DNA from: Sphingobacteriaceae bacterium
GTDB taxonomy: Bacteria > Bacteroidota > Bacteroidia > Sphingobacteriales > Sphingobacteriaceae
DNA: 64,000 nucleotides
Direction: 5' to 3'
Assembly (NCBI GenBank): GCA_024645045.1
Contig: JAHEGO010000002.1
Location: 1-64,000, forward strand
This document shows positions 1 through 64,000 of the stretch, piece after piece (within the stretch, counting starts at the first letter, position 1; the number at the start of each line of letters is the position of its first letter). Made by a program: the position numbers and the translations under genes. The notes beneath the pieces are model-generated. The model saw only the letters and a program-made list of their open reading frames with translations. It made no database searches and was not told where the DNA came from.

Positions 1-62
1 AGTTAAGCCCCACAGCGCCAATGGTACTGCAGTAAAATGTGGGAGAGTAGGTCGTCGCCAAA
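1..62 (+). rRNA. rrf: 5S ribosomal RNA, 3' end (partial)
   Basis: The first 60 bases match the conserved 3' half of bacterial 5S rRNA: the CCCCACAGCGCCAATGGTACTGC segment of loop D/E and the GGGAGAGTAGGTCGTCGCC 3' strand. The 5' part lies outside the window. The gene is followed within about 10 bases by an intrinsic terminator, so this is the end of an rRNA operon that would extend to the left. The exact 3' end is estimated. Confidence 0.9.
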
Positions 63-70
63 TTTTATTC

Positions 71-105
71 AAGCCCAGATCAGCAATGTTCTGGGCTTTT
101 TTTTT
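71..105 (+). terminator. Intrinsic terminator of the rRNA operon
   Basis: The stem AAGCCCAGA / TCTGGGCTT encloses a short loop (TCAGCAATGT) and is followed by a run of nine or more T. It lies just after the 5S rRNA and before the first protein gene. Confidence 0.9.
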
Positions 106-117
106 GAATTAAATTGA

Positions 118-125
118 TAAATTTG
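118..125 (+). promoter_or_regulatory. Bacteroidota -7 box TAAATTTG, 5 bases before a start codon
   Basis: TAAATTTG fits the Bacteroidota -7 consensus TAnnTTTG. No convincing -33 TTTG element is seen at the usual spacing. The ATG at 131 starts five bases after the box, so transcription would begin at or very near the start codon, giving a leaderless message. Confidence 0.45.
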
Positions 126-130
126 CAACC

Positions 131-571
131 ATGAATTGGTCAGAGATAAAACAACAAATATATTTCTACGATGGATCGTTAAGAGATGTAATAGTGCAAG
201 ACACAACTGCAAGTGATTGGGAGAAGTGGATTGATTTTGTAAATGAAAATTGCAAAGTAGATTGGTTAAATGGAAAGACAGTAAAAAACGAATCGAAAAT
301 CAAATTTGATATCGTTAATGAATTCTTTGAAGGCAATGAAGATTATAGTTCATCAGCAAATATTTTATTAGATAAAATATTGATGAATGTTCATTTCTTT
401 AAATCTACTGAAATTAAGTTTGACATTGATCCAAAAGATTTTCATACAATGGAACACCACGAAAAGTTTATCAACTTATTAGGTGCAATGGCAAAAGCAA
501 TTGGTAAACCAGTTTTAATTACTGGTGAGAATGAACCTGAAAGAATTTTAATTAAAATTTCCCAAGAATAA
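131..571 (+). CDS. Hypothetical protein, 146 aa
   Basis: I do not recognise this family with certainty. The protein is acidic and soluble, with no signal peptide, membrane segment or cysteine cluster. It contains a YDGSLRD motif near the N-terminus (about residues 13-19), of a kind seen in small uncharacterised Bacteroidota proteins, and a helical C-terminal half. It stands alone between the rRNA operon terminator and a tRNA gene on the other strand, with its own candidate promoter. An immunity-type role (single small protein inserted beside an rRNA operon) is possible, but nothing in the sequence shows it. The ATG at 131 is the natural start, just after a -7 box. Confidence 0.7.
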   Translation: MNWSEIKQQIYFYDGSLRDVIVQDTTASDWEKWIDFVNENCKVDWLNGKTVKNESKIKFDIVNEFFEGNEDYSSSANILLDKILMNVHFFKSTEIKFDIDPKDFHTMEHHEKFINLLGAMAKAIGKPVLITGENEPERILIKISQE

Positions 572-774
572 CAACAAAAAGAACAGTTAAATGGTCGCAA
601 ATAAGCCCATCTGACTGCTTTGATTAATCTAGTGTAGCATTGTAGATTATTTGGTAAGATGTTCGTGCTATAGCGCTTAATTTGGCTTTGTGATTATGTT
701 TGTTGTGAAGATTCTGTGTGTTTTAAGAAAGGTTAACTTTAACAATTTAGATAATAGCACATTTAAATAAAAAG

Positions 775-806
775 AAAAGCCCATAACAATTGTTATGGGC
801 TTTTTT
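775..806 (-). terminator. Intrinsic terminator after tRNA-Met
   Basis: AAAAGCCCATAACA pairs perfectly with TGTTATGGGCTTTT (14-bp arms, 4-base loop), flanked by T-runs on both strands. Read on the minus strand it lies directly after the tRNA 3' end. It could also stop plus-strand transcription from the gene at 131. The 200 bases between 572 and 774 hold no gene that I can see. Confidence 0.85.
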
Positions 807-808
807 AG

Positions 809-882
809 TAGCGGAGACGAGAGTTGAACTCGTGACCTCAGGGTTATGAATCCTGCGCTCTAACCAACTGAGCTACCCCGCC
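809..882 (-). tRNA. tRNA-Met (anticodon CAT)
   Basis: On the minus strand a full cloverleaf can be folded. The acceptor GGCGGGG pairs with CTCCGCT (including G-U pairs). The D arm is GCTC...GAGC, the anticodon loop is TTCATAA, and the T arm is ACGAG-TTCAACT-CTCGT. CCA is not encoded. The anticodon stem lacks the three G-C pairs typical of initiator tRNA, so this is an elongator tRNA-Met. A tRNA-Ile2 with lysidine-modified CAT cannot be excluded by eye. One A-C mismatch closes the anticodon loop. Confidence 0.92.
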
Positions 883-911
883 TTTTCTTATCTTATTTGG
901 ATAATGGTTTG

Positions 912-919
912 CAAATATA
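912..919 (-). promoter_or_regulatory. -7 box TATATTTG of tRNA-Met
   Basis: On the minus strand TATATTTG matches TAnnTTTG exactly, 29 bases upstream of the mature tRNA 5' end. No clear -33 TTTG is visible. Confidence 0.5.
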
Positions 920-982
920 GAAGATTTTGTTTTCCTTTAAAAAAAATGACAAAATAAATGCAGTATTTCTGCTAAAATAATA

Positions 983-1375
983 ATGAAGAAGAAAGATAAC
1001 CTCAAACAAAAAATTACAATGGAGTTCGGCATGCGCTCATCTCCTAAAATACTTTTTAGTTATTTAAGCTCACCAAATGGCCTAGCAGAGTGGTTTGCAG
1101 ACAATGTGATATTTAAAGATGGCTATTATTTGTTTATTTGGGACAACGAATCTATGCGTGCAAAAATGGTTGCGAATAGAGAAAATAAATTAGTGAGATT
1201 TAAGTGGGACGACGGTGATCCCAATTCTTTTTTAGAATTTGAGATTATTCAGGATGAATTAACTGGTGATGTTGCGCTTTGTGTCATTGATTTTGCTTTT
1301 GAATCAGAAATTGCAGACAAAAAAATGATTTGGCAAAACCAAATTCAAGATCTTACCCATGCTTTAGGTGCTTAA
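983..1375 (+). CDS. START-like (SRPBCC fold) domain protein
   Basis: A 130-residue cytoplasmic protein of the START/AHSA1-like fold known across Bacteroidota. Recognisable pieces are an N-terminal strand (KITMEFGMRSSPKILFSYLSS), the LAEWFADNV motif typical of AHSA1-like proteins around residues 34-42, and a C-terminal helix ending in the WQNQIQDLTHALG region. The fold usually binds a hydrophobic ligand, but no ligand is known for this subgroup. Its stop lies four bases before the ATG of the LptF/G-family permease, so the two are probably co-transcribed. The ATG at 983 begins with a typical basic MKKKDN stretch. Confidence 0.8.
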   Translation: MKKKDNLKQKITMEFGMRSSPKILFSYLSSPNGLAEWFADNVIFKDGYYLFIWDNESMRAKMVANRENKLVRFKWDDGDPNSFLEFEIIQDELTGDVALCVIDFAFESEIADKKMIWQNQIQDLTHALGA

Positions 1376-1379
1376 TAAA

Positions 1380-2819
1380 ATGATATTGCCAATAAAAAAA
1401 GTTCACAAGCTAATTATTGGTTCTTTTATAGGCCCTTTTGTAATGACATTCTTTATTGCATTATTCATTTTGTTAATGCAATTCTTATTTAAATACATCG
1501 ACGATTTAGTTGGAAAAGGTTTAGAGTGGTACGTGGTATTAGAATTAATCATGTATGCTTCTTCTACATTAGTACCAATGGCATTGCCTTTAGCCATACT
1601 ACTTTCATCTATCATGACCTTTGGTAACTTAGGGGAACACTACGAATTAGTTGCATTAAAATCTTCTGGTATTTCTTTGAGAAAAATAATGATGCCACTT
1701 GTTTATTGTGTTTTCTTGATAAGCATTGGTGCTTTTTATTTTTCTAATGTTGCCATGCCATATGCGAACCTCAAAATGGGTGCATTGATGTGGGATGTAA
1801 AAAACCAGAAACCTACATTGGCGCTTAAAGAAGGAATATTTTTTAATGGAATGGACGGGTATAGTATCAGAGTTGGAAAGAAAGAGAAAGATGGCCAAAC
1901 CCTTAAAAACATTGTTATTTACAACCATTCAAGCCAAAGTGGTAATATGAATGTAATGATGGCTGACAGTGGTCGAATGTTGAAGTCTGAAAACGAACGC
2001 TTTTTGATAATTGAATTATTTAATGGGATAAGCTATGAGGAATCCGGCACACCCAATACCAGCAATGATCGTAAGCAATTGTTACGAGTTAAATTCAAAC
2101 AACATGAAGTAAAGTTTGATTTGTCAACTTTTCAAATGAACCGTACGGATGAAAATTTATTTAAAGATCATTACACGATGTTAAATATTAAGCAGCTCAA
2201 GTATTATGAAGATTCACTTCAAAAGAAAGGGAAATCCGAAATAGCATATTACAATCAAAATTACAGAGCATATACTTTTATGGATAAAAAATTTGAAGTG
2301 GACTCGGCAGCAGCTCCCACTATCAAATTGATTAATTCAGATATTATTCAAAACTTCCCAAAAGCTACGCAGGCAGGCATTTTAGCCAGTGCATATGCTA
2401 CCATTAGAAACATAAAAAGTTATTCTGAAAGTACTGCAGAAGACCACGATAAACTGGCAGAAAAAATTCGCCGTCATGAGATTGAATACCATCGAAAGTT
2501 TACTTTATCGATTGCATGTTTGATCTTGTTTTTTATCGGTGCTCCTTTAGGAGCAATTATTAGAAAAGGAGGGCTAGGAATGCCGGTCGTGATTTCAATT
2601 TTCTTTTTTATCTTTTTTCATATTCTTTCTATAACTGGTGAAAAATTTGCCAGAAAAGGGGTGGTAGATGTTTGGTTTGGGATGTGGATGGCCTCAATTG
2701 TGCTGCTCCCTATTGCCATTTTATTGACAAGAATGGCTACTACCGATTCCGCAATTTTCAACATGGAAGCATATAGTAATTTCTTTAAGAAAATCTTCAA
2801 GCGGACTGTTTCAAAATAG
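1380..2819 (+). CDS. LptF/LptG (YjgP/YjgQ) family lipopolysaccharide export permease
   Basis: An inner-membrane permease expected to work with LptB to extract LPS from the inner membrane and pass it to the periplasmic bridge. About three transmembrane segments lie in the first 130 residues, including the conserved STLVPMALPLAILLSSIMTFG stretch. A large periplasmic beta-jellyroll-like region follows, then three C-terminal segments (about residues 370-450), which is the LptF/LptG layout. Bacteroidota often carry scattered single copies, so F or G cannot be assigned. I chose ATG 1380; a GTG at 1368 would add four residues and overlap the preceding stop. Confidence 0.88.
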   Translation: MILPIKKVHKLIIGSFIGPFVMTFFIALFILLMQFLFKYIDDLVGKGLEWYVVLELIMYASSTLVPMALPLAILLSSIMTFGNLGEHYELVALKSSGISLRKIMMPLVYCVFLISIGAFYFSNVAMPYANLKMGALMWDVKNQKPTLALKEGIFFNGMDGYSIRVGKKEKDGQTLKNIVIYNHSSQSGNMNVMMADSGRMLKSENERFLIIELFNGISYEESGTPNTSNDRKQLLRVKFKQHEVKFDLSTFQMNRTDENLFKDHYTMLNIKQLKYYEDSLQKKGKSEIAYYNQNYRAYTFMDKKFEVDSAAAPTIKLINSDIIQNFPKATQAGILASAYATIRNIKSYSESTAEDHDKLAEKIRRHEIEYHRKFTLSIACLILFFIGAPLGAIIRKGGLGMPVVISIFFFIFFHILSITGEKFARKGVVDVWFGMWMASIVLLPIAILLTRMATTDSAIFNMEAYSNFFKKIFKRTVSK

Positions 2820-2884
2820 AGCTGTAGCGTAATAAATTCGAAATAAAATCGTATTTTTAACTTTATTACAAGGATTTTAATAGC

Positions 2885-3970
2885 ATGGAAAGTATTGCCG
2901 GATTAGATATAAAAACAGATTGTCTTTTTTTTAAGGGAGATTTGCCTTGCGCACCTCATAAAAAAACAGGTGAACATTGTGCTTCTTGTGCTGCTTATCA
3001 AAAAATAAGCAAGCGAATTTTAATCATCAAATTAGGTGCAATTGGAGATGTTATTCGAACAACTCCTTTAATTCGAAGAATAAGAAAAGAATTTCCAAAT
3101 GCAAAAATTTCTTGGCTTACACATACCCCTGCAATTTTACCTGCTCAGGCAATAGACGAAATTTTAAAATACGATTTTACTTCTGTGCTCTATTTACAGC
3201 AAGTAAAATTTGACATCGTATATAATTTAGACAAAGATAAAGATGCTTGCGCACTTGTAAATACGATAAATGCTCCACATCGCTTTGGTTATTGTTTAAA
3301 AGATGGTGTTCCATTTCCAATGAATCAACTTGCTGAGCACAAATTCAGCACTGGTTTATTTGACGATGTAAGCAAGGCCAATCAAAAGTCATATGTGCAA
3401 GAGATTTTCGAATTAGCTGGTTGGAATTTTGAAGGGGAAGAATATTTATTTGACAACCATCAAGACAAAGGCTTCGTGTGGAATTTACCTGCGGAAAAAA
3501 AATTGATTGGATTAAATACCGGTTGTGGTGATCGTTGGACGACAAGACTCTGGCCTGAAACACATTGGGTTAAGCTGATACAGCTATTGCAGCAAGAAGG
3601 GTTTGAACCTGTGCTGTTAGGTGGAGAGCAAGAGCATGAAAAAAACTCAAAGCTTGCAAATTTAACAGGTGCTCACTATTCAGGTTTTCATTCCTTGCCT
3701 AAGTTTATCAATTTGATGTATCAAATGGATTTAATTGTTACACAAGTAACCATGGCAATGCACATTGCAGTTGCACTTCAAAAACAAATGGTTTTAATGA
3801 ATAATATATTCAATCCATTTGAATTTGAATTATACCAACGCGGACAAATCATTAGCCCTTCAAAACCTTGTGAATGTTATTTCCAGGGCACTTGTAAAAA
3901 TGGTCAATCCTGTATGACAGAATTATCCCCAGAATCGGTGCTGCATGCGATCATAGCGAACGTCAAATAA
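2885..3970 (+). CDS. Glycosyltransferase family 9 (heptosyltransferase-like) with cysteine motifs at both ends
   Basis: A GT9 (ADP-heptose:LPS heptosyltransferase-like) enzyme. The LGAIGDVIRTTPLIRRIR motif (about residues 50-67) is the family N-terminal signature. GLNTGCGDRWTTRLWP (about 210-225) and LIVTQVTMAMHIAVALQ (about 280-297) correspond to the sugar-nucleotide binding half. Unusually, an N-terminal segment has four cysteines (C13, C22, C32, C35, with H25 and H31), and the C-terminus has four more in CECYFQGTCKNGQSC. It is the first of three glycosyltransferase genes in a row (GT4 starts two bases after its stop) and probably acts in LPS or another surface glycan. The acceptor is unknown. 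Confidence 0.85.
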   Translation: MESIAGLDIKTDCLFFKGDLPCAPHKKTGEHCASCAAYQKISKRILIIKLGAIGDVIRTTPLIRRIRKEFPNAKISWLTHTPAILPAQAIDEILKYDFTSVLYLQQVKFDIVYNLDKDKDACALVNTINAPHRFGYCLKDGVPFPMNQLAEHKFSTGLFDDVSKANQKSYVQEIFELAGWNFEGEEYLFDNHQDKGFVWNLPAEKKLIGLNTGCGDRWTTRLWPETHWVKLIQLLQQEGFEPVLLGGEQEHEKNSKLANLTGAHYSGFHSLPKFINLMYQMDLIVTQVTMAMHIAVALQKQMVLMNNIFNPFEFELYQRGQIISPSKPCECYFQGTCKNGQSCMTELSPESVLHAIIANVK

Positions 3971-3971
3971 A

Positions 3972-5162
3972 TTGAAAGTTTTACAATTAACATATCGTGT
4001 GCCATTTCCACCAACAGATGGTGGTGCAATGGGTATTTATGCCATAACTAAAGGTTTAAAAGCAAATGGTGTAGATGTAGATTTGTTAGCAATCAACACT
4101 CCAAAACACGCACAACCTGCTGGCGCAATGGCTGATCTTGCCAATCAAATAGACGTATTTGTTGATACTAAAATTTCTCCAATAAAATTACTGATTAATG
4201 TTTTGTTTAAAAGCATGCCTTATAATATTGAAAGGTTTTATGACGATAAAGTATCTGCACAATTAGCATCTCTTTTAACTGCTAATCAATATGATTATAT
4301 TCATGTTGATGGTGCATTTGTAGCGGCTTATATCGCTACTATTCGCAAGCACAGCAATTGTCCGATTATTGTTCGAGCACATAATATAGAATATATTATT
4401 TGGGATAGATTGGCATTAAATGAAAGAAATCCTTTGAAAAAATGGTTTTACAATCATTTAGCTAAGCGCCTGAAAGCATTTGAAACAGCGTATTACAACA
4501 AGGCTGATGGAATTGCCGCAATTACAATTGAAGATAAAAACCGCCTATTACAAATGGGTTTAACTAAACCAATTGAAGTTATTCCGGCTGGTGTGATCCT
4601 AGATAAATATTTAGAAACCAATTATTATATAGAAAAACCCAATACCATTTTTAGTATCAGTGCATTAGATTGGGCACCAAACATAGAAGGTTTAAAGTGG
4701 TTCTTTGATAATGTTTGGGAGAAATTACACCAAAGAAACCCATTAGTTGAATTTCATATTGCAGGAAAATCAACGCCAGATTGGCTTTTAAACTTGCACA
4801 TGAAAAACGTTAAGGTACACGGATTTGTTTCAGATGCCATTGAATTTAAAAAGTCGCATCAAATTATGTTGGTGCCATTGCTTTCTGGAGGGGGAATGCG
4901 GGTGAAAATAATTGAGGGGATGGCTGCTAAAAAATGCATCATTAGTTCAAGCGTTGGTGCAGAAGGAATTCCATCTACCCATCAAAAAAATATTATTATT
5001 GCAAATACACCTGATGAATGGATTGTAGCAATTGAACAAGCAATAAACAATGAGCAGTTGCGTGAAAGTATAGGTCAGGCTGCGTTTGAGTTTGTTGGTA
5101 ATCATTTCGAGAACAAAGCAATTACTAAAAAATACATTGATTTTTATTTGGCTATAAAATAA
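3972..5162 (+). CDS. Glycosyltransferase family 4
   Basis: A cytoplasmic GT-B fold enzyme that transfers a sugar from a nucleotide-sugar donor to a growing glycan. The N-terminus MKVLQLTYRVPFPPTDGGA is typical of GT4 enzymes. The C-terminal donor site LLSGGGMRVKIIEGMAAKK (about residues 305-324) followed by VGAEGIPS is the family E-x7-E-type region. The start is a TTG at 3972, one base after the upstream stop; it fits the conserved N-terminus exactly, and no ATG fits. It sits between GT9 and GT2 genes with one- or zero-base gaps, so the three are one transcription unit. Confidence 0.87.
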   Translation: MKVLQLTYRVPFPPTDGGAMGIYAITKGLKANGVDVDLLAINTPKHAQPAGAMADLANQIDVFVDTKISPIKLLINVLFKSMPYNIERFYDDKVSAQLASLLTANQYDYIHVDGAFVAAYIATIRKHSNCPIIVRAHNIEYIIWDRLALNERNPLKKWFYNHLAKRLKAFETAYYNKADGIAAITIEDKNRLLQMGLTKPIEVIPAGVILDKYLETNYYIEKPNTIFSISALDWAPNIEGLKWFFDNVWEKLHQRNPLVEFHIAGKSTPDWLLNLHMKNVKVHGFVSDAIEFKKSHQIMLVPLLSGGGMRVKIIEGMAAKKCIISSSVGAEGIPSTHQKNIIIANTPDEWIVAIEQAINNEQLRESIGQAAFEFVGNHFENKAITKKYIDFYLAIK

Positions 5163-6335
5163 ATGGGAACCATCACATTTTTGTTTTATTTATGCATTGC
5201 TTTGTTATTTCATAGTTATGTGTTATTTCCTTTTATTTTATCTGTCGTTTCTATTAATAAAAAACAAAATCAAAATACTTATAAGTTGGGCGCTGATGAA
5301 CTTCCAACGGTTGCAATTCTAATCGCTGCGTATAACGAAGAAAGCGTAATTGAAGAAAAAATTAAGTCTATTTTTAATACGGAATATCCTGTCGATAAAA
5401 TTCAAGTTTACATAGGTGCAGATGCATGTACTGACCAAACAATTCAAATCATAGCGCGTTATACTGCAACACATGCAGTTCATTTGGTTGAATTTACGCA
5501 TAGAACAGGTAAAACAGATATCATCAATCAATTGGCTCGAATGGCAAGAGCAGAAGTTTTAATTTTAACAGATGCGAATGTGTTTTTTTTAAAACAAACA
5601 ATTTTTGAAATGGTCAAGCATTACCAAAATAATTCCATTGCATTGGTTGCAGGAAATATTGTCAATCCGGTGGTCAAAAGCGATGGTATTTCTTTTCAAG
5701 AAAAATCTTATTTGTCTAGAGAGAATAAGATTAAATACCAAGAGGGGATTTGTTGGGGAAGTATGATTGGCGCATTTGGAGGTTGTTACTCTTTAAGAGC
5801 TGAAAATTTTAAAGAAGTGCCAAAGCATTTCATTGTAGATGATTTTTATATATCGATGTCTGTTTTGCAACAAGGTAAATTGGCAATTACGGAATTAGCG
5901 GCTGTTTGCACAGAAGATGTTTCAAATAAAGAAATGGAAGAGTTTAGGAGAAAAGTAAGAATTGCAACTGGTAATTTTCAAAACTTATTTCATTTTGCAG
6001 CTTTACTTATCAACCCATTTAGCAGCGTTGGTTTCAGTTTTTGGTCGCATAAAGTTATCCGTTGGATAGGGCCATTTTTGTTATCATTCGCATTTATTAC
6101 ATGTGCATTTTTAAGTATTAAAAGTCAATTTTATACTAATTTATTGTTGTTTCAACTGTTATTGATGGCAACACCAATTTTCGATTGGCTACTTAAAAAC
6201 ATTGGCATACATTTTAAATTGCTTAGATTTGCATCACATTTTTATTTAATGAATTTGGCTTTGCTGAAGGGTTTTTATTTGTTTTCAAAAGGAATAGAAA
6301 CAAGTGTTTGGGAGCCAACCAAAAGAAATCAATAA
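5163..6335 (+). CDS. Glycosyltransferase family 2, membrane-anchored
   Basis: A processive-type GT2 enzyme. There is one N-terminal transmembrane helix (residues 1-28), then a GT-A catalytic domain with [21 protein letters not shown] (about 87-93), LTDANVFF (metal-binding DxD equivalent), [11 protein letters not shown] and [11 protein letters not shown] (catalytic base). [13 protein letters not shown] segment takes the place of the QxxRW motif. About three C-terminal helices follow (residues 290-375). The layout resembles cellulose or chitin synthase-like GT2 enzymes of about 390 aa, so it may extend a polysaccharide at the membrane. The ATG follows the upstream stop with no gap. Substrate unknown. 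Confidence 0.87.
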
Positions 6336-6336
6336 T

Positions 6337-7548
6337 ATGAAATTTAATACCATAGAAGAAGCTATATTAGAAATTCAAGCAGGTAAATGCATTATTGTTG
6401 TTGACGATGAAGATCGCGAAAACGAAGGTGATTTTTTAACAGCTGCAAGGAATGCAAGTCCAGAAATGATTAATTTTATGGCAACGCATGGCAAAGGCTT
6501 AATTTGTATGCCTATGACGGAAAATCGTTGTAAGGAAATGAAATTAGACCTCATGGTTGGTAAAAATACGGCCTCACATGAAACTAATTTCACGGTTTCT
6601 ATAGATTTATTAGGAAATGGCTGCACAACTGGTATTTCTGCTTCAGATCGATCTAAAACTGTATTGGCATTAATTAATCCTGCTAGCAAACCAGAAGATT
6701 TTGGTAGACCCGGCCATATTTTTCCGTTGATGTCAAAAGACGGTGGTGTATTAAGAAGAGCAGGGCATACAGAAGCAGCCGTAGATTTATCTCGATTAGC
6801 AGGTTTCGAAGAAGCTGGATTAATTGTAGAAATTATCAGAGAAGATGGTGAAATGGCAAGGGTGCCAGATTTAGAAATCATCGCCAAAAAATTCGATTTA
6901 AAAATTATATGCATTAAAGATTTAATTGAGTACCGATTAAAACACGAGTCCTTAATTAAAAGAGAAGTAACCATTAATTTACCTACAGCATTTGGCGATT
7001 TTGAAATGGTTGCGTTTACGCAAATTGACACCGGTGAAAATCATTTAGCATTAATTAAAGGGGAGTGGGATAAAGACGAACCTATTTTAGTGAGAGTTCA
7101 TTCATCTTGCGTTACAGGTGATATTTTTGGATCATGTCGTTGCGACTGCGGGCCTCAATTACACAAAGCCATGGAAATGATTTCAGCTGCCGGAAAGGGA
7201 TGTATATTGTATATGAACCAAGAGGGCAGAGGGATTGGTTTAGTAAATAAATTGAAGGCTTATAATTTACAAGAAAAAGGTTACGATACTGTTGATGCAA
7301 ATATTCAATTAGGTTTCAAAATGGATCAGCGCGATTATGGTGTTGGTGCACAAATTTTGCGTGATTTAGGAATTGCAAAAATGAAGTTGATTTCTAATAA
7401 TCCAACTAAAAGAGCAGCAATTATAGGTTATGGTTTAGAGATTGTAGAAAACATTCCAATTGAAATTGCCAGTAATTCACACAACGAAGTATATTTAAAA
7501 ACCAAGCGAGATAAAATGGGTCATACTATTTTGAAAGATCAATCGTAA
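6337..7548 (+). CDS. ribBA: Bifunctional DHBP synthase / GTP cyclohydrolase II (RibBA)
   Basis: Two first-step enzymes of riboflavin synthesis in one 403-residue chain. The N-terminal half makes 3,4-dihydroxy-2-butanone 4-phosphate from ribulose 5-phosphate, shown by [12 protein letters not shown] (about 26-37) and the [10 protein letters not shown]...[10 protein letters not shown] region. The C-terminal half opens GTP, shown by the zinc site [18 protein letters not shown] (about 255-272) and [13 protein letters not shown] chose ATG 6337, where the conserved [10 protein letters not shown] begins. A GTG at 6304 in frame would run 11 codons into the GT2 gene and is unlikely. It ends four bases from the convergent tamB stop. 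Confidence 0.97.
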
Positions 7549-7552
7549 AATA

Positions 7553-10500
7553 TTATTCCGATTTTTTTCTACTTAGTTTCTCCCACAATTCTTTAAAATT
7601 GTCGAATTCAATTCTATAAAAAACGCCTAAGCCTTGTTCATTCTGGCTGTTTCCACGTTTTAATATGTCACTATTGTTGTCGTTTCTTTGGAATGCTTTT
7701 GCTTTTAGCCTTCCATCCTTACTAATTTTATATTCAATGCTTACGTCGCCAGTTATGGCACTTGCATTGGTGTTGTTTGTGATGGTAGTAGTATTTTGGT
7801 TTGCAATACTTCCATCAATTGTGATGCGATCGTTAAATAATTTGAGTGAACCTCCCACTCCTTTATCTAAATTTAAATTGAAGTTTTTAGTAGAAATTAA
7901 ATTAGATAATTGTGCATTGATAAATCCAGAAGTAGCAATACTTGTATTGGTAACCGATGAGTTAAAAAATTTACCTAACACCAATAAACTTGCTACTTGA
8001 TTGTTGAGGTTATCTGAATTTGCAAGGTAGCCACCCACTTTGCTGCTTACATCTTGGTCATTTGGGAAACGAAGCCCAAAGCTAATGTCAGGCGCTAATA
8101 AATCATTCTTCATGTATAATACACATTGAGATAATATTTTTGCAGTAGTGGAATAAGCGCTGGTGTCGTTTGTCGCTGAAACAATGAGCGGGTATATAGA
8201 AGGCCTTGTTTCAAATATTGCCGACAGGTCAATCTTTGCCTTAAATGGATCGCCGTTCCAACGAATCGTTCCGCCTTTTTCAATCTTGAATTTTTTGTTG
8301 ATGATATTTTGAATATTAAAATTGTAGACTCCTTCTGAAATTTCGAAATTGCCAAACATTTCAAAATTACCTAGTGTATTGATGGCTAATTTTAAATTGG
8401 CAAAACCCCTGCCTTTAATGGCTTCACCGGTATTCGGATCCATAATTAATTGTACTTCTGCAACATCTGTCACTTGTAAATTCATGTTTAAAATAATTCC
8501 CGTTAAATCGATTTTATAATCGGGTTTTTTAGCTAAAGAATCTTTGGCGACAAAATGAATGTAGTTGTTAGCTGAAATTGAATTTTCATCAGTAATTGGA
8601 ATGTATAATTTGGTGCCGGCATTGGTTGCAGCAGTAATATCTATTTTAAAATGATCAAGCGGACCTTTGAATAAATAAGTGCCGCTTGTATAAGCTTTTC
8701 CGTAGTAAAGTTCATTGTTTTTAGCAGTCGTATTTAAGCTCATCAAATTTTGAGATTGCACTTTTACGTCAAACAAGAAATTATCGAAATTTTGGTGGCT
8801 AATATAGCCGTTTGCAGTCCCTTTGTTTCCTTCGCGGTCTTTAAGCTGTACGTTATTGATTAAAATTTTATCTTCTGTGAATTTAATTTGGTCATTAAGG
8901 GTGTAGCTAGTATTTAAATAATTTACAGTTAGGTCGACATTTTTTAAATTTAAATATCCATCCAGTTTTGGTTTCCTGATGCTACCAGTTATTGCTAAAT
9001 CAGCTATGGCTGTACCTTTTATTTTAGAAACATAATCTTTTACAAAAGGTTCTATTACCGATAATTCAGTTTCGTCTAATAAAATATTTAGGTTTAAATT
9101 ATCTTCTTTTTTACCAATATTAATACTTCCGCCAATTTCAAGTGTTTTTAGTGTTTTATTAAATACGCTTCCAGCGATAGCAATGATTTTACTTTTATCA
9201 TCAAGTGTGCTGTTGAATTTCAGAATACCAATGCTGTCATTATTGTAAACCAAGTCATCTATTCTAAGGTCAGATTGTAAGCTCATTTCTCCTGTAACAG
9301 CAGTTAATGTGGCATTGGCATTCATTACTCCGCCAATTGAAATGGAATATTTCTTTAATATTTGATTGAAAGATTTCAAGGCCAATTGATGTGCTTTTAT
9401 TTTTAATTCATCTTGCGATTGGTTTGAAACAATTCCATTAATGGATAGGCTTTGTGTTGCATTGCTGAGGTAAAAGTTGTTGATGTGTAATTTACCATCA
9501 GGACTATAACACAAATTAAATGCATCAGGAATTTTCCATTCCGATTGATCTATGATAATTTCAGAGGGTAATATGCTTAAATTAACACTGTCGTTTTTAA
9601 AGTTTAATTTGCCATTTAAGTCTAGTTGGTTTATCGCATTTTTGTCCGATAGTTTAATGTTGAATTGAATTGTGTCTTTCGAAATGGCATTTGAAATGGC
9701 AATGTTGTTAATGTTTACACTGTCATTTATTAAAATTCTATTACTAGCTATATTGAGGTCAAAAACTTTGCTGTTATTTTCACCGTCTATTACCAGGTTG
9801 TCTAATTTAAAAGACTTGTATTTAAGGTAATCTAATCCGCAGTTAATTTTTAGCAAATCCTTCTCTGTATTGAGTCTGCCATATATAGAACCTCCTTTTG
9901 CAAGTTGAAATTCTGGGAAAAATAAATCGGTTATTGGCTTTGCATCTGCGAGGATTATTTTGAAACTAAAGTCTTGGTTTTCATATCTACTAATAGTGCC
10001 AAAATTCATAGATGGCAAAAAGTTTTTAAGAAAAGATTTGCAAGCAGAACTGATGTTTGCTAAATGATAATTCCCTTTTAATTCTGCATTAAATAATTCG
10101 GATTGAATTTGTATCGATTTTCCAGCTCCTATTAATTGTGCTTGAATATTTAGTTGTTTGATGGTATGCTCAATTTCACCTTTTTGAATATGACTATTAT
10201 TAAAAGTTAAATTTCCAATTAACTTTTCCAAATTGGTACCCTTGAAATCGGCATGCATTTGGGTGCTTACAATAAAAGAGTCTTTTGTTTGTTGAAGCGC
10301 TAAAAGGTCTATTCTATTGATGTTTGCGTCGAAATTAAACTCAGGCAAATCCAAATTATTTAAATCTACTTGACCTGAAAAATCAAAGTTCAATACCTTT
10401 TCCGTAGATGTTAATGTGCCATTAAATACTTTTTGACGAAAAGCGCCATTTGCTTTTAAGTTGCGATAAGTAAAATTGTTTATTCTTAAATCTAAAACTT

Positions 10501-11848
10501 GCGCTTCAACTTTAGTTTTTAATTCGTCCATGTCAAAGCCTTCACCGTCAACGCTTAATTTTAGATTGCTATTGCCAATTATATTTTCTTTGGCGATCAA
10601 CTTTCCTAAGTCAAAATCTATGGTTTCTATTTCTCCTTTATATTTGGTAGGGCTGTTTGCAGGAATTTTCATATTAAAATCTGCGTAAATACCTCCAATT
10701 TTAGACTGCAATTGCCCTTTCAAATTGAAGTCTGCAATTCGGCCTTTGTAATAACCAGCAAAGCTAAAGTTGCCCAAACGGTTTAATTCCTTAGGAATAG
10801 ATTCGCTAATTTCTTTTTGGTCGACATTGATTAGTATTTTTTTGATATCTGAACTGTTGCTGATTAACTTTTCTGCTTTAAAATATAATTCGGCATGATC
10901 CATGTCTGGGATGCCAACCATTTTAAATTGTCCTTTACAAAACGTGGAATCATTGGTTTTAATTTCTATATCGTCGGAAGCCAAATTAGCAACAGTCCCA
11001 TATGCTTTTCCATTGGCAAAAACAGTTCCTGAATAATTAGCAAGTTCATCAGAAAAAAAAGCAACATCTTGGTAGGCAATTTTACTATTATCAAAATGAC
11101 TATTCATGTAAACCTTTTCGATGTAATTGCCCATGTCCGCAATCGAGTCATAGCGCATTAAATAGTAGTCTCTGATATGACTTCGAGGGGTAATTAAATC
11201 TAATTTGCTAAACTCCATTTCAGTTGGAGTCATTTTAAAATCAGTTGCTAATTGTGTCAATACAAAACCACTTTTTTCTTTTAAACTCAGATTTAAAAGG
11301 TGAGTCCTTAATTCATCTTTGAAATAGGTAAAGTAGTCGCTATTATAATTAATGCTACTAATATGAAGGTCATCGTAGTTGATGCTTTTGCTTGAAATTG
11401 GTTTAATGTTTTGGTCTACATAGTCAAATTTCCCATCGATGATTTGCAAAGAGCCAATTTTCAAATAGAGTGCTGGTTTAACAGTATTACTTTTAGTAGT
11501 ATCTTGAAAGTAGTTTACAATAAATTGCAGGTTACTAAATTGCTCGTTTTGGTAATATTTAATATTAAAAACGGGTTTGTTTAACTTGATACTATTGATG
11601 TAAAATCGATTTCTTTCGAATGAATAATTGTGAATATTGATATTGAACTCTTCGCTGAATAGCAAAGTGTCTTGGTGTTGGTCTTCAATATATAGCCCTT
11701 TTAAAACAATATTCTTTGGAAATTTCACATACACACCTTGGATGCTTACCTTTGTATGTAATTGATCGGATAAAAATGACGCTGCTCTTTTGCTTATCCA
11801 AGTTTGAATACTGGGTAAGGTCAAAAGCAAATAAGTGCTTATCCCCAA
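7553..11848 (-). CDS. tamB: TamB-like translocation and assembly module protein (DUF490/AsmA-like)
   Basis: A very long (1431 aa or more) periplasmic beta-rich protein. TamB proteins bridge the inner and outer membranes and are linked to outer-membrane protein assembly or lipid transport. N-terminal residues include TKVSIQGVYVKFPKNIVLKG, typical of the AsmA/TamB start. Many repeating 20-30 residue beta segments follow, and the C-terminal DUF490 domain (about 1000-1400) contains GRGFANLKLAINTLGNFEMFG and the conserved GxISGxVxLxN-like repeats. The boundary given is the first recognised start, a TTG at 11848, but this cuts the membrane anchor. The frame stays open to 11908 and codes IKRILKITSWIIASLLTLG, so the true start is probably an ATT at 11899 (see findings). 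Divergent from tsaD. Confidence 0.88.
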   Translation of the reverse strand: MGISTYLLLTLPSIQTWISKRAASFLSDQLHTKVSIQGVYVKFPKNIVLKGLYIEDQHQDTLLFSEEFNINIHNYSFERNRFYINSIKLNKPVFNIKYYQNEQFSNLQFIVNYFQDTTKSNTVKPALYLKIGSLQIIDGKFDYVDQNIKPISSKSINYDDLHISSINYNSDYFTYFKDELRTHLLNLSLKEKSGFVLTQLATDFKMTPTEMEFSKLDLITPRSHIRDYYLMRYDSIADMGNYIEKVYMNSHFDNSKIAYQDVAFFSDELANYSGTVFANGKAYGTVANLASDDIEIKTNDSTFCKGQFKMVGIPDMDHAELYFKAEKLISNSSDIKKILINVDQKEISESIPKELNRLGNFSFAGYYKGRIADFNLKGQLQSKIGGIYADFNMKIPANSPTKYKGEIETIDFDLGKLIAKENIIGNSNLKLSVDGEGFDMDELKTKVEAQVLDLRINNFTYRNLKANGAFRQKVFNGTLTSTEKVLNFDFSGQVDLNNLDLPEFNFDANINRIDLLALQQTKDSFIVSTQMHADFKGTNLEKLIGNLTFNNSHIQKGEIEHTIKQLNIQAQLIGAGKSIQIQSELFNAELKGNYHLANISSACKSFLKNFLPSMNFGTISRYENQDFSFKIILADAKPITDLFFPEFQLAKGGSIYGRLNTEKDLLKINCGLDYLKYKSFKLDNLVIDGENNSKVFDLNIASNRILINDSVNINNIAISNAISKDTIQFNIKLSDKNAINQLDLNGKLNFKNDSVNLSILPSEIIIDQSEWKIPDAFNLCYSPDGKLHINNFYLSNATQSLSINGIVSNQSQDELKIKAHQLALKSFNQILKKYSISIGGVMNANATLTAVTGEMSLQSDLRIDDLVYNNDSIGILKFNSTLDDKSKIIAIAGSVFNKTLKTLEIGGSINIGKKEDNLNLNILLDETELSVIEPFVKDYVSKIKGTAIADLAITGSIRKPKLDGYLNLKNVDLTVNYLNTSYTLNDQIKFTEDKILINNVQLKDREGNKGTANGYISHQNFDNFLFDVKVQSQNLMSLNTTAKNNELYYGKAYTSGTYLFKGPLDHFKIDITAATNAGTKLYIPITDENSISANNYIHFVAKDSLAKKPDYKIDLTGIILNMNLQVTDVAEVQLIMDPNTGEAIKGRGFANLKLAINTLGNFEMFGNFEISEGVYNFNIQNIINKKFKIEKGGTIRWNGDPFKAKIDLSAIFETRPSIYPLIVSATNDTSAYSTTAKILSQCVLYMKNDLLAPDISFGLRFPNDQDVSSKVGGYLANSDNLNNQVASLLVLGKFFNSSVTNTSIATSGFINAQLSNLISTKNFNLNLDKGVGGSLKLFNDRITIDGSIANQNTTTITNNTNASAITGDVSIEYKISKDGRLKAKAFQRNDNNSDILKRGNSQNEQGLGVFYRIEFDNFKELWEKLSRKKSE

Positions 11849-11910
11849 TGTTAAAAGGCTTGCAATAATCCAGCTCGTTATTTTTAATATTCGTTTAATA
11901 ATATTGCTTT

Positions 11911-12942
11911 ATGGTAAATCAACAAAAACCGCTTGTTATACTTGGAATAGAATCATCATGCGACGAAACCTCGGCTTCGGTTTGTGTCGATGGGCAAATT
12001 TTATCTAATATAACAGCTACACAAGCTATTCATGAGCAATATGGGGGCGTTATTCCCGAAGTTGCGTCTAGAATACACCAACAAAATATAATTCCAGTAG
12101 TTGATGCCGCTTTAGCGAAGGCTAAAATACGCAAAAATGAGATTACTGCGGTAGCTTTTACCCAAGGACCTGGTTTAATGGGCGCTCTTTTAGTGGGCAC
12201 TTCTTTTGCTAAGTCATTTGCATTGGCTTTAAATATTCCATTAATTGGAATCAATCACATGCAGGCCCATATTTTGGCTCATTTTATCGATGATCCGAAG
12301 CCAAGTTTTCCATTTATTTGTTTAACCGTATCGGGTGGGCATACGCAAATTGTTTTAGTTAAAAACTATTTTGAAATGGAGGTTTTGGGAGAGACTACAG
12401 ACGACGCGGCAGGAGAGGCTTTTGACAAAACCGCGAAAATTTTAGGATTGCCTTACCCAGGTGGGCCATTGATTGATAAATATGCGCAGACAGGAAATCC
12501 GAATCGTTTTCAATTTACGGAACCTCAAATCCCGAATTATGATTTTAGTTTCAGCGGATTAAAAACCCAAATTTTATATTTTGTTCAGCAAAATCAAAAA
12601 ACAAATCCAAATTTTGTTACTGAAAATTTAGCAGATATATGTGCATCAATTCAAGATCGAATCGTAAGTATTTTAATTAATAAATTAAAGAAGGCTACCC
12701 TCGATCATGGCATTAAACAAATTTCGGTAGCAGGTGGCGTTTCAGCAAATTCAGGTTTACGCACAGCCATCGAAAAATTGGCTAAAGAAAATAATTGGGA
12801 ATTTTATTTGCCCGCTTTTCAGTATTGTACCGATAACGCTGGAATGGTTGCCATTGCTGGCTTTCATAAATACCACGCCGGAAAATTTTTATCACAATCG
12901 GCTGTGCCACTTGCGCGCATGCCCATCGCCATTGACCAATAA
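11911..12942 (+). CDS. tsaD: tRNA N6-adenosine threonylcarbamoyltransferase TsaD
   Basis: The Kae1/Qri7/TsaD protein transfers the threonylcarbamoyl group to A37 of ANN-decoding tRNAs, working with TsaB, TsaC and TsaE. At 343 aa it is of normal length. Visible motifs are GIESSCDETS (N-terminal ASKHA phosphate loop), the metal ligands in HMQAHILAHF (about residue 116), SGGHTQIVLV, TTDDAAGEAFDKTAK, YPGGPLIDK, and the C-terminal VAGGVSANSGLR and CTDNAGMVA. ATG 11911 lies close to the divergent tamB reading frame. A strong terminator begins at its stop codon. Confidence 0.97.
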   Translation: MVNQQKPLVILGIESSCDETSASVCVDGQILSNITATQAIHEQYGGVIPEVASRIHQQNIIPVVDAALAKAKIRKNEITAVAFTQGPGLMGALLVGTSFAKSFALALNIPLIGINHMQAHILAHFIDDPKPSFPFICLTVSGGHTQIVLVKNYFEMEVLGETTDDAAGEAFDKTAKILGLPYPGGPLIDKYAQTGNPNRFQFTEPQIPNYDFSFSGLKTQILYFVQQNQKTNPNFVTENLADICASIQDRIVSILINKLKKATLDHGIKQISVAGGVSANSGLRTAIEKLAKENNWEFYLPAFQYCTDNAGMVAIAGFHKYHAGKFLSQSAVPLARMPIAIDQ

Positions 12943-12975
12943 AAAAAGGCTCGGAAAATTTTCCGAGCCTTTTTT
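12942..12975. terminator. Bidirectional terminator between tsaD and the endonuclease gene
   Basis: A perfect 34-base palindrome: AAAAAAGGCTCGGAAAA followed by its exact complement, with T-runs on both strands. It serves both converging genes. Confidence 0.92.
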
Positions 12976-12995
12976 ATGTTAATATTTTCGCAGCA

Positions 12996-15995
12996 TTATT
13001 TTATCATTACTTTGCCGCTACTCAATGATTTTTCGCTGATTAATTCGATGGCATAAATTCCTTTGCTTAATAAACTTAAATCTAAAGGCAAAAATGCCGA
13101 TTCAATTTTAATTTGTTTTTGAAAAACCAATTGACCTAAATTATTGTAAACTTTGACACTTGCATTTTCGCCGATTTTATTTTTACAATCTATTTGAAAA
13201 CGACCCTCATTTGGGTTAGGGAAAATTGAAAGTGCTTGCGCTTTTAAATTGTTGATGCCTGTCCAGGCACCAAGAATATGATTAGAACTATCACTCACAC
13301 AGCCTTGTGCATTGGTCACTATGGTATAATAATCGTATACAAAATTCTGCCATTTTTCGATGTCGATGGTTTGTCCATTTTCGCCAACCAACATAGTTAC
13401 ATTACTTGAAAATCGATCAACTTGATACCATTGGTTACCATCAACGTAATTTGAAAGAAGGCCGGCATGCATGTTGTTGCTCAAAACCGTTCTTTCAATC
13501 ACAGGCGTTGCAATAGTATCAACAAACACCGTTACCGAATCAAAATTACTACAACCATTTGCGTCTATGCCAATTACTTCGTAAGTAGTGGTTTTGCTTG
13601 GCGCAACTATTGCAACAGACGAATCGCCCGCACCATTATCCCAACTATAAATGCTAGCGCCACTGGCTTGTAAAGTTGCATGTTGCCCATTACAAATTCG
13701 CACATCAGTGCCAGCACTTACGCTAGGCAATGCATGAATGCTAAATGCAGTAGCGTTGCTTTCGCCTGTTGTTAAAGGATCTGAAGCATTCACCCTAACT
13801 TTGTATCCATTACCTGCAATTAAATTGTTTGGAATAATACCGGTTATATTTCCTACAATGGTATTACTACTTGTAGAACCAATCGTAGTCGCATTTGTAA
13901 AGTCGCCAGTTGCATCGGATAATTGAATGCTATAAATATTATTCGTATTGATGCTGCCATTAACTAAATAGTTGACATTGATAATTGCTCCTAAACAAAA
14001 GCCGGTATTATTTGCTAACGTTGTTTGTATACTATTACTCGCAGAACCACAAGTCATGGTATGTCCGCCTAAATTACTGATGTCGTCTTTTGCAAAACCA
14101 TCCCATTCTGTTGCTAGTGTAGGGAAGCCAGCTAAAGGATTGCTACTTACTCCAGATATAACAGTTGCTTTTCTCACCAATGTTTGATCTAATAAAGACA
14201 AGGTGCCACTGGTCCATGCTGTGCCGGGGTTTTCACCAATTCTACCAATGATATCTATGACACTATCAGGCGATATTTTTACCAAAGAGATGGCATCATT
14301 TCCATTGAAATTTGTGGCATTACAATTACTCGCGGTTCCAGTATATAAAGTAGCTGCTGAATTTTTAAAAACGGCTGTTCCATTTGCAGGAATAGTTCCT
14401 GAAAGTGTTACGTCTTGAGTTGCAGTACTCGAACCATTGGCATATAATTTCAATTTATAATTGCTTAAATTAATGCTATTGGTAGTGCCGTTATATAATT
14501 CAATGTATTTATTGTTAGAAGAGCCTTCTACATATTCAGATATAATTAAATCTGTTGCACAAGTATTCGTATTGGCAGCACTCACAATATAGCTTTGCAT
14601 GTTGCTACTACTTGTTTGTCCTAAGTTATCAGTTGCATTTATTTTAAAATAAATTGTTGTGCCCAATGTTTGTGCAGGAATAGAAGTAGAAGAAATGTAA
14701 ACACTATTGCTAGTGTTGGTCATTGAAATGCTTGTATTCATTGCTGTTGAGCTATAGCCCCAAAGTAATTCTGCGTGGGAAACAGAACCGTCATCTGTTA
14801 TGGCGCAAGAAATAGTTACCGCATTTGTTGTATTTACGTTGTTCGGGTTTTTAGTAATACTGCTGATGATAGGAGCAGGAGAAGTTGGAATACCGATATA
14901 ATAATTGTTTGTAGCACTGGTGCTGATATTGCTTTGGTTATCCGTTGCATTAATAAAATAATAAACAGTTGTGCCATCTGCTTGTGGAGGAATTTTTGAA
15001 TTTGTTTGATACACATTTGCAGTGCTTGTTAAGTGCATGCTAATTGTTTGGTTGATTGCACTTAAGCTGGTGCCCCATTTTAAACTTGCACCTGCAATAC
15101 TGCCATCGTCTGTAATGCTTGCTATGATAGCAACAGAGTCGCTGAAAACAGGAGCAACTGGTGTTTTGGTGATATTGGTTATGCTTGGAATAATACTACA
15201 AAAATTTCCACCAGGCCAAATCATGCAAGCATATTCAGGATGATCAATGAAAGGATTTCTATTTCCTTGAATGGTATAAACAGCATTGTTCCTTGCAATT
15301 TCTTTTGCGCTTACTGGATCTTGTTGGTTCCATTTTTTCATTAATTCTAAAGCCCATGGTTTTAAATTTGCACCGATGATCATGTCGTTGGTTAGCCAAC
15401 CAGAGTCTTCAGTATAATACCTTGTACACATATAAAAATAGGTTCTTGCGAAATCACCTTTATACTCAGCTATGGGTTCGAAAACTATTCCGGTATATCC
15501 TGGGAAGCTACAAGCGCCTAATTTACTGCCATTGAGCGTGGTTGTTGTTGCGGTGCCTACTTCTCCGTAAGGATAATTACTTCTGATTCCATTTACTTTT
15601 CCATCGGTGGGGTAGATGTGAAACAAGTCAGACACCATTGGCGAATTACTATTGAACCAGCTTTGTGGCCAAGAGTGTTCACGGTTATAGCAATCACCTT
15701 CGTTACTGTAATTCCCACAAGTTTGCGAAAAAGTAAAAGTATATGGTGGAGTTCCGTTTGGAATGTCTGAATACATATCCCAAACTTTTCCATTGGGTTT
15801 TACATCCGTAGTTTGGTAATAACCATATAATGAACTGTAACTTTTTACAGAATGATTATCAATAATGTCATGTAATGCTTGTCTTAAAGCTGTTCCTGAC
15901 AAACCGGTTGCAGTTGAATAATAACCAGTTGGAATTTGCGCAAAAAGCACAAAACTTTGAAGCACTAAAAGTAGAGATAGTAATTGTTTTCTCAT
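12996..15995 (-). CDS. Secreted endonuclease I family nuclease with lamin-tail domain and T9SS sorting domain
   Basis: Predicted extracellular nuclease of 999 aa. A signal peptide (MRKQLLSLLLVLQSFVLFA, cut before QIPTGYY) is followed by an EndA/NucM endonuclease I domain (about 20-260). Its catalytic motif NREHSWPQSWF and the metal-binding DLFHIYPTDGKVNGIRSNYPYG are intact. Two Ig-like repeats (NITKTPVAPVFSD and SITKNPNNVNTTN start points), a lamin-tail domain (LIISEYVEGSSNNKYIELYN), an Ig-like segment, and a C-terminal type A T9SS sorting domain (LSIFPNPNEGRFQID through GIYAIELIS) follow. I chose the ATG at 15995 because MPINQI before it does not look like a signal peptide. Likely a nutrient-acquiring or matrix-degrading nuclease. 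Confidence 0.92.
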   Translation of the reverse strand: MRKQLLSLLLVLQSFVLFAQIPTGYYSTATGLSGTALRQALHDIIDNHSVKSYSSLYGYYQTTDVKPNGKVWDMYSDIPNGTPPYTFTFSQTCGNYSNEGDCYNREHSWPQSWFNSNSPMVSDLFHIYPTDGKVNGIRSNYPYGEVGTATTTTLNGSKLGACSFPGYTGIVFEPIAEYKGDFARTYFYMCTRYYTEDSGWLTNDMIIGANLKPWALELMKKWNQQDPVSAKEIARNNAVYTIQGNRNPFIDHPEYACMIWPGGNFCSIIPSITNITKTPVAPVFSDSVAIIASITDDGSIAGASLKWGTSLSAINQTISMHLTSTANVYQTNSKIPPQADGTTVYYFINATDNQSNISTSATNNYYIGIPTSPAPIISSITKNPNNVNTTNAVTISCAITDDGSVSHAELLWGYSSTAMNTSISMTNTSNSVYISSTSIPAQTLGTTIYFKINATDNLGQTSSSNMQSYIVSAANTNTCATDLIISEYVEGSSNNKYIELYNGTTNSINLSNYKLKLYANGSSTATQDVTLSGTIPANGTAVFKNSAATLYTGTASNCNATNFNGNDAISLVKISPDSVIDIIGRIGENPGTAWTSGTLSLLDQTLVRKATVISGVSSNPLAGFPTLATEWDGFAKDDISNLGGHTMTCGSASNSIQTTLANNTGFCLGAIINVNYLVNGSINTNNIYSIQLSDATGDFTNATTIGSTSSNTIVGNITGIIPNNLIAGNGYKVRVNASDPLTTGESNATAFSIHALPSVSAGTDVRICNGQHATLQASGASIYSWDNGAGDSSVAIVAPSKTTTYEVIGIDANGCSNFDSVTVFVDTIATPVIERTVLSNNMHAGLLSNYVDGNQWYQVDRFSSNVTMLVGENGQTIDIEKWQNFVYDYYTIVTNAQGCVSDSSNHILGAWTGINNLKAQALSIFPNPNEGRFQIDCKNKIGENASVKVYNNLGQLVFQKQIKIESAFLPLDLSLLSKGIYAIELISEKSLSSGKVMIK

Positions 15996-16156
15996 AATTT
16001 GATTGATTGGCATGTTCTTAACCAGGTTATCATTTAAGTTTGGCAGGTAAAAAACGATTAAATATCGGTATTTTTTTTTGCTTTAGTATTTTAAGCACTT
16101 TAAACCTTTTAAACTTTAAGCCTTAAATCGAAATTTACACCCAAACGTCGTTAAGC

Positions 16157-16184
16157 AAAAAAAGCGACACATTGCTGTGCCGCT
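16157..16184 (-). terminator. Intrinsic terminator after recA
   Basis: On the minus strand AGCGGCACA pairs with TGTGTCGCT around a GCAA loop, with one G-T pair, then a run of seven T. It begins about 30 bases after the recA stop. Confidence 0.8.
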
Positions 16185-16212
16185 CTTAAAACATAAAACA
16201 TGGAAAATAAAA

Positions 16213-17247
16213 TTATGCTGTAGCTTCGTCTGAAGGGGCTTCAGTAGGCAATTCTACTTTTGATAAAATTGCTTTGATTTTGCCTTCTAGTTCTTCTGCT
16301 AATTCTGGATTGTCTTCAATTAATTGTTTAACGGCATCGCGACCTTGTCCTAATTTGGTATCACCATAGCTAAACCAAGATCCGGCTTTTTTAACAATGT
16401 CAAAATCAACACCGATATCAATTATTTCACCTGATTTGGAAATACCTTTTCCGTACATCACATCAAACTCTGCAATACGGAAAGGAGGTGCAACTTTGTT
16501 CTTTACGATTTTCACTTTCACTCTGTTTCCGATCACTTCATCTCCATCTTTAATTTGACCTGTTCTTCTAATGTCTAAACGAACAGATGCGTAAAACTTC
16601 AATGCATTACCACCGGTTGTGGTTTCTGGGTTACCGAACATCACACCAATTTTTTCTCTTAACTGATTGATGAAAATACAGCAACAACCAGTTTTGCTAA
16701 TGGTTCCTGTTAATTTTCTTAATGCCTGAGACATCAAACGGGCATGTAAGCCCATTTTCGAATCACCCATTTCACCTTCGATTTCACTTTTAGGTACCAA
16801 TGCTGCTACCGAGTCAATCACGATAATGTCGATCGCACCAGAGCGAATTAAGTTGTCTGCAATTTCTAATGCTTGCTCTCCATTGTCTGGTTGTGAAATC
16901 AATAAGTTTTCTACGTCTACACCTAATTTTTTAGCGTAAAATTTATCAAATGCGTGTTCTGCATCAATGAATGCAGCTACGCCACCTTTTTTCTGCGATT
17001 CTGCAATGGCATGTAATGCCAAAGTTGTTTTTCCAGAAGATTCTGGACCATATATTTCAATTACTCTTCCTTTTGGTAGGCCATTAATACCTAAAGCGAT
17101 GTCTAAGCCTAATGAGCCAGTTGAAATAGCTTCTAGTGGTTCAATTACTGAATCACCTAATTTCATGATTGTACCTTTTCCGTAAGTTTTTTCCAATTTG
17201 TCTAAGGTCATTTGTAATGCCTTTAACTTTTCTTTGTTCTCTGCCAT
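16213..17247 (-). CDS. recA: Recombinase RecA
   Basis: The strand-exchange ATPase for homologous recombination and SOS signalling, 344 aa. Walker A is GPESSGKT (residues 67-74), Walker B is in [13 protein letters not shown], and loop L1/L2 regions include [22 protein letters not shown] and [19 protein letters not shown]. The C-terminal acidic tail is short. I chose the ATG at 17247, where the conserved [12 protein letters not shown] begins; the frame is open for 17 more codons with an ATG at 17271. No Escherichia- or Bacillus-type LexA box is visible upstream. It is a single-gene unit with its own terminator. Confidence 0.98.
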
Positions 17248-17512
17248 ATGTTCTGTTTTTTGTTTTTTCATCTTAATTTTTGCTAAAAATAATAGCATTT
17301 TTTTAAATCTGCAAATAAATCTGCTATCAATTCTAAAAAAGCCTAAATAAACACATTAAATCAATTATTTTACTGCAAAATAATTTTCCACATTTTATGA
17401 TGACTGAGGAATTCTATTATTTTTAGTAAAAATTTCCTTTCGTTTAACATTACAAACTTCTAGAAATTTATAGCGTATTGCAATTGTATAGAATAAAGAT
17501 TATTTATAGTAA

Positions 17513-18163
17513 TTAATTCAATTTAAGGCCATTTGTTTTAAAATACTTACAAAACGCAACCAATTCACATGTTTCGCATTTAGGATTTCTGGCGGTACAA
17601 GTATATCTACCATGTAAAATCAGCCAATGGTGTGCAATGTGCACCTTGCTTTTTGGGATATGTTTCATTAACTGCTTTTCCGTAGCCAAGGGTGTTTTCG
17701 CATTTCTTGTTAAGCCAATTCTAGCTGAAACCCTGAAAACATGAGTGTCCACAGCCATAGTAGGCATATTAAAAATAACAGATGAAATCACATTTGCTGT
17801 TTTTCTACCAACACCAGGTAATTTTTGGAGTTGTATAGTTTCAGACGGAACAACACCTTTAAATTCACTGATTAACAAATTAGCCATTCCAATTAAATGT
17901 TTGGCTTTATTGTTTGGATAACTGATGCTACGAATGAGGCCAAATACAGCATCTACACTTGCCGCTGCTAAAGCATTTGCATCAGGGTAAGTTTCAAAAA
18001 GTTTTGGTGTAACAAGGTTGACTCTTTTATCGGTGCATTGTGCAGAAAGTATGACAGCTACTAACAGTTCAAATGGATTACTGTAGTTCAATTCCGTTTC
18101 TGCCGAAGGCATTTTCTTTTCGAAAATAGCCAATACGCCTTCATATCTTTCCTTCGTAGTCAT
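17513..18163 (-). CDS. nth: Endonuclease III
   Basis: A base-excision repair DNA glycosylase/AP lyase that removes oxidised pyrimidines, 216 aa. It has the helix-hairpin-helix LPGVGRKTANVI (catalytic lysine in GRKTA), the catalytic aspartate in MAVDTHVFRV, and a C-terminal [4Fe-4S] cluster site with C189, C196, C199 and C205 in the standard C-x6-C-x2-C-x5-C spacing. It is separated from recA by about 265 bases that hold no gene and no clear regulatory site. A -7-like box TACTTTCG ends only three bases before its ATG. Confidence 0.97.
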   Translation of the reverse strand: MTTKERYEGVLAIFEKKMPSAETELNYSNPFELLVAVILSAQCTDKRVNLVTPKLFETYPDANALAAASVDAVFGLIRSISYPNNKAKHLIGMANLLISEFKGVVPSETIQLQKLPGVGRKTANVISSVIFNMPTMAVDTHVFRVSARIGLTRNAKTPLATEKQLMKHIPKSKVHIAHHWLILHGRYTCTARNPKCETCELVAFCKYFKTNGLKLN

Positions 18164-18166
18164 AAG

Positions 18167-18174
18167 CGAAAGTA
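18167..18174 (-). promoter_or_regulatory. Candidate -7 box TACTTTCG directly before nth
   Basis: TACTTTCG on the minus strand differs from TAnnTTTG at one base, and is identical to the box in front of ubiE in this window. It ends three bases before the nth ATG, which would give a leaderless transcript. Confidence 0.35.
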
Positions 18175-18238
18175 CTGGTTCTATTGGCTTTTATGAAAAA
18201 ATGATATCCACAAAAAATGTTAGTAAATTCCAAAACAA

Positions 18239-18269
18239 AAGCCCGACCATCGATTAGACAGTCGGGCTT
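18239..18269 (-). terminator. Intrinsic terminator after the small anti-sigma-like gene
   Basis: AAGCCCGAC pairs with GTCGGGCTT around a 13-base loop. On the minus strand it is followed by TTTTGTTTT. It ends the transcript of the gene at 18288-18506. Confidence 0.85.
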
Positions 18270-18287
18270 AACAATTATAGAAAACCA

Positions 18288-18506
18288 TTAAATAGACTTG
18301 GAGAATTCGAGTAGACGATCAATTACTTCTTGCCTTGGACTTACTTTTAGTTTGTCTAATTCAGCTTTCATCGAGTTAAGATGGTCGAAATTGTCTTCTA
18401 TTTCGAAATTGTTATTTAATTGGGTTTCTAATCCAACCATTTCATCGCTAGATAATTCGTGATAAATGGCCATAATTAGTTCATTTTGAGTAAAGGTTTC
18501 TACCAT
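18288..18506 (-). CDS. Small anti-sigma-like protein, 72 aa
   Basis: A short acidic soluble protein with no membrane segment and no zinc motif. The pattern NELIMAIYHELSSDEMVGLE (residues 8-27), then LNNNFEIEDNFDHLNSMKAELDKL, resembles the N-terminal anti-sigma domain of Bacteroidota anti-sigma factors (ELIxYLxxELSxEExxxIE). It lies 123 bases downstream of an ECF sigma factor gene on the same strand, with a terminator between them. The likely role, inferred from position and resemblance, is to bind or tune that sigma factor. A plain hypothetical protein is the alternative. Confidence 0.65.
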   Translation of the reverse strand: MVETFTQNELIMAIYHELSSDEMVGLETQLNNNFEIEDNFDHLNSMKAELDKLKVSPRQEVIDRLLEFSKSI

Positions 18507-18569
18507 AGACCGTTTTTTATGTTTATGGGAATTAAACGCAGAAAGCTTTAAGATATTTTCAGCGCTTCA

Positions 18570-18603
18570 AAAAAAAATAGGCTTTCTTTAGAAAAGCCTA
18601 TTT
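18570..18603 (-). terminator. Intrinsic terminator between the ECF sigma gene and the small downstream gene
   Basis: On the minus strand AAATAGGCTTT pairs with AAAGCCTATTT around a short loop, followed by at least nine T. It would stop or attenuate transcription from the sigma gene before the 72-aa gene. Confidence 0.8.
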
Positions 18604-18629
18604 AAAACTATAAAAACCATGAAAAAAAA

Positions 18630-19217
18630 TTATTGTTGTTTGAAACTTATCTCTTTTTCGCCTATCATTTTTCGCAAATTATTTAAGGCATAACGCATTC
18701 TGCCTAAAGCGGTATTGATACTTACGCCTGTTAAGTCTGCAATTTCTTTGAAACTTAAATCGGCATAATGACGCATAATTAATACTTCTTTTTGTTCTTC
18801 TGGAAGCAGTTGAATAAAGGCTCTTAAATCTTGGTGATTTTGGGCACGCAACATTTTATCCTCCACATTTTCATCTGCAATTCCGATCACGTCGAATATG
18901 TCAAAGCCTTCGCTGTTCGTAATTACAGGCGTTCGTTTTACTTTTCTAAAATGATCGATTACTAAATTATGAGCAATGCGAATTACCCAAGGAAGGAATT
19001 TGCCTTCTTCATTGTATTTACCACTTTTAAGTGTTTTTATCACTTTAATAAAAGTGTCTTGAAAGATGTCTTCTGCTAAAAAAGAATCTTTGACTAATAA
19101 ATTAATAGAAGAATAGATTTTTGTTTTGTGACGTGTTAATAATTCGCCTAAAGCAGATTCATCTCCATGAATATACAGATTGACTAATTCTTGGTCACTA
19201 ATTAATTTACGGTTCAT
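18630..19217 (-). CDS. ECF-type RNA polymerase sigma factor
   Basis: A 195-residue group 4 sigma-70 factor. Region 2 spans about residues 20-95 with LLTRHKTKIYSSINLLVKDS and DIFQDTFIKVIK; it includes the region 2.4 segment FLPWVIRIAHNLVIDHFRK. Region 4.2 spans about 130-185, with LPEEQKEVLIMRHYADLSFK then EIADLTGVSINTALGRMRYA. It would direct core polymerase to an unknown regulon. A GGGAGGG sequence lies a few bases before its ATG, one of few Shine-Dalgarno-like sites here. The stretch 19218-19411 upstream holds an AAAGGAGG on the same strand with no start codon after it. Confidence 0.95.
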   Translation of the reverse strand: MNRKLISDQELVNLYIHGDESALGELLTRHKTKIYSSINLLVKDSFLAEDIFQDTFIKVIKTLKSGKYNEEGKFLPWVIRIAHNLVIDHFRKVKRTPVITNSEGFDIFDVIGIADENVEDKMLRAQNHQDLRAFIQLLPEEQKEVLIMRHYADLSFKEIADLTGVSINTALGRMRYALNNLRKMIGEKEISFKQQ

Positions 19218-19422
19218 AATTGTCCCTCCCGTTAAAATTTAAATGTTAATTAGTGTAGAATTTTAATCTATATATGGTCCTCCTTTTAGGTTTTTTAGGT
19301 TTTTTTGAATTATTACTTAAACGAATAAACGGATATTGGCTTAAAAATCAAAATTTTTATGAAAAAATATTAAATATGTTACAAATTAGGTTAAAACAAT
19401 CTTCATAATGCTTGGGTTATTT

Positions 19423-19430
19423 TAGCTTTG
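19423..19430 (+). promoter_or_regulatory. -7 box TAGCTTTG of uvrA
   Basis: Exact TAnnTTTG match, 17 bases before the uvrA ATG at 19448, predicting a leader of about 10 bases. It also argues against the in-frame TTG at 19412, which lies upstream of the box, as the real start. Confidence 0.55.
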
Positions 19431-19447
19431 CACAGAGAATACGAATC

Positions 19448-22264
19448 ATGTCGAAAATAGCGAAACCAATAGCAGTAAAAGACTTTATCCTGATAAAAGG
19501 GGCAAGAGTTCATAATTTAAAGAATATTGCCGTTAACATCCCTAAAAATCAAATGGTAGTCATTACGGGTCTATCTGGTTCGGGTAAATCTTCTTTAGCA
19601 TTTGATACTTTGTATGCCGAAGGTCAAAGAAGATATGTTGAAAGTTTATCTTCTTATGCTAGGCAATTCTTAGGTAGAATGAATAAGCCTGAGGTTGATT
19701 ATATCAAAGGCATTGCGCCTGCAATTGCTATTGAGCAAAAAGTAACTGCTAATAACCCAAGGTCAACAGTTGGTACTTCTACAGAAATTTATGATTATTT
19801 AAAATTATTATACGCAAGGGTAGGACGCACTTATTCGCCTAAATCTGGGCAAGAAGTAAAAAGAGATACCGTTGATTCGGTATTAAACTTTTTAGCTAAA
19901 CAAGCAGATGATGTTTTGTGTGTAGTATTCGCTCCATTACAAATTTTAAAAGACCGCAACTTAAAAGAAGAGTTAGCCATTCTTTTACAAAAAGGATATA
20001 AACGTGTCAGGTTTAATCAATCAATTTATAAAATCGAAGATTTAATCAATGACACATCTGTTAAAAATACCAGTGCAAAAAAGGCTGGAGAATTGGCCAT
20101 TTTAATTGATAGAATTGTATTAAATCAAGCAGAGGAAACCCTATCCAGGCTTGCAGATTCGGTTCAAACTGCTTTTTTTGAAGGTCATGGAGATTGTATC
20201 ATTGAACTTACCAAAAATACTAAAACGGAGGCTTTTCATTTTTGTGATCGATTTGAATTAGATGGAATTATTTTCGAAGAACCTTCTGCAAATTTTTTCA
20301 GTTTCAATAATCCATATGGCGCTTGTAAACGTTGTGAAGGTTATGGTAAAATAATTGGGATAGATGAAGATTTAGTAGTGCCTGATAAAAGTAAATCTGT
20401 TTTTGAAGGTGCGATAGCACCATGGCGTGGAGAGAAAATGAAAGAGTGGTTAGATGCATTTATCAAACATTCTATCAAATTTGATTTTCCAATTCACCGT
20501 GCCTATTTTCAGTTAACTGCCGAAGAACAACAACTGCTTTGGACAGGAAATAAATATTTTGCAGGGTTAAATGCCTTTTTCAAACAGCTTGAAGAACAAA
20601 CATATAAAATTCAATATAGAGTTATGCTTTCGAGGTATCGTGGTAAAACAAATTGTCCAGATTGCAAGGGCAGTAGGTTAAGGCCAGATGCTAATTATGT
20701 AAAAGTTGCAGAAAAATCAATTACAGATTTAGTTTTAATGCCGATTACAACAGTCGCACATTATTTTGAAACATTGAAACTAAACGCACATGATACGCAA
20801 GTTGCTAAACGTATAGTTGAAGAAATAAAAAATAGGTTAAAGTATTTGCAAGATGTTGGTTTGGGTTATTTAACCTTGAACAGATTGTCTAATACCCTAT
20901 CAGGCGGTGAGTCTCAGCGAATTAATTTAGCTACTTCACTTGGAAGTAGTTTAGTAGGTTCTTTATATATTTTAGATGAACCAAGTATAGGATTGCATTC
21001 AAAAGACACACAAAAATTAATCTCTGTTATGGAATCCTTACGAGATACAGGCAATACAGTAATTGTGGTGGAACATGACGAGGAAGTAATGAAATCAGCT
21101 GACTATATTATTGATATTGGTCCAGATGCAGGTAGAAATGGCGGAGAAATTATTTTTGAAGGTCAATACAACGAATTAATAAAAGATAAAAAAAGTTGGA
21201 CCGGAAAATATTTAGGAGGACATGAGCACATTGCTGTACCGACGCATCGAAGAAAGTGGTCGGAATATGTAATGATTAAAGGAGCCAGGGAAAATAATTT
21301 AAAAAACATTGATGTTAAATTCCCATTGCATACATTAACGGCGGTAACAGGAGTGAGCGGTTCGGGGAAAACTAGTTTGGTGAAAAGGATATTGGTGCCG
21401 GCTTTACAAAAAGCAATTGGTTCCTATACAGTCGACCAAACTGGCCTGTTTAATGCAATTTCAGGCGATTATCAATTGGTTCAACAAATTGAAATGGTTG
21501 ATCAAAATCCGATTGGAAAATCATCGAGATCTAATCCAGTAACCTATGTAAAGGCTTACGATGAAATTCGAAATTTGTTTGCAAATCAAGCCAGTGCAAA
21601 AGCAGCTGGAATGAAACCATCTCATTTTTCTTTTAATGTTGATGGTGGACGTTGTGAATTGTGCCAGGGAGAGGGAGAGGTGCGCGTAGAAATGCAATTC
21701 ATGGCGGATATATTCTTGACCTGTGAATCGTGCCATGGAAAAAGATTTAAACAAGAAGTATTAGCGGTAACCTACAAAGAAAAAAATATTTCTGAAATAT
21801 TAGACCTGACCATCGATGAAGCCATTGAGTTTTTTCAGGACGAAAAGAAAATTTTAAACAGAATAACTCCATTAGCGGATGTAGGTTTAGGTTACGTTCA
21901 TCTTGGGCAATCATCTAATACATTATCGGGTGGTGAAGCGCAAAGAATTAAACTGGCTTCTTTTTTATTAAAAGGAAATGCGCAAAATCACACGCTATTT
22001 ATTTTTGATGAACCTACTACAGGGCTTCATTTTCACGACATCAAAAAGTTGTTAAAATCTTTTGAAGCACTTATTGCGCAAGGGAATTCAATTATAGTGA
22101 TTGAACATAATTTGGATGTTGTAAAATCGGCAGATTGGGTGATTGACATTGGACCTGAGGGTGGTGATAAAGGAGGTAATTTAGTGTTTGAAGGAACTCC
22201 AGAAGATTTAGCAAAATGCAAAGCGTCTGCAACAGCTCCTTTTTTAGCAGATAAATTAAAGTAA
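19448..22264 (+). CDS. uvrA: Excinuclease ABC subunit A
   Basis: The damage-sensing ATPase of nucleotide excision repair, 938 aa. Two ABC modules are complete. The first has Walker A GLSGSGKS (about residue 41), signature LSGGESQRI and LDEPSIGLH. The second has Walker A GVSGSGKT (about 635), LSGGEAQRI and FDEPTTGLH. The zinc modules CPDCKGSRLRPDA and CELCQGEGEV...CESCHGKRF are intact. The UvrB-binding and insertion domains have normal length. I chose ATG 19448 because a promoter box lies between it and the longer TTG start. Its last codons overlap the convergent ribF stop by nine bases. Confidence 0.98.
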   Translation: MSKIAKPIAVKDFILIKGARVHNLKNIAVNIPKNQMVVITGLSGSGKSSLAFDTLYAEGQRRYVESLSSYARQFLGRMNKPEVDYIKGIAPAIAIEQKVTANNPRSTVGTSTEIYDYLKLLYARVGRTYSPKSGQEVKRDTVDSVLNFLAKQADDVLCVVFAPLQILKDRNLKEELAILLQKGYKRVRFNQSIYKIEDLINDTSVKNTSAKKAGELAILIDRIVLNQAEETLSRLADSVQTAFFEGHGDCIIELTKNTKTEAFHFCDRFELDGIIFEEPSANFFSFNNPYGACKRCEGYGKIIGIDEDLVVPDKSKSVFEGAIAPWRGEKMKEWLDAFIKHSIKFDFPIHRAYFQLTAEEQQLLWTGNKYFAGLNAFFKQLEEQTYKIQYRVMLSRYRGKTNCPDCKGSRLRPDANYVKVAEKSITDLVLMPITTVAHYFETLKLNAHDTQVAKRIVEEIKNRLKYLQDVGLGYLTLNRLSNTLSGGESQRINLATSLGSSLVGSLYILDEPSIGLHSKDTQKLISVMESLRDTGNTVIVVEHDEEVMKSADYIIDIGPDAGRNGGEIIFEGQYNELIKDKKSWTGKYLGGHEHIAVPTHRRKWSEYVMIKGARENNLKNIDVKFPLHTLTAVTGVSGSGKTSLVKRILVPALQKAIGSYTVDQTGLFNAISGDYQLVQQIEMVDQNPIGKSSRSNPVTYVKAYDEIRNLFANQASAKAAGMKPSHFSFNVDGGRCELCQGEGEVRVEMQFMADIFLTCESCHGKRFKQEVLAVTYKEKNISEILDLTIDEAIEFFQDEKKILNRITPLADVGLGYVHLGQSSNTLSGGEAQRIKLASFLLKGNAQNHTLFIFDEPTTGLHFHDIKKLLKSFEALIAQGNSIIVIEHNLDVVKSADWVIDIGPEGGDKGGNLVFEGTPEDLAKCKASATAPFLADKLK

Positions 22265-23182
22265 AATTTTTCGACTAGCTATTTCGTCTTTTGCAATAGC
22301 ATGTTTCAATTCATCAAGTGAATCAAAGTGTTGGTCCCCCCTGATAAATTGCACTAAGTTTACTTGAATTTTTTCTGAATAAATTTCTTTGTTGAAATCA
22401 AAAATATTTACTTCTATTACTTTTTTGGTTCCTTCCACTGTTGGTCTATTGCCAATGTATAACATACCGTTATGCGTTTCATTTTGCACTAGCACTTTTA
22501 CCGCATAAATACCATCGGCAGGAATGAGTTTATGATTTTCTTCCACTTGAATATTGGCTGTTGGAAAGCCAATGGTTCTGCCTATTTGATCGCCTTTTGC
22601 AACAATGCCTTCTATGGCAAATGGGTAGCCTAAATATTCGTTGGCAATACTGATGTTGTGTTGTGCTAAAGCAGTTCTGATTTTAGTAGAACTAACCGCT
22701 ACATCGTTGATGTCTTGTTTTGAAATTTCTTCAACTTCAAATCCATAAGAAGGGCCATAATGTTTAAGGTGTTCAAAAGTACCCTCTCTATTTTTTCCAA
22801 AATGGTGGTCATAACCAATAACTAATTTTTTGGTGCCAATTTTATCTACTAAAATTTGTTGAATAAAATCGACAGAAGTCAATCTCGAAAATTCTTTTGT
22901 AAATGGAATAATAATTAAATGATCAATTCCAGCGAGTTCAATTAATTTAATTTTCTCAGATAAAGTATTGATGAGTTTTAAATCGTTGTCTTCAGGAAAT
23001 AAAACCAATCTTGGGTGTGGAAAAAAAGTAATGATGACACTCTGCCCATCTATTTGATGTGCAATTTCTTTGACCCTATTGATTATTTTTTGGTGACCAA
23101 TATGTACGCCATCAAATGTGCCGGTAGTTACAACAGCATTTGGAATTGGCGTAAATTCAGAAAGGCTTCTATAAACTTTCAT
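22256..23182 (-). CDS. ribF: Bifunctional riboflavin kinase / FAD synthetase
   Basis: Makes FMN and then FAD from riboflavin, 308 aa. The N-terminal nucleotidyltransferase domain shows TGTFDGVHIGHQKII (about 21-35) with the HxGH motif, GYDHHFGKNREG, and VSSTKIRTAL. The C-terminal flavokinase domain starts near residue 180 with GDQIGRTIGFPTANI and IPADGIYAVKV. It is the last gene of an operon running ftsX-DUF3098-uppP-truB-ribF; its start overlaps the truB stop by one base. Together with ribBA it shows that the cell makes its own flavins. Confidence 0.97.
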   Translation of the reverse strand: MKVYRSLSEFTPIPNAVVTTGTFDGVHIGHQKIINRVKEIAHQIDGQSVIITFFPHPRLVLFPEDNDLKLINTLSEKIKLIELAGIDHLIIIPFTKEFSRLTSVDFIQQILVDKIGTKKLVIGYDHHFGKNREGTFEHLKHYGPSYGFEVEEISKQDINDVAVSSTKIRTALAQHNISIANEYLGYPFAIEGIVAKGDQIGRTIGFPTANIQVEENHKLIPADGIYAVKVLVQNETHNGMLYIGNRPTVEGTKKVIEVNIFDFNKEIYSEKIQVNLVQFIRGDQHFDSLDELKHAIAKDEIASRKILL

Positions 23183-23898
23183 TATTCAATATTCGTTTTC
23201 TCTGTCCAGTTGATTCTTTGTAAGCTTATTTCATCAATTAAATGCGGTAGTTCCCAGGCATCAGCCACATTAAAGCTGCCACTTCTAGTTCTTCTTAATG
23301 CAGACAAATAAGCGCCACTGTGCAATGCTTTTCCAAAATCGTTTGCTAGTGAACGAATATAAGTTCCTTTGCTGCAAACGACTCTAAAATCAATTTCAGG
23401 CATTCGAATTTGGGTAATTTCAAATTCAGAAATGGTAATATTTCTCGATTTTATTTTTACTTCTTCACCACGTCGCGCTTTATGATAGGCTCGTTCTCCA
23501 TCTATTCTTAACGCTGAATAGGAAGGTGACACTTGAGCTATTTCACCAATGAATTGTTGACAGGTTGCATGAATGATTTCATCCGTGATGTGATTTATTT
23601 CAAAAGTTTGATCAACTTCGGTCTCCAAATCAAAAGAAGGAGTAGTGGCGCCAAGTGTTATAGTGCCGGTGTATTCTTTTTCTTCTGCCATGTATAAGTC
23701 AACCGATTTAGTAAGCTTTCCAGTACAAACGATCAAAAGCCCACTGGCCAAAGGGTCTAGCGTTCCTGCATGACCAACTTTGATTTTCTTAATGCGTAAA
23801 GAATTTCTAATTTTTCCAACAACATCAAAAGAAGTCCAAGTTAATGGTTTGTCTATGAGTAAAATTTCCCCTTGCACAAAATCGAACGCTTTACTCAT
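23182..23898 (-). CDS. truB: tRNA pseudouridine-55 synthase TruB
   Basis: Converts U55 to pseudouridine in the T loop of tRNAs, 238 aa. The catalytic motif GHAGTLDPLASGLL is at residues 42-55, with D48 the nucleophile. KPLTWTSFDVV, YSALRIDGERAYHKARRGE and CSKGTYIRSLANDFGK are the further family motifs. It sits between uppP (two bases away) and ribF (one-base overlap). The truB-ribF pairing is widespread in bacteria. Confidence 0.97.
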   Translation of the reverse strand: MSKAFDFVQGEILLIDKPLTWTSFDVVGKIRNSLRIKKIKVGHAGTLDPLASGLLIVCTGKLTKSVDLYMAEEKEYTGTITLGATTPSFDLETEVDQTFEINHITDEIIHATCQQFIGEIAQVSPSYSALRIDGERAYHKARRGEEVKIKSRNITISEFEITQIRMPEIDFRVVCSKGTYIRSLANDFGKALHSGAYLSALRRTRSGSFNVADAWELPHLIDEISLQRINWTEKTNIE

Positions 23899-23900
23899 TT

Positions 23901-24695
23901 TTATAAGATAGAAATGTTTACGCCTAATGCGTATAGAATCAAGATAATTGCACCTACTGCAATACGGTAATAACCAAATAGTTTAAAACCATTATTACTA
24001 ATGTAATTGATGAATGATTTAATGGCGAAAATCGCAACTAAAAAGCCAACTACATTGCCAATAATTAATAGTTGAATATCTTGAGTGTTTAGGCTTATAC
24101 CTAATTGATAGTAATCGTAACTCTTTTTTAATGTCGCAGCAAACATGGTTGGAACCGCTAAAAAAAAGGAAAATTCTGCTGCTTGTTTTTTAGAAAACTT
24201 TTGTGTTAATCCACCGATGATTGTTGCTGCAGATCTAGAAACACCAGGTATCATAGCAATACATTGAAACAATCCAATTTTAAAAGCACGGGGATAGGTT
24301 ACTGCTTCTTCAGTTCTGTTTTCGCTTTCTTGAATCCACTTATCAATTAAAATAAATATAATTCCTCCAATCATTAACATCATAGCTACTACTATAATAT
24401 TTTCCAGCAGCGCATCAATGGCATCAGAAAACAATAAGCCAAAAATAGCTGCAGGTATAAATCCAGCAATTAATTTAAAATAGAAATCAATGCTTTGGAA
24501 AAACTTCTTCCAGTACAATACAACAACCGACAAAATGGTTCCAAATTGTATGGCGATGGTAAACAGCTTTGTAAAGTGATCTGCACTAATACCCATAATA
24601 GAGGTCGTGATGATCATGTGACCTGTCGAAGATATCGGTAGAAATTCGGTTAATCCTTCTACAATAGCAATGATAATTGCTTCAAATATTGACAT
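23901..24695 (-). CDS. uppP: Undecaprenyl-diphosphatase UppP (BacA)
   Basis: An integral membrane enzyme that recycles undecaprenyl pyrophosphate to the monophosphate lipid carrier for peptidoglycan and other glycans; overproduction is known to give bacitracin resistance. It has 264 aa and about eight hydrophobic segments. The two active-site motifs are [15 protein letters not shown] (residues 13-27) and [10 protein letters not shown] (about 150-160). It is co-transcribed with DUF3098 and truB. Confidence 0.97.
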
Positions 24696-24700
24696 TGGGG

Positions 24701-24928
24701 TTATTCAGCTTTTTTTAATATGCCTGCAATAACTACGATAATTCCAATTAATATAACAATCGGCGCTAAAGTAATTTTTCTGAAATCCAAGATGTTTTCA
24801 GTGCCGCTCATTAAAACAAAACCTAGTAATAATGTAATTACTCCTGCAATAATGTATTGGTAGTTTACTTTTCCAAAAACAAAATCAGTATTTTTTTCGC
24901 TTTTGTTAGTTGATGTTTTCTTTGTCAT
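24701..24928 (-). CDS. DUF3098 family small membrane protein
   Basis: 75 residues with a basic N-terminal tail and two hydrophobic segments (about 28-47 and 52-71). The motif FGKVNYQY and the [15 protein letters not shown] stretch identify DUF3098, a family found mainly in Bacteroidota and of unknown function. It lies two bases from ftsX and five from uppP. This placement suggests a link to division or envelope synthesis, but nothing in the sequence shows a mechanism. Confidence 0.85.
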
Positions 24929-24930
24929 GG

Positions 24931-25812
24931 TTATTTTTTATAAAGATCGTCTATGTGTTGGTTTAAATATTTATTAACTGCAAAAAATGTACTGAATATT
25001 GAAATTATAATTCCCATTAAAATGATTCCAATGAATAGCATTCCAAATTCCATGTAGTTTTGCAGCATGGCTAATTCTGGCATTTCTGTTTTTGCTAAAT
25101 AAAGTGTGCTCACTAAAATTAAAATAGCAACGATGCCGCCTAGCAATCCATGTATGATGCCTGAAATAAGGTATGGCTTGCGGATAAAAGCTTTGGTGGC
25201 ACCAACTAGTTGCATGCTTCTAATAATAAATCGTTGTGAATACATTGCAAGTCTAATGGTATTATTTATTAAAGCAATTGCAATTAATAATAAAGTAAAT
25301 CCAAATGCAATAATGACTAAACTAATTGATTTTAAATTTTCATTTACCATATCAATTAAAGACTCTTGATAAATTACTTCTTTTACGATGTCTTTCTTTT
25401 TAAGTTTTGATACCAGTTTTTGAATTCTTTCTTTGGTTGCAAAATCAGCTTTTAAATAAACATCGATGGATGCAGATAGTGGATTGTAACCTAAAAATTT
25501 AACAAAGTCTTCTCCTAAGTCATTTGATAGATTTTTAGCAGCTGTTTCTTTGCTAATAAATTGTGTTGATTTAATACTTTCGTTTTTCTCTAAATTGCTT
25601 TGTAAGGTAAAAATTTCATTGTCACCAGCATCTTCTTTAATAACGACATTCAGCACAATGTTTTCTTTAACAAAATTTGAAAGGTTTTTACCATGCAAGA
25701 CGATCAGTCCAAGTAAACCCACCATAACCAAAACCAGCGAGATGCTGAATATGGTTGAGATATAAAATGTTTTGAGCGTTTTCTTTGGTTTTGCTTGATT
25801 GGTATTTGACAT
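24931..25812 (-). CDS. ftsX: Cell division protein FtsX
   Basis: A 293-residue FtsX-type permease. One transmembrane helix near residues 15-37 precedes a periplasmic domain with the FtsX pattern (VVIKEDAGDNEIFTLQSNLE, IKSTQFISKETAAKNL). Three more helices follow (about 165-187, 218-240, 260-282), including RSMQLVGATKAFIRKPYL, the conserved cytoplasmic loop. It is expected to work with the ATPase FtsE to control peptidoglycan hydrolases; ftsE is not in the window, which is common in Bacteroidota. First gene of a five-gene operon with a TATCTTCG promoter box. Confidence 0.93.
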   Translation of the reverse strand: MSNTNQAKPKKTLKTFYISTIFSISLVLVMVGLLGLIVLHGKNLSNFVKENIVLNVVIKEDAGDNEIFTLQSNLEKNESIKSTQFISKETAAKNLSNDLGEDFVKFLGYNPLSASIDVYLKADFATKERIQKLVSKLKKKDIVKEVIYQESLIDMVNENLKSISLVIIAFGFTLLLIAIALINNTIRLAMYSQRFIIRSMQLVGATKAFIRKPYLISGIIHGLLGGIVAILILVSTLYLAKTEMPELAMLQNYMEFGMLFIGIILMGIIISIFSTFFAVNKYLNQHIDDLYKK

Positions 25813-25829
25813 ATTTGTTGCTTTGTTTG

Positions 25830-25837
25830 CGAAGATA
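25830..25837 (-). promoter_or_regulatory. -7 box TATCTTCG of the ftsX operon
   Basis: One base from TAnnTTTG, on the minus strand, 17 bases before the ftsX ATG. It faces away from a similar box for leuS in the same 108-base intergenic region. Confidence 0.45.
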
Positions 25838-25895
25838 AAAAATCTTGATTAAAAGAGGGAATGTTTCAAAAACTGAAAATCTGCTTCAATTTTAA

Positions 25896-25903
25896 TAAAT
25901 TCG
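25896..25903 (+). promoter_or_regulatory. -7 box TAAATTCG of leuS
   Basis: One base from TAnnTTTG, 17 bases before the leuS ATG, giving a leader of about 10 bases. Confidence 0.45.
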
Positions 25904-25920
25904 CCCTATAAAATTGTATT

Positions 25921-28686
25921 ATGGATTATAAGTTTAGCGAAATTGAAGGTAAATGGCAGGCGTTTTGGGCTAAAAACGGCACTTTTAAAGCCGAAAACAG
26001 TTCAAATAAGCCAAAATATTATGTTTTGGATATGTTTCCCTATCCCTCAGGAGCTGGCTTGCACGTAGGGCATCCACTGGGCTATATTGCTTCAGATATA
26101 TTTGCAAGGTACAAGCGATTAAAAGGATTCAATGTATTGCATCCTATGGGCTACGATTCATTTGGCTTGCCTGCAGAACAATATGCAATTCAAACAGGAC
26201 AACATCCAGCCATTACAACGACTCAAAATATCAATCGTTATAGAGAACAGTTAGATCGAATCGGTTTTTCATTTGATTGGTCGAGAGAAATAAAAACTAG
26301 CGATCCGAATTATTACAGATGGACTCAATGGATTTTTCAACAATTATTTAATTCATGGTATAATACAAATTCCCAAAAAGCAGAAAGCATTGATATTTTA
26401 ATCTCAATATTTCAAAATGAAGGTAACCACGGAGTAAAAGCTTGTGCTTCGGAATCTGATGAATTTACTGCAAGTCAATGGAATTCATTCGATGAAGCTA
26501 CACAACAAAAAATATTATTGAATTATAGAATTGCATATTTAGCAGATAGTTGGGTGAATTGGTGCCCTGCATTAGGCACTGTGTTGGCAAATGATGAGGT
26601 GAAAGATGGATATTCAGAAAGAGGTGGACATCCAGTAGAGCAAAAGCTCATGAAGCAATGGTCGCTAAGGATTGCGGCCTATGCTGATCGTTTATTGCAA
26701 GGTTTAGATCTAGTAGATTGGACCGACCCAATTAAAGAAATGCAAAGAAATTGGATTGGCAAAAGTGAAGGTGCTGCAATAGCATTCCAATTATTAGGGC
26801 ATTCCGAAAACATTACAGTTTTCAGTACAAGGCCAGATACTATTTTTGGCGCTACATTTTTAGTGTTGGCACCGGAGCACGAATTAGTAAACAGCATCAC
26901 CACGCAAAACTATATAGAAGCGGTTAAAGCATACCAACAATCTGCTGCTGTGAAATCTGAAAGAGATAGAATGAGTGATGTGAAAACAATTTCTGGTCAG
27001 TTTACAGGGGCCTATGTTCAGCATCCATTTTCAAATGAAAAAATTCCTGTATGGATTGGAGATTATGTTTTAGCAAGTTATGGCACAGGAGCTGTAATGG
27101 CTGTTCCTGCTCATGATTCTAGGGATTATGCATTTGCTAAACATTTTAATTTGCCAATCGTTGAAGTAGTTGCAGGAGGTGATATTTCCATTGCATCGTA
27201 TGATGCAAAAGAAGGAACGATGATTAATTCTGATTTTTTAAATGGTTTAAATGTAAAAGAAGCCATTCGAAAAGTAATTGAAAAATTAGAAGCAGCAGGT
27301 ATAGGAAAAGGTAAAGTTAATTTCAGATTAAGAGATGCCATTTTTGGACGTCAAAGATATTGGGGAGAACCAATTCCTGTTTATTATAAAAATGAAATTC
27401 CTTATTTAATTGCAAGCGAAGACTTACCTCTAAATTTGCCTGAAGTAGATAAGTTTTTACCTACCGAAGATGGCGAACCACCATTGGCTAGAGCAAAGGA
27501 TTGGAAATATAAAGGGCAATACAATTACGAGACAACCACAATGCCTGGTTGGGCGGGTTCTTCATGGTATTACTTAAGATACATGGATTCGCAAAATGAG
27601 CAAGAATTTGCTAATGCAGATTCTTTGAAATATTGGAATCAAGTTGATCTTTATATTGGCGGTTCGGAACATGCAACAGGACATTTATTATATGCACGCT
27701 TTTTTTGTAAGTTTTTATTTGACCTTGGCTATTTGAACTTTGATGAACCTTTCAAAAAATTGATCAATCAAGGTATGATTCAAGGTCGTTCGAACTTTGT
27801 ATATAGAATCAATGGTACCAATCAATACGTTTCATACGATTTAAAAGAGCAGTACCAAACAACTGCATTGCATGCAGATGTAAATTGTGTTGAAAATGAC
27901 CAATTAAATATTTCAAAATTTAAAGCCTCATTCCCTGAATATGCCAATGCAGAATTTGTGTTGAGTGCAGGTAAATACCATTGCGGTTTTGAAGTGGAGA
28001 AAATGTCGAAATCTAAGTACAACGTGGTTAATCCAGACGATATCATTAGTAGATATGGTGCGGATACTTTAAGGATGTATGAAATGTTTTTGGGGCCTTT
28101 AGAACAAAGCAAGCCATGGAATACCAATGGAATAGAAGGCGTTCATAAATTTTTAAGAAAATTCTGGAAATTGTATCACGATGAACAGTTTAATTTTTCT
28201 ATAAATGAAGCTGCGCCATCAAAAGAAGCATACAAGTCGTTGCATAAATTAATTAAAAAAGTGCAAGAAGACATTGAAAGATTTTCTTTTAATACTTCGG
28301 TGAGCAGTTTTATGATTTGTGTAAATGAATTGCAAGATTTAAAATGCAATAATCGTGCAATATTAAAAGAGCTTGTTGTTTTGTTATCTCCATATGCACC
28401 TCATATTGCAGAGGAGTTGTGGGCCTTGTTAGGCTACGAAAATGGCACTTTGTCAACTACTGCATTTCCTACTTTCGACCCTAGCTATTTGGTAGAAGAT
28501 GAATTCAGTTATCCAATTTCAATTAACGGGAAAACTAAAATTAATTTAGCAATTTCATTGCAATTAGAACAGCAAGCAGTTATTGATTTGGTATTGTCAA
28601 GTGAAGATGTACAAAAATATTTAGAAGGAAAAACTCCTAAAAAGGTAATTTTTGTCAAAGGGAAAATTATCAATATTGTATTGTAA
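25921..28686 (+). CDS. leuS: Leucyl-tRNA synthetase
   Basis: Class I synthetase charging tRNA-Leu, 921 aa. The HIGH motif is HVGH at residues 48-51 within [17 protein letters not shown], and KMSKS is at 694-698. The CP1 editing domain (about 250-440) includes [21 protein letters not shown] and the [19 protein letters not shown] pocket. The longer insert before KMSKS ([20 protein letters not shown] and following) is usual in Bacteroidota LeuS. The stop abuts the convergent rodA stop without a base between. Confidence 0.98.
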
Positions 28687-29952
28687 TTATTTGATAATAT
28701 TTTGACGATTTGCGTCTAGTTTAATTAAGATAAACAGGAGTATGGTGAAGCTCCAAAGCGATGAGCCACCATAGCTAATAAAGGGGAGTGGGATTCCAAT
28801 TACTGGCACCAAACCTATGGTCATGCCTATGTTTACAAAGAGATGCAAAAATAAAATGCTTGCAACTCCGTAGCCATAAATTCTGCTTAATGGAGACCGC
28901 TGCCTTTCTGCAATAAAAATTATTCGCAATAATAATGTGAGGAATAAGCCTATTAAAACAAGACTTCCTACAAATCCATACTCTTCACCTATTGTACAAA
29001 AGATAAAGTCAGTACTTTGTTCCGGAACAAAATCATATTTGGTTTGGGTTCCATTCAAAAAGCCCTTGCCAATAAGTCTTCCAGAGCCAATGGCAATTTT
29101 ACTTTGATTCACATTGTAGCCGGCACCTTTAATGTCAATTTCTTTACCTACTAAATTATTGATACGGTCTCGATGGTGTTGTTTCATTACGTTGTTGAAA
29201 ACATAACTAAAACCAATAACCATTGTTGCAACAAGTACAGCGCCTGAAATAATTACAGGAATAAATTTCTTTTTCTTTCTGTAATTATAAAGTAAGACTC
29301 CAGTAATACTTGCAATTCCAATTAGAATGCTTGATTTCGCAAATAGTAAACTTAATACAAAAGCAATTCCAATTAATAAACCAATTACTAGCACCATTCC
29401 AGAAAGTCCTTCTCTGTATAATACTAAAACGAATGCAACATAGGTAAGTGCAGAACCCACATCACCTTGCAATAAAATAAGTGCCATTGGTAAACCAATT
29501 AATGTGAGGACGCTAAATTTTGTAGAAAATTTTTCCATCTTCACACCACCGCTAAGGTATTTGGCGACGACCAATGCGGTTGCAAATTTGGCGAATTCCG
29601 CAGGTTGTAATCTGAAACTTCCTATTTCAAACCATGACCTAGATCCATTAACGTATTTTCCAAAAAACAATACAGAAACTAGCATCATTAAGGTTATGCC
29701 ATATATACCAAAAGAAAATACAGAAAAGAATTTACTGTCTATCAATAACACCATTAAGCCAATAAATAATGCTGTTGCAATCCAAAGTAATTGTTTACCG
29801 TAATTTTTTTCTAAGTCAAAAATACTTGCATGGTTCTCATCGAAAACTGCAGCATATATATTGAGCCATCCAATTAAAACAAGCGCTAAATATAAAAGCA
29901 CAATTGGGAGGTCAATACTTTTCCAAAATTTATTTTGTCCTAAATTACTCAT
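28687..29952 (-). CDS. rodA: Rod shape-determining protein RodA
   Basis: SEDS-family peptidoglycan glycosyltransferase, the polymerase partner of PBP2 in cell elongation. It has 421 aa with about ten transmembrane segments. The family motifs include GSRSWFEIGSFRLQPAEFAK, GDVGSALTYVAFVLVLY, QSKIAIGSGRLIGKGFLNG and the C-terminal GIPLPFISYGGSSL. It is the last gene of the mreBCD-mrdA-rodA operon, starting one base after the mrdA stop. The paired position with PBP2 points to RodA rather than FtsW. Confidence 0.96.
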   Translation of the reverse strand: MSNLGQNKFWKSIDLPIVLLYLALVLIGWLNIYAAVFDENHASIFDLEKNYGKQLLWIATALFIGLMVLLIDSKFFSVFSFGIYGITLMMLVSVLFFGKYVNGSRSWFEIGSFRLQPAEFAKFATALVVAKYLSGGVKMEKFSTKFSVLTLIGLPMALILLQGDVGSALTYVAFVLVLYREGLSGMVLVIGLLIGIAFVLSLLFAKSSILIGIASITGVLLYNYRKKKKFIPVIISGAVLVATMVIGFSYVFNNVMKQHHRDRINNLVGKEIDIKGAGYNVNQSKIAIGSGRLIGKGFLNGTQTKYDFVPEQSTDFIFCTIGEEYGFVGSLVLIGLFLTLLLRIIFIAERQRSPLSRIYGYGVASILFLHLFVNIGMTIGLVPVIGIPLPFISYGGSSLWSFTILLFILIKLDANRQNIIK

Positions 29953-29953
29953 G

Positions 29954-31798
29954 TCAATGGCTTTCTTTGGTTTCCGTAAAAGTTGGATGAATTAAATCTG
30001 CATTTAACAATCGGTCAATATAATAGGCTGGTCTAGAAACACTGTCTTTAATATATTTTTCAACCAAAATACTAGCAATAGGAGCGGCCCATGTTGCACC
30101 GTAACCAGAATTTTCTACAATAACAGCAATGGCAATTTTAGGATTGTTCCGAGGTGCAAATGCCACAAAAACCGAATGTGATTTTCCGTGTGAATTTTGT
30201 GCAGTGCCTGTCTTTCCACACATTGGAATGTCAGCAATTTTTGCATAGGTAGCTGTTCCATGGTCCACTACTTGTTGCATTCCATCAATAACCACATTAA
30301 AATAAGAACTATCTATTTTAACAGCATGTTTGGTAGTGTACTCCGGTTTTTTGATTTGATTCTTTCCGATTGCTTTAATTAAATGTGGGCTATAATAGAA
30401 TCCTCTGTTGGCAATTATCGCCATGGTATTGGCCATTTGTAATGGTGTAACACCAAGTTCACCTTGCCCTATGGCTAATGAAATAATAGTAGAAGATTTC
30501 CAGTGTCCCGAACTGTAGTATTTGTCGTAAAATGCAACAGTAGGTAATAGTCCTCCCAGTTCGTTGGGCAAATCAATTTCTAATTTTTTACCAATTCCAA
30601 ATTGTAAAATATAATCTCTCCAAACTAAATAGTTTTTTTCTACAGAACCGTAATTTCCTTGGTCGATTAATTTTTTAAACAACCAACAATAGTATGAATT
30701 ACAAGATTGAGCAATGGATTCATTTAGATTTAATGGAGAGTGATTGTGTTCGCATTTAACCATTCTGTTTCCAATTGAATAGCCTCCATTACAAGGAAAT
30801 CTTGTCTCGGGCACAATAAGATGCTCTTGTTGTCCGATAAGGGCTTGTACGGCTTTAAAAATTGATCCAGGAGGATATTGCGCCATGATTGGTCTGATGA
30901 ACAATGGCTTTTCAGGAGCTTTTAAAAGTTTGATGTAATTATTCCCTCTTTCTGGACCAACTAATAAGTTTGGGTCATAAGTTGGACTACTTACAAAGCA
31001 AAGAATTTCGCCGGTACTAGGTTCAATTGCTACAACACTGCCTTTCTTATTACGCATTAATTTTTCCGCTAGTTTTTGAATGCGTAAATCAAGCGATGAA
31101 ATTAATTTTTCTCCAGCAATGGCAGTGGTGTCGTATTTGCCGTCTTCGTAACTTCCTTGATCTCTGTTTAAGGCGTCAACCATAATTATTTTTGTACCTC
31201 GCTGACCTCTTAAAATAGTTTCATAAGATTTTTCAATCCCTGAAATGCCTATATAGTCACCTATTTGGTAATAATTATTCGTCTTCTTAATTCTATTTTC
31301 ATCTACCTCGCCAATATAGCCTAATACTTGAGCTGCAACAGAATCTGGATATCTTCTAACTGTTCTATTTTGAACAAAGAAACCTTGGTATTCGAAAAGT
31401 CTTTCTTGTATAGATGCGAACGATCGTGCTGATAGTTGTTTAGCAAAAATGGATGCTTTGAAAGGAGAGAATTTTCTTGCTTTGGTTATTCTGGTAATAA
31501 ATTCTGCTTTATCAATTCCAATTAATTTACAAAAGCCTAGTGTGTCAAGGTTTTTAGCTTGCCTAGGTATAACCATTAAATCATAAACCGGTTCATTTTG
31601 AACAATTATTTTTCCGTTTCTATCATAAATAATTCCCCTAGCAGGATAGACAGTTAGTTTTCTGAGTACGTTATTATTAGCAGATAAAAAATAACTATCG
31701 TCAATTACTTGAATATAAAACAAGCGAACAATAAGTATAAAGCAAGTGAAAATTAAAATTGCTTGAATAATGTATTTTCGTTCGAAAAATATATTCAT
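29954..31798 (-). CDS. mrdA: Penicillin-binding protein 2 (elongation transpeptidase)
   Basis: Class B PBP, 614 aa, anchored by one N-terminal helix (about residues 10-28) with the rest in the periplasm. The dimerisation/PBP domain has RGIIYDRNGKIIVQNEP. The transpeptidase active site has the nucleophile in GSIFK (S312, K315), the SCN triad member in QSCNSYYCW, and KTG in CGKTGTAQN. It crosslinks new peptidoglycan with RodA during elongation. It starts directly after mreD and ends one base before rodA. Confidence 0.97.
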   Translation of the reverse strand: MNIFFERKYIIQAILIFTCFILIVRLFYIQVIDDSYFLSANNNVLRKLTVYPARGIIYDRNGKIIVQNEPVYDLMVIPRQAKNLDTLGFCKLIGIDKAEFITRITKARKFSPFKASIFAKQLSARSFASIQERLFEYQGFFVQNRTVRRYPDSVAAQVLGYIGEVDENRIKKTNNYYQIGDYIGISGIEKSYETILRGQRGTKIIMVDALNRDQGSYEDGKYDTTAIAGEKLISSLDLRIQKLAEKLMRNKKGSVVAIEPSTGEILCFVSSPTYDPNLLVGPERGNNYIKLLKAPEKPLFIRPIMAQYPPGSIFKAVQALIGQQEHLIVPETRFPCNGGYSIGNRMVKCEHNHSPLNLNESIAQSCNSYYCWLFKKLIDQGNYGSVEKNYLVWRDYILQFGIGKKLEIDLPNELGGLLPTVAFYDKYYSSGHWKSSTIISLAIGQGELGVTPLQMANTMAIIANRGFYYSPHLIKAIGKNQIKKPEYTTKHAVKIDSSYFNVVIDGMQQVVDHGTATYAKIADIPMCGKTGTAQNSHGKSHSVFVAFAPRNNPKIAIAVIVENSGYGATWAAPIASILVEKYIKDSVSRPAYYIDRLLNADLIHPTFTETKESH

Positions 31799-32314
31799 CT
31801 ATCTTTTTTTTGAATTACTTAATAAATATTGAGATAGAATAATGAGCACTAAAGTAAACAACGAACTCAACGCTGTTCTTGCAAGGGTGATGAAAAACTC
31901 CGATAAACGAAATACTTCAATATTAAATAAAATGAGATGGTGAATAAACACCATAATGATCGCATAAGTTATAAACCATGGCGCCCCCATATTTTTTAGG
32001 TTCGGGCTTGTTTGATGTTCGTAACCTCCTCTAGGGGTAATGATTAAAAACACCATCGGTCTTATGAATGCAATGAAAGTAGCAGCAATTGCATGCATAC
32101 CATCGGTGCTTGAAAAAGTGTCTATTGTTAAGCCAAGCAAAAAAGAAAACAGCAATACATAAAATGGTGCGGTTTCAAATGGCAATAAAAGAATAAATAA
32201 AATATATAAGTAAGGATTAAATAAATTTAGCAATCCAACATTGTTTAGTACTACAACTTGCAAGAGTGCTAAAAAAATAAAACGGAACGCATTTGTGATG
32301 ATAGGATTAATCAT
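31799..32314 (-). CDS. mreD: Rod shape-determining protein MreD
   Basis: A small integral membrane protein of the elongasome, 171 aa with about five hydrophobic segments. Segments include FRFIFLALLQVVVLNNVGLL, YILFILLLPFETAPFYVLLF and LLGLTIDTFSSTDGMHAIAA, the last being the recognisable MreD motif. I chose the ATG at 32314, which overlaps the mreC stop and is preceded by GGAGGAAG, a good Shine-Dalgarno match. A start at 32332 would add six residues inside mreC. Confidence 0.9.
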   Translation of the reverse strand: MINPIITNAFRFIFLALLQVVVLNNVGLLNLFNPYLYILFILLLPFETAPFYVLLFSFLLGLTIDTFSSTDGMHAIAATFIAFIRPMVFLIITPRGGYEHQTSPNLKNMGAPWFITYAIIMVFIHHLILFNIEVFRLSEFFITLARTALSSLFTLVLIILSQYLLSNSKKR

Positions 32315-33140
32315 TGTTTCTTCCTCCTTCAATTTTTATTTTTTCATCAGCAAGTATATCTGAAACAACGTAAACATATCTGAGTGTAGAGAAGTTAGTA
32401 GAAAGTGTCACAGCAACATCAAAGAAGTTGTCTCCATTTTTTTGGTTCACGCTTTTTACTTTTCCAACCATTACGTTTTCAGGAAAAATAGAAGAGAAGC
32501 CTGTTGTCGTAACGGAGTCTCCAACTTTAATTTTAACATGTGTAGGAATATCTTTTAAGTTTCCGATTTTAGGATTTAAACCTTCCCAAACCAAAGAGCC
32601 AAAATCTTTAGTGGAATTTAGTTGTGCACTAATTCTGGTGTCTTTATGAAGAAACGAAATGACAGAGCAATAATGATCCGAAACGTCTTTTACAATTCCT
32701 ACAATACCATCTCCACAAATTACACCCATGTTCTTTCGAATGCCATGAATTCTACCTCTGTTTAAAGTCAAGTAATTGTTTCTTTTTAAAATGGTATTAT
32801 TGATAACTTTTGCTTGAATGTATGTGTATTGCTGAAATGACATGCTGGTATCAGTATAAACACCTGTGTTTATTTTATTGGAATACCTTTCTGAAAGCAC
32901 CTGATTTTTTAATCGTGCATTTTCAATAGACAAACTATCATTAACAATACTAAGATTTACGAACGATTGAATGTTAGAAGAAATACTAAATATTTTTCCG
33001 CTGATTTTGTTTGAAGAATTAAAGAAGCTAGCGCTTTGATAACCATTGCTATTGAAAAGCATAGAGAAAGCAATTACTTCTAAAAATAAAAAAAGAAAGA
33101 AAGAATAATATCTTAAAAAGAATATTCCAAGGTTACGCAT
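32307..33140 (-). CDS. mreC: Rod shape-determining protein MreC
   Basis: A 277-residue bitopic protein of the elongasome. It has an N-terminal helix (about 10-28), a coiled-coil stretch (about 60-90, SIVNDSLSIENARLKNQVLS), and a periplasmic beta domain containing RGRIHGIRKNMGVICGDGIVG and WEGLNPKIGNLKDIPTHVKI. These match the MreC fold that activates PBP2/RodA. It lies between mreB and mreD; its stop overlaps the mreD start. Confidence 0.95.
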   Translation of the reverse strand: MRNLGIFFLRYYSFFLFLFLEVIAFSMLFNSNGYQSASFFNSSNKISGKIFSISSNIQSFVNLSIVNDSLSIENARLKNQVLSERYSNKINTGVYTDTSMSFQQYTYIQAKVINNTILKRNNYLTLNRGRIHGIRKNMGVICGDGIVGIVKDVSDHYCSVISFLHKDTRISAQLNSTKDFGSLVWEGLNPKIGNLKDIPTHVKIKVGDSVTTTGFSSIFPENVMVGKVKSVNQKNGDNFFDVAVTLSTNFSTLRYVYVVSDILADEKIKIEGGRNND

Positions 33141-33174
33141 TCGACAGAGTTATTTATTATTCTTTCTTTGCAAA

Positions 33175-34197
33175 TTAGGTCATTAAGAATTTGAAGTTGC
33201 CGATATTTTTCAACGCGATACCAGTTCCCCTAACAACGGCTCTTAATGGATCTTCTGCTATATGAACAGGTAATTTTGTTTTTGCAGATATTCTTTTATC
33301 AAGTCCACGTAATAAAGCACCACCACCTGTTAAATAAATACCTGTTTGGTAAATGTCTGCAGATAATTCTGGAGGTGTAATTTCAAGCGCCTTTAAAATT
33401 GCTTCTTCAATTTTTGAAATGGATTTATCTAAACAATGTGCAATTTCAGTGTAAGAAACTTTAATTTGTTTCGGAACACCGGTCATTAAATCTCTTCCTT
33501 GTACTGCAAATTCTGCAGGTGGATCAGTAAGTTCAGGCAATGCGGCACCTACTTCAATTTTAATTTTCTCAGCTGTTCTATCGCCAATTAATATATTGTG
33601 TTGACGACGCATGTAATTCACAATGTCGCTGTCAAAATTATCTCCAGCTACACGAATAGATTGATCGCAAACAATTCCAGATAAGGCAATGACAGCAATT
33701 TCTGTAGTTCCGCCTCCGATATCAATGATCATGTTTCCCATTGGTTCTTCTACGTCAATTCCAATTCCAATTGCAGCAGCCATTGGCTCGTGAATCATAT
33801 ATACTTCTTTTGCACCTGCAATTTCTGCAGAGTCGCGAACCGCTCTTTTTTCTACTTCTGTAATACCTGAAGGAATACAAATTACCATTTTCAAACTAGG
33901 CAAAAACCAGCCTTTACCAGTATTGATCATTTTGATCATTCCGCGTATCATGTGTTCTGCCGCATCAAAATCAGCAATAACTCCATCTTTTAAAGGACGA
34001 ATAGTTTTAATACCATCATGAGATTTTCCATCCATTTGCATGGCTTGTTTGCCAACTGCAATCACTTTATTTGTTTTTCTATCGATGGCAACAATTGAAG
34101 GTTCATCAACTACCACTTTATCGTTATGAATGATAAGGGTATTGGCTGTTCCTAAGTCTATGGCAATTTCTTGCGTAAAAAAATTAAATAATCCCAT
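33175..34197 (-). CDS. mreB: Rod shape-determining protein MreB
   Basis: The bacterial actin that organises lateral wall synthesis, 340 aa. Actin-fold nucleotide motifs are IDLGTANTLI (residues 13-22), MIDIGGGTTEIAVIALSG and TGGGALLRGLD, with EPMAAAIG between. The N-terminal MGLFNFFTQE is a short amphipathic membrane-binding segment, as usual. It heads the mreBCD-mrdA-rodA operon, 83 bases downstream of purH on the same strand. Confidence 0.98.
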   Translation of the reverse strand: MGLFNFFTQEIAIDLGTANTLIIHNDKVVVDEPSIVAIDRKTNKVIAVGKQAMQMDGKSHDGIKTIRPLKDGVIADFDAAEHMIRGMIKMINTGKGWFLPSLKMVICIPSGITEVEKRAVRDSAEIAGAKEVYMIHEPMAAAIGIGIDVEEPMGNMIIDIGGGTTEIAVIALSGIVCDQSIRVAGDNFDSDIVNYMRRQHNILIGDRTAEKIKIEVGAALPELTDPPAEFAVQGRDLMTGVPKQIKVSYTEIAHCLDKSISKIEEAILKALEITPPELSADIYQTGIYLTGGGALLRGLDKRISAKTKLPVHIAEDPLRAVVRGTGIALKNIGNFKFLMT

Positions 34198-34211
34198 TGT
34201 TAAAAAGTTTT

Positions 34212-34227
34212 ACAGCTGTGAAGCTGT
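34212..34227 (-). promoter_or_regulatory. Small hairpin in the mreB leader
   Basis: ACAGCT and AGCTGT form a perfect 6-bp stem with a 4-base loop, about 15 bases upstream of the mreB ATG. A second inverted repeat, TTTGTAT...ATACAAA (34257-34274), sits just after the purH stop. Neither has a good terminator T-run, so read-through from purH into mreB seems possible. Confidence 0.3.
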
Positions 34228-34280
34228 GTAAATTACATAAAAATATGAATATAATGTTTGTATAAAAATACAAATAATTA

Positions 34281-35807
34281 TTAATGCTTAAAATGCCTTA
34301 CACCTGTCATCACCATTGCAATGTTATTCGCATTACAATAGTCAACGGATGCTTGGTCTTTTATAGAACCACCTGGCTGCAAAACAGCAGTAATGCCTGC
34401 TTTGTGAGCGATCTCTACACAGTCTGGGAAAGGAAAGAATGCGTCTGAAGCCATAACAGAACCAGTTAAATCAAAGCCAAATGTTTTGGCTTTTAAGATT
34501 GCTTGTTGAAGCGCATCAACCCTAGAAGTTTGGCCAACGCCACTAGCTAATAATTGGCCGTTTTTTACTAAAACAATGGTATTAGATTTTGTATGTTTTA
34601 CTAATTTATTAGCAAACGCTAAATCCTTCAATTCTGCTGCAGTAGCTATTTTGGTGGTTACCGGCTTCATTTGAGCTGCAGTTTCCATTGCTAAATCTTT
34701 ATCTTGCTCAATCACTCCATTTAACAACGTTTTGAATTGTTTTTTAGGAAGAGAAACAGCTTTTTGTTGCAATAAAATTCGATTCTTTTTTTCTACTAAT
34801 AATTCTAGTGCATCGGCATCAAAACCAGGCGCAATAAGTACTTCAAAGAATAAAGGTTGTATAAGTTCTGCAGTTGCTCTATCTAAATTTCTATTGCAAA
34901 TTAATACGCCTCCAAATGCAGAAACAGGATCACATGCTAATGCGATAGTCCAGGCTTCAGATAGGGTAGGTCGGCTAGCAATTCCGCATGCATTGGTATG
35001 TTTTAAAATAGCAAAAGTTGGTTCGTCAAATTCCTTAATCAACTCAACAGCTGCATCCACATCAACCAAATTATTATAAGACAACTCTTTCCCATTTAAT
35101 TTGTTAAACATTTGGGTTAAGTCGCCATAAAACACCCCTTTTTGATGAGGGTTTTCGCCATATCTTAAAACGCTAGATTCTTGAATGCTATGTTTGAATA
35201 CCTCCAAAGGGGCATCTTGATTGAAATAATTAAAAATTGCAGTATCGTAATGCGAACTTGTATGAAAAGCTCTTTTAGCAAATTCCTTTCTTTCTGTAAG
35301 GTTGCTGCCACCATTATTTGCGGTCAATACTTCATTCAGTAGTCCGTATTCGTTTCTGCTAGCAACAATGATTACATCTTGGTGGTTTTTAGCCGCAGCC
35401 CTAATTAATGAAATACCTCCAATGTCAATTTTCTCAATAATTTCAGCCGATGATGCGCCTGAGGCAACCGTTTCTTCAAAAGGATATAAATCGACAATAA
35501 CTAAATCAATTTCTGGGATCTCAAATTGAGCAATTTCAGCTTGGTCAGCAGTATTCTCTCTTCTGTTAAGAATGCCTCCGAACACTTTAGGATGTAAAGT
35601 TTTAACCCTTCCTCCTAAAATAGATGGATAACTAGTTAGTGTTTCTACAGGAACCACAGGCACATTCATTTCTTTAATGAAACTTTCTGTTCCTCCTGTA
35701 GAATAGATAGTTACACCATTTTTGTGCAATAATTCTATGATTGGTGCTAGATGATCTTTGTAATAAACTGAAATTAGGGCAGATTTTACCTTTTTGATTG
35801 TTTCCAT
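34281..35807 (-). CDS. purH: Bifunctional AICAR transformylase / IMP cyclohydrolase
   Basis: The last two steps of purine synthesis, 508 aa. The N-terminal MGS-like IMP cyclohydrolase domain (about 1-190) has STGGTESFIKE, GGRVKTLHPKVFGGIL and IDIGGISLIRAAAKN. The C-terminal AICAR transformylase has SVLRYGENPHQKG, FAILKHTNACGIA and ASDAFFPFPDCVE. It lies 87 bases downstream of purN on the same strand, with an 18-bp palindrome at the junction. Confidence 0.97.
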   Translation of the reverse strand: METIKKVKSALISVYYKDHLAPIIELLHKNGVTIYSTGGTESFIKEMNVPVVPVETLTSYPSILGGRVKTLHPKVFGGILNRRENTADQAEIAQFEIPEIDLVIVDLYPFEETVASGASSAEIIEKIDIGGISLIRAAAKNHQDVIIVASRNEYGLLNEVLTANNGGSNLTERKEFAKRAFHTSSHYDTAIFNYFNQDAPLEVFKHSIQESSVLRYGENPHQKGVFYGDLTQMFNKLNGKELSYNNLVDVDAAVELIKEFDEPTFAILKHTNACGIASRPTLSEAWTIALACDPVSAFGGVLICNRNLDRATAELIQPLFFEVLIAPGFDADALELLVEKKNRILLQQKAVSLPKKQFKTLLNGVIEQDKDLAMETAAQMKPVTTKIATAAELKDLAFANKLVKHTKSNTIVLVKNGQLLASGVGQTSRVDALQQAILKAKTFGFDLTGSVMASDAFFPFPDCVEIAHKAGITAVLQPGGSIKDQASVDYCNANNIAMVMTGVRHFKH

Positions 35808-35883
35808 TAATTTTAGAGGGATTGAAGGCGCAAATTTAGGAAAAAATTAGTGTTTTTTCTGAAATAATGGCAAAAAAGGGAAG

Positions 35884-35901
35884 AAAATAAACGTTTATTT
35901 T
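35884..35901. promoter_or_regulatory. 18-bp perfect palindrome at the end of purN
   Basis: AAAATAAACGTTTATTTT is perfectly self-complementary. It covers the purN stop codon and the first bases of the purN-purH gap. It may be a protein-binding site or an RNA stem between the two genes. No second copy was noticed by eye. Confidence 0.35.
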
Positions 35902-36488
35902 AAAGCCAGACTTGCTTTCTCTGTCTTTTTTAAAAGGTCTTCAATTACTCTTGGGTAATGAACGTGTTCTAACTGGTGAACTCTGTAGGCTAGTTTTTCA
36001 ACCGTGTCAGATTTTTCAACTAAACATTTATTTTGATATATGATCTCGCCTTCATCAAAAGATTCGTTGACAAAATGTATGGTGATACCTGTTTCCAAAT
36101 CGTGGTTGGCCAAAACTTTTTCGTGAATTTTATCACCATACATTCCTTTGCCACCATATTTTGGTAATAATGCAGGGTGAATATTGATGATTCTTTTAGG
36201 ATATTGAGCGATGATATTTTGAGGAATTAACCATAAAAAACCAGCTAAAACGATAAGGTCAACATCTAGGTTTTTTAAAAGTTGTAAAATAACAGAAGAA
36301 TCGTAAAGTTCTTCTTTGCTGAATACATGCGTTGGGATTTCAAAATTATCTGCTCGCTGCAAAACATAAGAGTCTGCTCTGTTTGAAAGCACAATTGCAA
36401 CTTCCATTTCTTTATGGCGTTTAAAATGTTCCATGATGCGTTGTGCATTGGAACCTGAACCAGAAGCAAATATAGCGATGCGTTTCAA
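35895..36488 (-). CDS. purN: Phosphoribosylglycinamide formyltransferase
   Basis: Formyltetrahydrofolate-dependent GAR transformylase of purine synthesis, 197 aa. It has the N-terminal phosphate loop FASGSGSNAQ, the catalytic region NIHPALLPKYGGKGMYG (N and H of the active site), and the DLETGITIHFVNESFDEGEII loop with the catalytic aspartate. It is followed by purH on the same strand and has its own TACTTTTG promoter box. Confidence 0.96.
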   Translation of the reverse strand: MKRIAIFASGSGSNAQRIMEHFKRHKEMEVAIVLSNRADSYVLQRADNFEIPTHVFSKEELYDSSVILQLLKNLDVDLIVLAGFLWLIPQNIIAQYPKRIINIHPALLPKYGGKGMYGDKIHEKVLANHDLETGITIHFVNESFDEGEIIYQNKCLVEKSDTVEKLAYRVHQLEHVHYPRVIEDLLKKTEKASLALK

Positions 36489-36506
36489 TTAGATTTATTT
36501 TGAATT

Positions 36507-36514
36507 CAAAAGTA
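36507..36514 (-). promoter_or_regulatory. -7 box TACTTTTG of purN-purH
   Basis: Exact TAnnTTTG match on the minus strand, 18 bases before the purN ATG. Confidence 0.5.
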
Positions 36515-36549
36515 GCAATTATTTTGCTTTAGTTGAAATCAATTTAATC

Positions 36550-36588
36550 AAAAAAAAAGAGCAATCATTTGATCGCTCTTTTTTTTTT
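36550..36588. terminator. Terminator after hppD
   Basis: AGAGCAATC pairs with GATCGCTCT (one mismatch) around a short loop, with runs of nine or more A on one side and T on the other. It ends the minus-strand hmgA-hppD transcript a few bases after the hppD stop. Confidence 0.85.
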
Positions 36589-36593
36589 GATTC

Positions 36594-37742
36594 TTATAAG
36601 TTACCTCTCAGTGCTTGTTCTCTTTCAATCGATTCGAACAATGCTTTGAAATTACCTTTACCAAAGGATGTTGCACCTTTTCTTTGAATAATTTCATAGA
36701 ATACAGTAGGTCGGTCTTCTACAGGTTTTGTAAAGATTTGAAGTAAGTATCCTTCTGGATCACGATCTACTAAGATGTTTAATTTTCTTAATGCTGCAAC
36801 ATCTTCATCAATTTTTCCAACACGCTCTAGTAAATCTTCATAATAAGATTCAGGAACGACTAAAAATTCAACACCTCTACTTCTCATATCTGCAACGGTT
36901 TCAAGAATATTGTCAGTAGCTACCGCAATGTGTTGTACACCTGCACCTTTGTAGAATTCAATGTATTCCTCAATTTGTGATTTCTTTTTTCCTTCTGCAG
37001 GTTCGTTGATTGGAAATTTAATATAGCCATTACCGTTCGAAACTACTTTAGACATCAACGCAGAATATTCAGTTGAAATATCTTTGTCGTCAAAGGTTAA
37101 TAAAATTTTGAAGCCCATTACATCTTCATAAAATTTAACCCATTTATTCATTTCACCCCAACCCACATTTCCTACACAATGGTCTACATATTTTAAGCCA
37201 ATTGGTTTTGAAATGGTGTCTTTGGGAGTTGCAATAAATCCTGGCATAAACACCCCTTTGTAGTTTTTTCTTTCTACAAAAGTATGAATGGTTTCGCCAT
37301 AAGTTTTAATAGATGCGGTGATGATTTCTCCGAATTCATCTTTCTGTGATGCAGGAGGGTATAGGCCTTCAGCACCTCTCTTCGTAGTTTCCTCGTATGA
37401 TTTTTTTGCATCATCTACCCATAGTGCTAAAACTTTTACGCCATCACCATGTAAATTTACATGAGCTGAAATTTCACTCTCAGGATCGAAAGAAGTGGTA
37501 AATACTAATACGATTTTATCTTGTTTAACAACATAAGAAGATTTTCCTCTGTGTCCTGTTTCTGGGCCTGCATAAGCAATGAGTTCAAAGCCAAATGCTG
37601 TTCTGTAAAAATAAGCTGCTTGTTTAGCATTGCCTACATAAAATTCAATATAATCTGTTCCTAATAAAGGTAAAAAATCTTTAGAAGGATCGTTATCCTT
37701 ATGTAACGCTGCGAGTTGATTCGCTTGGTCTAATATTTCCAT
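36594..37742 (-). CDS. hppD: 4-hydroxyphenylpyruvate dioxygenase
   Basis: A non-haem iron(II) enzyme converting 4-hydroxyphenylpyruvate to homogentisate, the second step of tyrosine breakdown, 382 aa. Two vicinal-oxygen-chelate domains are visible. The three iron ligands fall at H188 (KYVDHCVGN), H271 (GVQHIAVATDN) and E350 (VFYEIIQRKG). The C-terminal helix GNFKALFESIEREQALR that closes the active site is intact. It lies 21 bases after hmgA in a two-gene operon. Confidence 0.96.
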   Translation of the reverse strand: MEILDQANQLAALHKDNDPSKDFLPLLGTDYIEFYVGNAKQAAYFYRTAFGFELIAYAGPETGHRGKSSYVVKQDKIVLVFTTSFDPESEISAHVNLHGDGVKVLALWVDDAKKSYEETTKRGAEGLYPPASQKDEFGEIITASIKTYGETIHTFVERKNYKGVFMPGFIATPKDTISKPIGLKYVDHCVGNVGWGEMNKWVKFYEDVMGFKILLTFDDKDISTEYSALMSKVVSNGNGYIKFPINEPAEGKKKSQIEEYIEFYKGAGVQHIAVATDNILETVADMRSRGVEFLVVPESYYEDLLERVGKIDEDVAALRKLNILVDRDPEGYLLQIFTKPVEDRPTVFYEIIQRKGATSFGKGNFKALFESIEREQALRGNL

Positions 37743-37763
37743 ATTTTTATTTTTTATAATTAA

Positions 37764-38927
37764 TTATTCTTGGTTAACCCAACTTCTGTAGTAACCTTCA
37801 TCTTCAATGGCAATAGCATCTTCAGTTAACATTAACGGATTGAAAGGATCTACCATTACAGCTAATTCTTCTGTGGCATCTTTGCCTATGCTTTTTTCTA
37901 CGGTTCCTGGATGTGGGCCGTGTGGAATTCCTCCAGGGTGTAGTGTAATTTGTCCTTTCTCTACACTTTTTCGACTCATAAAATCACCATCTACATAATA
38001 CAACACTTCATCGGAGTCAACATTGCTATGGTTGTAAGGTGCAGGAATTGATTCCGGATGGTAATCATATTTTCTTGGCACAAAAGAGCAAACTACAAAA
38101 TTGTGTGCTTCAAACATTTGATGTACTGGAGGTGGTTGGTGAACCCTTCCAGTTATAGGTTCGAAATCGTGAATTGAAATTGCATATGGGAAATGGTAAC
38201 CATCCCAACCTACAAAATCAAAAGGATGAGTGCCATAAGTATATGGGTAAATCAAACCTTGTTTTTTGATCAATACTTTGAAGTCACCTTCCTCGTCATG
38301 TGTAATAAGGTTGCTAGGTAATTTTAAATCTCTTTCGCAGAATGGAGAATGTTCAAGTAGTTGTCCATGAGCATTTCTGTATCTTTTGGGTGTGCGAATA
38401 GGAGAAAAAGATTCTATGATAAAAAGGCGATTATTTTCGTCATTGAAATGAATTTGATAAATGGTTCCTCTTGGAATTACAATATAGTCGCCATATTCAA
38501 ATTTAATTTCACCAAATCCTGATTTTAAAACACCAGAACCTACATGTATGAAAATGATCTCATCAGCTTGTGAGTTCTTGTAAAAATAATCCGTCATTGA
38601 TTTTTTCGGAGCAGCTAAAGAAATATGCAAGTCATTATTGACTAATACGGGTTTTCTTGATGCTAAATAATCATCTTCCGGTTTTATTTTAAATCCAATT
38701 AAACTGGTGCATTTTAAATGTTTTGCTCTTGCAATTTTTGGTTCAACAGAATAGGGTTCGCCTAAGTGTTTAACCATAGTTGGCGGGTGGCAATGATATA
38801 CGAGTGAATATACGCTAGAAAAACCTTCGGTCGAAACCAATTCTTCTGCATAAAGTTTTCCGTTGGGCTTGCGAAAAACGATGTGTCGTTTTTTCGGAAT
38901 TTGCCCTAATTGATGATATATAGGCAT
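37764..38927 (-). CDS. hmgA: Homogentisate 1,2-dioxygenase
   Basis: Opens the homogentisate ring to maleylacetoacetate, 387 aa, cupin fold. Recognisable regions are FKVLIKKQGLIYPYTYGTHP with FDFVGWDGYHFPY, the EAHNFVVCSFVPRKYDYHPE region with the iron ligands, YVDGDFMSRKSVEKGQITLHPGGIPHGPHPG and the C-terminal end. It is somewhat shorter than the human and Pseudomonas enzymes (about 430-445 aa), as is usual for Bacteroidota members. It is the first gene of hmgA-hppD and faces the fumarylacetoacetase gene across a 275-base gap. Confidence 0.93.
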   Translation of the reverse strand: MPIYHQLGQIPKKRHIVFRKPNGKLYAEELVSTEGFSSVYSLVYHCHPPTMVKHLGEPYSVEPKIARAKHLKCTSLIGFKIKPEDDYLASRKPVLVNNDLHISLAAPKKSMTDYFYKNSQADEIIFIHVGSGVLKSGFGEIKFEYGDYIVIPRGTIYQIHFNDENNRLFIIESFSPIRTPKRYRNAHGQLLEHSPFCERDLKLPSNLITHDEEGDFKVLIKKQGLIYPYTYGTHPFDFVGWDGYHFPYAISIHDFEPITGRVHQPPPVHQMFEAHNFVVCSFVPRKYDYHPESIPAPYNHSNVDSDEVLYYVDGDFMSRKSVEKGQITLHPGGIPHGPHPGTVEKSIGKDATEELAVMVDPFNPLMLTEDAIAIEDEGYYRSWVNQE

Positions 38928-39012
38928 AAATATATAAGCTTATTTTGGGTTGAATTTAATAAAAAATGATGAATTTGAGATTTTTCTTTAGAAAGAATAC
39001 TGGGCGAAAACA

Positions 39013-39040
39013 ATTTTAGCAAGCAATGCTTTTCTAAAAT
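39013..39040. promoter_or_regulatory. Nested inverted repeat in the hmgA-fah intergenic region
   Basis: ATTTTAG and CTAAAAT form 7-bp arms around an inner AGCA-A-TGCT repeat. It lies in the 275-base gap between divergent genes, about 85 bases upstream of hmgA. A candidate regulator site or hairpin; no protein can be assigned. Apart from this and the fah promoter palindrome, I see nothing else in the gap. Confidence 0.3.
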
Positions 39041-39170
39041 TATTTTCAATCTGTTTGATTTTTTTGGTTTTAGCGTATAGCCTCATCATTTTACTCTAGA
39101 TTATACGAAGATAAACATTCCATGCTCATTTTAAAAAATTCCCTTTTATACAGCTAAATCACGCTTTTTT

Positions 39171-39197
39171 TATAGATTTGAATATAATTAATCTATA
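39171..39197. promoter_or_regulatory. Palindrome overlapping the fumarylacetoacetase promoter
   Basis: TATAGATT (39171-39178) and AATCTATA (39190-39197) are perfect 8-bp inverted arms with an 11-base spacer. The left arm overlaps the -7 box TAGATTTG (39173-39180), and the predicted transcription start falls inside the spacer. This is where a repressor operator would sit. Confidence 0.4.
39173..39180 (+). promoter_or_regulatory. -7 box TAGATTTG of the fumarylacetoacetase operon
   Basis: Exact TAnnTTTG match, 22 bases before the ATG at 39203. No clear -33 TTTG is seen, so an activator or a weak promoter is possible. Confidence 0.5.
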
Positions 39198-39202
39198 CAA
39201 CT

Positions 39203-40201
39203 ATGAAACTAGTTTCCTATCAAACAGAAGGCGCAGAACAGTTGGGTGTTTTTGCAAAAGGTCATATATATAATTTACATTCATGTGATAAATTAATTCC
39301 GCATACGATGAGTGAATTTTTAGCTGGCGGAGTGGAATTAATGGATAGAGCAAAATCAATTAGCGCAAAAATATTGTCAGGTGAATTGGATGCGAAGGAA
39401 GAAGTGTTTTTCGAATTATTGGCACCGGTTCCTCATCCAACATCTTGTAGAGATGGTTATGCTTTTCGTCAGCATGTTGCTGCAGCACGCAGAAACAGAG
39501 GGGTTGCAATGATTCCAGAATTTGATCAATATCCAATTTTTTATTTTACCAATCACAATGCAATTCAAGGGCCTGGCGAAATTGTTTGCATGCCTGATCA
39601 TTTTCAGAAATTAGATTTTGAATTAGAAATTGCAATTGTTATTGGTAAAAAAGGTAGAAATGTTTTAGCAAAAGATGCCGATGAATATATCGCAGGATTC
39701 ATGATTATGAATGACATGAGTGCAAGAACCTTACAAATGGAAGAGATGTTATTAAACTTAGGTCCAGCAAAAGGAAAAGATTTTTCTACTGTAATTGGTC
39801 CATGGTTAGTAACACCAGATGAATTGGCTGAATACCTTGTTCCTGCTAAGCCTGGGCACGAAGGCAATAACTATAACTTAACAATGAAATGTTGGGTAAA
39901 TGGCCAAGAAGTTTCGCAAGGAAATGTGTCGGATATGGATTGGACCTTTGCCGAAATTATTGAAAGGTGTGCTTATGGTGTTGATATCCTACCTGGCGAT
40001 GTAATTGGTTCTGGAACAGTAGGAACAGGTTGTTTCTTAGAATTAAATGGCACAAAATTATTGAATGATCCAAATGCTAAAACCCAGTGGTTACAAGATG
40101 GAGATGTTGTGGAAATGGAAATTACTGGCTTAGGAATATTAAGTAATACCATCAGAAAAGCAGATTCAGATTTCTCTATTTTAAAATTGAAAAAACAATA
40201 A
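39203..40201 (+). CDS. fahA: Fumarylacetoacetate hydrolase family protein (probable fumarylacetoacetase)
   Basis: Expected to split fumarylacetoacetate into fumarate and acetoacetate, the last step of homogentisate breakdown, 332 aa. The FAH fold is shown by CRDGYAFRQHVAAARRNRG, the metal-binding KLDFELEIAIVIGKKGRNV, MIMNDMSARTLQMEEM and the GDVIGSGTVGTGCFLELNG loop. FAH-family enzymes also act on other acylpyruvates, so the assignment rests on the neighbouring hmgA and hppD genes. It is followed after one base by a flavin reductase gene. Confidence 0.88.
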   Translation: MKLVSYQTEGAEQLGVFAKGHIYNLHSCDKLIPHTMSEFLAGGVELMDRAKSISAKILSGELDAKEEVFFELLAPVPHPTSCRDGYAFRQHVAAARRNRGVAMIPEFDQYPIFYFTNHNAIQGPGEIVCMPDHFQKLDFELEIAIVIGKKGRNVLAKDADEYIAGFMIMNDMSARTLQMEEMLLNLGPAKGKDFSTVIGPWLVTPDELAEYLVPAKPGHEGNNYNLTMKCWVNGQEVSQGNVSDMDWTFAEIIERCAYGVDILPGDVIGSGTVGTGCFLELNGTKLLNDPNAKTQWLQDGDVVEMEITGLGILSNTIRKADSDFSILKLKKQ

Positions 40202-40202
40202 T

Positions 40203-41057
40203 ATGATATCGCACTTACTAGCAGATTTAAGTCCTACGCAAACACAAATGATCTTGCAAAGTGCTATTGCACCTAGGCCAATTGCATTTGTTAGTACGAT
40301 TGATGAAAACGGCGCCATTAATTTGAGTCCATTTTCTTTTTTCAATATGTTTAGTGCAAATCCACCAATTGCGATATTTTCACCTGCAAAAAGAGTGCGA
40401 GATAACTCATCCAAACATACACTCGAAAATGTTTTACAAGTAAAAGAGTGTGTAATTAATATGGTGAGTTATGAGATGGTACAACAAATGTCTTTAGCAA
40501 GCACTGATTACCCTAAAGGAGTAGACGAGTTTGTAAAGGCTGGTTTTACTGCTTTGACATCTGATTTAGTAAAGCCGCCAAGAGTAAAAGAATCGCCAGT
40601 TCAAATGGAGTGCATAGTTAAAGAAGTAATTGCTTTGGGTGATGCGCCAGGTGCAGGCAATTTGGTAATTGCTGAAATAATTAAAATCCACATCGCAGAA
40701 AACATATTAGATGCGGAAGGGAAAATAGATCCATTTAAAATTAATCAAGTTGCAAGACTTGGTGGTGATTGGTATGCAAGAATTACCCAAGATAGTTTAT
40801 TTAAAGTCGCAAAGCCTTTAACAACAATGGGTATAGGAGTAGACCAAATTCCATACGAATTCAGGAACTCTACAATTTTATCAGGAAACCATTTAGGAAA
40901 ATTAGGAAACGTAGAACAAGTACCAGTAATTTCCGATACGGAGATCAACGAATTTAAAATTGATGACAAAAAAATACTGCATCAAAAAATTGCTGCATTG
41001 CTTGACGATGATGATGTATTAACTGCTTGGAAAATAATTATTGCAAATAAAAATTAA
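40203..41057 (+). CDS. Flavin reductase family protein
   Basis: A 284-residue FMN-binding split-barrel protein. The N-terminal region QSAIAPRPIAFVSTIDENGA with NLSPFSFFNMFSANPP is the classic flavin-binding signature, followed by ECVINMVSYEMVQQM. Such proteins reduce flavin for a monooxygenase or bind flavin themselves. No partner monooxygenase is adjacent. It starts one base after the fumarylacetoacetase stop, so it belongs to the same operon; its role in tyrosine breakdown is not established. The stop overlaps the convergent SDR stop by four bases. Confidence 0.88.
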   Translation: MISHLLADLSPTQTQMILQSAIAPRPIAFVSTIDENGAINLSPFSFFNMFSANPPIAIFSPAKRVRDNSSKHTLENVLQVKECVINMVSYEMVQQMSLASTDYPKGVDEFVKAGFTALTSDLVKPPRVKESPVQMECIVKEVIALGDAPGAGNLVIAEIIKIHIAENILDAEGKIDPFKINQVARLGGDWYARITQDSLFKVAKPLTTMGIGVDQIPYEFRNSTILSGNHLGKLGNVEQVPVISDTEINEFKIDDKKILHQKIAALLDDDDVLTAWKIIIANKN

Positions 41058-41764
41058 GGAGTTGTTAAAGCAACTGGAATGATTTTCCCATTCATTACTT
41101 TTCCTGAGTGTAATGCAAAATCAGCAATAAATTTCCCCATTTCAAAAGCCATGGTTCCTGCGCTAATTCCCGGCATAGATTGTTCTAACATATCGGTTTG
41201 AACAGAACCTAAAGCTAAGGCATTTACATGAATACTGTGTTCTTTTAATTCAATAGCTAGACATTCAGTTAGGCTGTGCAATGCAGATTTACTAGCAGCA
41301 TAGGCACTTAGGCCTGAGAATTTTTCACTCCCTTGAAACCCGCTCATGCTTCCAACGTTAACAATATGGGCATCATTTTCCATAATTGGGACAATGGTTT
41401 GAATCATTTTTACATGACCCAAAACATTGCTTTCAAACATGCTGTAAAAATCTTCTGCGCTATGTTCTAAAAATGGCTTGTTGATTAGTGTTCCTGCGTT
41501 GTTGATGAGGATATTTATTTTTCCAACTTTCTGAGCTAAGAAAGGAATCAAGCCTTGCTCGTAATCACCACTAACAATGTCAAATTGTACAGGTAAAATT
41601 TGACAATCTGGGTTGAGTTGTTTTCCAATGGTATGTAATCTTTTTAGATTTTCTAAAGACCTTCCAATTGCAACAATAAAATTATTTTCATCTTTTGATA
41701 ATTCGAGAGCTGTCTCAAAGCCAATGCCATTGCTAGCTCCTGTAATGATGATATTTTTTTTCAT
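41054..41764 (-). CDS. Short-chain dehydrogenase/reductase
   Basis: A 236-residue classical SDR, NAD(P)-dependent. The cofactor loop is TGASNGIG (residues 8-15), with NNAG in LINNAGTL, and the catalytic serine-tyrosine-lysine lies in NVGSMSGFQG...SAYAASKSAL. The substrate cannot be read from the sequence. It lies 12 bases after paaE on the same strand, so it is probably co-transcribed with it; a role in the phenylacetate pathway or removal of its by-products is possible. Confidence 0.9.
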   Translation of the reverse strand: MKKNIIITGASNGIGFETALELSKDENNFIVAIGRSLENLKRLHTIGKQLNPDCQILPVQFDIVSGDYEQGLIPFLAQKVGKINILINNAGTLINKPFLEHSAEDFYSMFESNVLGHVKMIQTIVPIMENDAHIVNVGSMSGFQGSEKFSGLSAYAASKSALHSLTECLAIELKEHSIHVNALALGSVQTDMLEQSMPGISAGTMAFEMGKFIADFALHSGKVMNGKIIPVALTTP

Positions 41765-41776
41765 TGTTATATTTAC

Positions 41777-42850
41777 TTATACATCGTAATCAACAATTAC
41801 TTTTTCAGTAATTGGATGTGCTTGACATGTTAAAATATATCCTTCTGCTACTTCGTCTTCTGTTAATGCAAAATTGGCATCCATTTTTACTTTTCCTTCT
41901 AACACTTTTGCGCGACAAGTACAACATACAGCGCCTTTGCATGCAAATGGAACATCTAAATCGGCATCTATGGCTGCGTCTAGAATGCTTTCTCCAGTTG
42001 TATCTAAGGTAATCGTTGTCTCATTTCCATCTAATAAAATAGTAACCTGAGCGCTTACATTTTCAGAAGACACATTGTTTGCAATTGCTTGTTCAACCGC
42101 TTCTATGCTCGCATTAAAGTATTCTAAATGTATTTGTGGTTTAGGAATTTCAAGAGATATTAAAGTGTCTTCAACATTTTTCATCATTGGTCCAGGACCA
42201 CAAATGAAAAATTCATTTGCTTCATTTAATCCAATGTAGTTTTCAATTAAAGCAGCTACTTTTTCTTTAGTCATAATGCCTTGAAGCAAAGCAGGCGTAT
42301 TGTTTGCCGCTTGATCTAAAATATGGTAGATGGTTAAGTTACTATGTGAATTTGCTAATTCTGCTAATTCGTTATGGAAAATAATTGCAGACTCATTTTG
42401 ATTCGCATAAAATAATTTAAGCTTACTTTTTGGTTCTTGTTTTAATACAGTTTTGATAATGGAAAGCATTGGTGTAATTCCGCTACCGCCGGCAAACAAA
42501 ACAAAATTTCTTTCATTTTCTGCAGCTAAAGGACAGTGAAAAGTACCCATTGGAGTCATCACTTCCATTTGATCTCCAATTTTTACTTGTTCATTTAAAT
42601 AGGTTGAACCTTTACCTTGAAACACTTTTTTGGCTGCAATTCTCAGTTCATTATCAGCAACTGGGCTACTGCATAATGAATAAGAACGTCTAATTTCCTC
42701 GCCATTAACTGTTAATTTCAAGGTAACATATTGACCTTGAATATACTGATAGTCTGCTTGTAAAGCAGCTGGAACTTGAAATGATATACTAACACAATCT
42801 GCCGTTTCTTGACGGATATCATTGATTGTTAATTGATGAAATTTTGCCAT
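41777..42850 (-). CDS. paaE: Phenylacetyl-CoA epoxidase reductase subunit PaaE
   Basis: Supplies electrons from NADPH to the PaaABC epoxidase, 357 aa. The ferredoxin-reductase-like N-terminal half binds FAD and NADPH (RRSYSLCSSP, GGSGITPMLSII, CGPGPMM). The C-terminal [2Fe-2S] domain has FACKGAVCCTCRAKVLEG (C-x4-C-x2-C) and the distal cysteine in LTCQAHP. I chose the ATG at 42850, where the conserved MAKFHQLTI begins; the frame is open for 16 more codons upstream. Unlike most known operons, where paaE follows paaD, here it is divergent from paaA. Confidence 0.94.
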   Translation of the reverse strand: MAKFHQLTINDIRQETADCVSISFQVPAALQADYQYIQGQYVTLKLTVNGEEIRRSYSLCSSPVADNELRIAAKKVFQGKGSTYLNEQVKIGDQMEVMTPMGTFHCPLAAENERNFVLFAGGSGITPMLSIIKTVLKQEPKSKLKLFYANQNESAIIFHNELAELANSHSNLTIYHILDQAANNTPALLQGIMTKEKVAALIENYIGLNEANEFFICGPGPMMKNVEDTLISLEIPKPQIHLEYFNASIEAVEQAIANNVSSENVSAQVTILLDGNETTITLDTTGESILDAAIDADLDVPFACKGAVCCTCRAKVLEGKVKMDANFALTEDEVAEGYILTCQAHPITEKVIVDYDV

Positions 42851-42868
42851 TTGGATTAATTTGCCGCT

Positions 42869-42876
42869 AAAATATA
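42869..42876 (-). promoter_or_regulatory. Weak -7 box TATATTTT of paaE
   Basis: One base from TAnnTTTG on the minus strand, 18 bases before the paaE ATG. The palindrome at 42888-42901 lies about where the -33 element would be. Confidence 0.3.
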
Positions 42877-42887
42877 AATAAGATCCC

Positions 42888-42901
42888 TTATTGAACAATA
42901 A
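42888..42901. promoter_or_regulatory. Palindrome TTATTGAACAATAA between paaE and paaA
   Basis: A 14-base site with perfect 6-bp arms, placed 37 bases upstream of paaE and 87 bases upstream of paaA. It is in a good position to be an operator for paaE. The regulator is unknown; the Crp/Fnr-family protein at 51880 is one candidate. Confidence 0.35.
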
Positions 42902-42961
42902 TTCGCCTTTTTTGTTTAGCTATAGGTGGTCAAAATGATGCTTTGATTACCCAAAAAATGT

Positions 42962-42969
42962 TAAATTTG
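42962..42969 (+). promoter_or_regulatory. -7 box TAAATTTG of the paaA operon
   Basis: Exact TAnnTTTG match, 19 bases before the paaA ATG. A TTTG at 42942-42945 could be the -33 element, with a slightly short spacer of 16 bases. Confidence 0.55.
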
Positions 42970-42988
42970 TATAGTAATAATAGATTCT

Positions 42989-43942
42989 ATGAATAGCTTA
43001 AAATTAGATGAAAATCAATTAATTGAAAATTTCGAAGCAAAGCTTGCTAAGAATGAAATGATTGAACCTAAAGATTGGATGCCTGAACAATATCGAAAGC
43101 ATTTAATTCGTCAAATATCACAACATGCACATTCTGAAATTATAGGAATGCAACCCGAAGGGAATTGGATTACCCGTGCGCCAAGTATGCGAAGAAAAAT
43201 GGTACTACTTGCTAAAGTACAGGATGAAGCAGGACATGGTTTGTATTTGTATTCTGCAGCAGAATCAATGGGAATTAGCAGAGAAGAAATGCTATATCAA
43301 TTGCACACGGGTGCTGCTAAATACTCAAGTATTTTTAATTACCCAACATTAACATGGGCGGACATGGGTGCCATTGGGTGGCTAGTAGATGGTGCTGCAA
43401 TTATGAATCAAGTAATGTTGCAACGTACTTCATACGGTCCTTATTCACGAGCAATGGTTCGTATCTGTAAAGAAGAAAGTTTTCATCAAAGACAGGGTTA
43501 TGAAATCATGACTGTTCTTGCTGCTGGCACACCAGCACAAAAGGAAATGGCGCAAGATGCTTTGAATAGATGGTGGTGGCCTTCATTAATGATGTTTGGT
43601 CCGCGTGATGAAGAATCTCCGAATTCAGCACAAGCAATCAAGTGGAAAATCAAAAGAGAAACCAATGATCAATTACGTCAGCGATTTGTAAATCAAACAG
43701 TACCGCAAGTTGAAAAAATCGGATTAATAGTTCCTGATAAAGACATTAAATGGAATGACGCTAAAAACGGTTATGATTTTGGTGAAATAAATTGGGATGA
43801 ATTTTGGACTGTAGTGAAAGGCAATGGCCCTTGTAACAAAACAAGGATTGCTGCAAAAATAAAATCACATGAAGAAGGTGCATGGGTACGCGAAGCTGCA
43901 AATGCTCATGCTGCCAAAATTAATAAAAATAAAGCCGCATAA
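42989..43942 (+). CDS. paaA: Phenylacetyl-CoA 1,2-epoxidase catalytic subunit PaaA
   Basis: The di-iron oxygenase subunit that epoxidises the ring of phenylacetyl-CoA, 317 aa. The ferritin-like iron ligands are visible in the helix motifs [19 protein letters not shown] (E-x2-H) and [15 protein letters not shown] (E-x2-H), with [13 protein letters not shown] near the N-terminus. The [13 protein letters not shown] segment is strongly conserved in PaaA. First gene of a ten-gene plus-strand operon running to paaZ. Confidence 0.97.
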
Positions 43943-43945
43943 ATT

Positions 43946-44233
43946 ATGAACGATTCACAAGGAATTTTATGGGAAGTGTTTATTCAAAGTAAACCAGGCC
44001 AACCACACAAGCATGCAGGCTCTGTGCATGCACACGATAACGAAATGGCATTGCAAAATGCACGCGATTTATATTGCAGAAGAAATGAAGGCACAAACCT
44101 TTGGGTAGTACCAGCTTCAGCAATTGTAGCGTCTTCACCAGAAGATATAGGTCCATTTTTTGAACCATCAAACGATAAAGTTTATCGTCATCCAACTTTT
44201 TATACTGTGCCAGAAGGCATCACTCACATGTAA
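43946..44233 (+). CDS. paaB: Phenylacetyl-CoA epoxidase subunit PaaB
   Basis: A small subunit that bridges PaaAC heterodimers, 95 aa, normal length. It has the typical WEVFIQSKPGQPHKHAGSVH start and ALQNARDLYCRRNEGTNLWV core. It lies three bases after paaA. Confidence 0.96.
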   Translation: MNDSQGILWEVFIQSKPGQPHKHAGSVHAHDNEMALQNARDLYCRRNEGTNLWVVPASAIVASSPEDIGPFFEPSNDKVYRHPTFYTVPEGITHM

Positions 44234-44238
44234 TTTTT

Positions 44239-44997
44239 ATGAGCCAAAACAATTCATTGTTTAATTATATTTTAAAGATTGCCGATAACCAATTAATTCT
44301 GGGTCATCGATTATCTGAACAAAGCAGTAAGGGGCCTTTTTTAGAAGAAGATATTGCATGTTCAAATATTGCGTTGGACTTAATAGGTGCTGCAAATTCA
44401 TTGTACATTTATGCTGCGTCTATTCAAGGTGAAAATAAAACAGAAGATGATTTAGTTTTTCTTCGTTCAGAAAGAGATTATAAAAACGTATTATTAGTTG
44501 AACAACCAAATACTGATTTTGCATTCCTAATGTTGAGACAGTTTTTGTTCGACACTTATGATTTTTATTTTCAACAAGCTTTACTCAACAGTAAAGATGA
44601 AACACTTGCTGCCATTGCTGCTAAAACTTTAAAAGAATCAACTTATCATTTAAGACACTCAGGTAATTGGATGATTCGATTAGGTGATGGAACAACCGAG
44701 AGTGCCATGCGTTTAAAAAATGCCATGAATCAATTATGGTGTTTTATCGATGAATTATTTGAGCAAGATGAAACGGAGATAGCATTAGTAGCACAAGGAA
44801 TTGCTGTTGATTCGAATGCGATCAAAGCACAGTTCGATAACCATGTAGCGAGTATAATGCAAAACGCAGGCATGGATATTCCAACGAATATTTTTATGCA
44901 AAAAGGAGGGAAGCAAGGCGTACATACAGAACATTTAGGTTTTTTATTAGCTGAAATGCAATATGTACATCGTTCTTTTCCAGGTGTGAAATGGTAA
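44239..44997 (+). CDS. paaC: Phenylacetyl-CoA epoxidase structural subunit PaaC
   Basis: The non-catalytic ferritin-like partner of PaaA, 252 aa. Family motifs include DNQLILGHRLSEQSSKGPFL with EEDIACSNIALDLIG, QPNTDFAFLMLRQFLFDTYD and KESTYHLRHSGNWMIRLGDG. It ends with the conserved EHLGFLLAEMQYVHRSFPGV. The start is five bases after paaB. Confidence 0.96.
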   Translation: MSQNNSLFNYILKIADNQLILGHRLSEQSSKGPFLEEDIACSNIALDLIGAANSLYIYAASIQGENKTEDDLVFLRSERDYKNVLLVEQPNTDFAFLMLRQFLFDTYDFYFQQALLNSKDETLAAIAAKTLKESTYHLRHSGNWMIRLGDGTTESAMRLKNAMNQLWCFIDELFEQDETEIALVAQGIAVDSNAIKAQFDNHVASIMQNAGMDIPTNIFMQKGGKQGVHTEHLGFLLAEMQYVHRSFPGVKW

Positions 44998-45023
44998 AAA
45001 TCAAAAATAAAAGAGCGAAATAA

Positions 45024-45530
45024 ATGAATCAAATTAATTCAAATGAAGTCTCTTTTATTTGGGATATACTCAACGAAATTCCAGATCCAGAAATTCCAGT
45101 CATTAGTTTAGTGGAGTTAGGTGTGGTTAGAAATATTTTATGGGATAATGAAGTTTTGCAAATCACTATTACACCTACCTATTCTGGCTGCCCTGCAATG
45201 CGTGTGATGGAAATGGATATTGATCAACGTTTGCGAAAAGAAGGCTTTGATAATTTCAAAATTATCATGCAATACCATCCTTCTTGGACAACAGATTGGA
45301 TGACTCAAGAAACTAAATTAAAATTAAAAGAATATGGCATCGCACCTCCACAGTTGCATACAAAGCAACGCGTTGGTGCATTGTTAACTGAGGGACCAAT
45401 GAATGTTGCATGTCCTCAATGCAATAGCGAAAACACAAAACTAATCAGCGAATTTGGATCTACAGCATGTAAGTCATTGATGAAATGCAATGATTGCTTA
45501 GAAACATTCGATTATTTTAAATGTATTTAA
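45024..45530 (+). CDS. paaD: Phenylacetate degradation protein PaaD (MIP18/DUF59 family)
   Basis: 168 aa, needed for epoxidase activity and thought to help mature its metal centres. The N-terminal MIP18-like domain has EIPDPEIPVISLVELGVVRN and TPTYSGCPAMRVMEMDI. The C-terminal zinc-ribbon-like region has cysteine pairs CPQCNSENT and CNDCLETFDYFKC with one cysteine between. Its stop overlaps the paaG start as TAATG, so translation is coupled. Confidence 0.95.
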   Translation: MNQINSNEVSFIWDILNEIPDPEIPVISLVELGVVRNILWDNEVLQITITPTYSGCPAMRVMEMDIDQRLRKEGFDNFKIIMQYHPSWTTDWMTQETKLKLKEYGIAPPQLHTKQRVGALLTEGPMNVACPQCNSENTKLISEFGSTACKSLMKCNDCLETFDYFKCI

Positions 45531-46306
45531 TGGAACACATCAATTTTAATATTTCGAACGGCATTGCAACAATTGAATTAAATAGAGCAGATGTTTTGAA
45601 TTCTTTCAACAGAAAAATGGCTTTAGAATTGCAAGAAGTATTAGCTGTTTGCGAAACAGATGACCTTGTAAGAGCAATTGTATTGACCGGATCGGGAAGG
45701 GCTTTTTGTGCTGGCCAAGATTTAGCCGAAGCAATTGCAAAAGATGCATTGCCAATTGATCAAATTGTAAGAGAACATTATAATCCAATTGTATTAAAAA
45801 TAAGAAACATAGAAAAACCTGTAATTGCTGCAGTGAATGGCGTTGCGGCAGGAGCGGGCGCTAATCTTGCACTAGCATGCGACATTGTAATTGCTGCTGA
45901 AAATGCTTCATTTATACAATCATTTTCAAACATTGGGTTAATTCCAGACAGTGGCGGAACATTTTTTTTACCAAGGTTAATAGGAATGCAAAGAGCAACA
46001 GCATTGATGTTTTTGGCTGAGAAAGTATCGGCTGCTCAAGCTGTGCAAATGGGAATGATTTATGCTTCTTATCCTGCAGAAGAATTTGCTGTTGCTACAC
46101 AAAAATTAGTAGAAAAATTAGCATCAATGCCAACGAAAGGATTTGGATTAACTAAAAGAGCACTTAACGCTTCCTTATCTTCCGATTTAAATCAGCAATT
46201 GAAAATAGAAGAGACCTTACAATTAGCAGCTGCTAATACAATAGATAATAAAGAAGGGATTAACGCCTTCTTAGAAAAAAGAAAAGCAAACTTCATCGGT
46301 AAATAA
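45530..46306 (+). CDS. paaG: Enoyl-CoA hydratase/isomerase, probable 1,2-epoxyphenylacetyl-CoA isomerase PaaG
   Basis: A crotonase-fold protein of 258 aa that converts the epoxide to the oxepin-CoA in the phenylacetate pathway. It has LTGSGRAFCAGQDLAEAI (oxyanion hole), NGVAAGAGANLALACDIVIA, and the SFSNIGLIPDSGGTFFLPRL segment with the aspartate expected in PaaG-type isomerases. I chose the ATG at 45530, overlapping the paaD stop; the in-frame ATG at 45521 lies inside paaD. Confidence 0.92.
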   Translation: MEHINFNISNGIATIELNRADVLNSFNRKMALELQEVLAVCETDDLVRAIVLTGSGRAFCAGQDLAEAIAKDALPIDQIVREHYNPIVLKIRNIEKPVIAAVNGVAAGAGANLALACDIVIAAENASFIQSFSNIGLIPDSGGTFFLPRLIGMQRATALMFLAEKVSAAQAVQMGMIYASYPAEEFAVATQKLVEKLASMPTKGFGLTKRALNASLSSDLNQQLKIEETLQLAAANTIDNKEGINAFLEKRKANFIGK

Positions 46307-46310
46307 AATT

Positions 46311-47474
46311 ATGATTAAAGTAATTGGTGTTATTGGTTCAGGTGCAATGGGCACAGGCATTGCGCAAGTCATTGCTACTGCGGGTTTAGACGTTTATGTT
46401 TATGATTCTAATCCTGTGGCCATCAATGTTGCGAAAGATAATTTTAAAGAATCTTTGGATAAATTAGTTGCTAAGCAAAAAATCACTTCAGAGGCAGCTT
46501 TGTCTATCGAAAATAAAATTGTGTTCCAATCTTCTTTTCAATCTTTAAATGCATGTGATTTAATCATTGAAGCAATTGTAGAAGATTTGCAAATTAAACA
46601 ACAGGTATTTGCTGAGCTAGAAAAAATAGTTAGAAAAGATTGTGTATTGGCTACGAATACTTCCTCGCTTTCGATCGCATCTATTGCTGCAGCGTGTCAA
46701 GTTCCTGAAAGGGTAATTGGCTTACATTTTTTTAATCCGGCTACAATAATGCCTTTGGTAGAAATTGTTCCTGCAATACAAACATCAACAGATACCATAC
46801 TAGACGCATCTTCATTTGTTAATTTCATTGGTAAAACGGCGGTAGTTTGTAAAGACACCCCAGGCTTTATTGTCAATAGAATTGCTAGGCCATATTACGG
46901 CGAAGCTATTCGTATAATGGAAGAAAACATAGCAGATATTGCAACCATCGATTGGGCGATGAAAGAGTTTGGTGGGTTTAAAATGGGACCATTTGAATTG
47001 ATGGATTTTATTGGTCATGATGTGAATTACAGGGTGACTGAAATTGTTTGGACCCAGTTTTTTTACGACAATAAATTTAAACCTTCAATAGCACAGAAAA
47101 GATTATTTGAAGCAAATCGATTTGGAAGAAAATCTGGAATTGGTTTTTATGATTACCGAGAAGGTGCAACACCATTGACTCCTAATAAAGACCAAGTTTT
47201 AGGCGAATACATATTCACTAGAATTATTTCATTATTAATTAATGAAGCCATCGATGCGCTTTATTTTCAAATTGCTTCTAAGGATGATATTGAATTAGCC
47301 ATGCTTAAAGGAGTTAACTACCCTAAAGGATTATTGCATTGGGCAGAAGAATTAGGCTTTGGAAGTATCTTAGAAAATTTAGAAGAACTGAGTTTCGAAT
47401 ATGGTGATGAAAGATATAGGCCAAGTGTTTTATTGAAACAAATGGTTCGAGAAAATCGCCGTTTTTTTAATTAA
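46311..47474 (+). CDS. paaH: 3-hydroxyacyl-CoA dehydrogenase PaaH
   Basis: Oxidises 3-hydroxyadipyl-CoA to 3-oxoadipyl-CoA with NAD, 387 aa. The Rossmann loop is GSGAMGTGIAQVIATAG (residues 8-24). LATNTSSLSIASIAAACQ, VIGLHFFNPATIMPLVEIVP and KDTPGFIVNRIARPYYGEA are the family motifs, with the catalytic H-E pair. It is shorter than Escherichia PaaH (475 aa) but complete for the dehydrogenase family. The position after paaG supports the assignment. Confidence 0.92.
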   Translation: MIKVIGVIGSGAMGTGIAQVIATAGLDVYVYDSNPVAINVAKDNFKESLDKLVAKQKITSEAALSIENKIVFQSSFQSLNACDLIIEAIVEDLQIKQQVFAELEKIVRKDCVLATNTSSLSIASIAAACQVPERVIGLHFFNPATIMPLVEIVPAIQTSTDTILDASSFVNFIGKTAVVCKDTPGFIVNRIARPYYGEAIRIMEENIADIATIDWAMKEFGGFKMGPFELMDFIGHDVNYRVTEIVWTQFFYDNKFKPSIAQKRLFEANRFGRKSGIGFYDYREGATPLTPNKDQVLGEYIFTRIISLLINEAIDALYFQIASKDDIELAMLKGVNYPKGLLHWAEELGFGSILENLEELSFEYGDERYRPSVLLKQMVRENRRFFN

Positions 47475-47483
47475 TTACAAAAG

Positions 47484-47900
47484 ATGGAAAGCCAAAATAA
47501 AGCAAAAGAAATTGTAGCGCAAATGATGGAAGCAGATGCTTTTAGTCAGTGGTTAGGCATTGAAGTGCTTGATGCAAAGCCAGCTTTTTCAAAATTGCAA
47601 ATGACTGTGCGCAAAGAAATGACCAATGGCTTAGCTGTTACCCATGGAGGTATCACTTATTCATTAGCAGATTCTGCGCTTGCCTTTGCATCTAATGCAC
47701 ATGGGCGTTTGAGTATGTCTATTGAAACGAGTATTTCGCATATTCATCCAGTAAAATGCGGAGATGTTTTAACTGCAATTGCAATAGAAAAAAACTGTAG
47801 CAACAAGTTTGCGATTTATGACATCGAAATAATCAATCAAGAAAACGTAAAAGTTGCTTTATTCAAAGGAACAGTATATAGAACATCAAAAGAGTGGTAA
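47484..47900 (+). CDS. paaI: Hydroxyphenylacetyl-CoA thioesterase PaaI
   Basis: A hot-dog fold thioesterase of 138 aa that rescues CoA from dead-end intermediates of the pathway. The motif GLAVTHGGITYSLADSALAF is the PaaI signature (His-Gly-Gly with the following aspartate). MSIETSISHIHPVKCGDVL is the second half. Its stop overlaps the paaJ start as TAATG. Confidence 0.94.
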   Translation: MESQNKAKEIVAQMMEADAFSQWLGIEVLDAKPAFSKLQMTVRKEMTNGLAVTHGGITYSLADSALAFASNAHGRLSMSIETSISHIHPVKCGDVLTAIAIEKNCSNKFAIYDIEIINQENVKVALFKGTVYRTSKEW

Positions 47901-49123
47901 TGGAAAATATTTTAAAAACAGCTTATATCATTGACGGTGTTAGAACACCAATTGGAAGTTTTGGTGGCGCCTTATCTGCAGTTAGAGCAGATGATTTGGC
48001 TGCAATTGTGCTCAAAGAATTAATGCAACGAAATCCAAGTATTGATCAAGCGGCAATTCATGATGTCATTATGGGTTGTGCAAATCAATCAGGCGAAGAT
48101 AACAGAAATGTAGCGCGAATGGCTTTGTTATTAGCAGGCATGCCTGTTACTGTTCCTGGGATTACTGTAAATAGACTGTGTGCATCTGGACTTTCAGCAA
48201 GTATGGATGCCGCTAGAAATATCATGACAGGCGATGCAGATTTAATGGTTGCCGGTGGAATTGAACATATGACTCGTGCACCAATGGTTTTATCTAAGGC
48301 AGAAACTGCTTTTGGTAAAAATCCAGAATTGGCAGATAGTACATTTGGATGGAGGTTTGTCAATCCAGCAATGAAGTCGCAATATGGCGTTGATCCAATG
48401 GGAGAGACCGCAGAGAATTTAGTTGACCTACATCAAATTTCAAGAGCTGACCAAGATCAGTTTGCTTTAAGATCGCAACAAAAAGCTGCTGCTGCTAGGG
48501 CAAATGGTCGATTCGCAAAAGAAATTGTACCAGTTACAGTTCATCAAAAAAAAGAAACACGTTTGGTTGCTGAAGACGAATTCATCAAAGCACAAACAAG
48601 CCTTGAAGGCTTAGCGAAATTAAAACCTGCGTTTAGAAAAGAAGGCACAGTTACTGCTGGAAATGCATCAGGACTTAACGATGGGGCTGCTGCAATTCTA
48701 TTCGCATCAGAAAAAGCAGTACAACAATATCAATTAAAACCCAAAGCAAAAATTGTTTCGATGGGTGTAATTGGAGTGATGCCGAACATCATGGGTATTG
48801 GACCTGTAGCGGCTAGTAATATGGCTTTGCAAAAAGCGGGTCTTAGCATACAAGATATGGATATCATAGAATTGAATGAGGCATTTGCTGCTCAAAGTAT
48901 TGCATGTATTCGTTCTTGGGGTTTGTCAGAAAATGATCCAAGGATAAATCCCAATGGTGGCGCGATTGCATTGGGTCATCCACTTGGAATGTCTGGTGCT
49001 AGAATTTTAAATACAGCGGCTATAGAATTGCAAGAGCAAAATAAAAGATATGCACTCGTAACCATGTGTATCGGTGTAGGTCAAGGTTATGCAGTCATTA
49101 TTGAAAACGTTAATATTAAATAA
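47900..49123 (+). CDS. paaJ: 3-oxoadipyl-CoA/3-oxo-5,6-dehydrosuberyl-CoA thiolase PaaJ
   Basis: Cleaves beta-ketoacyl-CoA to release acetyl-CoA, in two steps of the pathway, 407 aa. The nucleophilic cysteine is in TVNRLCASGLSAS, the histidine in NGGAIALGHPLGMSGARI, and the second cysteine in VTMCIGVGQG. I chose the ATG at 47900, which overlaps the paaI stop, rather than the in-frame GTG at 47894 inside paaI. The YIIDGVRTPIGSFGGAL start is typical of the family. Confidence 0.95.
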   Translation: MENILKTAYIIDGVRTPIGSFGGALSAVRADDLAAIVLKELMQRNPSIDQAAIHDVIMGCANQSGEDNRNVARMALLLAGMPVTVPGITVNRLCASGLSASMDAARNIMTGDADLMVAGGIEHMTRAPMVLSKAETAFGKNPELADSTFGWRFVNPAMKSQYGVDPMGETAENLVDLHQISRADQDQFALRSQQKAAAARANGRFAKEIVPVTVHQKKETRLVAEDEFIKAQTSLEGLAKLKPAFRKEGTVTAGNASGLNDGAAAILFASEKAVQQYQLKPKAKIVSMGVIGVMPNIMGIGPVAASNMALQKAGLSIQDMDIIELNEAFAAQSIACIRSWGLSENDPRINPNGGAIALGHPLGMSGARILNTAAIELQEQNKRYALVTMCIGVGQGYAVIIENVNIK

Positions 49124-49714
49124 ATGATATTTGAATTTAATGGTTATCGTCCAGTAATTGATGAAAGTTCTTTCATTCATCCATTGGCAGCGGTAACTGG
49201 AAATGTAATTATTGGTAAAAATGTTTATGTTGGTCCTAGTGCAGCAATTAGAGCCGACTGGGGTCAAATTATAATTGAAGATGGGTGCAATGTGCAAGAA
49301 AATTGCACTATACATTTATTTCCTGGAGCAACCGTTGTGTTACAAGCAGGTGCGCACATTGGGCATGGTGCTGTCATTCATGGTGCACAAATTGGAAAGA
49401 ATTCATTGATAGGAATGAATGCAGTTATAATGGATCATGCGGTTATCGGAGATGAATGTATTGTAGGGGCTTTGTCATTTGTTGCGGCTAATACCAAAAC
49501 TGCAAATCGAAAAGTGATTGTGGGTAATCCGGCAAAAGCAATTAAAGAGGTAAGCGATGAAATGCTTGCATGGAAAACAGAAGGTACTGCATTGTATCAA
49601 CGCTTACCAAAAGACTGTTTTGAAACGTTAAAAGAATGTGAGCCTTTACGCGCGGTAGAACCCGACAGGCCAACACAACAAGAAATTTATAAAACCTGGA
49701 ATTCAAAAAAATAA
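49124..49714 (+). CDS. paaY: PaaY, hexapeptide-repeat (gamma-carbonic anhydrase-like) protein
   Basis: 196 aa, left-handed beta-helix. Repeats of the [LIV]-G-x4 type run from VTGNVIIGKNVYVGPSAAIR to KVIVGNPAKAIKEVSDE, with three histidines (HLFPGATV, HIGHGAVIH) as metal ligands. PaaY in other bacteria is a thioesterase for ring-hydroxylated CoA esters. It starts immediately after paaJ with no gap. Confidence 0.93.
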   Translation: MIFEFNGYRPVIDESSFIHPLAAVTGNVIIGKNVYVGPSAAIRADWGQIIIEDGCNVQENCTIHLFPGATVVLQAGAHIGHGAVIHGAQIGKNSLIGMNAVIMDHAVIGDECIVGALSFVAANTKTANRKVIVGNPAKAIKEVSDEMLAWKTEGTALYQRLPKDCFETLKECEPLRAVEPDRPTQQEIYKTWNSKK

Positions 49715-49716
49715 AA

Positions 49717-51765
49717 ATGCAACAATTAGAAAATTATATTGCTGGGCAATGGGTTAAGGGAACAGGAAAAGGTACAGAATTATTTAACGCTATAACGGGC
49801 GAAGCGATATACCTAGCGGATGCTAGCGGGCTTGACTTTGACTTGATGTTAAACTATGGTAGAAATACCGGTGGACCTGCTTTGCGTAAAATGACCTTTC
49901 AAGAACGTGGAAACATGTTAAAAGCATTGGCTTTTCATTTGTTAGCGAAAAAAGATTTATTCTATCAAATTAGTGCTGCAACAGGAGCAACTAAAATTGA
50001 TAGTTGGATTGATATTGAAGGAGGAATTGGAAATTTATTTGCCTATGCAAGTTTAAGAAAACAATTTCCTGATGAAACTTTTTATGTGGATGGTGAATTA
50101 GCAAAACTATCTAAAACAGGCACATTTAATGGACACCATATTTGTGTGCCTAAAGAAGGAGTTGCAATACATATCAATGCGTATAATTTTCCAGTATGGG
50201 GAATGTTAGAGAAAATTGCAGTTAATTTATTGGCTGGAATGCCTGCTGTTGTAAAGCCCGCAACTGTTACCTGTTTTTTAACAGAAGTGGTTGTGAGGGA
50301 AATTGTGAGCAGTAAAATTTTACCTGAAGGAGCTTTGCAATTAATTTGTGGTTCTGCAAATGGGATATTAGATTTCGTTGGTTCACAAGATGTAGTCACA
50401 TTTACAGGTTCAGCACATACTGGCGCTAATTTAAAATCTCATCCAAGAATTATTTCAGAATCTGTTCCATTCAATATGGAAGCAGATTCTTTGAATGCAG
50501 CAATTTTAGGACCGGATGCGATTCCTGGAACGCCTGAATTTGATTTGTTTGTTAAAGAAGTAACCAAAGAAATTACAGTTAAAGCAGGTCAAAAATGTAC
50601 TGCAGTAAGAAGAATAATTGTTCCAGAAAACTTATTAGAAGAAGTGCAGCAAGCAGTATCTAAAAGACTTGCTAGTACTACAATTGGAGATCCTTCAGTA
50701 GAGGGTGTTAGAATGGGTGCGCTAGCTGGTTTAGCGCAATTGAACGATGTAAAAGAAAAAGTAAAATTATTACAACAATCGCAAGAATTAGTTTATGGAA
50801 ATTTAGATGAAGTCAGCGTAATTGGTGCAGATCAACACAAAGGTGCATTTATGTCGCCCATGTTATTCGTGAATCATAAGCCATTTGAAAACTTGGCTTG
50901 TCATCAGGAAGAAGCATTTGGTCCAGTGAGTACCATTATGCCATATCAACATTTATCAGATGCCATTGCTTTGAGTAAATTAGGTAAGGGAAGTTTGGTT
51001 TGTTCAATTGTAACAAATGATCAAAAAGTTGCTAAAGATTTTGTAGTGGGTGCTGCTTCTTATCATGGAAGAATTTTAGTCTTGAATAATGAATGCGCAA
51101 AAGAAAGCACTGGGCATGGTTCGCCAATGCCATTGTTAACACATGGTGGGCCAGGTAGAGCCGGAGGCGGAGAAGAAATGGGTGGTAAACGAGGCGTGTT
51201 ACATTATATGCAGCGTACCGCAATTCAAGGTTCTCCAACTATGTTAACTGCCATTACAAATCAATACCAAATTGGTGCAGTTCAAAAAGAAAAAGAGGTA
51301 CATGTTTTTCGTAAACACTTTGAGGATATAGAAATAGGAGAAACTGTCATTACTGCAAAAAGAACAATTACAGAAGCCGATATTGTTAATTTTTCCAATG
51401 TAAGTTGGGATCATTTCTACGCACATACTGATGCTACTTCTTTAGAAGGAACAATTTTCAATGGTCGTGTAGCGCATGGATATTTTATTCTTTCTGCAGC
51501 AGCGGGTTTATTTGTAGATGCAAAGAAAGGCCCGGTTTTATTGAATTACGGCTTAGACGAATGCCGTTTTACGAAACCTGTTTACCCTGGTATGACCATT
51601 GGTGTTCGACTAACTGTTAAAGAAAAACTCAATCAGGAAAAAAGAGATGAACAAGATGTGGCAAAAGGTATTGTAAAATTCTTGGTTGATGTTTATGATG
51701 AAACGGGAGAAACGGTTGCCATTGCAACCATCTTAACCATGATCAAAAAAAGAATCGACAACTAG
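49717..51765 (+). CDS. paaZ: Bifunctional oxepin-CoA hydrolase / aldehyde dehydrogenase PaaZ
   Basis: Opens the oxepin ring and oxidises the resulting aldehyde, 682 aa. The N-terminal aldehyde dehydrogenase domain (about 1-520) has VFTFTGSAHTG-type cofactor region and the catalytic cysteine in KAGQKCTAVRR. The C-terminal MaoC-like hydratase domain (about 530-680) has SWDHFYAHTDAT with the catalytic aspartate and histidine, and GRVAHGYFILSAAAGLF. Both domains look intact. Last gene of the paaA operon; no strong terminator follows. Confidence 0.96.
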   Translation: MQQLENYIAGQWVKGTGKGTELFNAITGEAIYLADASGLDFDLMLNYGRNTGGPALRKMTFQERGNMLKALAFHLLAKKDLFYQISAATGATKIDSWIDIEGGIGNLFAYASLRKQFPDETFYVDGELAKLSKTGTFNGHHICVPKEGVAIHINAYNFPVWGMLEKIAVNLLAGMPAVVKPATVTCFLTEVVVREIVSSKILPEGALQLICGSANGILDFVGSQDVVTFTGSAHTGANLKSHPRIISESVPFNMEADSLNAAILGPDAIPGTPEFDLFVKEVTKEITVKAGQKCTAVRRIIVPENLLEEVQQAVSKRLASTTIGDPSVEGVRMGALAGLAQLNDVKEKVKLLQQSQELVYGNLDEVSVIGADQHKGAFMSPMLFVNHKPFENLACHQEEAFGPVSTIMPYQHLSDAIALSKLGKGSLVCSIVTNDQKVAKDFVVGAASYHGRILVLNNECAKESTGHGSPMPLLTHGGPGRAGGGEEMGGKRGVLHYMQRTAIQGSPTMLTAITNQYQIGAVQKEKEVHVFRKHFEDIEIGETVITAKRTITEADIVNFSNVSWDHFYAHTDATSLEGTIFNGRVAHGYFILSAAAGLFVDAKKGPVLLNYGLDECRFTKPVYPGMTIGVRLTVKEKLNQEKRDEQDVAKGIVKFLVDVYDETGETVAIATILTMIKKRIDN

Positions 51766-51834
51766 CCATATGTTGTTTAATTAGCCCTGTACATGTTTAT
51801 GTGCTCGCTCATACTATTTCATTGCTTTTAAAAA

Positions 51835-51877
51835 GTTGTAGTTTGTTTTTTATTAATTAAAAAATAAAAATTACAAC
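51835..51877. promoter_or_regulatory. Imperfect 43-base inverted repeat before the Crp/Fnr gene
   Basis: GTTGTAGTTTGTTTTTT pairs with AAAATAAAAATTACAAC across an AT-rich centre, about 16 of 19 positions matched. It ends just before the ATG at 51880. It may be a leader hairpin, an autoregulatory site, or a poor terminator for paaZ. Confidence 0.35.
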
Positions 51878-51879
51878 GT

Positions 51880-52506
51880 ATGAAAAATGAAAATGTACTA
51901 GTTAGTTTTATCAACGAAAACGTATTACTAACAGCAGAAGAATTAGCATTTGTAGTTAAACAATTTGAATTGGTTAACTACAGTAAAGGTCAAGTAATTA
52001 AAGGGTTTGACGAGGTTTGCAATCACACTTACTTTTTATTAGAAGGAGTAGTCATGCAAATTTTAATGGTTAACAACAAAGAAATTCACGAGCAGTTTTT
52101 CTTCCCGTCAGATTTCTTTTCAGAGTACCAAAGTTTTTATAAACAAAAACCTTCCAACAGGGTTTTGTCTGCAAAAACTAATGTAACACTCTATCAAATT
52201 TCTTATCATAGTTTACAACTAATCTATGAGCGTATTCCGCACTTTCAAAATTTAAGTAGAAAACTGCTAGAAGAAAATTTAAATTTCATCATGGATTTAA
52301 ATTCTATGTTGGTCAACGACTCTCCAGCCGAAAGATACTTAAGACTAAAAGAAATGAGACCCGAAGTAATTCAAGAAATACCTCAATACATGATTGCTAC
52401 ATTTTTAGGCATGACTGCAGAAGCATTGAGCAGATTAAAAGGAAGATTGGCTAGGGCTAGGTTTGACAATAACGGAGATAAGAGCAACTCTAACTTGCCG
52501 AATTAA
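51880..52506 (+). CDS. Crp/Fnr-family transcriptional regulator
   Basis: A 208-residue regulator with a cyclic-nucleotide-binding-like domain (about 20-130: YSKGQVIKGFDEVCNHTYFLLEG, FFFPSDFFSEYQSFY) and a C-terminal helix-turn-helix (about 145-200: SPAERYLRLKEMRPEVIQ, QYMIATFLGMTAEALSRLKG). It has no cysteine cluster for an Fe-S centre, and the usual cAMP-binding arginine-glutamate motif is not obvious, so the signal is unknown. It follows paaZ and precedes two catabolic genes, making it a candidate regulator of the aromatic genes. The paa regulators known elsewhere are of the PaaX or PaaR type. Confidence 0.88.
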   Translation: MKNENVLVSFINENVLLTAEELAFVVKQFELVNYSKGQVIKGFDEVCNHTYFLLEGVVMQILMVNNKEIHEQFFFPSDFFSEYQSFYKQKPSNRVLSAKTNVTLYQISYHSLQLIYERIPHFQNLSRKLLEENLNFIMDLNSMLVNDSPAERYLRLKEMRPEVIQEIPQYMIATFLGMTAEALSRLKGRLARARFDNNGDKSNSNLPN

Positions 52507-52537
52507 AAATAGATGCTTGGCAGAATTTGATTTTTTT

Positions 52538-52545
52538 TATCTTTG
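52538..52545 (+). promoter_or_regulatory. -7 box TATCTTTG of the second enoyl-CoA hydratase gene
   Basis: Exact TAnnTTTG match with a TTG about 18 bases upstream (52517-52519). It supports starting the next gene at 52568 or 52562 rather than further upstream. Confidence 0.5.
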
Positions 52546-52567
52546 GTTAATTCAATTAAAGATGATA

Positions 52568-53329
52568 ATGGATCAATCAGCATTTGTAAAAACCGAAGTT
52601 CATAATGGCATCGCAACCATTAATTTTTTTCATCCGCAAAGTAACTCTTTGCCAGGTGAAATATTAAGAAAGTTAGCAGCAGAAATTGAACAAGCTGGAA
52701 AGAATCAAGTGGTAAAAGTAATTGTATTAAAAAGTGAAGGTGAAAAAGCTTTTTGTGCAGGTGCAAGTTTTGATGAATTAATAGCTATCAAAGATTTACC
52801 AACTGGTATTACTTTTTTCTCTGGTTTTGCAAGTGTGATTAATGCTATACGTAAAGCACCTAAATTTGTTATTGCAAGAGTGCAAGGCAAAGCAGTGGGC
52901 GGTGGCGTCGGTATCGCATCGGCAGCCGATTATACCATTGCATCAAGTCATGCAGCCGTTAAATTGAGTGAGTTGGCGGTGGGTATTGGTCCATTTGTAG
53001 TTGGTCCTGCAGTTGAAAGAAAAGTAGGTTCAGCAGCATTTTGTCAATTAGCTATCAATGCAAGCGAATGGCAAAGTGCTGCATGGGCTAGAGAAAAAGG
53101 GCTCTATGCAGAAGTGCATGATTCAGTGCAAGCATTGGATCATGCTGTTATGAATTTAGCCAATAAATTAGCGGCAAGTAATCCAGAAGCCATGCAAATG
53201 TTAAAGCAAGTGGCGTGGGCTGGTACCGAACATTGGGACGAGTTGCTCATTGAACGTGCAGGCATGAGTGGTCGTTTGGTTTTATCTGATTTTACGATTA
53301 ATGCCATCAATCAATTTAAGTCAAAATAG
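52568..53329 (+). CDS. Enoyl-CoA hydratase/isomerase (candidate PaaF)
   Basis: A crotonase-family protein of 253 aa. SEGEKAFCAGASFDELIAI and QGKAVGGGVGIASAADYTIA carry the oxyanion hole and catalytic region. The exact substrate cannot be read. The phenylacetate pathway needs a 2,3-dehydroadipyl-CoA hydratase (PaaF) besides PaaG, and this gene is the only other candidate in the window. I chose ATG 52568 (52562 is two codons earlier). The longer frame to 52463 would run into the regulator gene and contains the promoter box. Confidence 0.88.
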   Translation: MDQSAFVKTEVHNGIATINFFHPQSNSLPGEILRKLAAEIEQAGKNQVVKVIVLKSEGEKAFCAGASFDELIAIKDLPTGITFFSGFASVINAIRKAPKFVIARVQGKAVGGGVGIASAADYTIASSHAAVKLSELAVGIGPFVVGPAVERKVGSAAFCQLAINASEWQSAAWAREKGLYAEVHDSVQALDHAVMNLANKLAASNPEAMQMLKQVAWAGTEHWDELLIERAGMSGRLVLSDFTINAINQFKSK

Positions 53330-53342
53330 CATATTTGATTTA

Positions 53343-53378
53343 ATTGATTGAATATCAATGTTTTTAATTGATTCAATT
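53343..53378. promoter_or_regulatory. Two adjacent palindromes upstream of the E1 gene
   Basis: ATTGAT-TGAAT-ATCAAT (53343-53359) has perfect 6-bp arms; AATTGA-T-TCAATT (53366-53378) also has perfect 6-bp arms. The first resembles an Fnr-type site (TTGAT-N4-ATCAA) with a spacer one base longer. They lie about 40-70 bases upstream of the E1 promoter box. The neighbouring Crp/Fnr-family gene is a possible binder. Confidence 0.35.
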
Positions 53379-53414
53379 GTTTGTTTCAATACCCATATTA
53401 TTGCACAAAAAGTT

Positions 53415-53422
53415 TAAATTTG
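53415..53422 (+). promoter_or_regulatory. -7 box TAAATTTG of the E1 gene
   Basis: Exact TAnnTTTG match, 25 bases before the ATG at 53448. No -33 TTTG is seen at the right distance. Confidence 0.45.
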
Positions 53423-53447
53423 TTGGCTTATAAAGGGTATTTAATCA

Positions 53448-55511
53448 ATGTCTAATTCAAATAAAATTCCAAATACAGTTGCTGAAAATATTTTACTAAA
53501 AGCTTGGTCGTTGTTATGCACTGCAAAAGCAATGACGGAGTTATATGAAGCTAATAAAGAAGTAACAGCAAAATATGTACATGCAACTTCTAGAGGGCAT
53601 GAGGCAATACAATTAGCATTGGCATTGCAATTAAAACCACAAGATTTCTTATCAGCATATTACCGCGACGATGCCATGTTATTAGGTATAGGCATGCAAC
53701 CTTATGAATTAATGTTGCAATTATTAGCTAAAAAAGACGATCCTTTTTCAGGTGGGAGAACCTATTATTGTCACCCTAGTTTGAAAAGAGATGATATGCC
53801 AAAAATCCCTCATCAATCATCTGCTACAGGCATGCAAGCAATTCCTACAACTGGAGTTGCCATGGGTATTCAATACAAAGAAAAAACTGGAATAGCAGCG
53901 TTGTTACCTGAAAAACCAATAGTGGTTTGTTCTTTAGGAGATGCTTGTATTACAGAAGGTGAAGTAGCCGAAGCCTTTCAAATGGCGGCATTGAAACAGT
54001 TGCCTATATTATATTTAGTTCAAGATAATGAATGGGATATTTCAGCAAGTGCAAAAGAAATTAGAGCGATGGATGCGGCTGAATATGCAAAAGGGTTTAA
54101 GGGAATAGAGACCAGAAGTATTGATGGAACTGATTTTGAGGCATCTTATGAAACCATTCGTGAAGTTATAGCATTGATACGAAAAGAACGTAGACCATTT
54201 TTAATTCATGCAAAAGTTCCACTCTTAAATCACCATACATCTGGTGTAAGAAAAGAATGGTATAGAGATGATTTAGCAGCTGCCGAAAAAAGAGATCCAT
54301 ACCCTAAATTAAAATCACAATTAACAGCACAAGGAATTACTCCACAAGTTATAACAGATTTAGAAAATGCAGCAATCACATTGGTAAAAGCAGATTATGC
54401 CAAAGCATTGTTAGCAGAAGATCCTAGTCCTTCAGATTTATTTACACATGATTTTGCACCAACACCAATTACGGAAGAAAAAGGTGCTCGTGAAGGAGCA
54501 GGAAAACCAATAACATTAATGGTTGATGCGGCTTTGTTTGCAGTACAGGAGTTGATGCAAAAACATCCCGAATGTTTGTTGTATGGACAAGATGTAGGCG
54601 CCAGATTGGGCGGCGTTTTTAGAGAAGCTGCTACACTTGCACAAAAATTTGGAGATAACAGGGTGTTTAATACAGCCATTCAAGAAGCATTTATTATAGG
54701 TAGTACTGTGGGAATGTCTGCAGTTGGTTTGAAACCAATTGTAGAAGTACAATTCGCAGATTATATATGGCCAGGTTTGAATCAATTATTTACAGAAGTA
54801 GCTAGGTCTTGTTATTTATCAAATGGTAAATGGCCAGTATCTGCAATCATTCGTGTTCCGATTGGCGCATATGGAAGCGGCGGACCTTATCATTCAAGTT
54901 CCGTTGAATCAGTATTAGCTAATATCAGAGGTATAAAAATTTGTTATCCTTCAACTGCAGCCGATTTAAAAGGTTTGATGAAAGCTGCATTTTATGACCC
55001 AAATCCGGTTGTAATGTTAGAACACAAAGGTCTGTATTGGTCTAAAATAAAAGGAACTGAAGAAGCTAAAACCATTGAGCCAGATGAAGATTATATCATT
55101 CCTTTAGGTAAAGCAAGAGTAGTACAGCAAGCAACTGCAGCAAAATCAATGACGATTATTACTTATGGAATGGGCGTTTATTGGGCAAAAGCAGCTGCCA
55201 AACAATTCGATGGACAAGTTGAGATTATTGATTTAAGAACAATTCATCCGATAGATTTCGAAACTATAAAAAACTCAGTTCAACAACATGGAAGGTGTTT
55301 GGTTTTAACAGAAGAGCCAATCAATAATTCATTTGCTCAAGCATTAGCTGGAAGGATTTCTACTGAGTGTTTTGAATTTTTAGATGCAGCTGTTCAAGTG
55401 CTGGGTTCGGAGTCTTTGCCTGCAATTCCGTTGAATGCAAAATTAGAATTCACCATGATGCCGAATGCAGAAAAAGTTGGTAAAATCATTCAACAATTAT
55501 TAAATTATTAA
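53448..55511 (+). CDS. Fused alpha/beta 2-oxoacid dehydrogenase E1 component
   Basis: A thiamine-diphosphate enzyme of 687 aa with E1 alpha (about 1-350) and E1 beta (about 360-687) joined. The thiamine motif GDACITEGEVAEAFQMAALK...YLVQDNEWD is in the alpha half. FNTAIQEAFIIGSTVGMSAVG, FADYIWPGLNQLFTE and the C-terminal transketolase-like domain are in the beta half. Fused E1 chains of this size are common in Bacteroidota and are usually annotated as branched-chain 2-oxoacid (2-oxoisovalerate) dehydrogenase E1. E2 and E3 genes are not adjacent. Its place beside the paa genes raises the possibility of arylpyruvate substrates, but this is inference. Confidence 0.9.
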   Translation: MSNSNKIPNTVAENILLKAWSLLCTAKAMTELYEANKEVTAKYVHATSRGHEAIQLALALQLKPQDFLSAYYRDDAMLLGIGMQPYELMLQLLAKKDDPFSGGRTYYCHPSLKRDDMPKIPHQSSATGMQAIPTTGVAMGIQYKEKTGIAALLPEKPIVVCSLGDACITEGEVAEAFQMAALKQLPILYLVQDNEWDISASAKEIRAMDAAEYAKGFKGIETRSIDGTDFEASYETIREVIALIRKERRPFLIHAKVPLLNHHTSGVRKEWYRDDLAAAEKRDPYPKLKSQLTAQGITPQVITDLENAAITLVKADYAKALLAEDPSPSDLFTHDFAPTPITEEKGAREGAGKPITLMVDAALFAVQELMQKHPECLLYGQDVGARLGGVFREAATLAQKFGDNRVFNTAIQEAFIIGSTVGMSAVGLKPIVEVQFADYIWPGLNQLFTEVARSCYLSNGKWPVSAIIRVPIGAYGSGGPYHSSSVESVLANIRGIKICYPSTAADLKGLMKAAFYDPNPVVMLEHKGLYWSKIKGTEEAKTIEPDEDYIIPLGKARVVQQATAAKSMTIITYGMGVYWAKAAAKQFDGQVEIIDLRTIHPIDFETIKNSVQQHGRCLVLTEEPINNSFAQALAGRISTECFEFLDAAVQVLGSESLPAIPLNAKLEFTMMPNAEKVGKIIQQLLNY

Positions 55512-56143
55512 TGAAAACTTTTTTAAAACACACAGTTTTTTTTATCTTTTTGGTGCATGCCGTATTTGCACAAGTTCCAAATTCGCAAAGAAAAAAACCT
55601 GTTAAAAAAGCGAAGTTAAAGGTTGAAGCACCTGCACCTGTTGTGGTAGAGCCCGTTAAAGAACCTACTAAAGAAGAAACAGAAGCATGGGTGATTGAAA
55701 AAATATTAAAATTTAAACCAATTATTTATATCACAGGAAATTTAGCAAATAAAAATAATTGTGAATACCATGTGGTCAATGTTTCATTTACCACTGAAGA
55801 CATTTTAGTTTTAACAATAAAATCAGATCCTCGAAATGCTTGTTACTTAGATGATTTAAAACAAATAAATATAGACCTTAGTAAAGTTGATTTTAAGCGC
55901 ACCAATTCTGTAGAAACAACACAAAGGGTTTTGTTATATCCAGAAAAAATGGAAAGCCCATTCGAATTAATGTATGGAGCAAAAAGTCAGATGAATCATA
56001 TTAACTACTTACCATTTAATGTAATTATAGCATTTGATAAAGGAGCTACTTACGAGCCTAATTTGGCTACTCGACTTGCAAGAGCACTTCTAAAATTAAA
56101 CCAGCTGATACCTAAATCAAATACAGGCAAAGAATTGTATTAA
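55511..56143 (+). CDS. Exported hypothetical protein, 210 aa
   Basis: Family not recognised. A signal peptide (MKTFLKHTVFFIFLVHAVFA, cut before QVPNS) is followed by a proline/lysine/glutamate-rich linker (about 26-60) and a soluble domain (about 65-205) with two cysteines. There is no lipobox and no T9SS sorting domain, so a periplasmic location is likely. Its ATG overlaps the stop of the E1 gene (TAATG), showing translational coupling, though the link in function is unclear. Confidence 0.8.
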   Translation: MKTFLKHTVFFIFLVHAVFAQVPNSQRKKPVKKAKLKVEAPAPVVVEPVKEPTKEETEAWVIEKILKFKPIIYITGNLANKNNCEYHVVNVSFTTEDILVLTIKSDPRNACYLDDLKQINIDLSKVDFKRTNSVETTQRVLLYPEKMESPFELMYGAKSQMNHINYLPFNVIIAFDKGATYEPNLATRLARALLKLNQLIPKSNTGKELY

Positions 56144-56197
56144 AAAAAGCCAATTTCAACTCAATTTTCATTGTTTTTTACCAAAAAAAACTATATT

Positions 56198-56219
56198 AGG
56201 TCTTCAAAAATTTAGACCT
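56198..56219 (+). promoter_or_regulatory. Hairpin directly before the first metallopeptidase start codon
   Basis: AGGTCT (56198-56203) and AGACCT (56214-56219) are perfect 6-bp arms with a 10-base loop, three bases before the ATG at 56223. It could affect translation initiation, or act as a weak terminator for the gene before. Confidence 0.35.
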
Positions 56220-56222
56220 TTT

Positions 56223-59200
56223 ATGAAATTGAACATTAAACATCTTTTATTGATTGCATTTTTTTCATTCAATAGTTTAGCCATTGCAAATGCTAACGAA
56301 AAATTATGGAATGATGGGAATCAAAATTTTGCAGGCCAAAAATATAAATCAGCAATGCCAGATAAATATAGAACTGTGCAGCTTGATTTCGATGGCGTAA
56401 AAAAATTATTGGCAAATGCACCAATTCAAAATATTATTGGAGCAAATAAAGTGAAAGGTATTGCAATTTCATTGCCTATGCCTTATGGTGGTTTTGAAAG
56501 CTTTTATGTTAAGGAATCGCCAATGATGGAAGATGAATTGGCAGCAAAATATCCAGAGATTAAAACATTCACTGCAATTGGTATTGAGAATCCTACTCAC
56601 ATTGCGAAGTTAGACTTTGGAAGTATGGGATTTAATGCAATGGTATTATCGCCAGAAGGCAGGTATTTCATTGATCCTTTATATGTAAATAATACAAATG
56701 ATTATATCGTTTATTATAGAAGAGATTTACCATCATGGGCAAATACATTTAATTGTAATGCAATTGCAGATGAACAATTTGAGCTAGAAAATAAAAATAG
56801 GGTAGAGGAATATTTAACTAAAGCAAATTCGACTGTTATAACTTACAGGGTTTATCGTTTAGCATTAGCTTGTACAATAGAATATGCAAAAGCAGCAACA
56901 GGTCTATCTGCTCCAACAAAAGCACAGGCACTAGCAAAAATGGTTACTTCAATGAATCGTGTCAATGGTGTGTATGAAACAGAAGTAGCTGTTCATATGA
57001 ATTTAGTAGCAAAAAATGATACACTCGTTTTTGTTTCTGGTACAGACCCATATACAAATAGTAATGGAAGTACGATGTTATCTGAAAACCAAACAACAGT
57101 AACGGCTAGAATTGGTTCAGCTAATTATGACATCGGGCATGTATTCAGTACAGGTGGTGGTGGTATTGCTTCGTTAGGCAGTGTTTGCGTAGCTAGTAGA
57201 AAAGCACAAGGAGTAACAGGTTCACCTTCTCCAGTAGCAGATGCATTTGACATTGATTATGTTGCACATGAAATGGGTCATCAATTTGCGGGTAATCATA
57301 CTTTTAATTCTGTAACAGGATCATGTTCGGGTGGAAATAGAAATGCGACAACTGCATACGAACCTGGAAGTGGAACTACCATTATGGCTTATGCAGGAAT
57401 TTGTGGAAATGATGATATTGCGCTTCACAGTGACCCATATTTTCATGCAATTAGTTTAGACGAGATCAATGCATTTATTTCTACAACAGCAAATGCTTGT
57501 GCAGTAAAAACAGTTACTACAAATAATCCACCAACAGTAAATGCAGGTGCAGATTATACTATTCCAATTAGTACACCATTCCAATTAACTGGTACTGCTT
57601 CAGATCCAGATTCTGGAGATGTATTAAATTACAGTTGGGAACAAATGGATTTGGGCCCTCAAGGTGCACCCAATTCAGCAACATTAAATGCGCCATTGTT
57701 TAGATTTTTCCCGCCTAAAAACACAGGAACTAGAATGTTCCCTCAATTATCAAATGTATTAGCTAACTCAACAACCTTGGGAGAAAGATTGCCTTCATAT
57801 GCTAGAAGTATGAAGTTTAGATTAGTGGTAAGAGACAGTAAACCAAATGCAGGTGGTACGGGTAAAGATGAAATGAATATTTCTGTTTCGGCAAGTGCAG
57901 GTCCTTTTGCTATTACAACTTCAAATACCATTGATACTTTTTTAGTTGGAACAACAGAAACGATAGCATGGAATGTAAATAATACGAATGCTGCACCGGT
58001 TAATTGTTCGCTAGTAAGAATTTTATTATCAACAGATAACGGACAGAGTTTCCCATATGTTTTAGTGGACAGTACTGCAAATGATGGTACAGAAACAATT
58101 TTAGTTCCAAATAAATTAACTTCAACTGCAAGGATTAAAATTGAAGCTATTGGAAATATTTTCTTTGACATTAACAATGCTGCAATTAAGATTATAGCAC
58201 CTGTAGGACCTGGATTTAATTTATCAGGATTCACAAGCAATAATAGTGTTTGCCCACCGGACTCTGTAGTATTTGGTATTACAGCAAATAGCATTTTAGG
58301 TTTCGCAGATTCAGTTAGATTGTCAGTTACTAATTTACCAGTTGGAGCTGTAGCTGGTTTGTTTAGCAAGAATCCAATTTACCCTAACGATACTGCCTAT
58401 GTTAAAATTTCAACACAGGGATTAACAGCCGGAACTAAAACTTTTAAAATTAATGGTGCAGGTGTTTCCGTTAGTAATAATACTTCGTTGAGCTTTACAG
58501 TTTTAGGAACTGTTTCGGCAACCACAACTATTACATCTCCATCTCAACAGCAATTAAATGTACTACCAAACGCAGCGTTTAATTGGAGTGCTGTAACTGC
58601 AGCCACAGGTTATAAATTACAAATAGCTACAGATTCTGCATTTAATTTAATTGTAATTGATACAAATGTAGTTGGTGCGGGAACATTGGTTTGTAATGTG
58701 AATGCATTGCCTCAATTAACCAAATTATATTGTAGAGTAGCTGGAAGAAATTTATGTGGAGTTGGACCGTTCTCAGATATCATTGGGTTTACAACTAATG
58801 GAGTTCCAACAGCACCTACCAATTTAATCAAGGCGGCAAGTACTGCAACCAGCGCTACCATTCGTTGGACAGATAATGCGTTAAATGAATCTTCATATAA
58901 AGTAGAACGTTCAGATTCTGTAAATACTAACTTTGTTCAAGTTGCTTCATTGGCATCTGGAGCTACTCAGTATATCAGTACTAATTTAGCAGCTGGTAAA
59001 ACCTATTACTATAGAGTTAAAGCAGTAAATGTAGTAGGTTCTTCAAACTATTCAAATGAATTAATGGTTTCTATGCCAGTTGGTATTGTAAATGAAACAG
59101 CAGAAAAAATATTAGCAGTATATCCAAATCCGACTACTCAGAAATTTACTGCACGTTTCAATAGCCCACTAAAAGGCAAAATGGAAGTAACCATTACCGA

Positions 59201-59354
59201 CGAATTGGGTAGAATTATCAATCAACAATTTGTTCAAAAAACTGCTGAAATTATGCAGCTTGAAATTGACTTGTCAAATATGAATAAAGGAATGTATTTC
59301 TTGAAAATTCAATCAGATCAGGCTCAATTTATGAGAAGAGTTTTGAAATTCTAG
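56223..59354 (+). CDS. Secreted reprolysin-like metallopeptidase with FN3 and T9SS sorting domains (copy 1)
   Basis: A predicted extracellular zinc protease of 1043 aa. A signal peptide (about 1-24, ending in NSLAIANA) is followed by a prodomain (about 25-190). The catalytic domain (about 200-430) has the metzincin site HEMGHQFAGNH (H349, E350, H353, H359) and a met-turn-like TIMAYAGICG. Beta-sandwich modules follow (PPTVNAGADYTIPISTPFQL and others), then a fibronectin type III domain (about 865-950, YKVERSDSVNTNFVQVAS) and a type A T9SS C-terminal domain (AVYPNPTTQKFTARF to GMYFLKIQS). It has a close paralogue immediately downstream. Confidence 0.93.
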   Translation: MKLNIKHLLLIAFFSFNSLAIANANEKLWNDGNQNFAGQKYKSAMPDKYRTVQLDFDGVKKLLANAPIQNIIGANKVKGIAISLPMPYGGFESFYVKESPMMEDELAAKYPEIKTFTAIGIENPTHIAKLDFGSMGFNAMVLSPEGRYFIDPLYVNNTNDYIVYYRRDLPSWANTFNCNAIADEQFELENKNRVEEYLTKANSTVITYRVYRLALACTIEYAKAATGLSAPTKAQALAKMVTSMNRVNGVYETEVAVHMNLVAKNDTLVFVSGTDPYTNSNGSTMLSENQTTVTARIGSANYDIGHVFSTGGGGIASLGSVCVASRKAQGVTGSPSPVADAFDIDYVAHEMGHQFAGNHTFNSVTGSCSGGNRNATTAYEPGSGTTIMAYAGICGNDDIALHSDPYFHAISLDEINAFISTTANACAVKTVTTNNPPTVNAGADYTIPISTPFQLTGTASDPDSGDVLNYSWEQMDLGPQGAPNSATLNAPLFRFFPPKNTGTRMFPQLSNVLANSTTLGERLPSYARSMKFRLVVRDSKPNAGGTGKDEMNISVSASAGPFAITTSNTIDTFLVGTTETIAWNVNNTNAAPVNCSLVRILLSTDNGQSFPYVLVDSTANDGTETILVPNKLTSTARIKIEAIGNIFFDINNAAIKIIAPVGPGFNLSGFTSNNSVCPPDSVVFGITANSILGFADSVRLSVTNLPVGAVAGLFSKNPIYPNDTAYVKISTQGLTAGTKTFKINGAGVSVSNNTSLSFTVLGTVSATTTITSPSQQQLNVLPNAAFNWSAVTAATGYKLQIATDSAFNLIVIDTNVVGAGTLVCNVNALPQLTKLYCRVAGRNLCGVGPFSDIIGFTTNGVPTAPTNLIKAASTATSATIRWTDNALNESSYKVERSDSVNTNFVQVASLASGATQYISTNLAAGKTYYYRVKAVNVVGSSNYSNELMVSMPVGIVNETAEKILAVYPNPTTQKFTARFNSPLKGKMEVTITDELGRIINQQFVQKTAEIMQLEIDLSNMNKGMYFLKIQSDQAQFMRRVLKF

Positions 59355-59369
59355 TAATTAATTAAGCAT

Positions 59370-59407
59370 AAAAAAGGGCAGCAAATTCATTTTTGCTGCC
59401 CTTTTTT
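59370..59407. terminator. Terminator between the two metallopeptidase genes
   Basis: AAAAAAGGGCAGCAAA pairs with TTTGCTGCCCTTTTTT around a short loop, with strong T-runs on both strands. It separates the two paralogues into their own transcripts. Confidence 0.92.
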
Positions 59408-59467
59408 ATGATATTAGTATTTCAATGTATAATTTTTGTAATTTGTAAATTGTTTAAATAGATACTC

Positions 59468-62400
59468 ATGAAATTAAAATTGCTACTCAATAGATTTTCG
59501 CTTGTGTTTTTGATGCTAAGTCCAGTAATGACATTTGCGATTAATTGGAAAGAGTCTAATAATTCATTTACTAAACAACATTACGCCTCGGTATTACCAT
59601 TGAAATATAGAAGTGTAACTGTAGATTATAGTCAGCTTAAACATACGCTATCTTTAGCGCCAATCTCAGACTTTAATAATCCAAATAAATACATGGGTTT
59701 GGTATTGTCTTTGCCATTACCTGAAGGCAACTTTGAAGAATTTAGAATTATAGAAACTCCTATGATGGAGCCCGAGTTGGCTTTGAAGTATCCAAATATT
59801 AAAACATACACCGGTATTAGTTTAGCAAATCCGATGCATTCAGTTAAAATAGATGTGGGTAATTTAGGTTTCCATGCATTGATATTTTCTGAAAATGGTA
59901 GAATATTTATAGATCCAGTGAGCAGTAAACATCAAAATAATTATTTCGTTTTTTATGCAAAAGATATGCCATCAGATCAACAGCCTTCATTTGAATGTGG
60001 AACAATTGCAGATGATGTATTTTTAAAAGAGAATCAAAATAGGTTAGAAGAATATTATCAAAATCGCAGTGCAATTGAAATTGTTTATAGAACATACAGA
60101 ATGGCAATTGCATGTACAGTAGAATACGCACAGGCATCTACAGGCCTTGCAAACCCAACCAAAGCTGATGTCCTAGCCAGAATGGTAACAACTATTAATA
60201 GGGTAAATGGTTTATATGAAAGAGAAAATGCAGTACATTTCAATATCATTGCTAAAACAGATACGCTTATTTTCTTAACTGGAACAGATCCATATACCAA
60301 CGAAAGTGGTTCTACCATGTTAGGTGAAAATCAAGCAACTGTAAATGCGAGAATTGGTAATTTAAATTATGACATTGGACATGCTTTCAGTACTGGTCCT
60401 GGAGGTATTGCATCTTTAGCTTCGGTATGTGTTACTGGTCGAAAAGCAATGGGTGTTACTGGTTTGCCAAATCCTGTGGGTGATATTTTTGATTTAGATT
60501 TTTTAAGTCATGAACTTGGGCATCAGTTTTCTGCTAACCATACTTTTAATTCTGTTACTGGTGGTTGTGCTGGAAACAGAAATGGATCTACAGCCTATGA
60601 ACCAGGTGGCGGTTCCACTATAATGGGTTATACCACACAATGCGGTGCAGATCAAATTACAACAGTCCCTGACCGCTTGTTTCATGCAAGTGCGCTAGAT
60701 GAAATGTTTGCATATATGTATACGAGTTCAGGTAACAGTTGCCCAGTTAAAGTACCTACTGGAAATTATCAACCTATTGTAAATGCTGGACCAGATTACA
60801 AAATTCCTTTAAGTACGCCTTTTCAATTAACTGGTTCAGCATACGATCCCGATGGTGATTCACTGTTATTTAATTGGGAAGAAATGGATTTAGGTCCAGA
60901 AGGAGGTCCAAATAATCCCGTTGGAAATGCACCAACATTTAGGGTTTTCCCACCTGTAAAAAACACGACTCGTATTTTCCCTCGCTTAAGTAATATTATT
61001 ACAAATACCCAAACTAAAGGAGAAAAAATGCCAACCTATCCAAGAAATATGCGCATGCGATTATTGGCTCGAGACAATAAACCTATGGCTGGCACTTTTG
61101 GTTTTGATGACATGAATATAGAAGTGGTGAGCAACGCAGGACCCTTTACTGTTAGTAGTTTCAACTACAACGACACTTTGTACGCTGGCAGTTTGCAAGA
61201 ATTAAAATGGGATGTTGCAAATACAACTGCAAGTCCATTAAATTGCCAAAAAGTTAGTTTAATGTTTTCTACTGATAATGGATTAACTTTTCCTTTTACT
61301 TTAAAAGATAGTACTACAAATAATGGTTTCGAAAATATTTTAATTCCAAATGTAACTACCAATTTAGGTAGAATTAAAGTTCATGCAGTTGGGAATATAT
61401 TTTTAGACATCAACAATGCGCCAATTGTTATTATAAATAATAACAAGCCCAATTATCAATTACAGTTAAAGAGTAACCTTGCTACTTATTGTGCTTCAGA
61501 CACCATTCAATTGATGGTAATTGCGAAAAGTTTCAATTCGTTTAATGCGCCAATTTATTTGACTTTAAACGCATTACCTTCGGGTGCAACCGCAGGTTCA
61601 TTTTCAAAAAACCCAATTAACCCAGGTGATACATCATTTGTGAAAATTGCAACACAGGGAATTGCTGTTGGATTAAAAACAATAAAAATAAATTCAACAG
61701 CAGACACAATTTCTCATGCAAACATATTTCCATTTAGCATTGCACCTAAAATTACCACATTGGCTACATTAGTTGCTCCCGCTGCATTTCAGGTAAATGT
61801 AAACCCAAATACAGGTTTTAGTTGGAATCCAGTAACAGGTGCTAAATCTTATCAATTGCAAGTTGCAAATGACACCACATTTAATAATATCGCATTAGAT
61901 ACGGTAGTAATTGGTGGAATGGCCGGAAATTTTTCGGCTAAAAATTTACCTTCATACAAAAAGTTGTTTTGGAGAGTTAAGGCCATAAATGAATGTGGAC
62001 AAGGGCCGTTTTCTGCAATTGGTGTTTTTTATACTAATGGTTTGCCTGCCGCACCTACTGGCTTGAAGAAGTTGTCAAATGCAGGTACAAGTTTAACAAT
62101 AAGGTGGAATGACAATGCCTTAAATGAATCTTCTTATAAAATTGAAAGATCAGATTCATTGAACTTAAAATATGTTCAAGTTGCTAGTTTGTCTGCAGAT
62201 GCCAAACAATATGTGAGCAATAATTTAGAGATTGGAAAGCTTTATTATTTCCGTGTGAGGTGTGCAAATGCCGTTGGTTTTTCTGATTATTCAAATGAAA
62301 TATTGGTCGGTTTGAATGTTGGAATTAATGGCGAAAAGCCAAAAGCTACTTTGAGTCTTTATCCAAATCCAGTAGAAGATATGCTGCAAGTTGCTTTTTT

Positions 62401-62590
62401 AACAGAAAGTGTAAAGCAAATCAATTTGCAGATCATCGATCCAATAGGAAGGGTTGTTTACCAATCTCAGGAATCAGGAGATTTTAATAATTTCTTAAAG
62501 GCAATAGATGTGAGTACGTTACCATTTGGTGTATATCAAGTTATTTTAAGGACAGAACAAAACCAATGGCAGGCAAAGTTTGTTAAATAA
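59468..62590 (+). CDS. Secreted reprolysin-like metallopeptidase with FN3 and T9SS sorting domains (copy 2)
   Basis: A 1040-residue paralogue of the preceding protein, with the same domain order over the whole length. It has a signal peptide (ending in SPVMTFA), prodomain, catalytic domain with HELGHQFSANH (H348, E349, H352, H358), PPIVNAG-type beta modules (NAGPDYKIPLSTPFQL), an FN3 domain (YKIERSDSLNLKYVQVAS), and a T9SS sorting domain (LSLYPNPVEDMLQVAF to GVYQVIL). It keeps all zinc ligands. It starts about 60 bases after the terminator of copy 1. Confidence 0.93.
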   Translation: MKLKLLLNRFSLVFLMLSPVMTFAINWKESNNSFTKQHYASVLPLKYRSVTVDYSQLKHTLSLAPISDFNNPNKYMGLVLSLPLPEGNFEEFRIIETPMMEPELALKYPNIKTYTGISLANPMHSVKIDVGNLGFHALIFSENGRIFIDPVSSKHQNNYFVFYAKDMPSDQQPSFECGTIADDVFLKENQNRLEEYYQNRSAIEIVYRTYRMAIACTVEYAQASTGLANPTKADVLARMVTTINRVNGLYERENAVHFNIIAKTDTLIFLTGTDPYTNESGSTMLGENQATVNARIGNLNYDIGHAFSTGPGGIASLASVCVTGRKAMGVTGLPNPVGDIFDLDFLSHELGHQFSANHTFNSVTGGCAGNRNGSTAYEPGGGSTIMGYTTQCGADQITTVPDRLFHASALDEMFAYMYTSSGNSCPVKVPTGNYQPIVNAGPDYKIPLSTPFQLTGSAYDPDGDSLLFNWEEMDLGPEGGPNNPVGNAPTFRVFPPVKNTTRIFPRLSNIITNTQTKGEKMPTYPRNMRMRLLARDNKPMAGTFGFDDMNIEVVSNAGPFTVSSFNYNDTLYAGSLQELKWDVANTTASPLNCQKVSLMFSTDNGLTFPFTLKDSTTNNGFENILIPNVTTNLGRIKVHAVGNIFLDINNAPIVIINNNKPNYQLQLKSNLATYCASDTIQLMVIAKSFNSFNAPIYLTLNALPSGATAGSFSKNPINPGDTSFVKIATQGIAVGLKTIKINSTADTISHANIFPFSIAPKITTLATLVAPAAFQVNVNPNTGFSWNPVTGAKSYQLQVANDTTFNNIALDTVVIGGMAGNFSAKNLPSYKKLFWRVKAINECGQGPFSAIGVFYTNGLPAAPTGLKKLSNAGTSLTIRWNDNALNESSYKIERSDSLNLKYVQVASLSADAKQYVSNNLEIGKLYYFRVRCANAVGFSDYSNEILVGLNVGINGEKPKATLSLYPNPVEDMLQVAFLTESVKQINLQIIDPIGRVVYQSQESGDFNNFLKAIDVSTLPFGVYQVILRTEQNQWQAKFVK

Positions 62591-62612
62591 CTATAAATTC
62601 TTTCAAATTTTG

Positions 62613-62620
62613 TACTTTCG
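62613..62620 (+). promoter_or_regulatory. Candidate -7 box TACTTTCG just before ubiE
   Basis: One base from TAnnTTTG and identical to the box in front of nth. It ends six bases before the ubiE ATG, so the transcript would start at about the start codon. Confidence 0.45.
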
Positions 62621-62626
62621 CGTCCA

Positions 62627-63358
62627 ATGGGAACACCAATTAAACCTTATTACTCAGATGCTTCAAAGAAAACAGAGGTAGCCAGCATGTTTAACAACAT
62701 AGCCAAGACTTACGATTTTCTAAATCATTTTCTTTCATTAGGAATAGATATCATTTGGAGAAAAAAAGCGATTGCTTGTTTATTGAAAGATCAACCAAAA
62801 TATATTTTGGATGTAGCAACAGGTACTGGCGATTTTGCATTTGAGGCTTTATCGAAACTGAATCCAGAAAAGCTCATTGGAGTAGATATTTCTGAAGGTA
62901 TGTTAGCCATTGCTCAAGAAAAAATTATCAAAAGAAAAGAAGGCCATCGCATGAAAGTGCAAGTGGGTGATTCGGAAAATTTAATTTTTGATGACCACAC
63001 CTTTGATGCGGTAACGGTTAGTTTTGGTGTTCGTAATTTTGAAAATCTAGAAAAAGGATTAACATCTATAAATAGGGTGTTAAAACCGGGAGGGAAATTA
63101 GTGGTATTAGAATTTTCAAACCCTAAAAAATTCCCTATCAAACAATTATATCAATTCTATTCATTTAAATTACTTCCCTTATTTGGAAAGCTTTTTTCAA
63201 ATGATGCAAGGGCCTATACATACTTACCCGAATCGGTGAGGGCTTTCCCAGATGGCGAACAATTTTTAGCAGTAATGGAGCGTTCTGGTTTTGACAAACG
63301 AGAAGCGAAAATCTTAGGTATGGGTATTTGTTCAATTTATATTGGTGTAAAAAATTGA
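62627..63358 (+). CDS. ubiE: Demethylmenaquinone methyltransferase UbiE/MenG
   Basis: The SAM-dependent methylation step of menaquinone synthesis, 243 aa. VASMFNNIAKTYDFLNHFLS starts the family. The SAM-binding motif LDVATGTGDFAFEAL, the GVDISEGMLAIAQEK strand, and SFGVRNFENLEKGL are all present. Menaquinone is the usual Bacteroidota respiratory quinone. The stop overlaps the start of the next gene by two bases (TTGA), so a porT-like gene is translationally coupled to it, an arrangement recurrent in Bacteroidota. Confidence 0.96.
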   Translation: MGTPIKPYYSDASKKTEVASMFNNIAKTYDFLNHFLSLGIDIIWRKKAIACLLKDQPKYILDVATGTGDFAFEALSKLNPEKLIGVDISEGMLAIAQEKIIKRKEGHRMKVQVGDSENLIFDDHTFDAVTVSFGVRNFENLEKGLTSINRVLKPGGKLVVLEFSNPKKFPIKQLYQFYSFKLLPLFGKLFSNDARAYTYLPESVRAFPDGEQFLAVMERSGFDKREAKILGMGICSIYIGVKN

Positions 63359-64000
63359 AAAAGATTTTATTGTTAATGCTTTTAATGACTTTTGTTTTGC
63401 GTTCATTTGCGCAAGATAATACCCCTGGATACGATAGGCAGAAATACCATTTCGGCTTTTCAATGGGGTATAATTCTTCTTCTTTAAAAGTAATTAAAAA
63501 CGAAAATTTTTATCAACCAGATTCACTTTTGGCAATTTCTCCATTAGCTGGTCCAGGCTTTAATTTGGGTTTAGTTGCAGATGTTTTATTATATAAACAT
63601 GTTAATTTAAGGTTTACACCTAATTTATCATTCGTAGATCGTTCATTACAATATACTTTTCTTGATGAAAGAAAAAACACCATTCGATCAATAGAATCTA
63701 CCTATGTAGAATTTCCATTAGACGTTAAAATAAAAGCAGATCGAAGAAGAAATGTTGGATTTTATGTCATTGGGGGATTAAAATATTCTTACGACGTTAT
63801 TTCTAATAAAAAAGTAACAAAAGGGGAAGACCCATTTGATGAAGCAACTAGAAAAGTGAAATTAGTAAGTTCTGGCTTGTCCTATGAATGGGGCTTTGGA
63901 TGGGATTTATACTATCAATACTTTAGGTTTACGCCAGAGATTAAATTCCAACATGGCATAACCGATTTGCTTAAAAAAGAAGACCACATTTATGCTAGAC
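63355..64000 (+). CDS. porT: PorT-like T9SS outer-membrane beta-barrel protein (partial, cut by window end)
   Basis: The reading frame starts at a TTG that overlaps the ubiE stop and stays open to the window edge (215 codons). It has a signal peptide (KKILLLMLLMTFVLRSFA, before QDNTPGY) and a beta-barrel region with FGFSMGYNSSSLK, VNLRFTPNLSFVDRSLQYTF, ESTYVEFPLDVKIKA and the C-terminal YEWGFGWDLYYQYFRFTPEIKF. These match PorT, an outer-membrane component of type IX secretion. The location after ubiE agrees with PorT in other Bacteroidota. The start is inferred: no ATG gives a better signal peptide. Confidence 0.8.
   Translation, partial: MKKILLLMLLMTFVLRSFAQDNTPGYDRQKYHFGFSMGYNSSSLKVIKNENFYQPDSLLAISPLAGPGFNLGLVADVLLYKHVNLRFTPNLSFVDRSLQYTFLDERKNTIRSIESTYVEFPLDVKIKADRRRNVGFYVIGGLKYSYDVISNKKVTKGEDPFDEATRKVKLVSSGLSYEWGFGWDLYYQYFRFTPEIKFQHGITDLLKKEDHIYAR

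Follow-up and report, generated by a model that had tools for sequence, protein, structure and literature searches.

A gene close to the left end of the window (by which we mean the whole 64,000-nucleotide stretch of DNA analyzed here) encodes a GT9 glycosyltransferase with four cysteines near each terminus. This raises the question of whether the two groups form one metal site or two, and of what such sites would do in an enzyme of this family. A preliminary description made from the sequence had proposed a single metal or iron–sulfur site shared by both groups, of a kind that classic heptosyltransferases do not have.

The GT9 gene and its neighborhood

The assignment to GT9 was borne out: the open reading frame matches PF01075 (E 3.3e-14), scoring 53.3 bits where 22 are required, the predicted model has a GT-B fold, and the catalytic residues are kept, with both D55 and H293 (the proposed catalytic Asp and the His of the second-domain motif) present in 131/131 orthologues. 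The NCBIfam equivalog cut-offs for LPS heptosyltransferases I and II (WaaC and WaaF) were far missed, with scores of 67.9 bits against 185.3 and 59.1 against 134.6. The eight cysteines are those originally described, C13, C22, C32, and C35 in front and C329, C331, C337, and C343 at the rear, where the C-terminal stretch of the protein reads CECYFQGTCKNGQSC.

Table 1 Coordinates of the GT9 gene, its features, and its neighbors in the window
Feature	Positions	Strand	Basis
LptF/LptG-type LPS export permease, directly upstream of the GT9 gene	1368..2819	+	PF03739, E 4.2e-78
GT9 glycosyltransferase, 361 aa, ATG start, N4 (front-finger) subclass 1	2885..3970	+	ORF, Pfam, orthologues
N-terminal module, residues 1–42, motif D-C-x(8)-C-x(2)-[HN]-K-x(5)-C-x(2)-C	2885..3010	+	Alignments, predicted fold
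Codons of C13 (2921–2923), C22 (2948–2950), C32 (2978–2980), and C35 (2987–2989)	2921..2989	+	Sequence, conservation
D55, equivalent to the Asp proposed as catalytic in WaaC/TibC	3047..3049	+	Profile alignment; 131/131
Donor loop CGDRWTTR, C214 (3524–3526) to R221 (3545–3547; Lys in the compared subclasses)	3524..3547	+	Alignments
V288, where the motif D-[TS]-x-x-[ML]-H usually has its Asp	3746..3748	+	Alignments
Putative C-terminal finger: C329 (3869–3871), C331 (3875–3877), C337 (3893–3895), C343 (3911–3913)	3869..3913	+	Sequence, conservation
GT4 glycosyltransferase, one base after the GT9 stop	3972..5162	+	PF13692, E 1.2e-19
GT2 glycosyltransferase, next in the probable operon	5163..6335	+	PF00535, E 3.5e-16

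The gene is flanked by an export permease and two further glycosyltransferases (Table 1), and ribBA lies downstream of the GT2 gene. The order permease–GT9–GT4 recurs in 6 of 80 fetched loci. For a wider view of the neighborhood, we compared the window with 11 of these 80 loci and 20 distant loci chosen for the purpose, two of the 32 containing no GT9 frame. A glycosyltransferase from one of four recurring clusters (one or two members of each were checked) was found within two ORFs of the GT9 gene in 22 of the remaining 30 loci, the window included, and in 17 of 18 distant ones, while 8/30 had none at that distance. Glycosyltransferase neighbors, together with the LptF/G permease of the window, fit a role in envelope glycan assembly. 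In three distant loci (L154, L162, and L172), members of two recurring protein clusters were also found near the GT9 gene, and one member of each of these clusters (in L162 and L172) carries a type IX secretion sorting domain (PF18962).

Distribution of the N-terminal motif

Relatives of the protein were detected in 214 of the 395 genomes of the phylum that were searched. A single strong orthologue (E 3e-105 or better) was found in each of 54 genomes representing 21 family codes, and 4 of these genomes, the window's own included, fall in the window's class by the tool's grouping; the eight nearest relatives in a genome scan, at 65–84% identity, all come from Bacteroidota assemblies. The preliminary description had named poor conservation in orthologues as an outcome that would count against it, and we found the opposite: each of the front cysteines is present in 131/131 orthologues (130 distinct sequences), as are C329, C331, and C337, with C343 in 129/131. 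Since 71 of the 131 come from loci L082–L152, mostly Hymenobacter, the independent evidence is smaller than this count. Nonetheless, in a 29-sequence alignment of varied families, D12, C13, P21, C22, P24, K26, C32, and C35 are invariant, and so are all four rear cysteines. The third and fourth front cysteines are variably spaced, with insertions in some orthologues and C-x-C in two from Adhaeribacter. The histidines that had been noted within the motif fared less well: at position 25, the 131 orthologues divide into 53 with His and 78 with Asn, so this residue is no fixed ligand.

Weaker matches beginning at query residues 7–12 fall into two sister subclasses, each with a variant of the motif, which in most members reads DC..F.GDRPC..[NH]K..G..C..C for class 2 (17 proteins) and C-x2-F-x-GYKPC-x5-C-x3 or 4-C for class 3 (25 proteins). 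We set the boundary between classes 1 and 2 at 42% identity to the window protein, and restored by hand to the counts three class-1 proteins and one class-3 protein that the pattern had missed. Together with the 131 orthologues, this yields 173 carriers (172 distinct), all of which contain the four front cysteines. An N-terminal profile run against 148 genomes gave 35 places at E < 1e-3, of which 34 overlap GT9 matches and the last is a 62-aa frame in genome G038 (E 8.4e-4). Seven phage records also contain relatives, and these are without the front motif since their matches begin at query residues 36–44; two relatives were found on viral contigs. No Pfam family matched the N-terminal 43 residues of the window protein or of a class-2 example at E up to 10, and a class-3 example gave one sub-threshold match (Thyroglobulin_1, E 0.021). 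Run against PDB sequences, the N-terminal profile had seven matches, the best at E 0.25, and Foldseek found none at E 10 with a 50-residue N-terminal model, which is so small that this proves little. We recognized no description of the motif in the open-access literature searched (at the level of listings, in one library). The N-terminal cysteine motif, a putative and apparently undescribed finger, is real and well conserved and marks a branch of GT9.

We evaluated the extent of this branch with trees based exclusively on core columns (query residues 43–324, outside both motifs). In a quick-method tree of 118 rows, the 74 carriers occupy one side of a branch with an SH-aLRT of 100; here an identity filter reduced the rows of classes 1 and 4, and L064 (cut at the locus end), L228, and class-3 L220, L221, and L240 were left out, with L082 likewise listed for removal. 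In a careful-method tree of 69 rows, for which groups were limited to 14, 12, 10, and 30 and eleven long-branched or redundant rows were removed (among them WaaC, WaaQ, and WaaU), the 38 carriers were again separated by one branch (100/99) with one state change. These carriers include a Streptomyces protein, whose placement is less sure because its row is long (2.5). A single gain of the front motif would be the simple reading of these trees, which are unrooted and from which gain versus loss is not read.

Some class-3 proteins have features of their own. In at least four genomes (G055:C33, G039:C39, G093:C14, and G031:C56), the class-3 GT9 gene is next to or near another GT9 gene, and the proposed catalytic Asp is replaced by Ala, Thr, or Asn in 8 of the 25 proteins; judging from these sequences, class-3 proteins are perhaps inactive partners of a GT9 pair. 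Separately, at L044:92-2113 (minus strand), a class-3 GT9 and a homocysteine S-methyltransferase domain (PF02574, E 2.4e-56) share a single 674-aa frame.

One metal site or two

The rear cysteines have a much broader distribution than the front ones. All four are present in 170/173 carriers, the exceptions being two orthologues that lost the fourth (L176 and L186) and one protein cut at the locus end. They are also present in 45/45 GT9 proteins without the front motif. These comprise 18 proteins matched only from about query residue 42 onward and 27 ordinary GT9 proteins from the best-scoring 30 loci when 99 genomes were searched with PF01075, with no protein in both sets; the other three loci were not counted, the protein picked there being a neighboring class-3 one. 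No comparable four-cysteine pattern was found before the last 100 residues in the 27 ordinary proteins. A Fusobacterium GT9, judged by eye, has the C-terminus CRPCAIHGGNSCPEKHFRCM. The C-terminal group is absent from the four classic Escherichia coli enzymes WaaC, WaaF, WaaQ, and WaaU, consistent with the earlier remark that classic heptosyltransferases do not have it. Since 18/18 and 27/27 non-carriers have the group, it is, as far as these sequences indicate, a common GT9 trait in the phylum that was lost or is absent in the textbook enzymes, rather than a peculiarity of this protein.

Structure prediction points in the same direction. The AlphaFold2 model of the whole protein has a pLDDT of 94.7 and a pTM of 0.90, with ten-residue blocks of 88–96 for the first four and 75–91 across the C-terminal finger. 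Its nearest solved folds are the GT9 protein 3tov (Z 27.9, rmsd 3.0, 307 residues aligned), WaaF (1psw, Z 25.8), WaaC (2h1h, Z 25.3), and TibC (4rb4, Z 19.4), and solved GT9 structures cover residues 41–361, leaving the N-terminal module outside the match. Predicted alone, residues 1–50 reach a pLDDT of 80.7, and their DSSP string agrees with that of the full-length model as far as residue 40: residues 13 and 40 are in strands or bridges, and helices span 23–28 and 32–34. This suggests, but does not prove, that the module is self-contained, with its own cysteines closing it. The plant photosynthetic NDH subunit PnsB1 (PDB 9grx, 7wff, and 7f9o) also matched the GT9 fold, with Z about 20, and was matched by the GT9 C-terminal profile as well (E 1.6e-4).

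These observations bear directly on whether the two cysteine groups could meet to form one shared site such as an Fe–S cluster. The front and rear groups are conserved together in carriers, and in GT-B enzymes the C-terminal helix may return toward the N-terminal domain, both of which would favor such a site. However, all 45 non-carriers have the rear group while lacking the front cysteines, L176 and L186 keep all four front cysteines despite the loss of a rear one, the N-terminal fragment is predicted to fold by itself, and four ligands in each group already make a complete site. A shared site, as the preliminary description had it, is therefore very unlikely.

For the rear group, a precedent exists in TibC, in which Cys 339, 342, 358, and 370 bind ferric iron, and in which mutation of any of the four gives a colorless protein, breaks the dodecamer, and abolishes activity, according to the available text of its report (PMC4358343). 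TibC was found from the window model by both Foldseek and VIA. At the profile level, the C-terminal halves of GT9 proteins without the front motif match TibC residues 215–386, a range that includes its four cysteines, with E 1.1e-7; TibC was not listed at E 1 by a 68-sequence full-length profile or at E 10 by a shorter C-terminal one. By analogy, the C-terminal group of GT9 proteins may be a metal finger that serves structure or contacts.

An alternative for the front motif is regulation of the enzyme by an Fe–S or mononuclear iron site sensitive to oxygen or redox state, and four conserved cysteines without a conserved histidine can indeed hold iron. Yet Hymenobacter are aerobic bacteria, and the motif is kept in many of them, where an exposed Fe–S cluster would be a burden. 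The ferric iron of TibC lends this alternative some weight, but the TibC authors report no sign of an electron-transfer role in the available text (PMC4358343). Overall, we regard iron-based regulation as unlikely.

We instead favor, with moderate confidence, two separate structural fingers on a cytosolic GT9 enzyme of envelope glycan synthesis. Under this model, the enzyme, with a GT-B fold, would extend a cell-envelope glycan (the LPS core or a similar one) by a sugar, most likely from a donor of the ADP-heptose type. The four N-terminal cysteines would fold residues 1–42 around one metal, probably zinc and possibly iron, as a small finger sitting on the N-terminal domain. A second metal, distinct from the first, would be bound by the four rear cysteines between the final strand and the final helix, an arrangement like that of TibC and one expected in other GT9 proteins with this cysteine group. 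Both fingers would be structural, acting in folding, oligomer contacts, or acceptor binding, and would not be redox sites.

The donor pocket and comparison with known enzymes

The donor pocket of subclass 1 departs from that of its relatives. In a profile alignment, from which the positions were counted, R221 corresponds to WaaC K192, V288 to D261, D55 to D13, and H293 to H266. We take K192 and D261 of WaaC to be donor-site residues, and D13 to be the catalytic Asp of its first loop. R221 and V288 are present in 131/131 subclass-1 proteins, compared to Lys and Asp in 60/60 proteins of classes 2, 3, and 4, and subclass 1 thus has a fixed and different donor pocket. The donor loop also contains a ninth cysteine, C214, within GLNTGCGxRW, which is found in 128/131 orthologues and 25/25 class-3 proteins, versus 0/17 in class 2.

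This replacement speaks, at the level of sequence, against an ordinary ADP-heptose donor. Subclass 1 might accordingly have left ADP-heptose for another donor, with heptose transfer served by a second GT9 enzyme. The window's genome (1.83 Mb in 70 contigs) has two GT9 matches, and the second (contig C21, L001) is without the front motif. On the other side, the proposed catalytic Asp and His are retained, and HldC (TIGR02199) was found in 54/54 genomes with subclass 1 (E 4.1e-54 or better), versus 219 of 395 genomes over the cut-off overall (Fisher test, p 5.9e-16, with all 54 counted as over the cut-off from their E-values and kinship ignored). Heptose genes and subclass-1 GT9 may, however, co-occur only through shared ancestry. 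The window's own genome encodes GmhA and HldC, both scoring above their cut-offs, and an HldA-like protein that falls slightly short of its own (334 of 345). We thus consider a change of donor possible but doubtful, and retain an ADP-heptose type as the most likely donor.

A further-reaching interpretation, which we offer tentatively, is that the N-terminal finger is an undescribed metal module gained once in an ancient GT9 clade that spans at least two phyla, and that, with the pocket of subclass 1 rebuilt (Lys to Arg, Asp to Val, and C214), it would go along with a different donor or a new acceptor bound by the finger. If the model of two separate fingers is right, a single metal finger would be common among GT9 enzymes of the phylum and two would be present in a large branch of them, in contrast to the iron-finger motif that the TibC authors call unique in the available text of their report (PMC4358343). 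The fixed changes in the donor pocket also mean that the widespread subclass 1 needs an assay before being labeled as heptosyltransferases.

Compared with known systems, the window protein shares its core with the solved GT9 members from Veillonella parvula (3tov) and E. coli (WaaF 1psw and WaaC 2h1h), which have the same GT-B fold from residue 41–43 to the C-terminus and the same catalytic Asp and His. Unlike the window protein, these lack a comparable N-terminal extension as well as the group of four cysteines at the C-terminus, and the window protein further differs from them in R221 and V288. TibC and other bacterial autotransporter heptosyltransferases are similar to it in the four-cysteine group of the C-terminal lobe, with both a profile and a fold match. 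The two differ at the other end: 43 residues precede the first core strand in the window protein, while TibC, which modifies autotransporters, has a 97-residue N-terminal beta-barrel, and an N-terminal cysteine finger goes unmentioned in the available text of its report (PMC4358343).

A parallel outside the phylum is the Streptomyces protein included in the careful-method tree, a GT9 encoded on plasmid pFRL5 (WP_024127269.1), which bears out the earlier remark that a similar N-terminal motif occurs in GT9 proteins of other phyla, here the Actinomycetota. Like the window protein, it has both cysteine motifs (DCRHFAGGMPC...C..C in front and CSPC...C.....C at the rear) and stands on the same side of the tree; unlike it, it has a shorter loop between the second and third cysteines, retains the donor-pocket Lys and Asp, and is encoded in what is presumably a natural-product cluster that includes heptose genes. 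A 653-aa fusion in this cluster (L260:13470-15431) combines GmhA (sedoheptulose-7-phosphate isomerase), HldA (heptose kinase), and HldC (adenylyltransferase) parts. The cluster also encodes a heptose-epimerase-like protein, a GmhB-like phosphatase, radical SAM, P450, and carbamoyltransferase proteins, and an SHMT resembling fluorothreonine transaldolase, and its product is perhaps a heptose-containing natural product. The presence of these heptose genes suggests ADP-heptose, made next door, as the donor of at least one front-finger GT9, and makes the Streptomyces relative a testable entry point to this group of enzymes.
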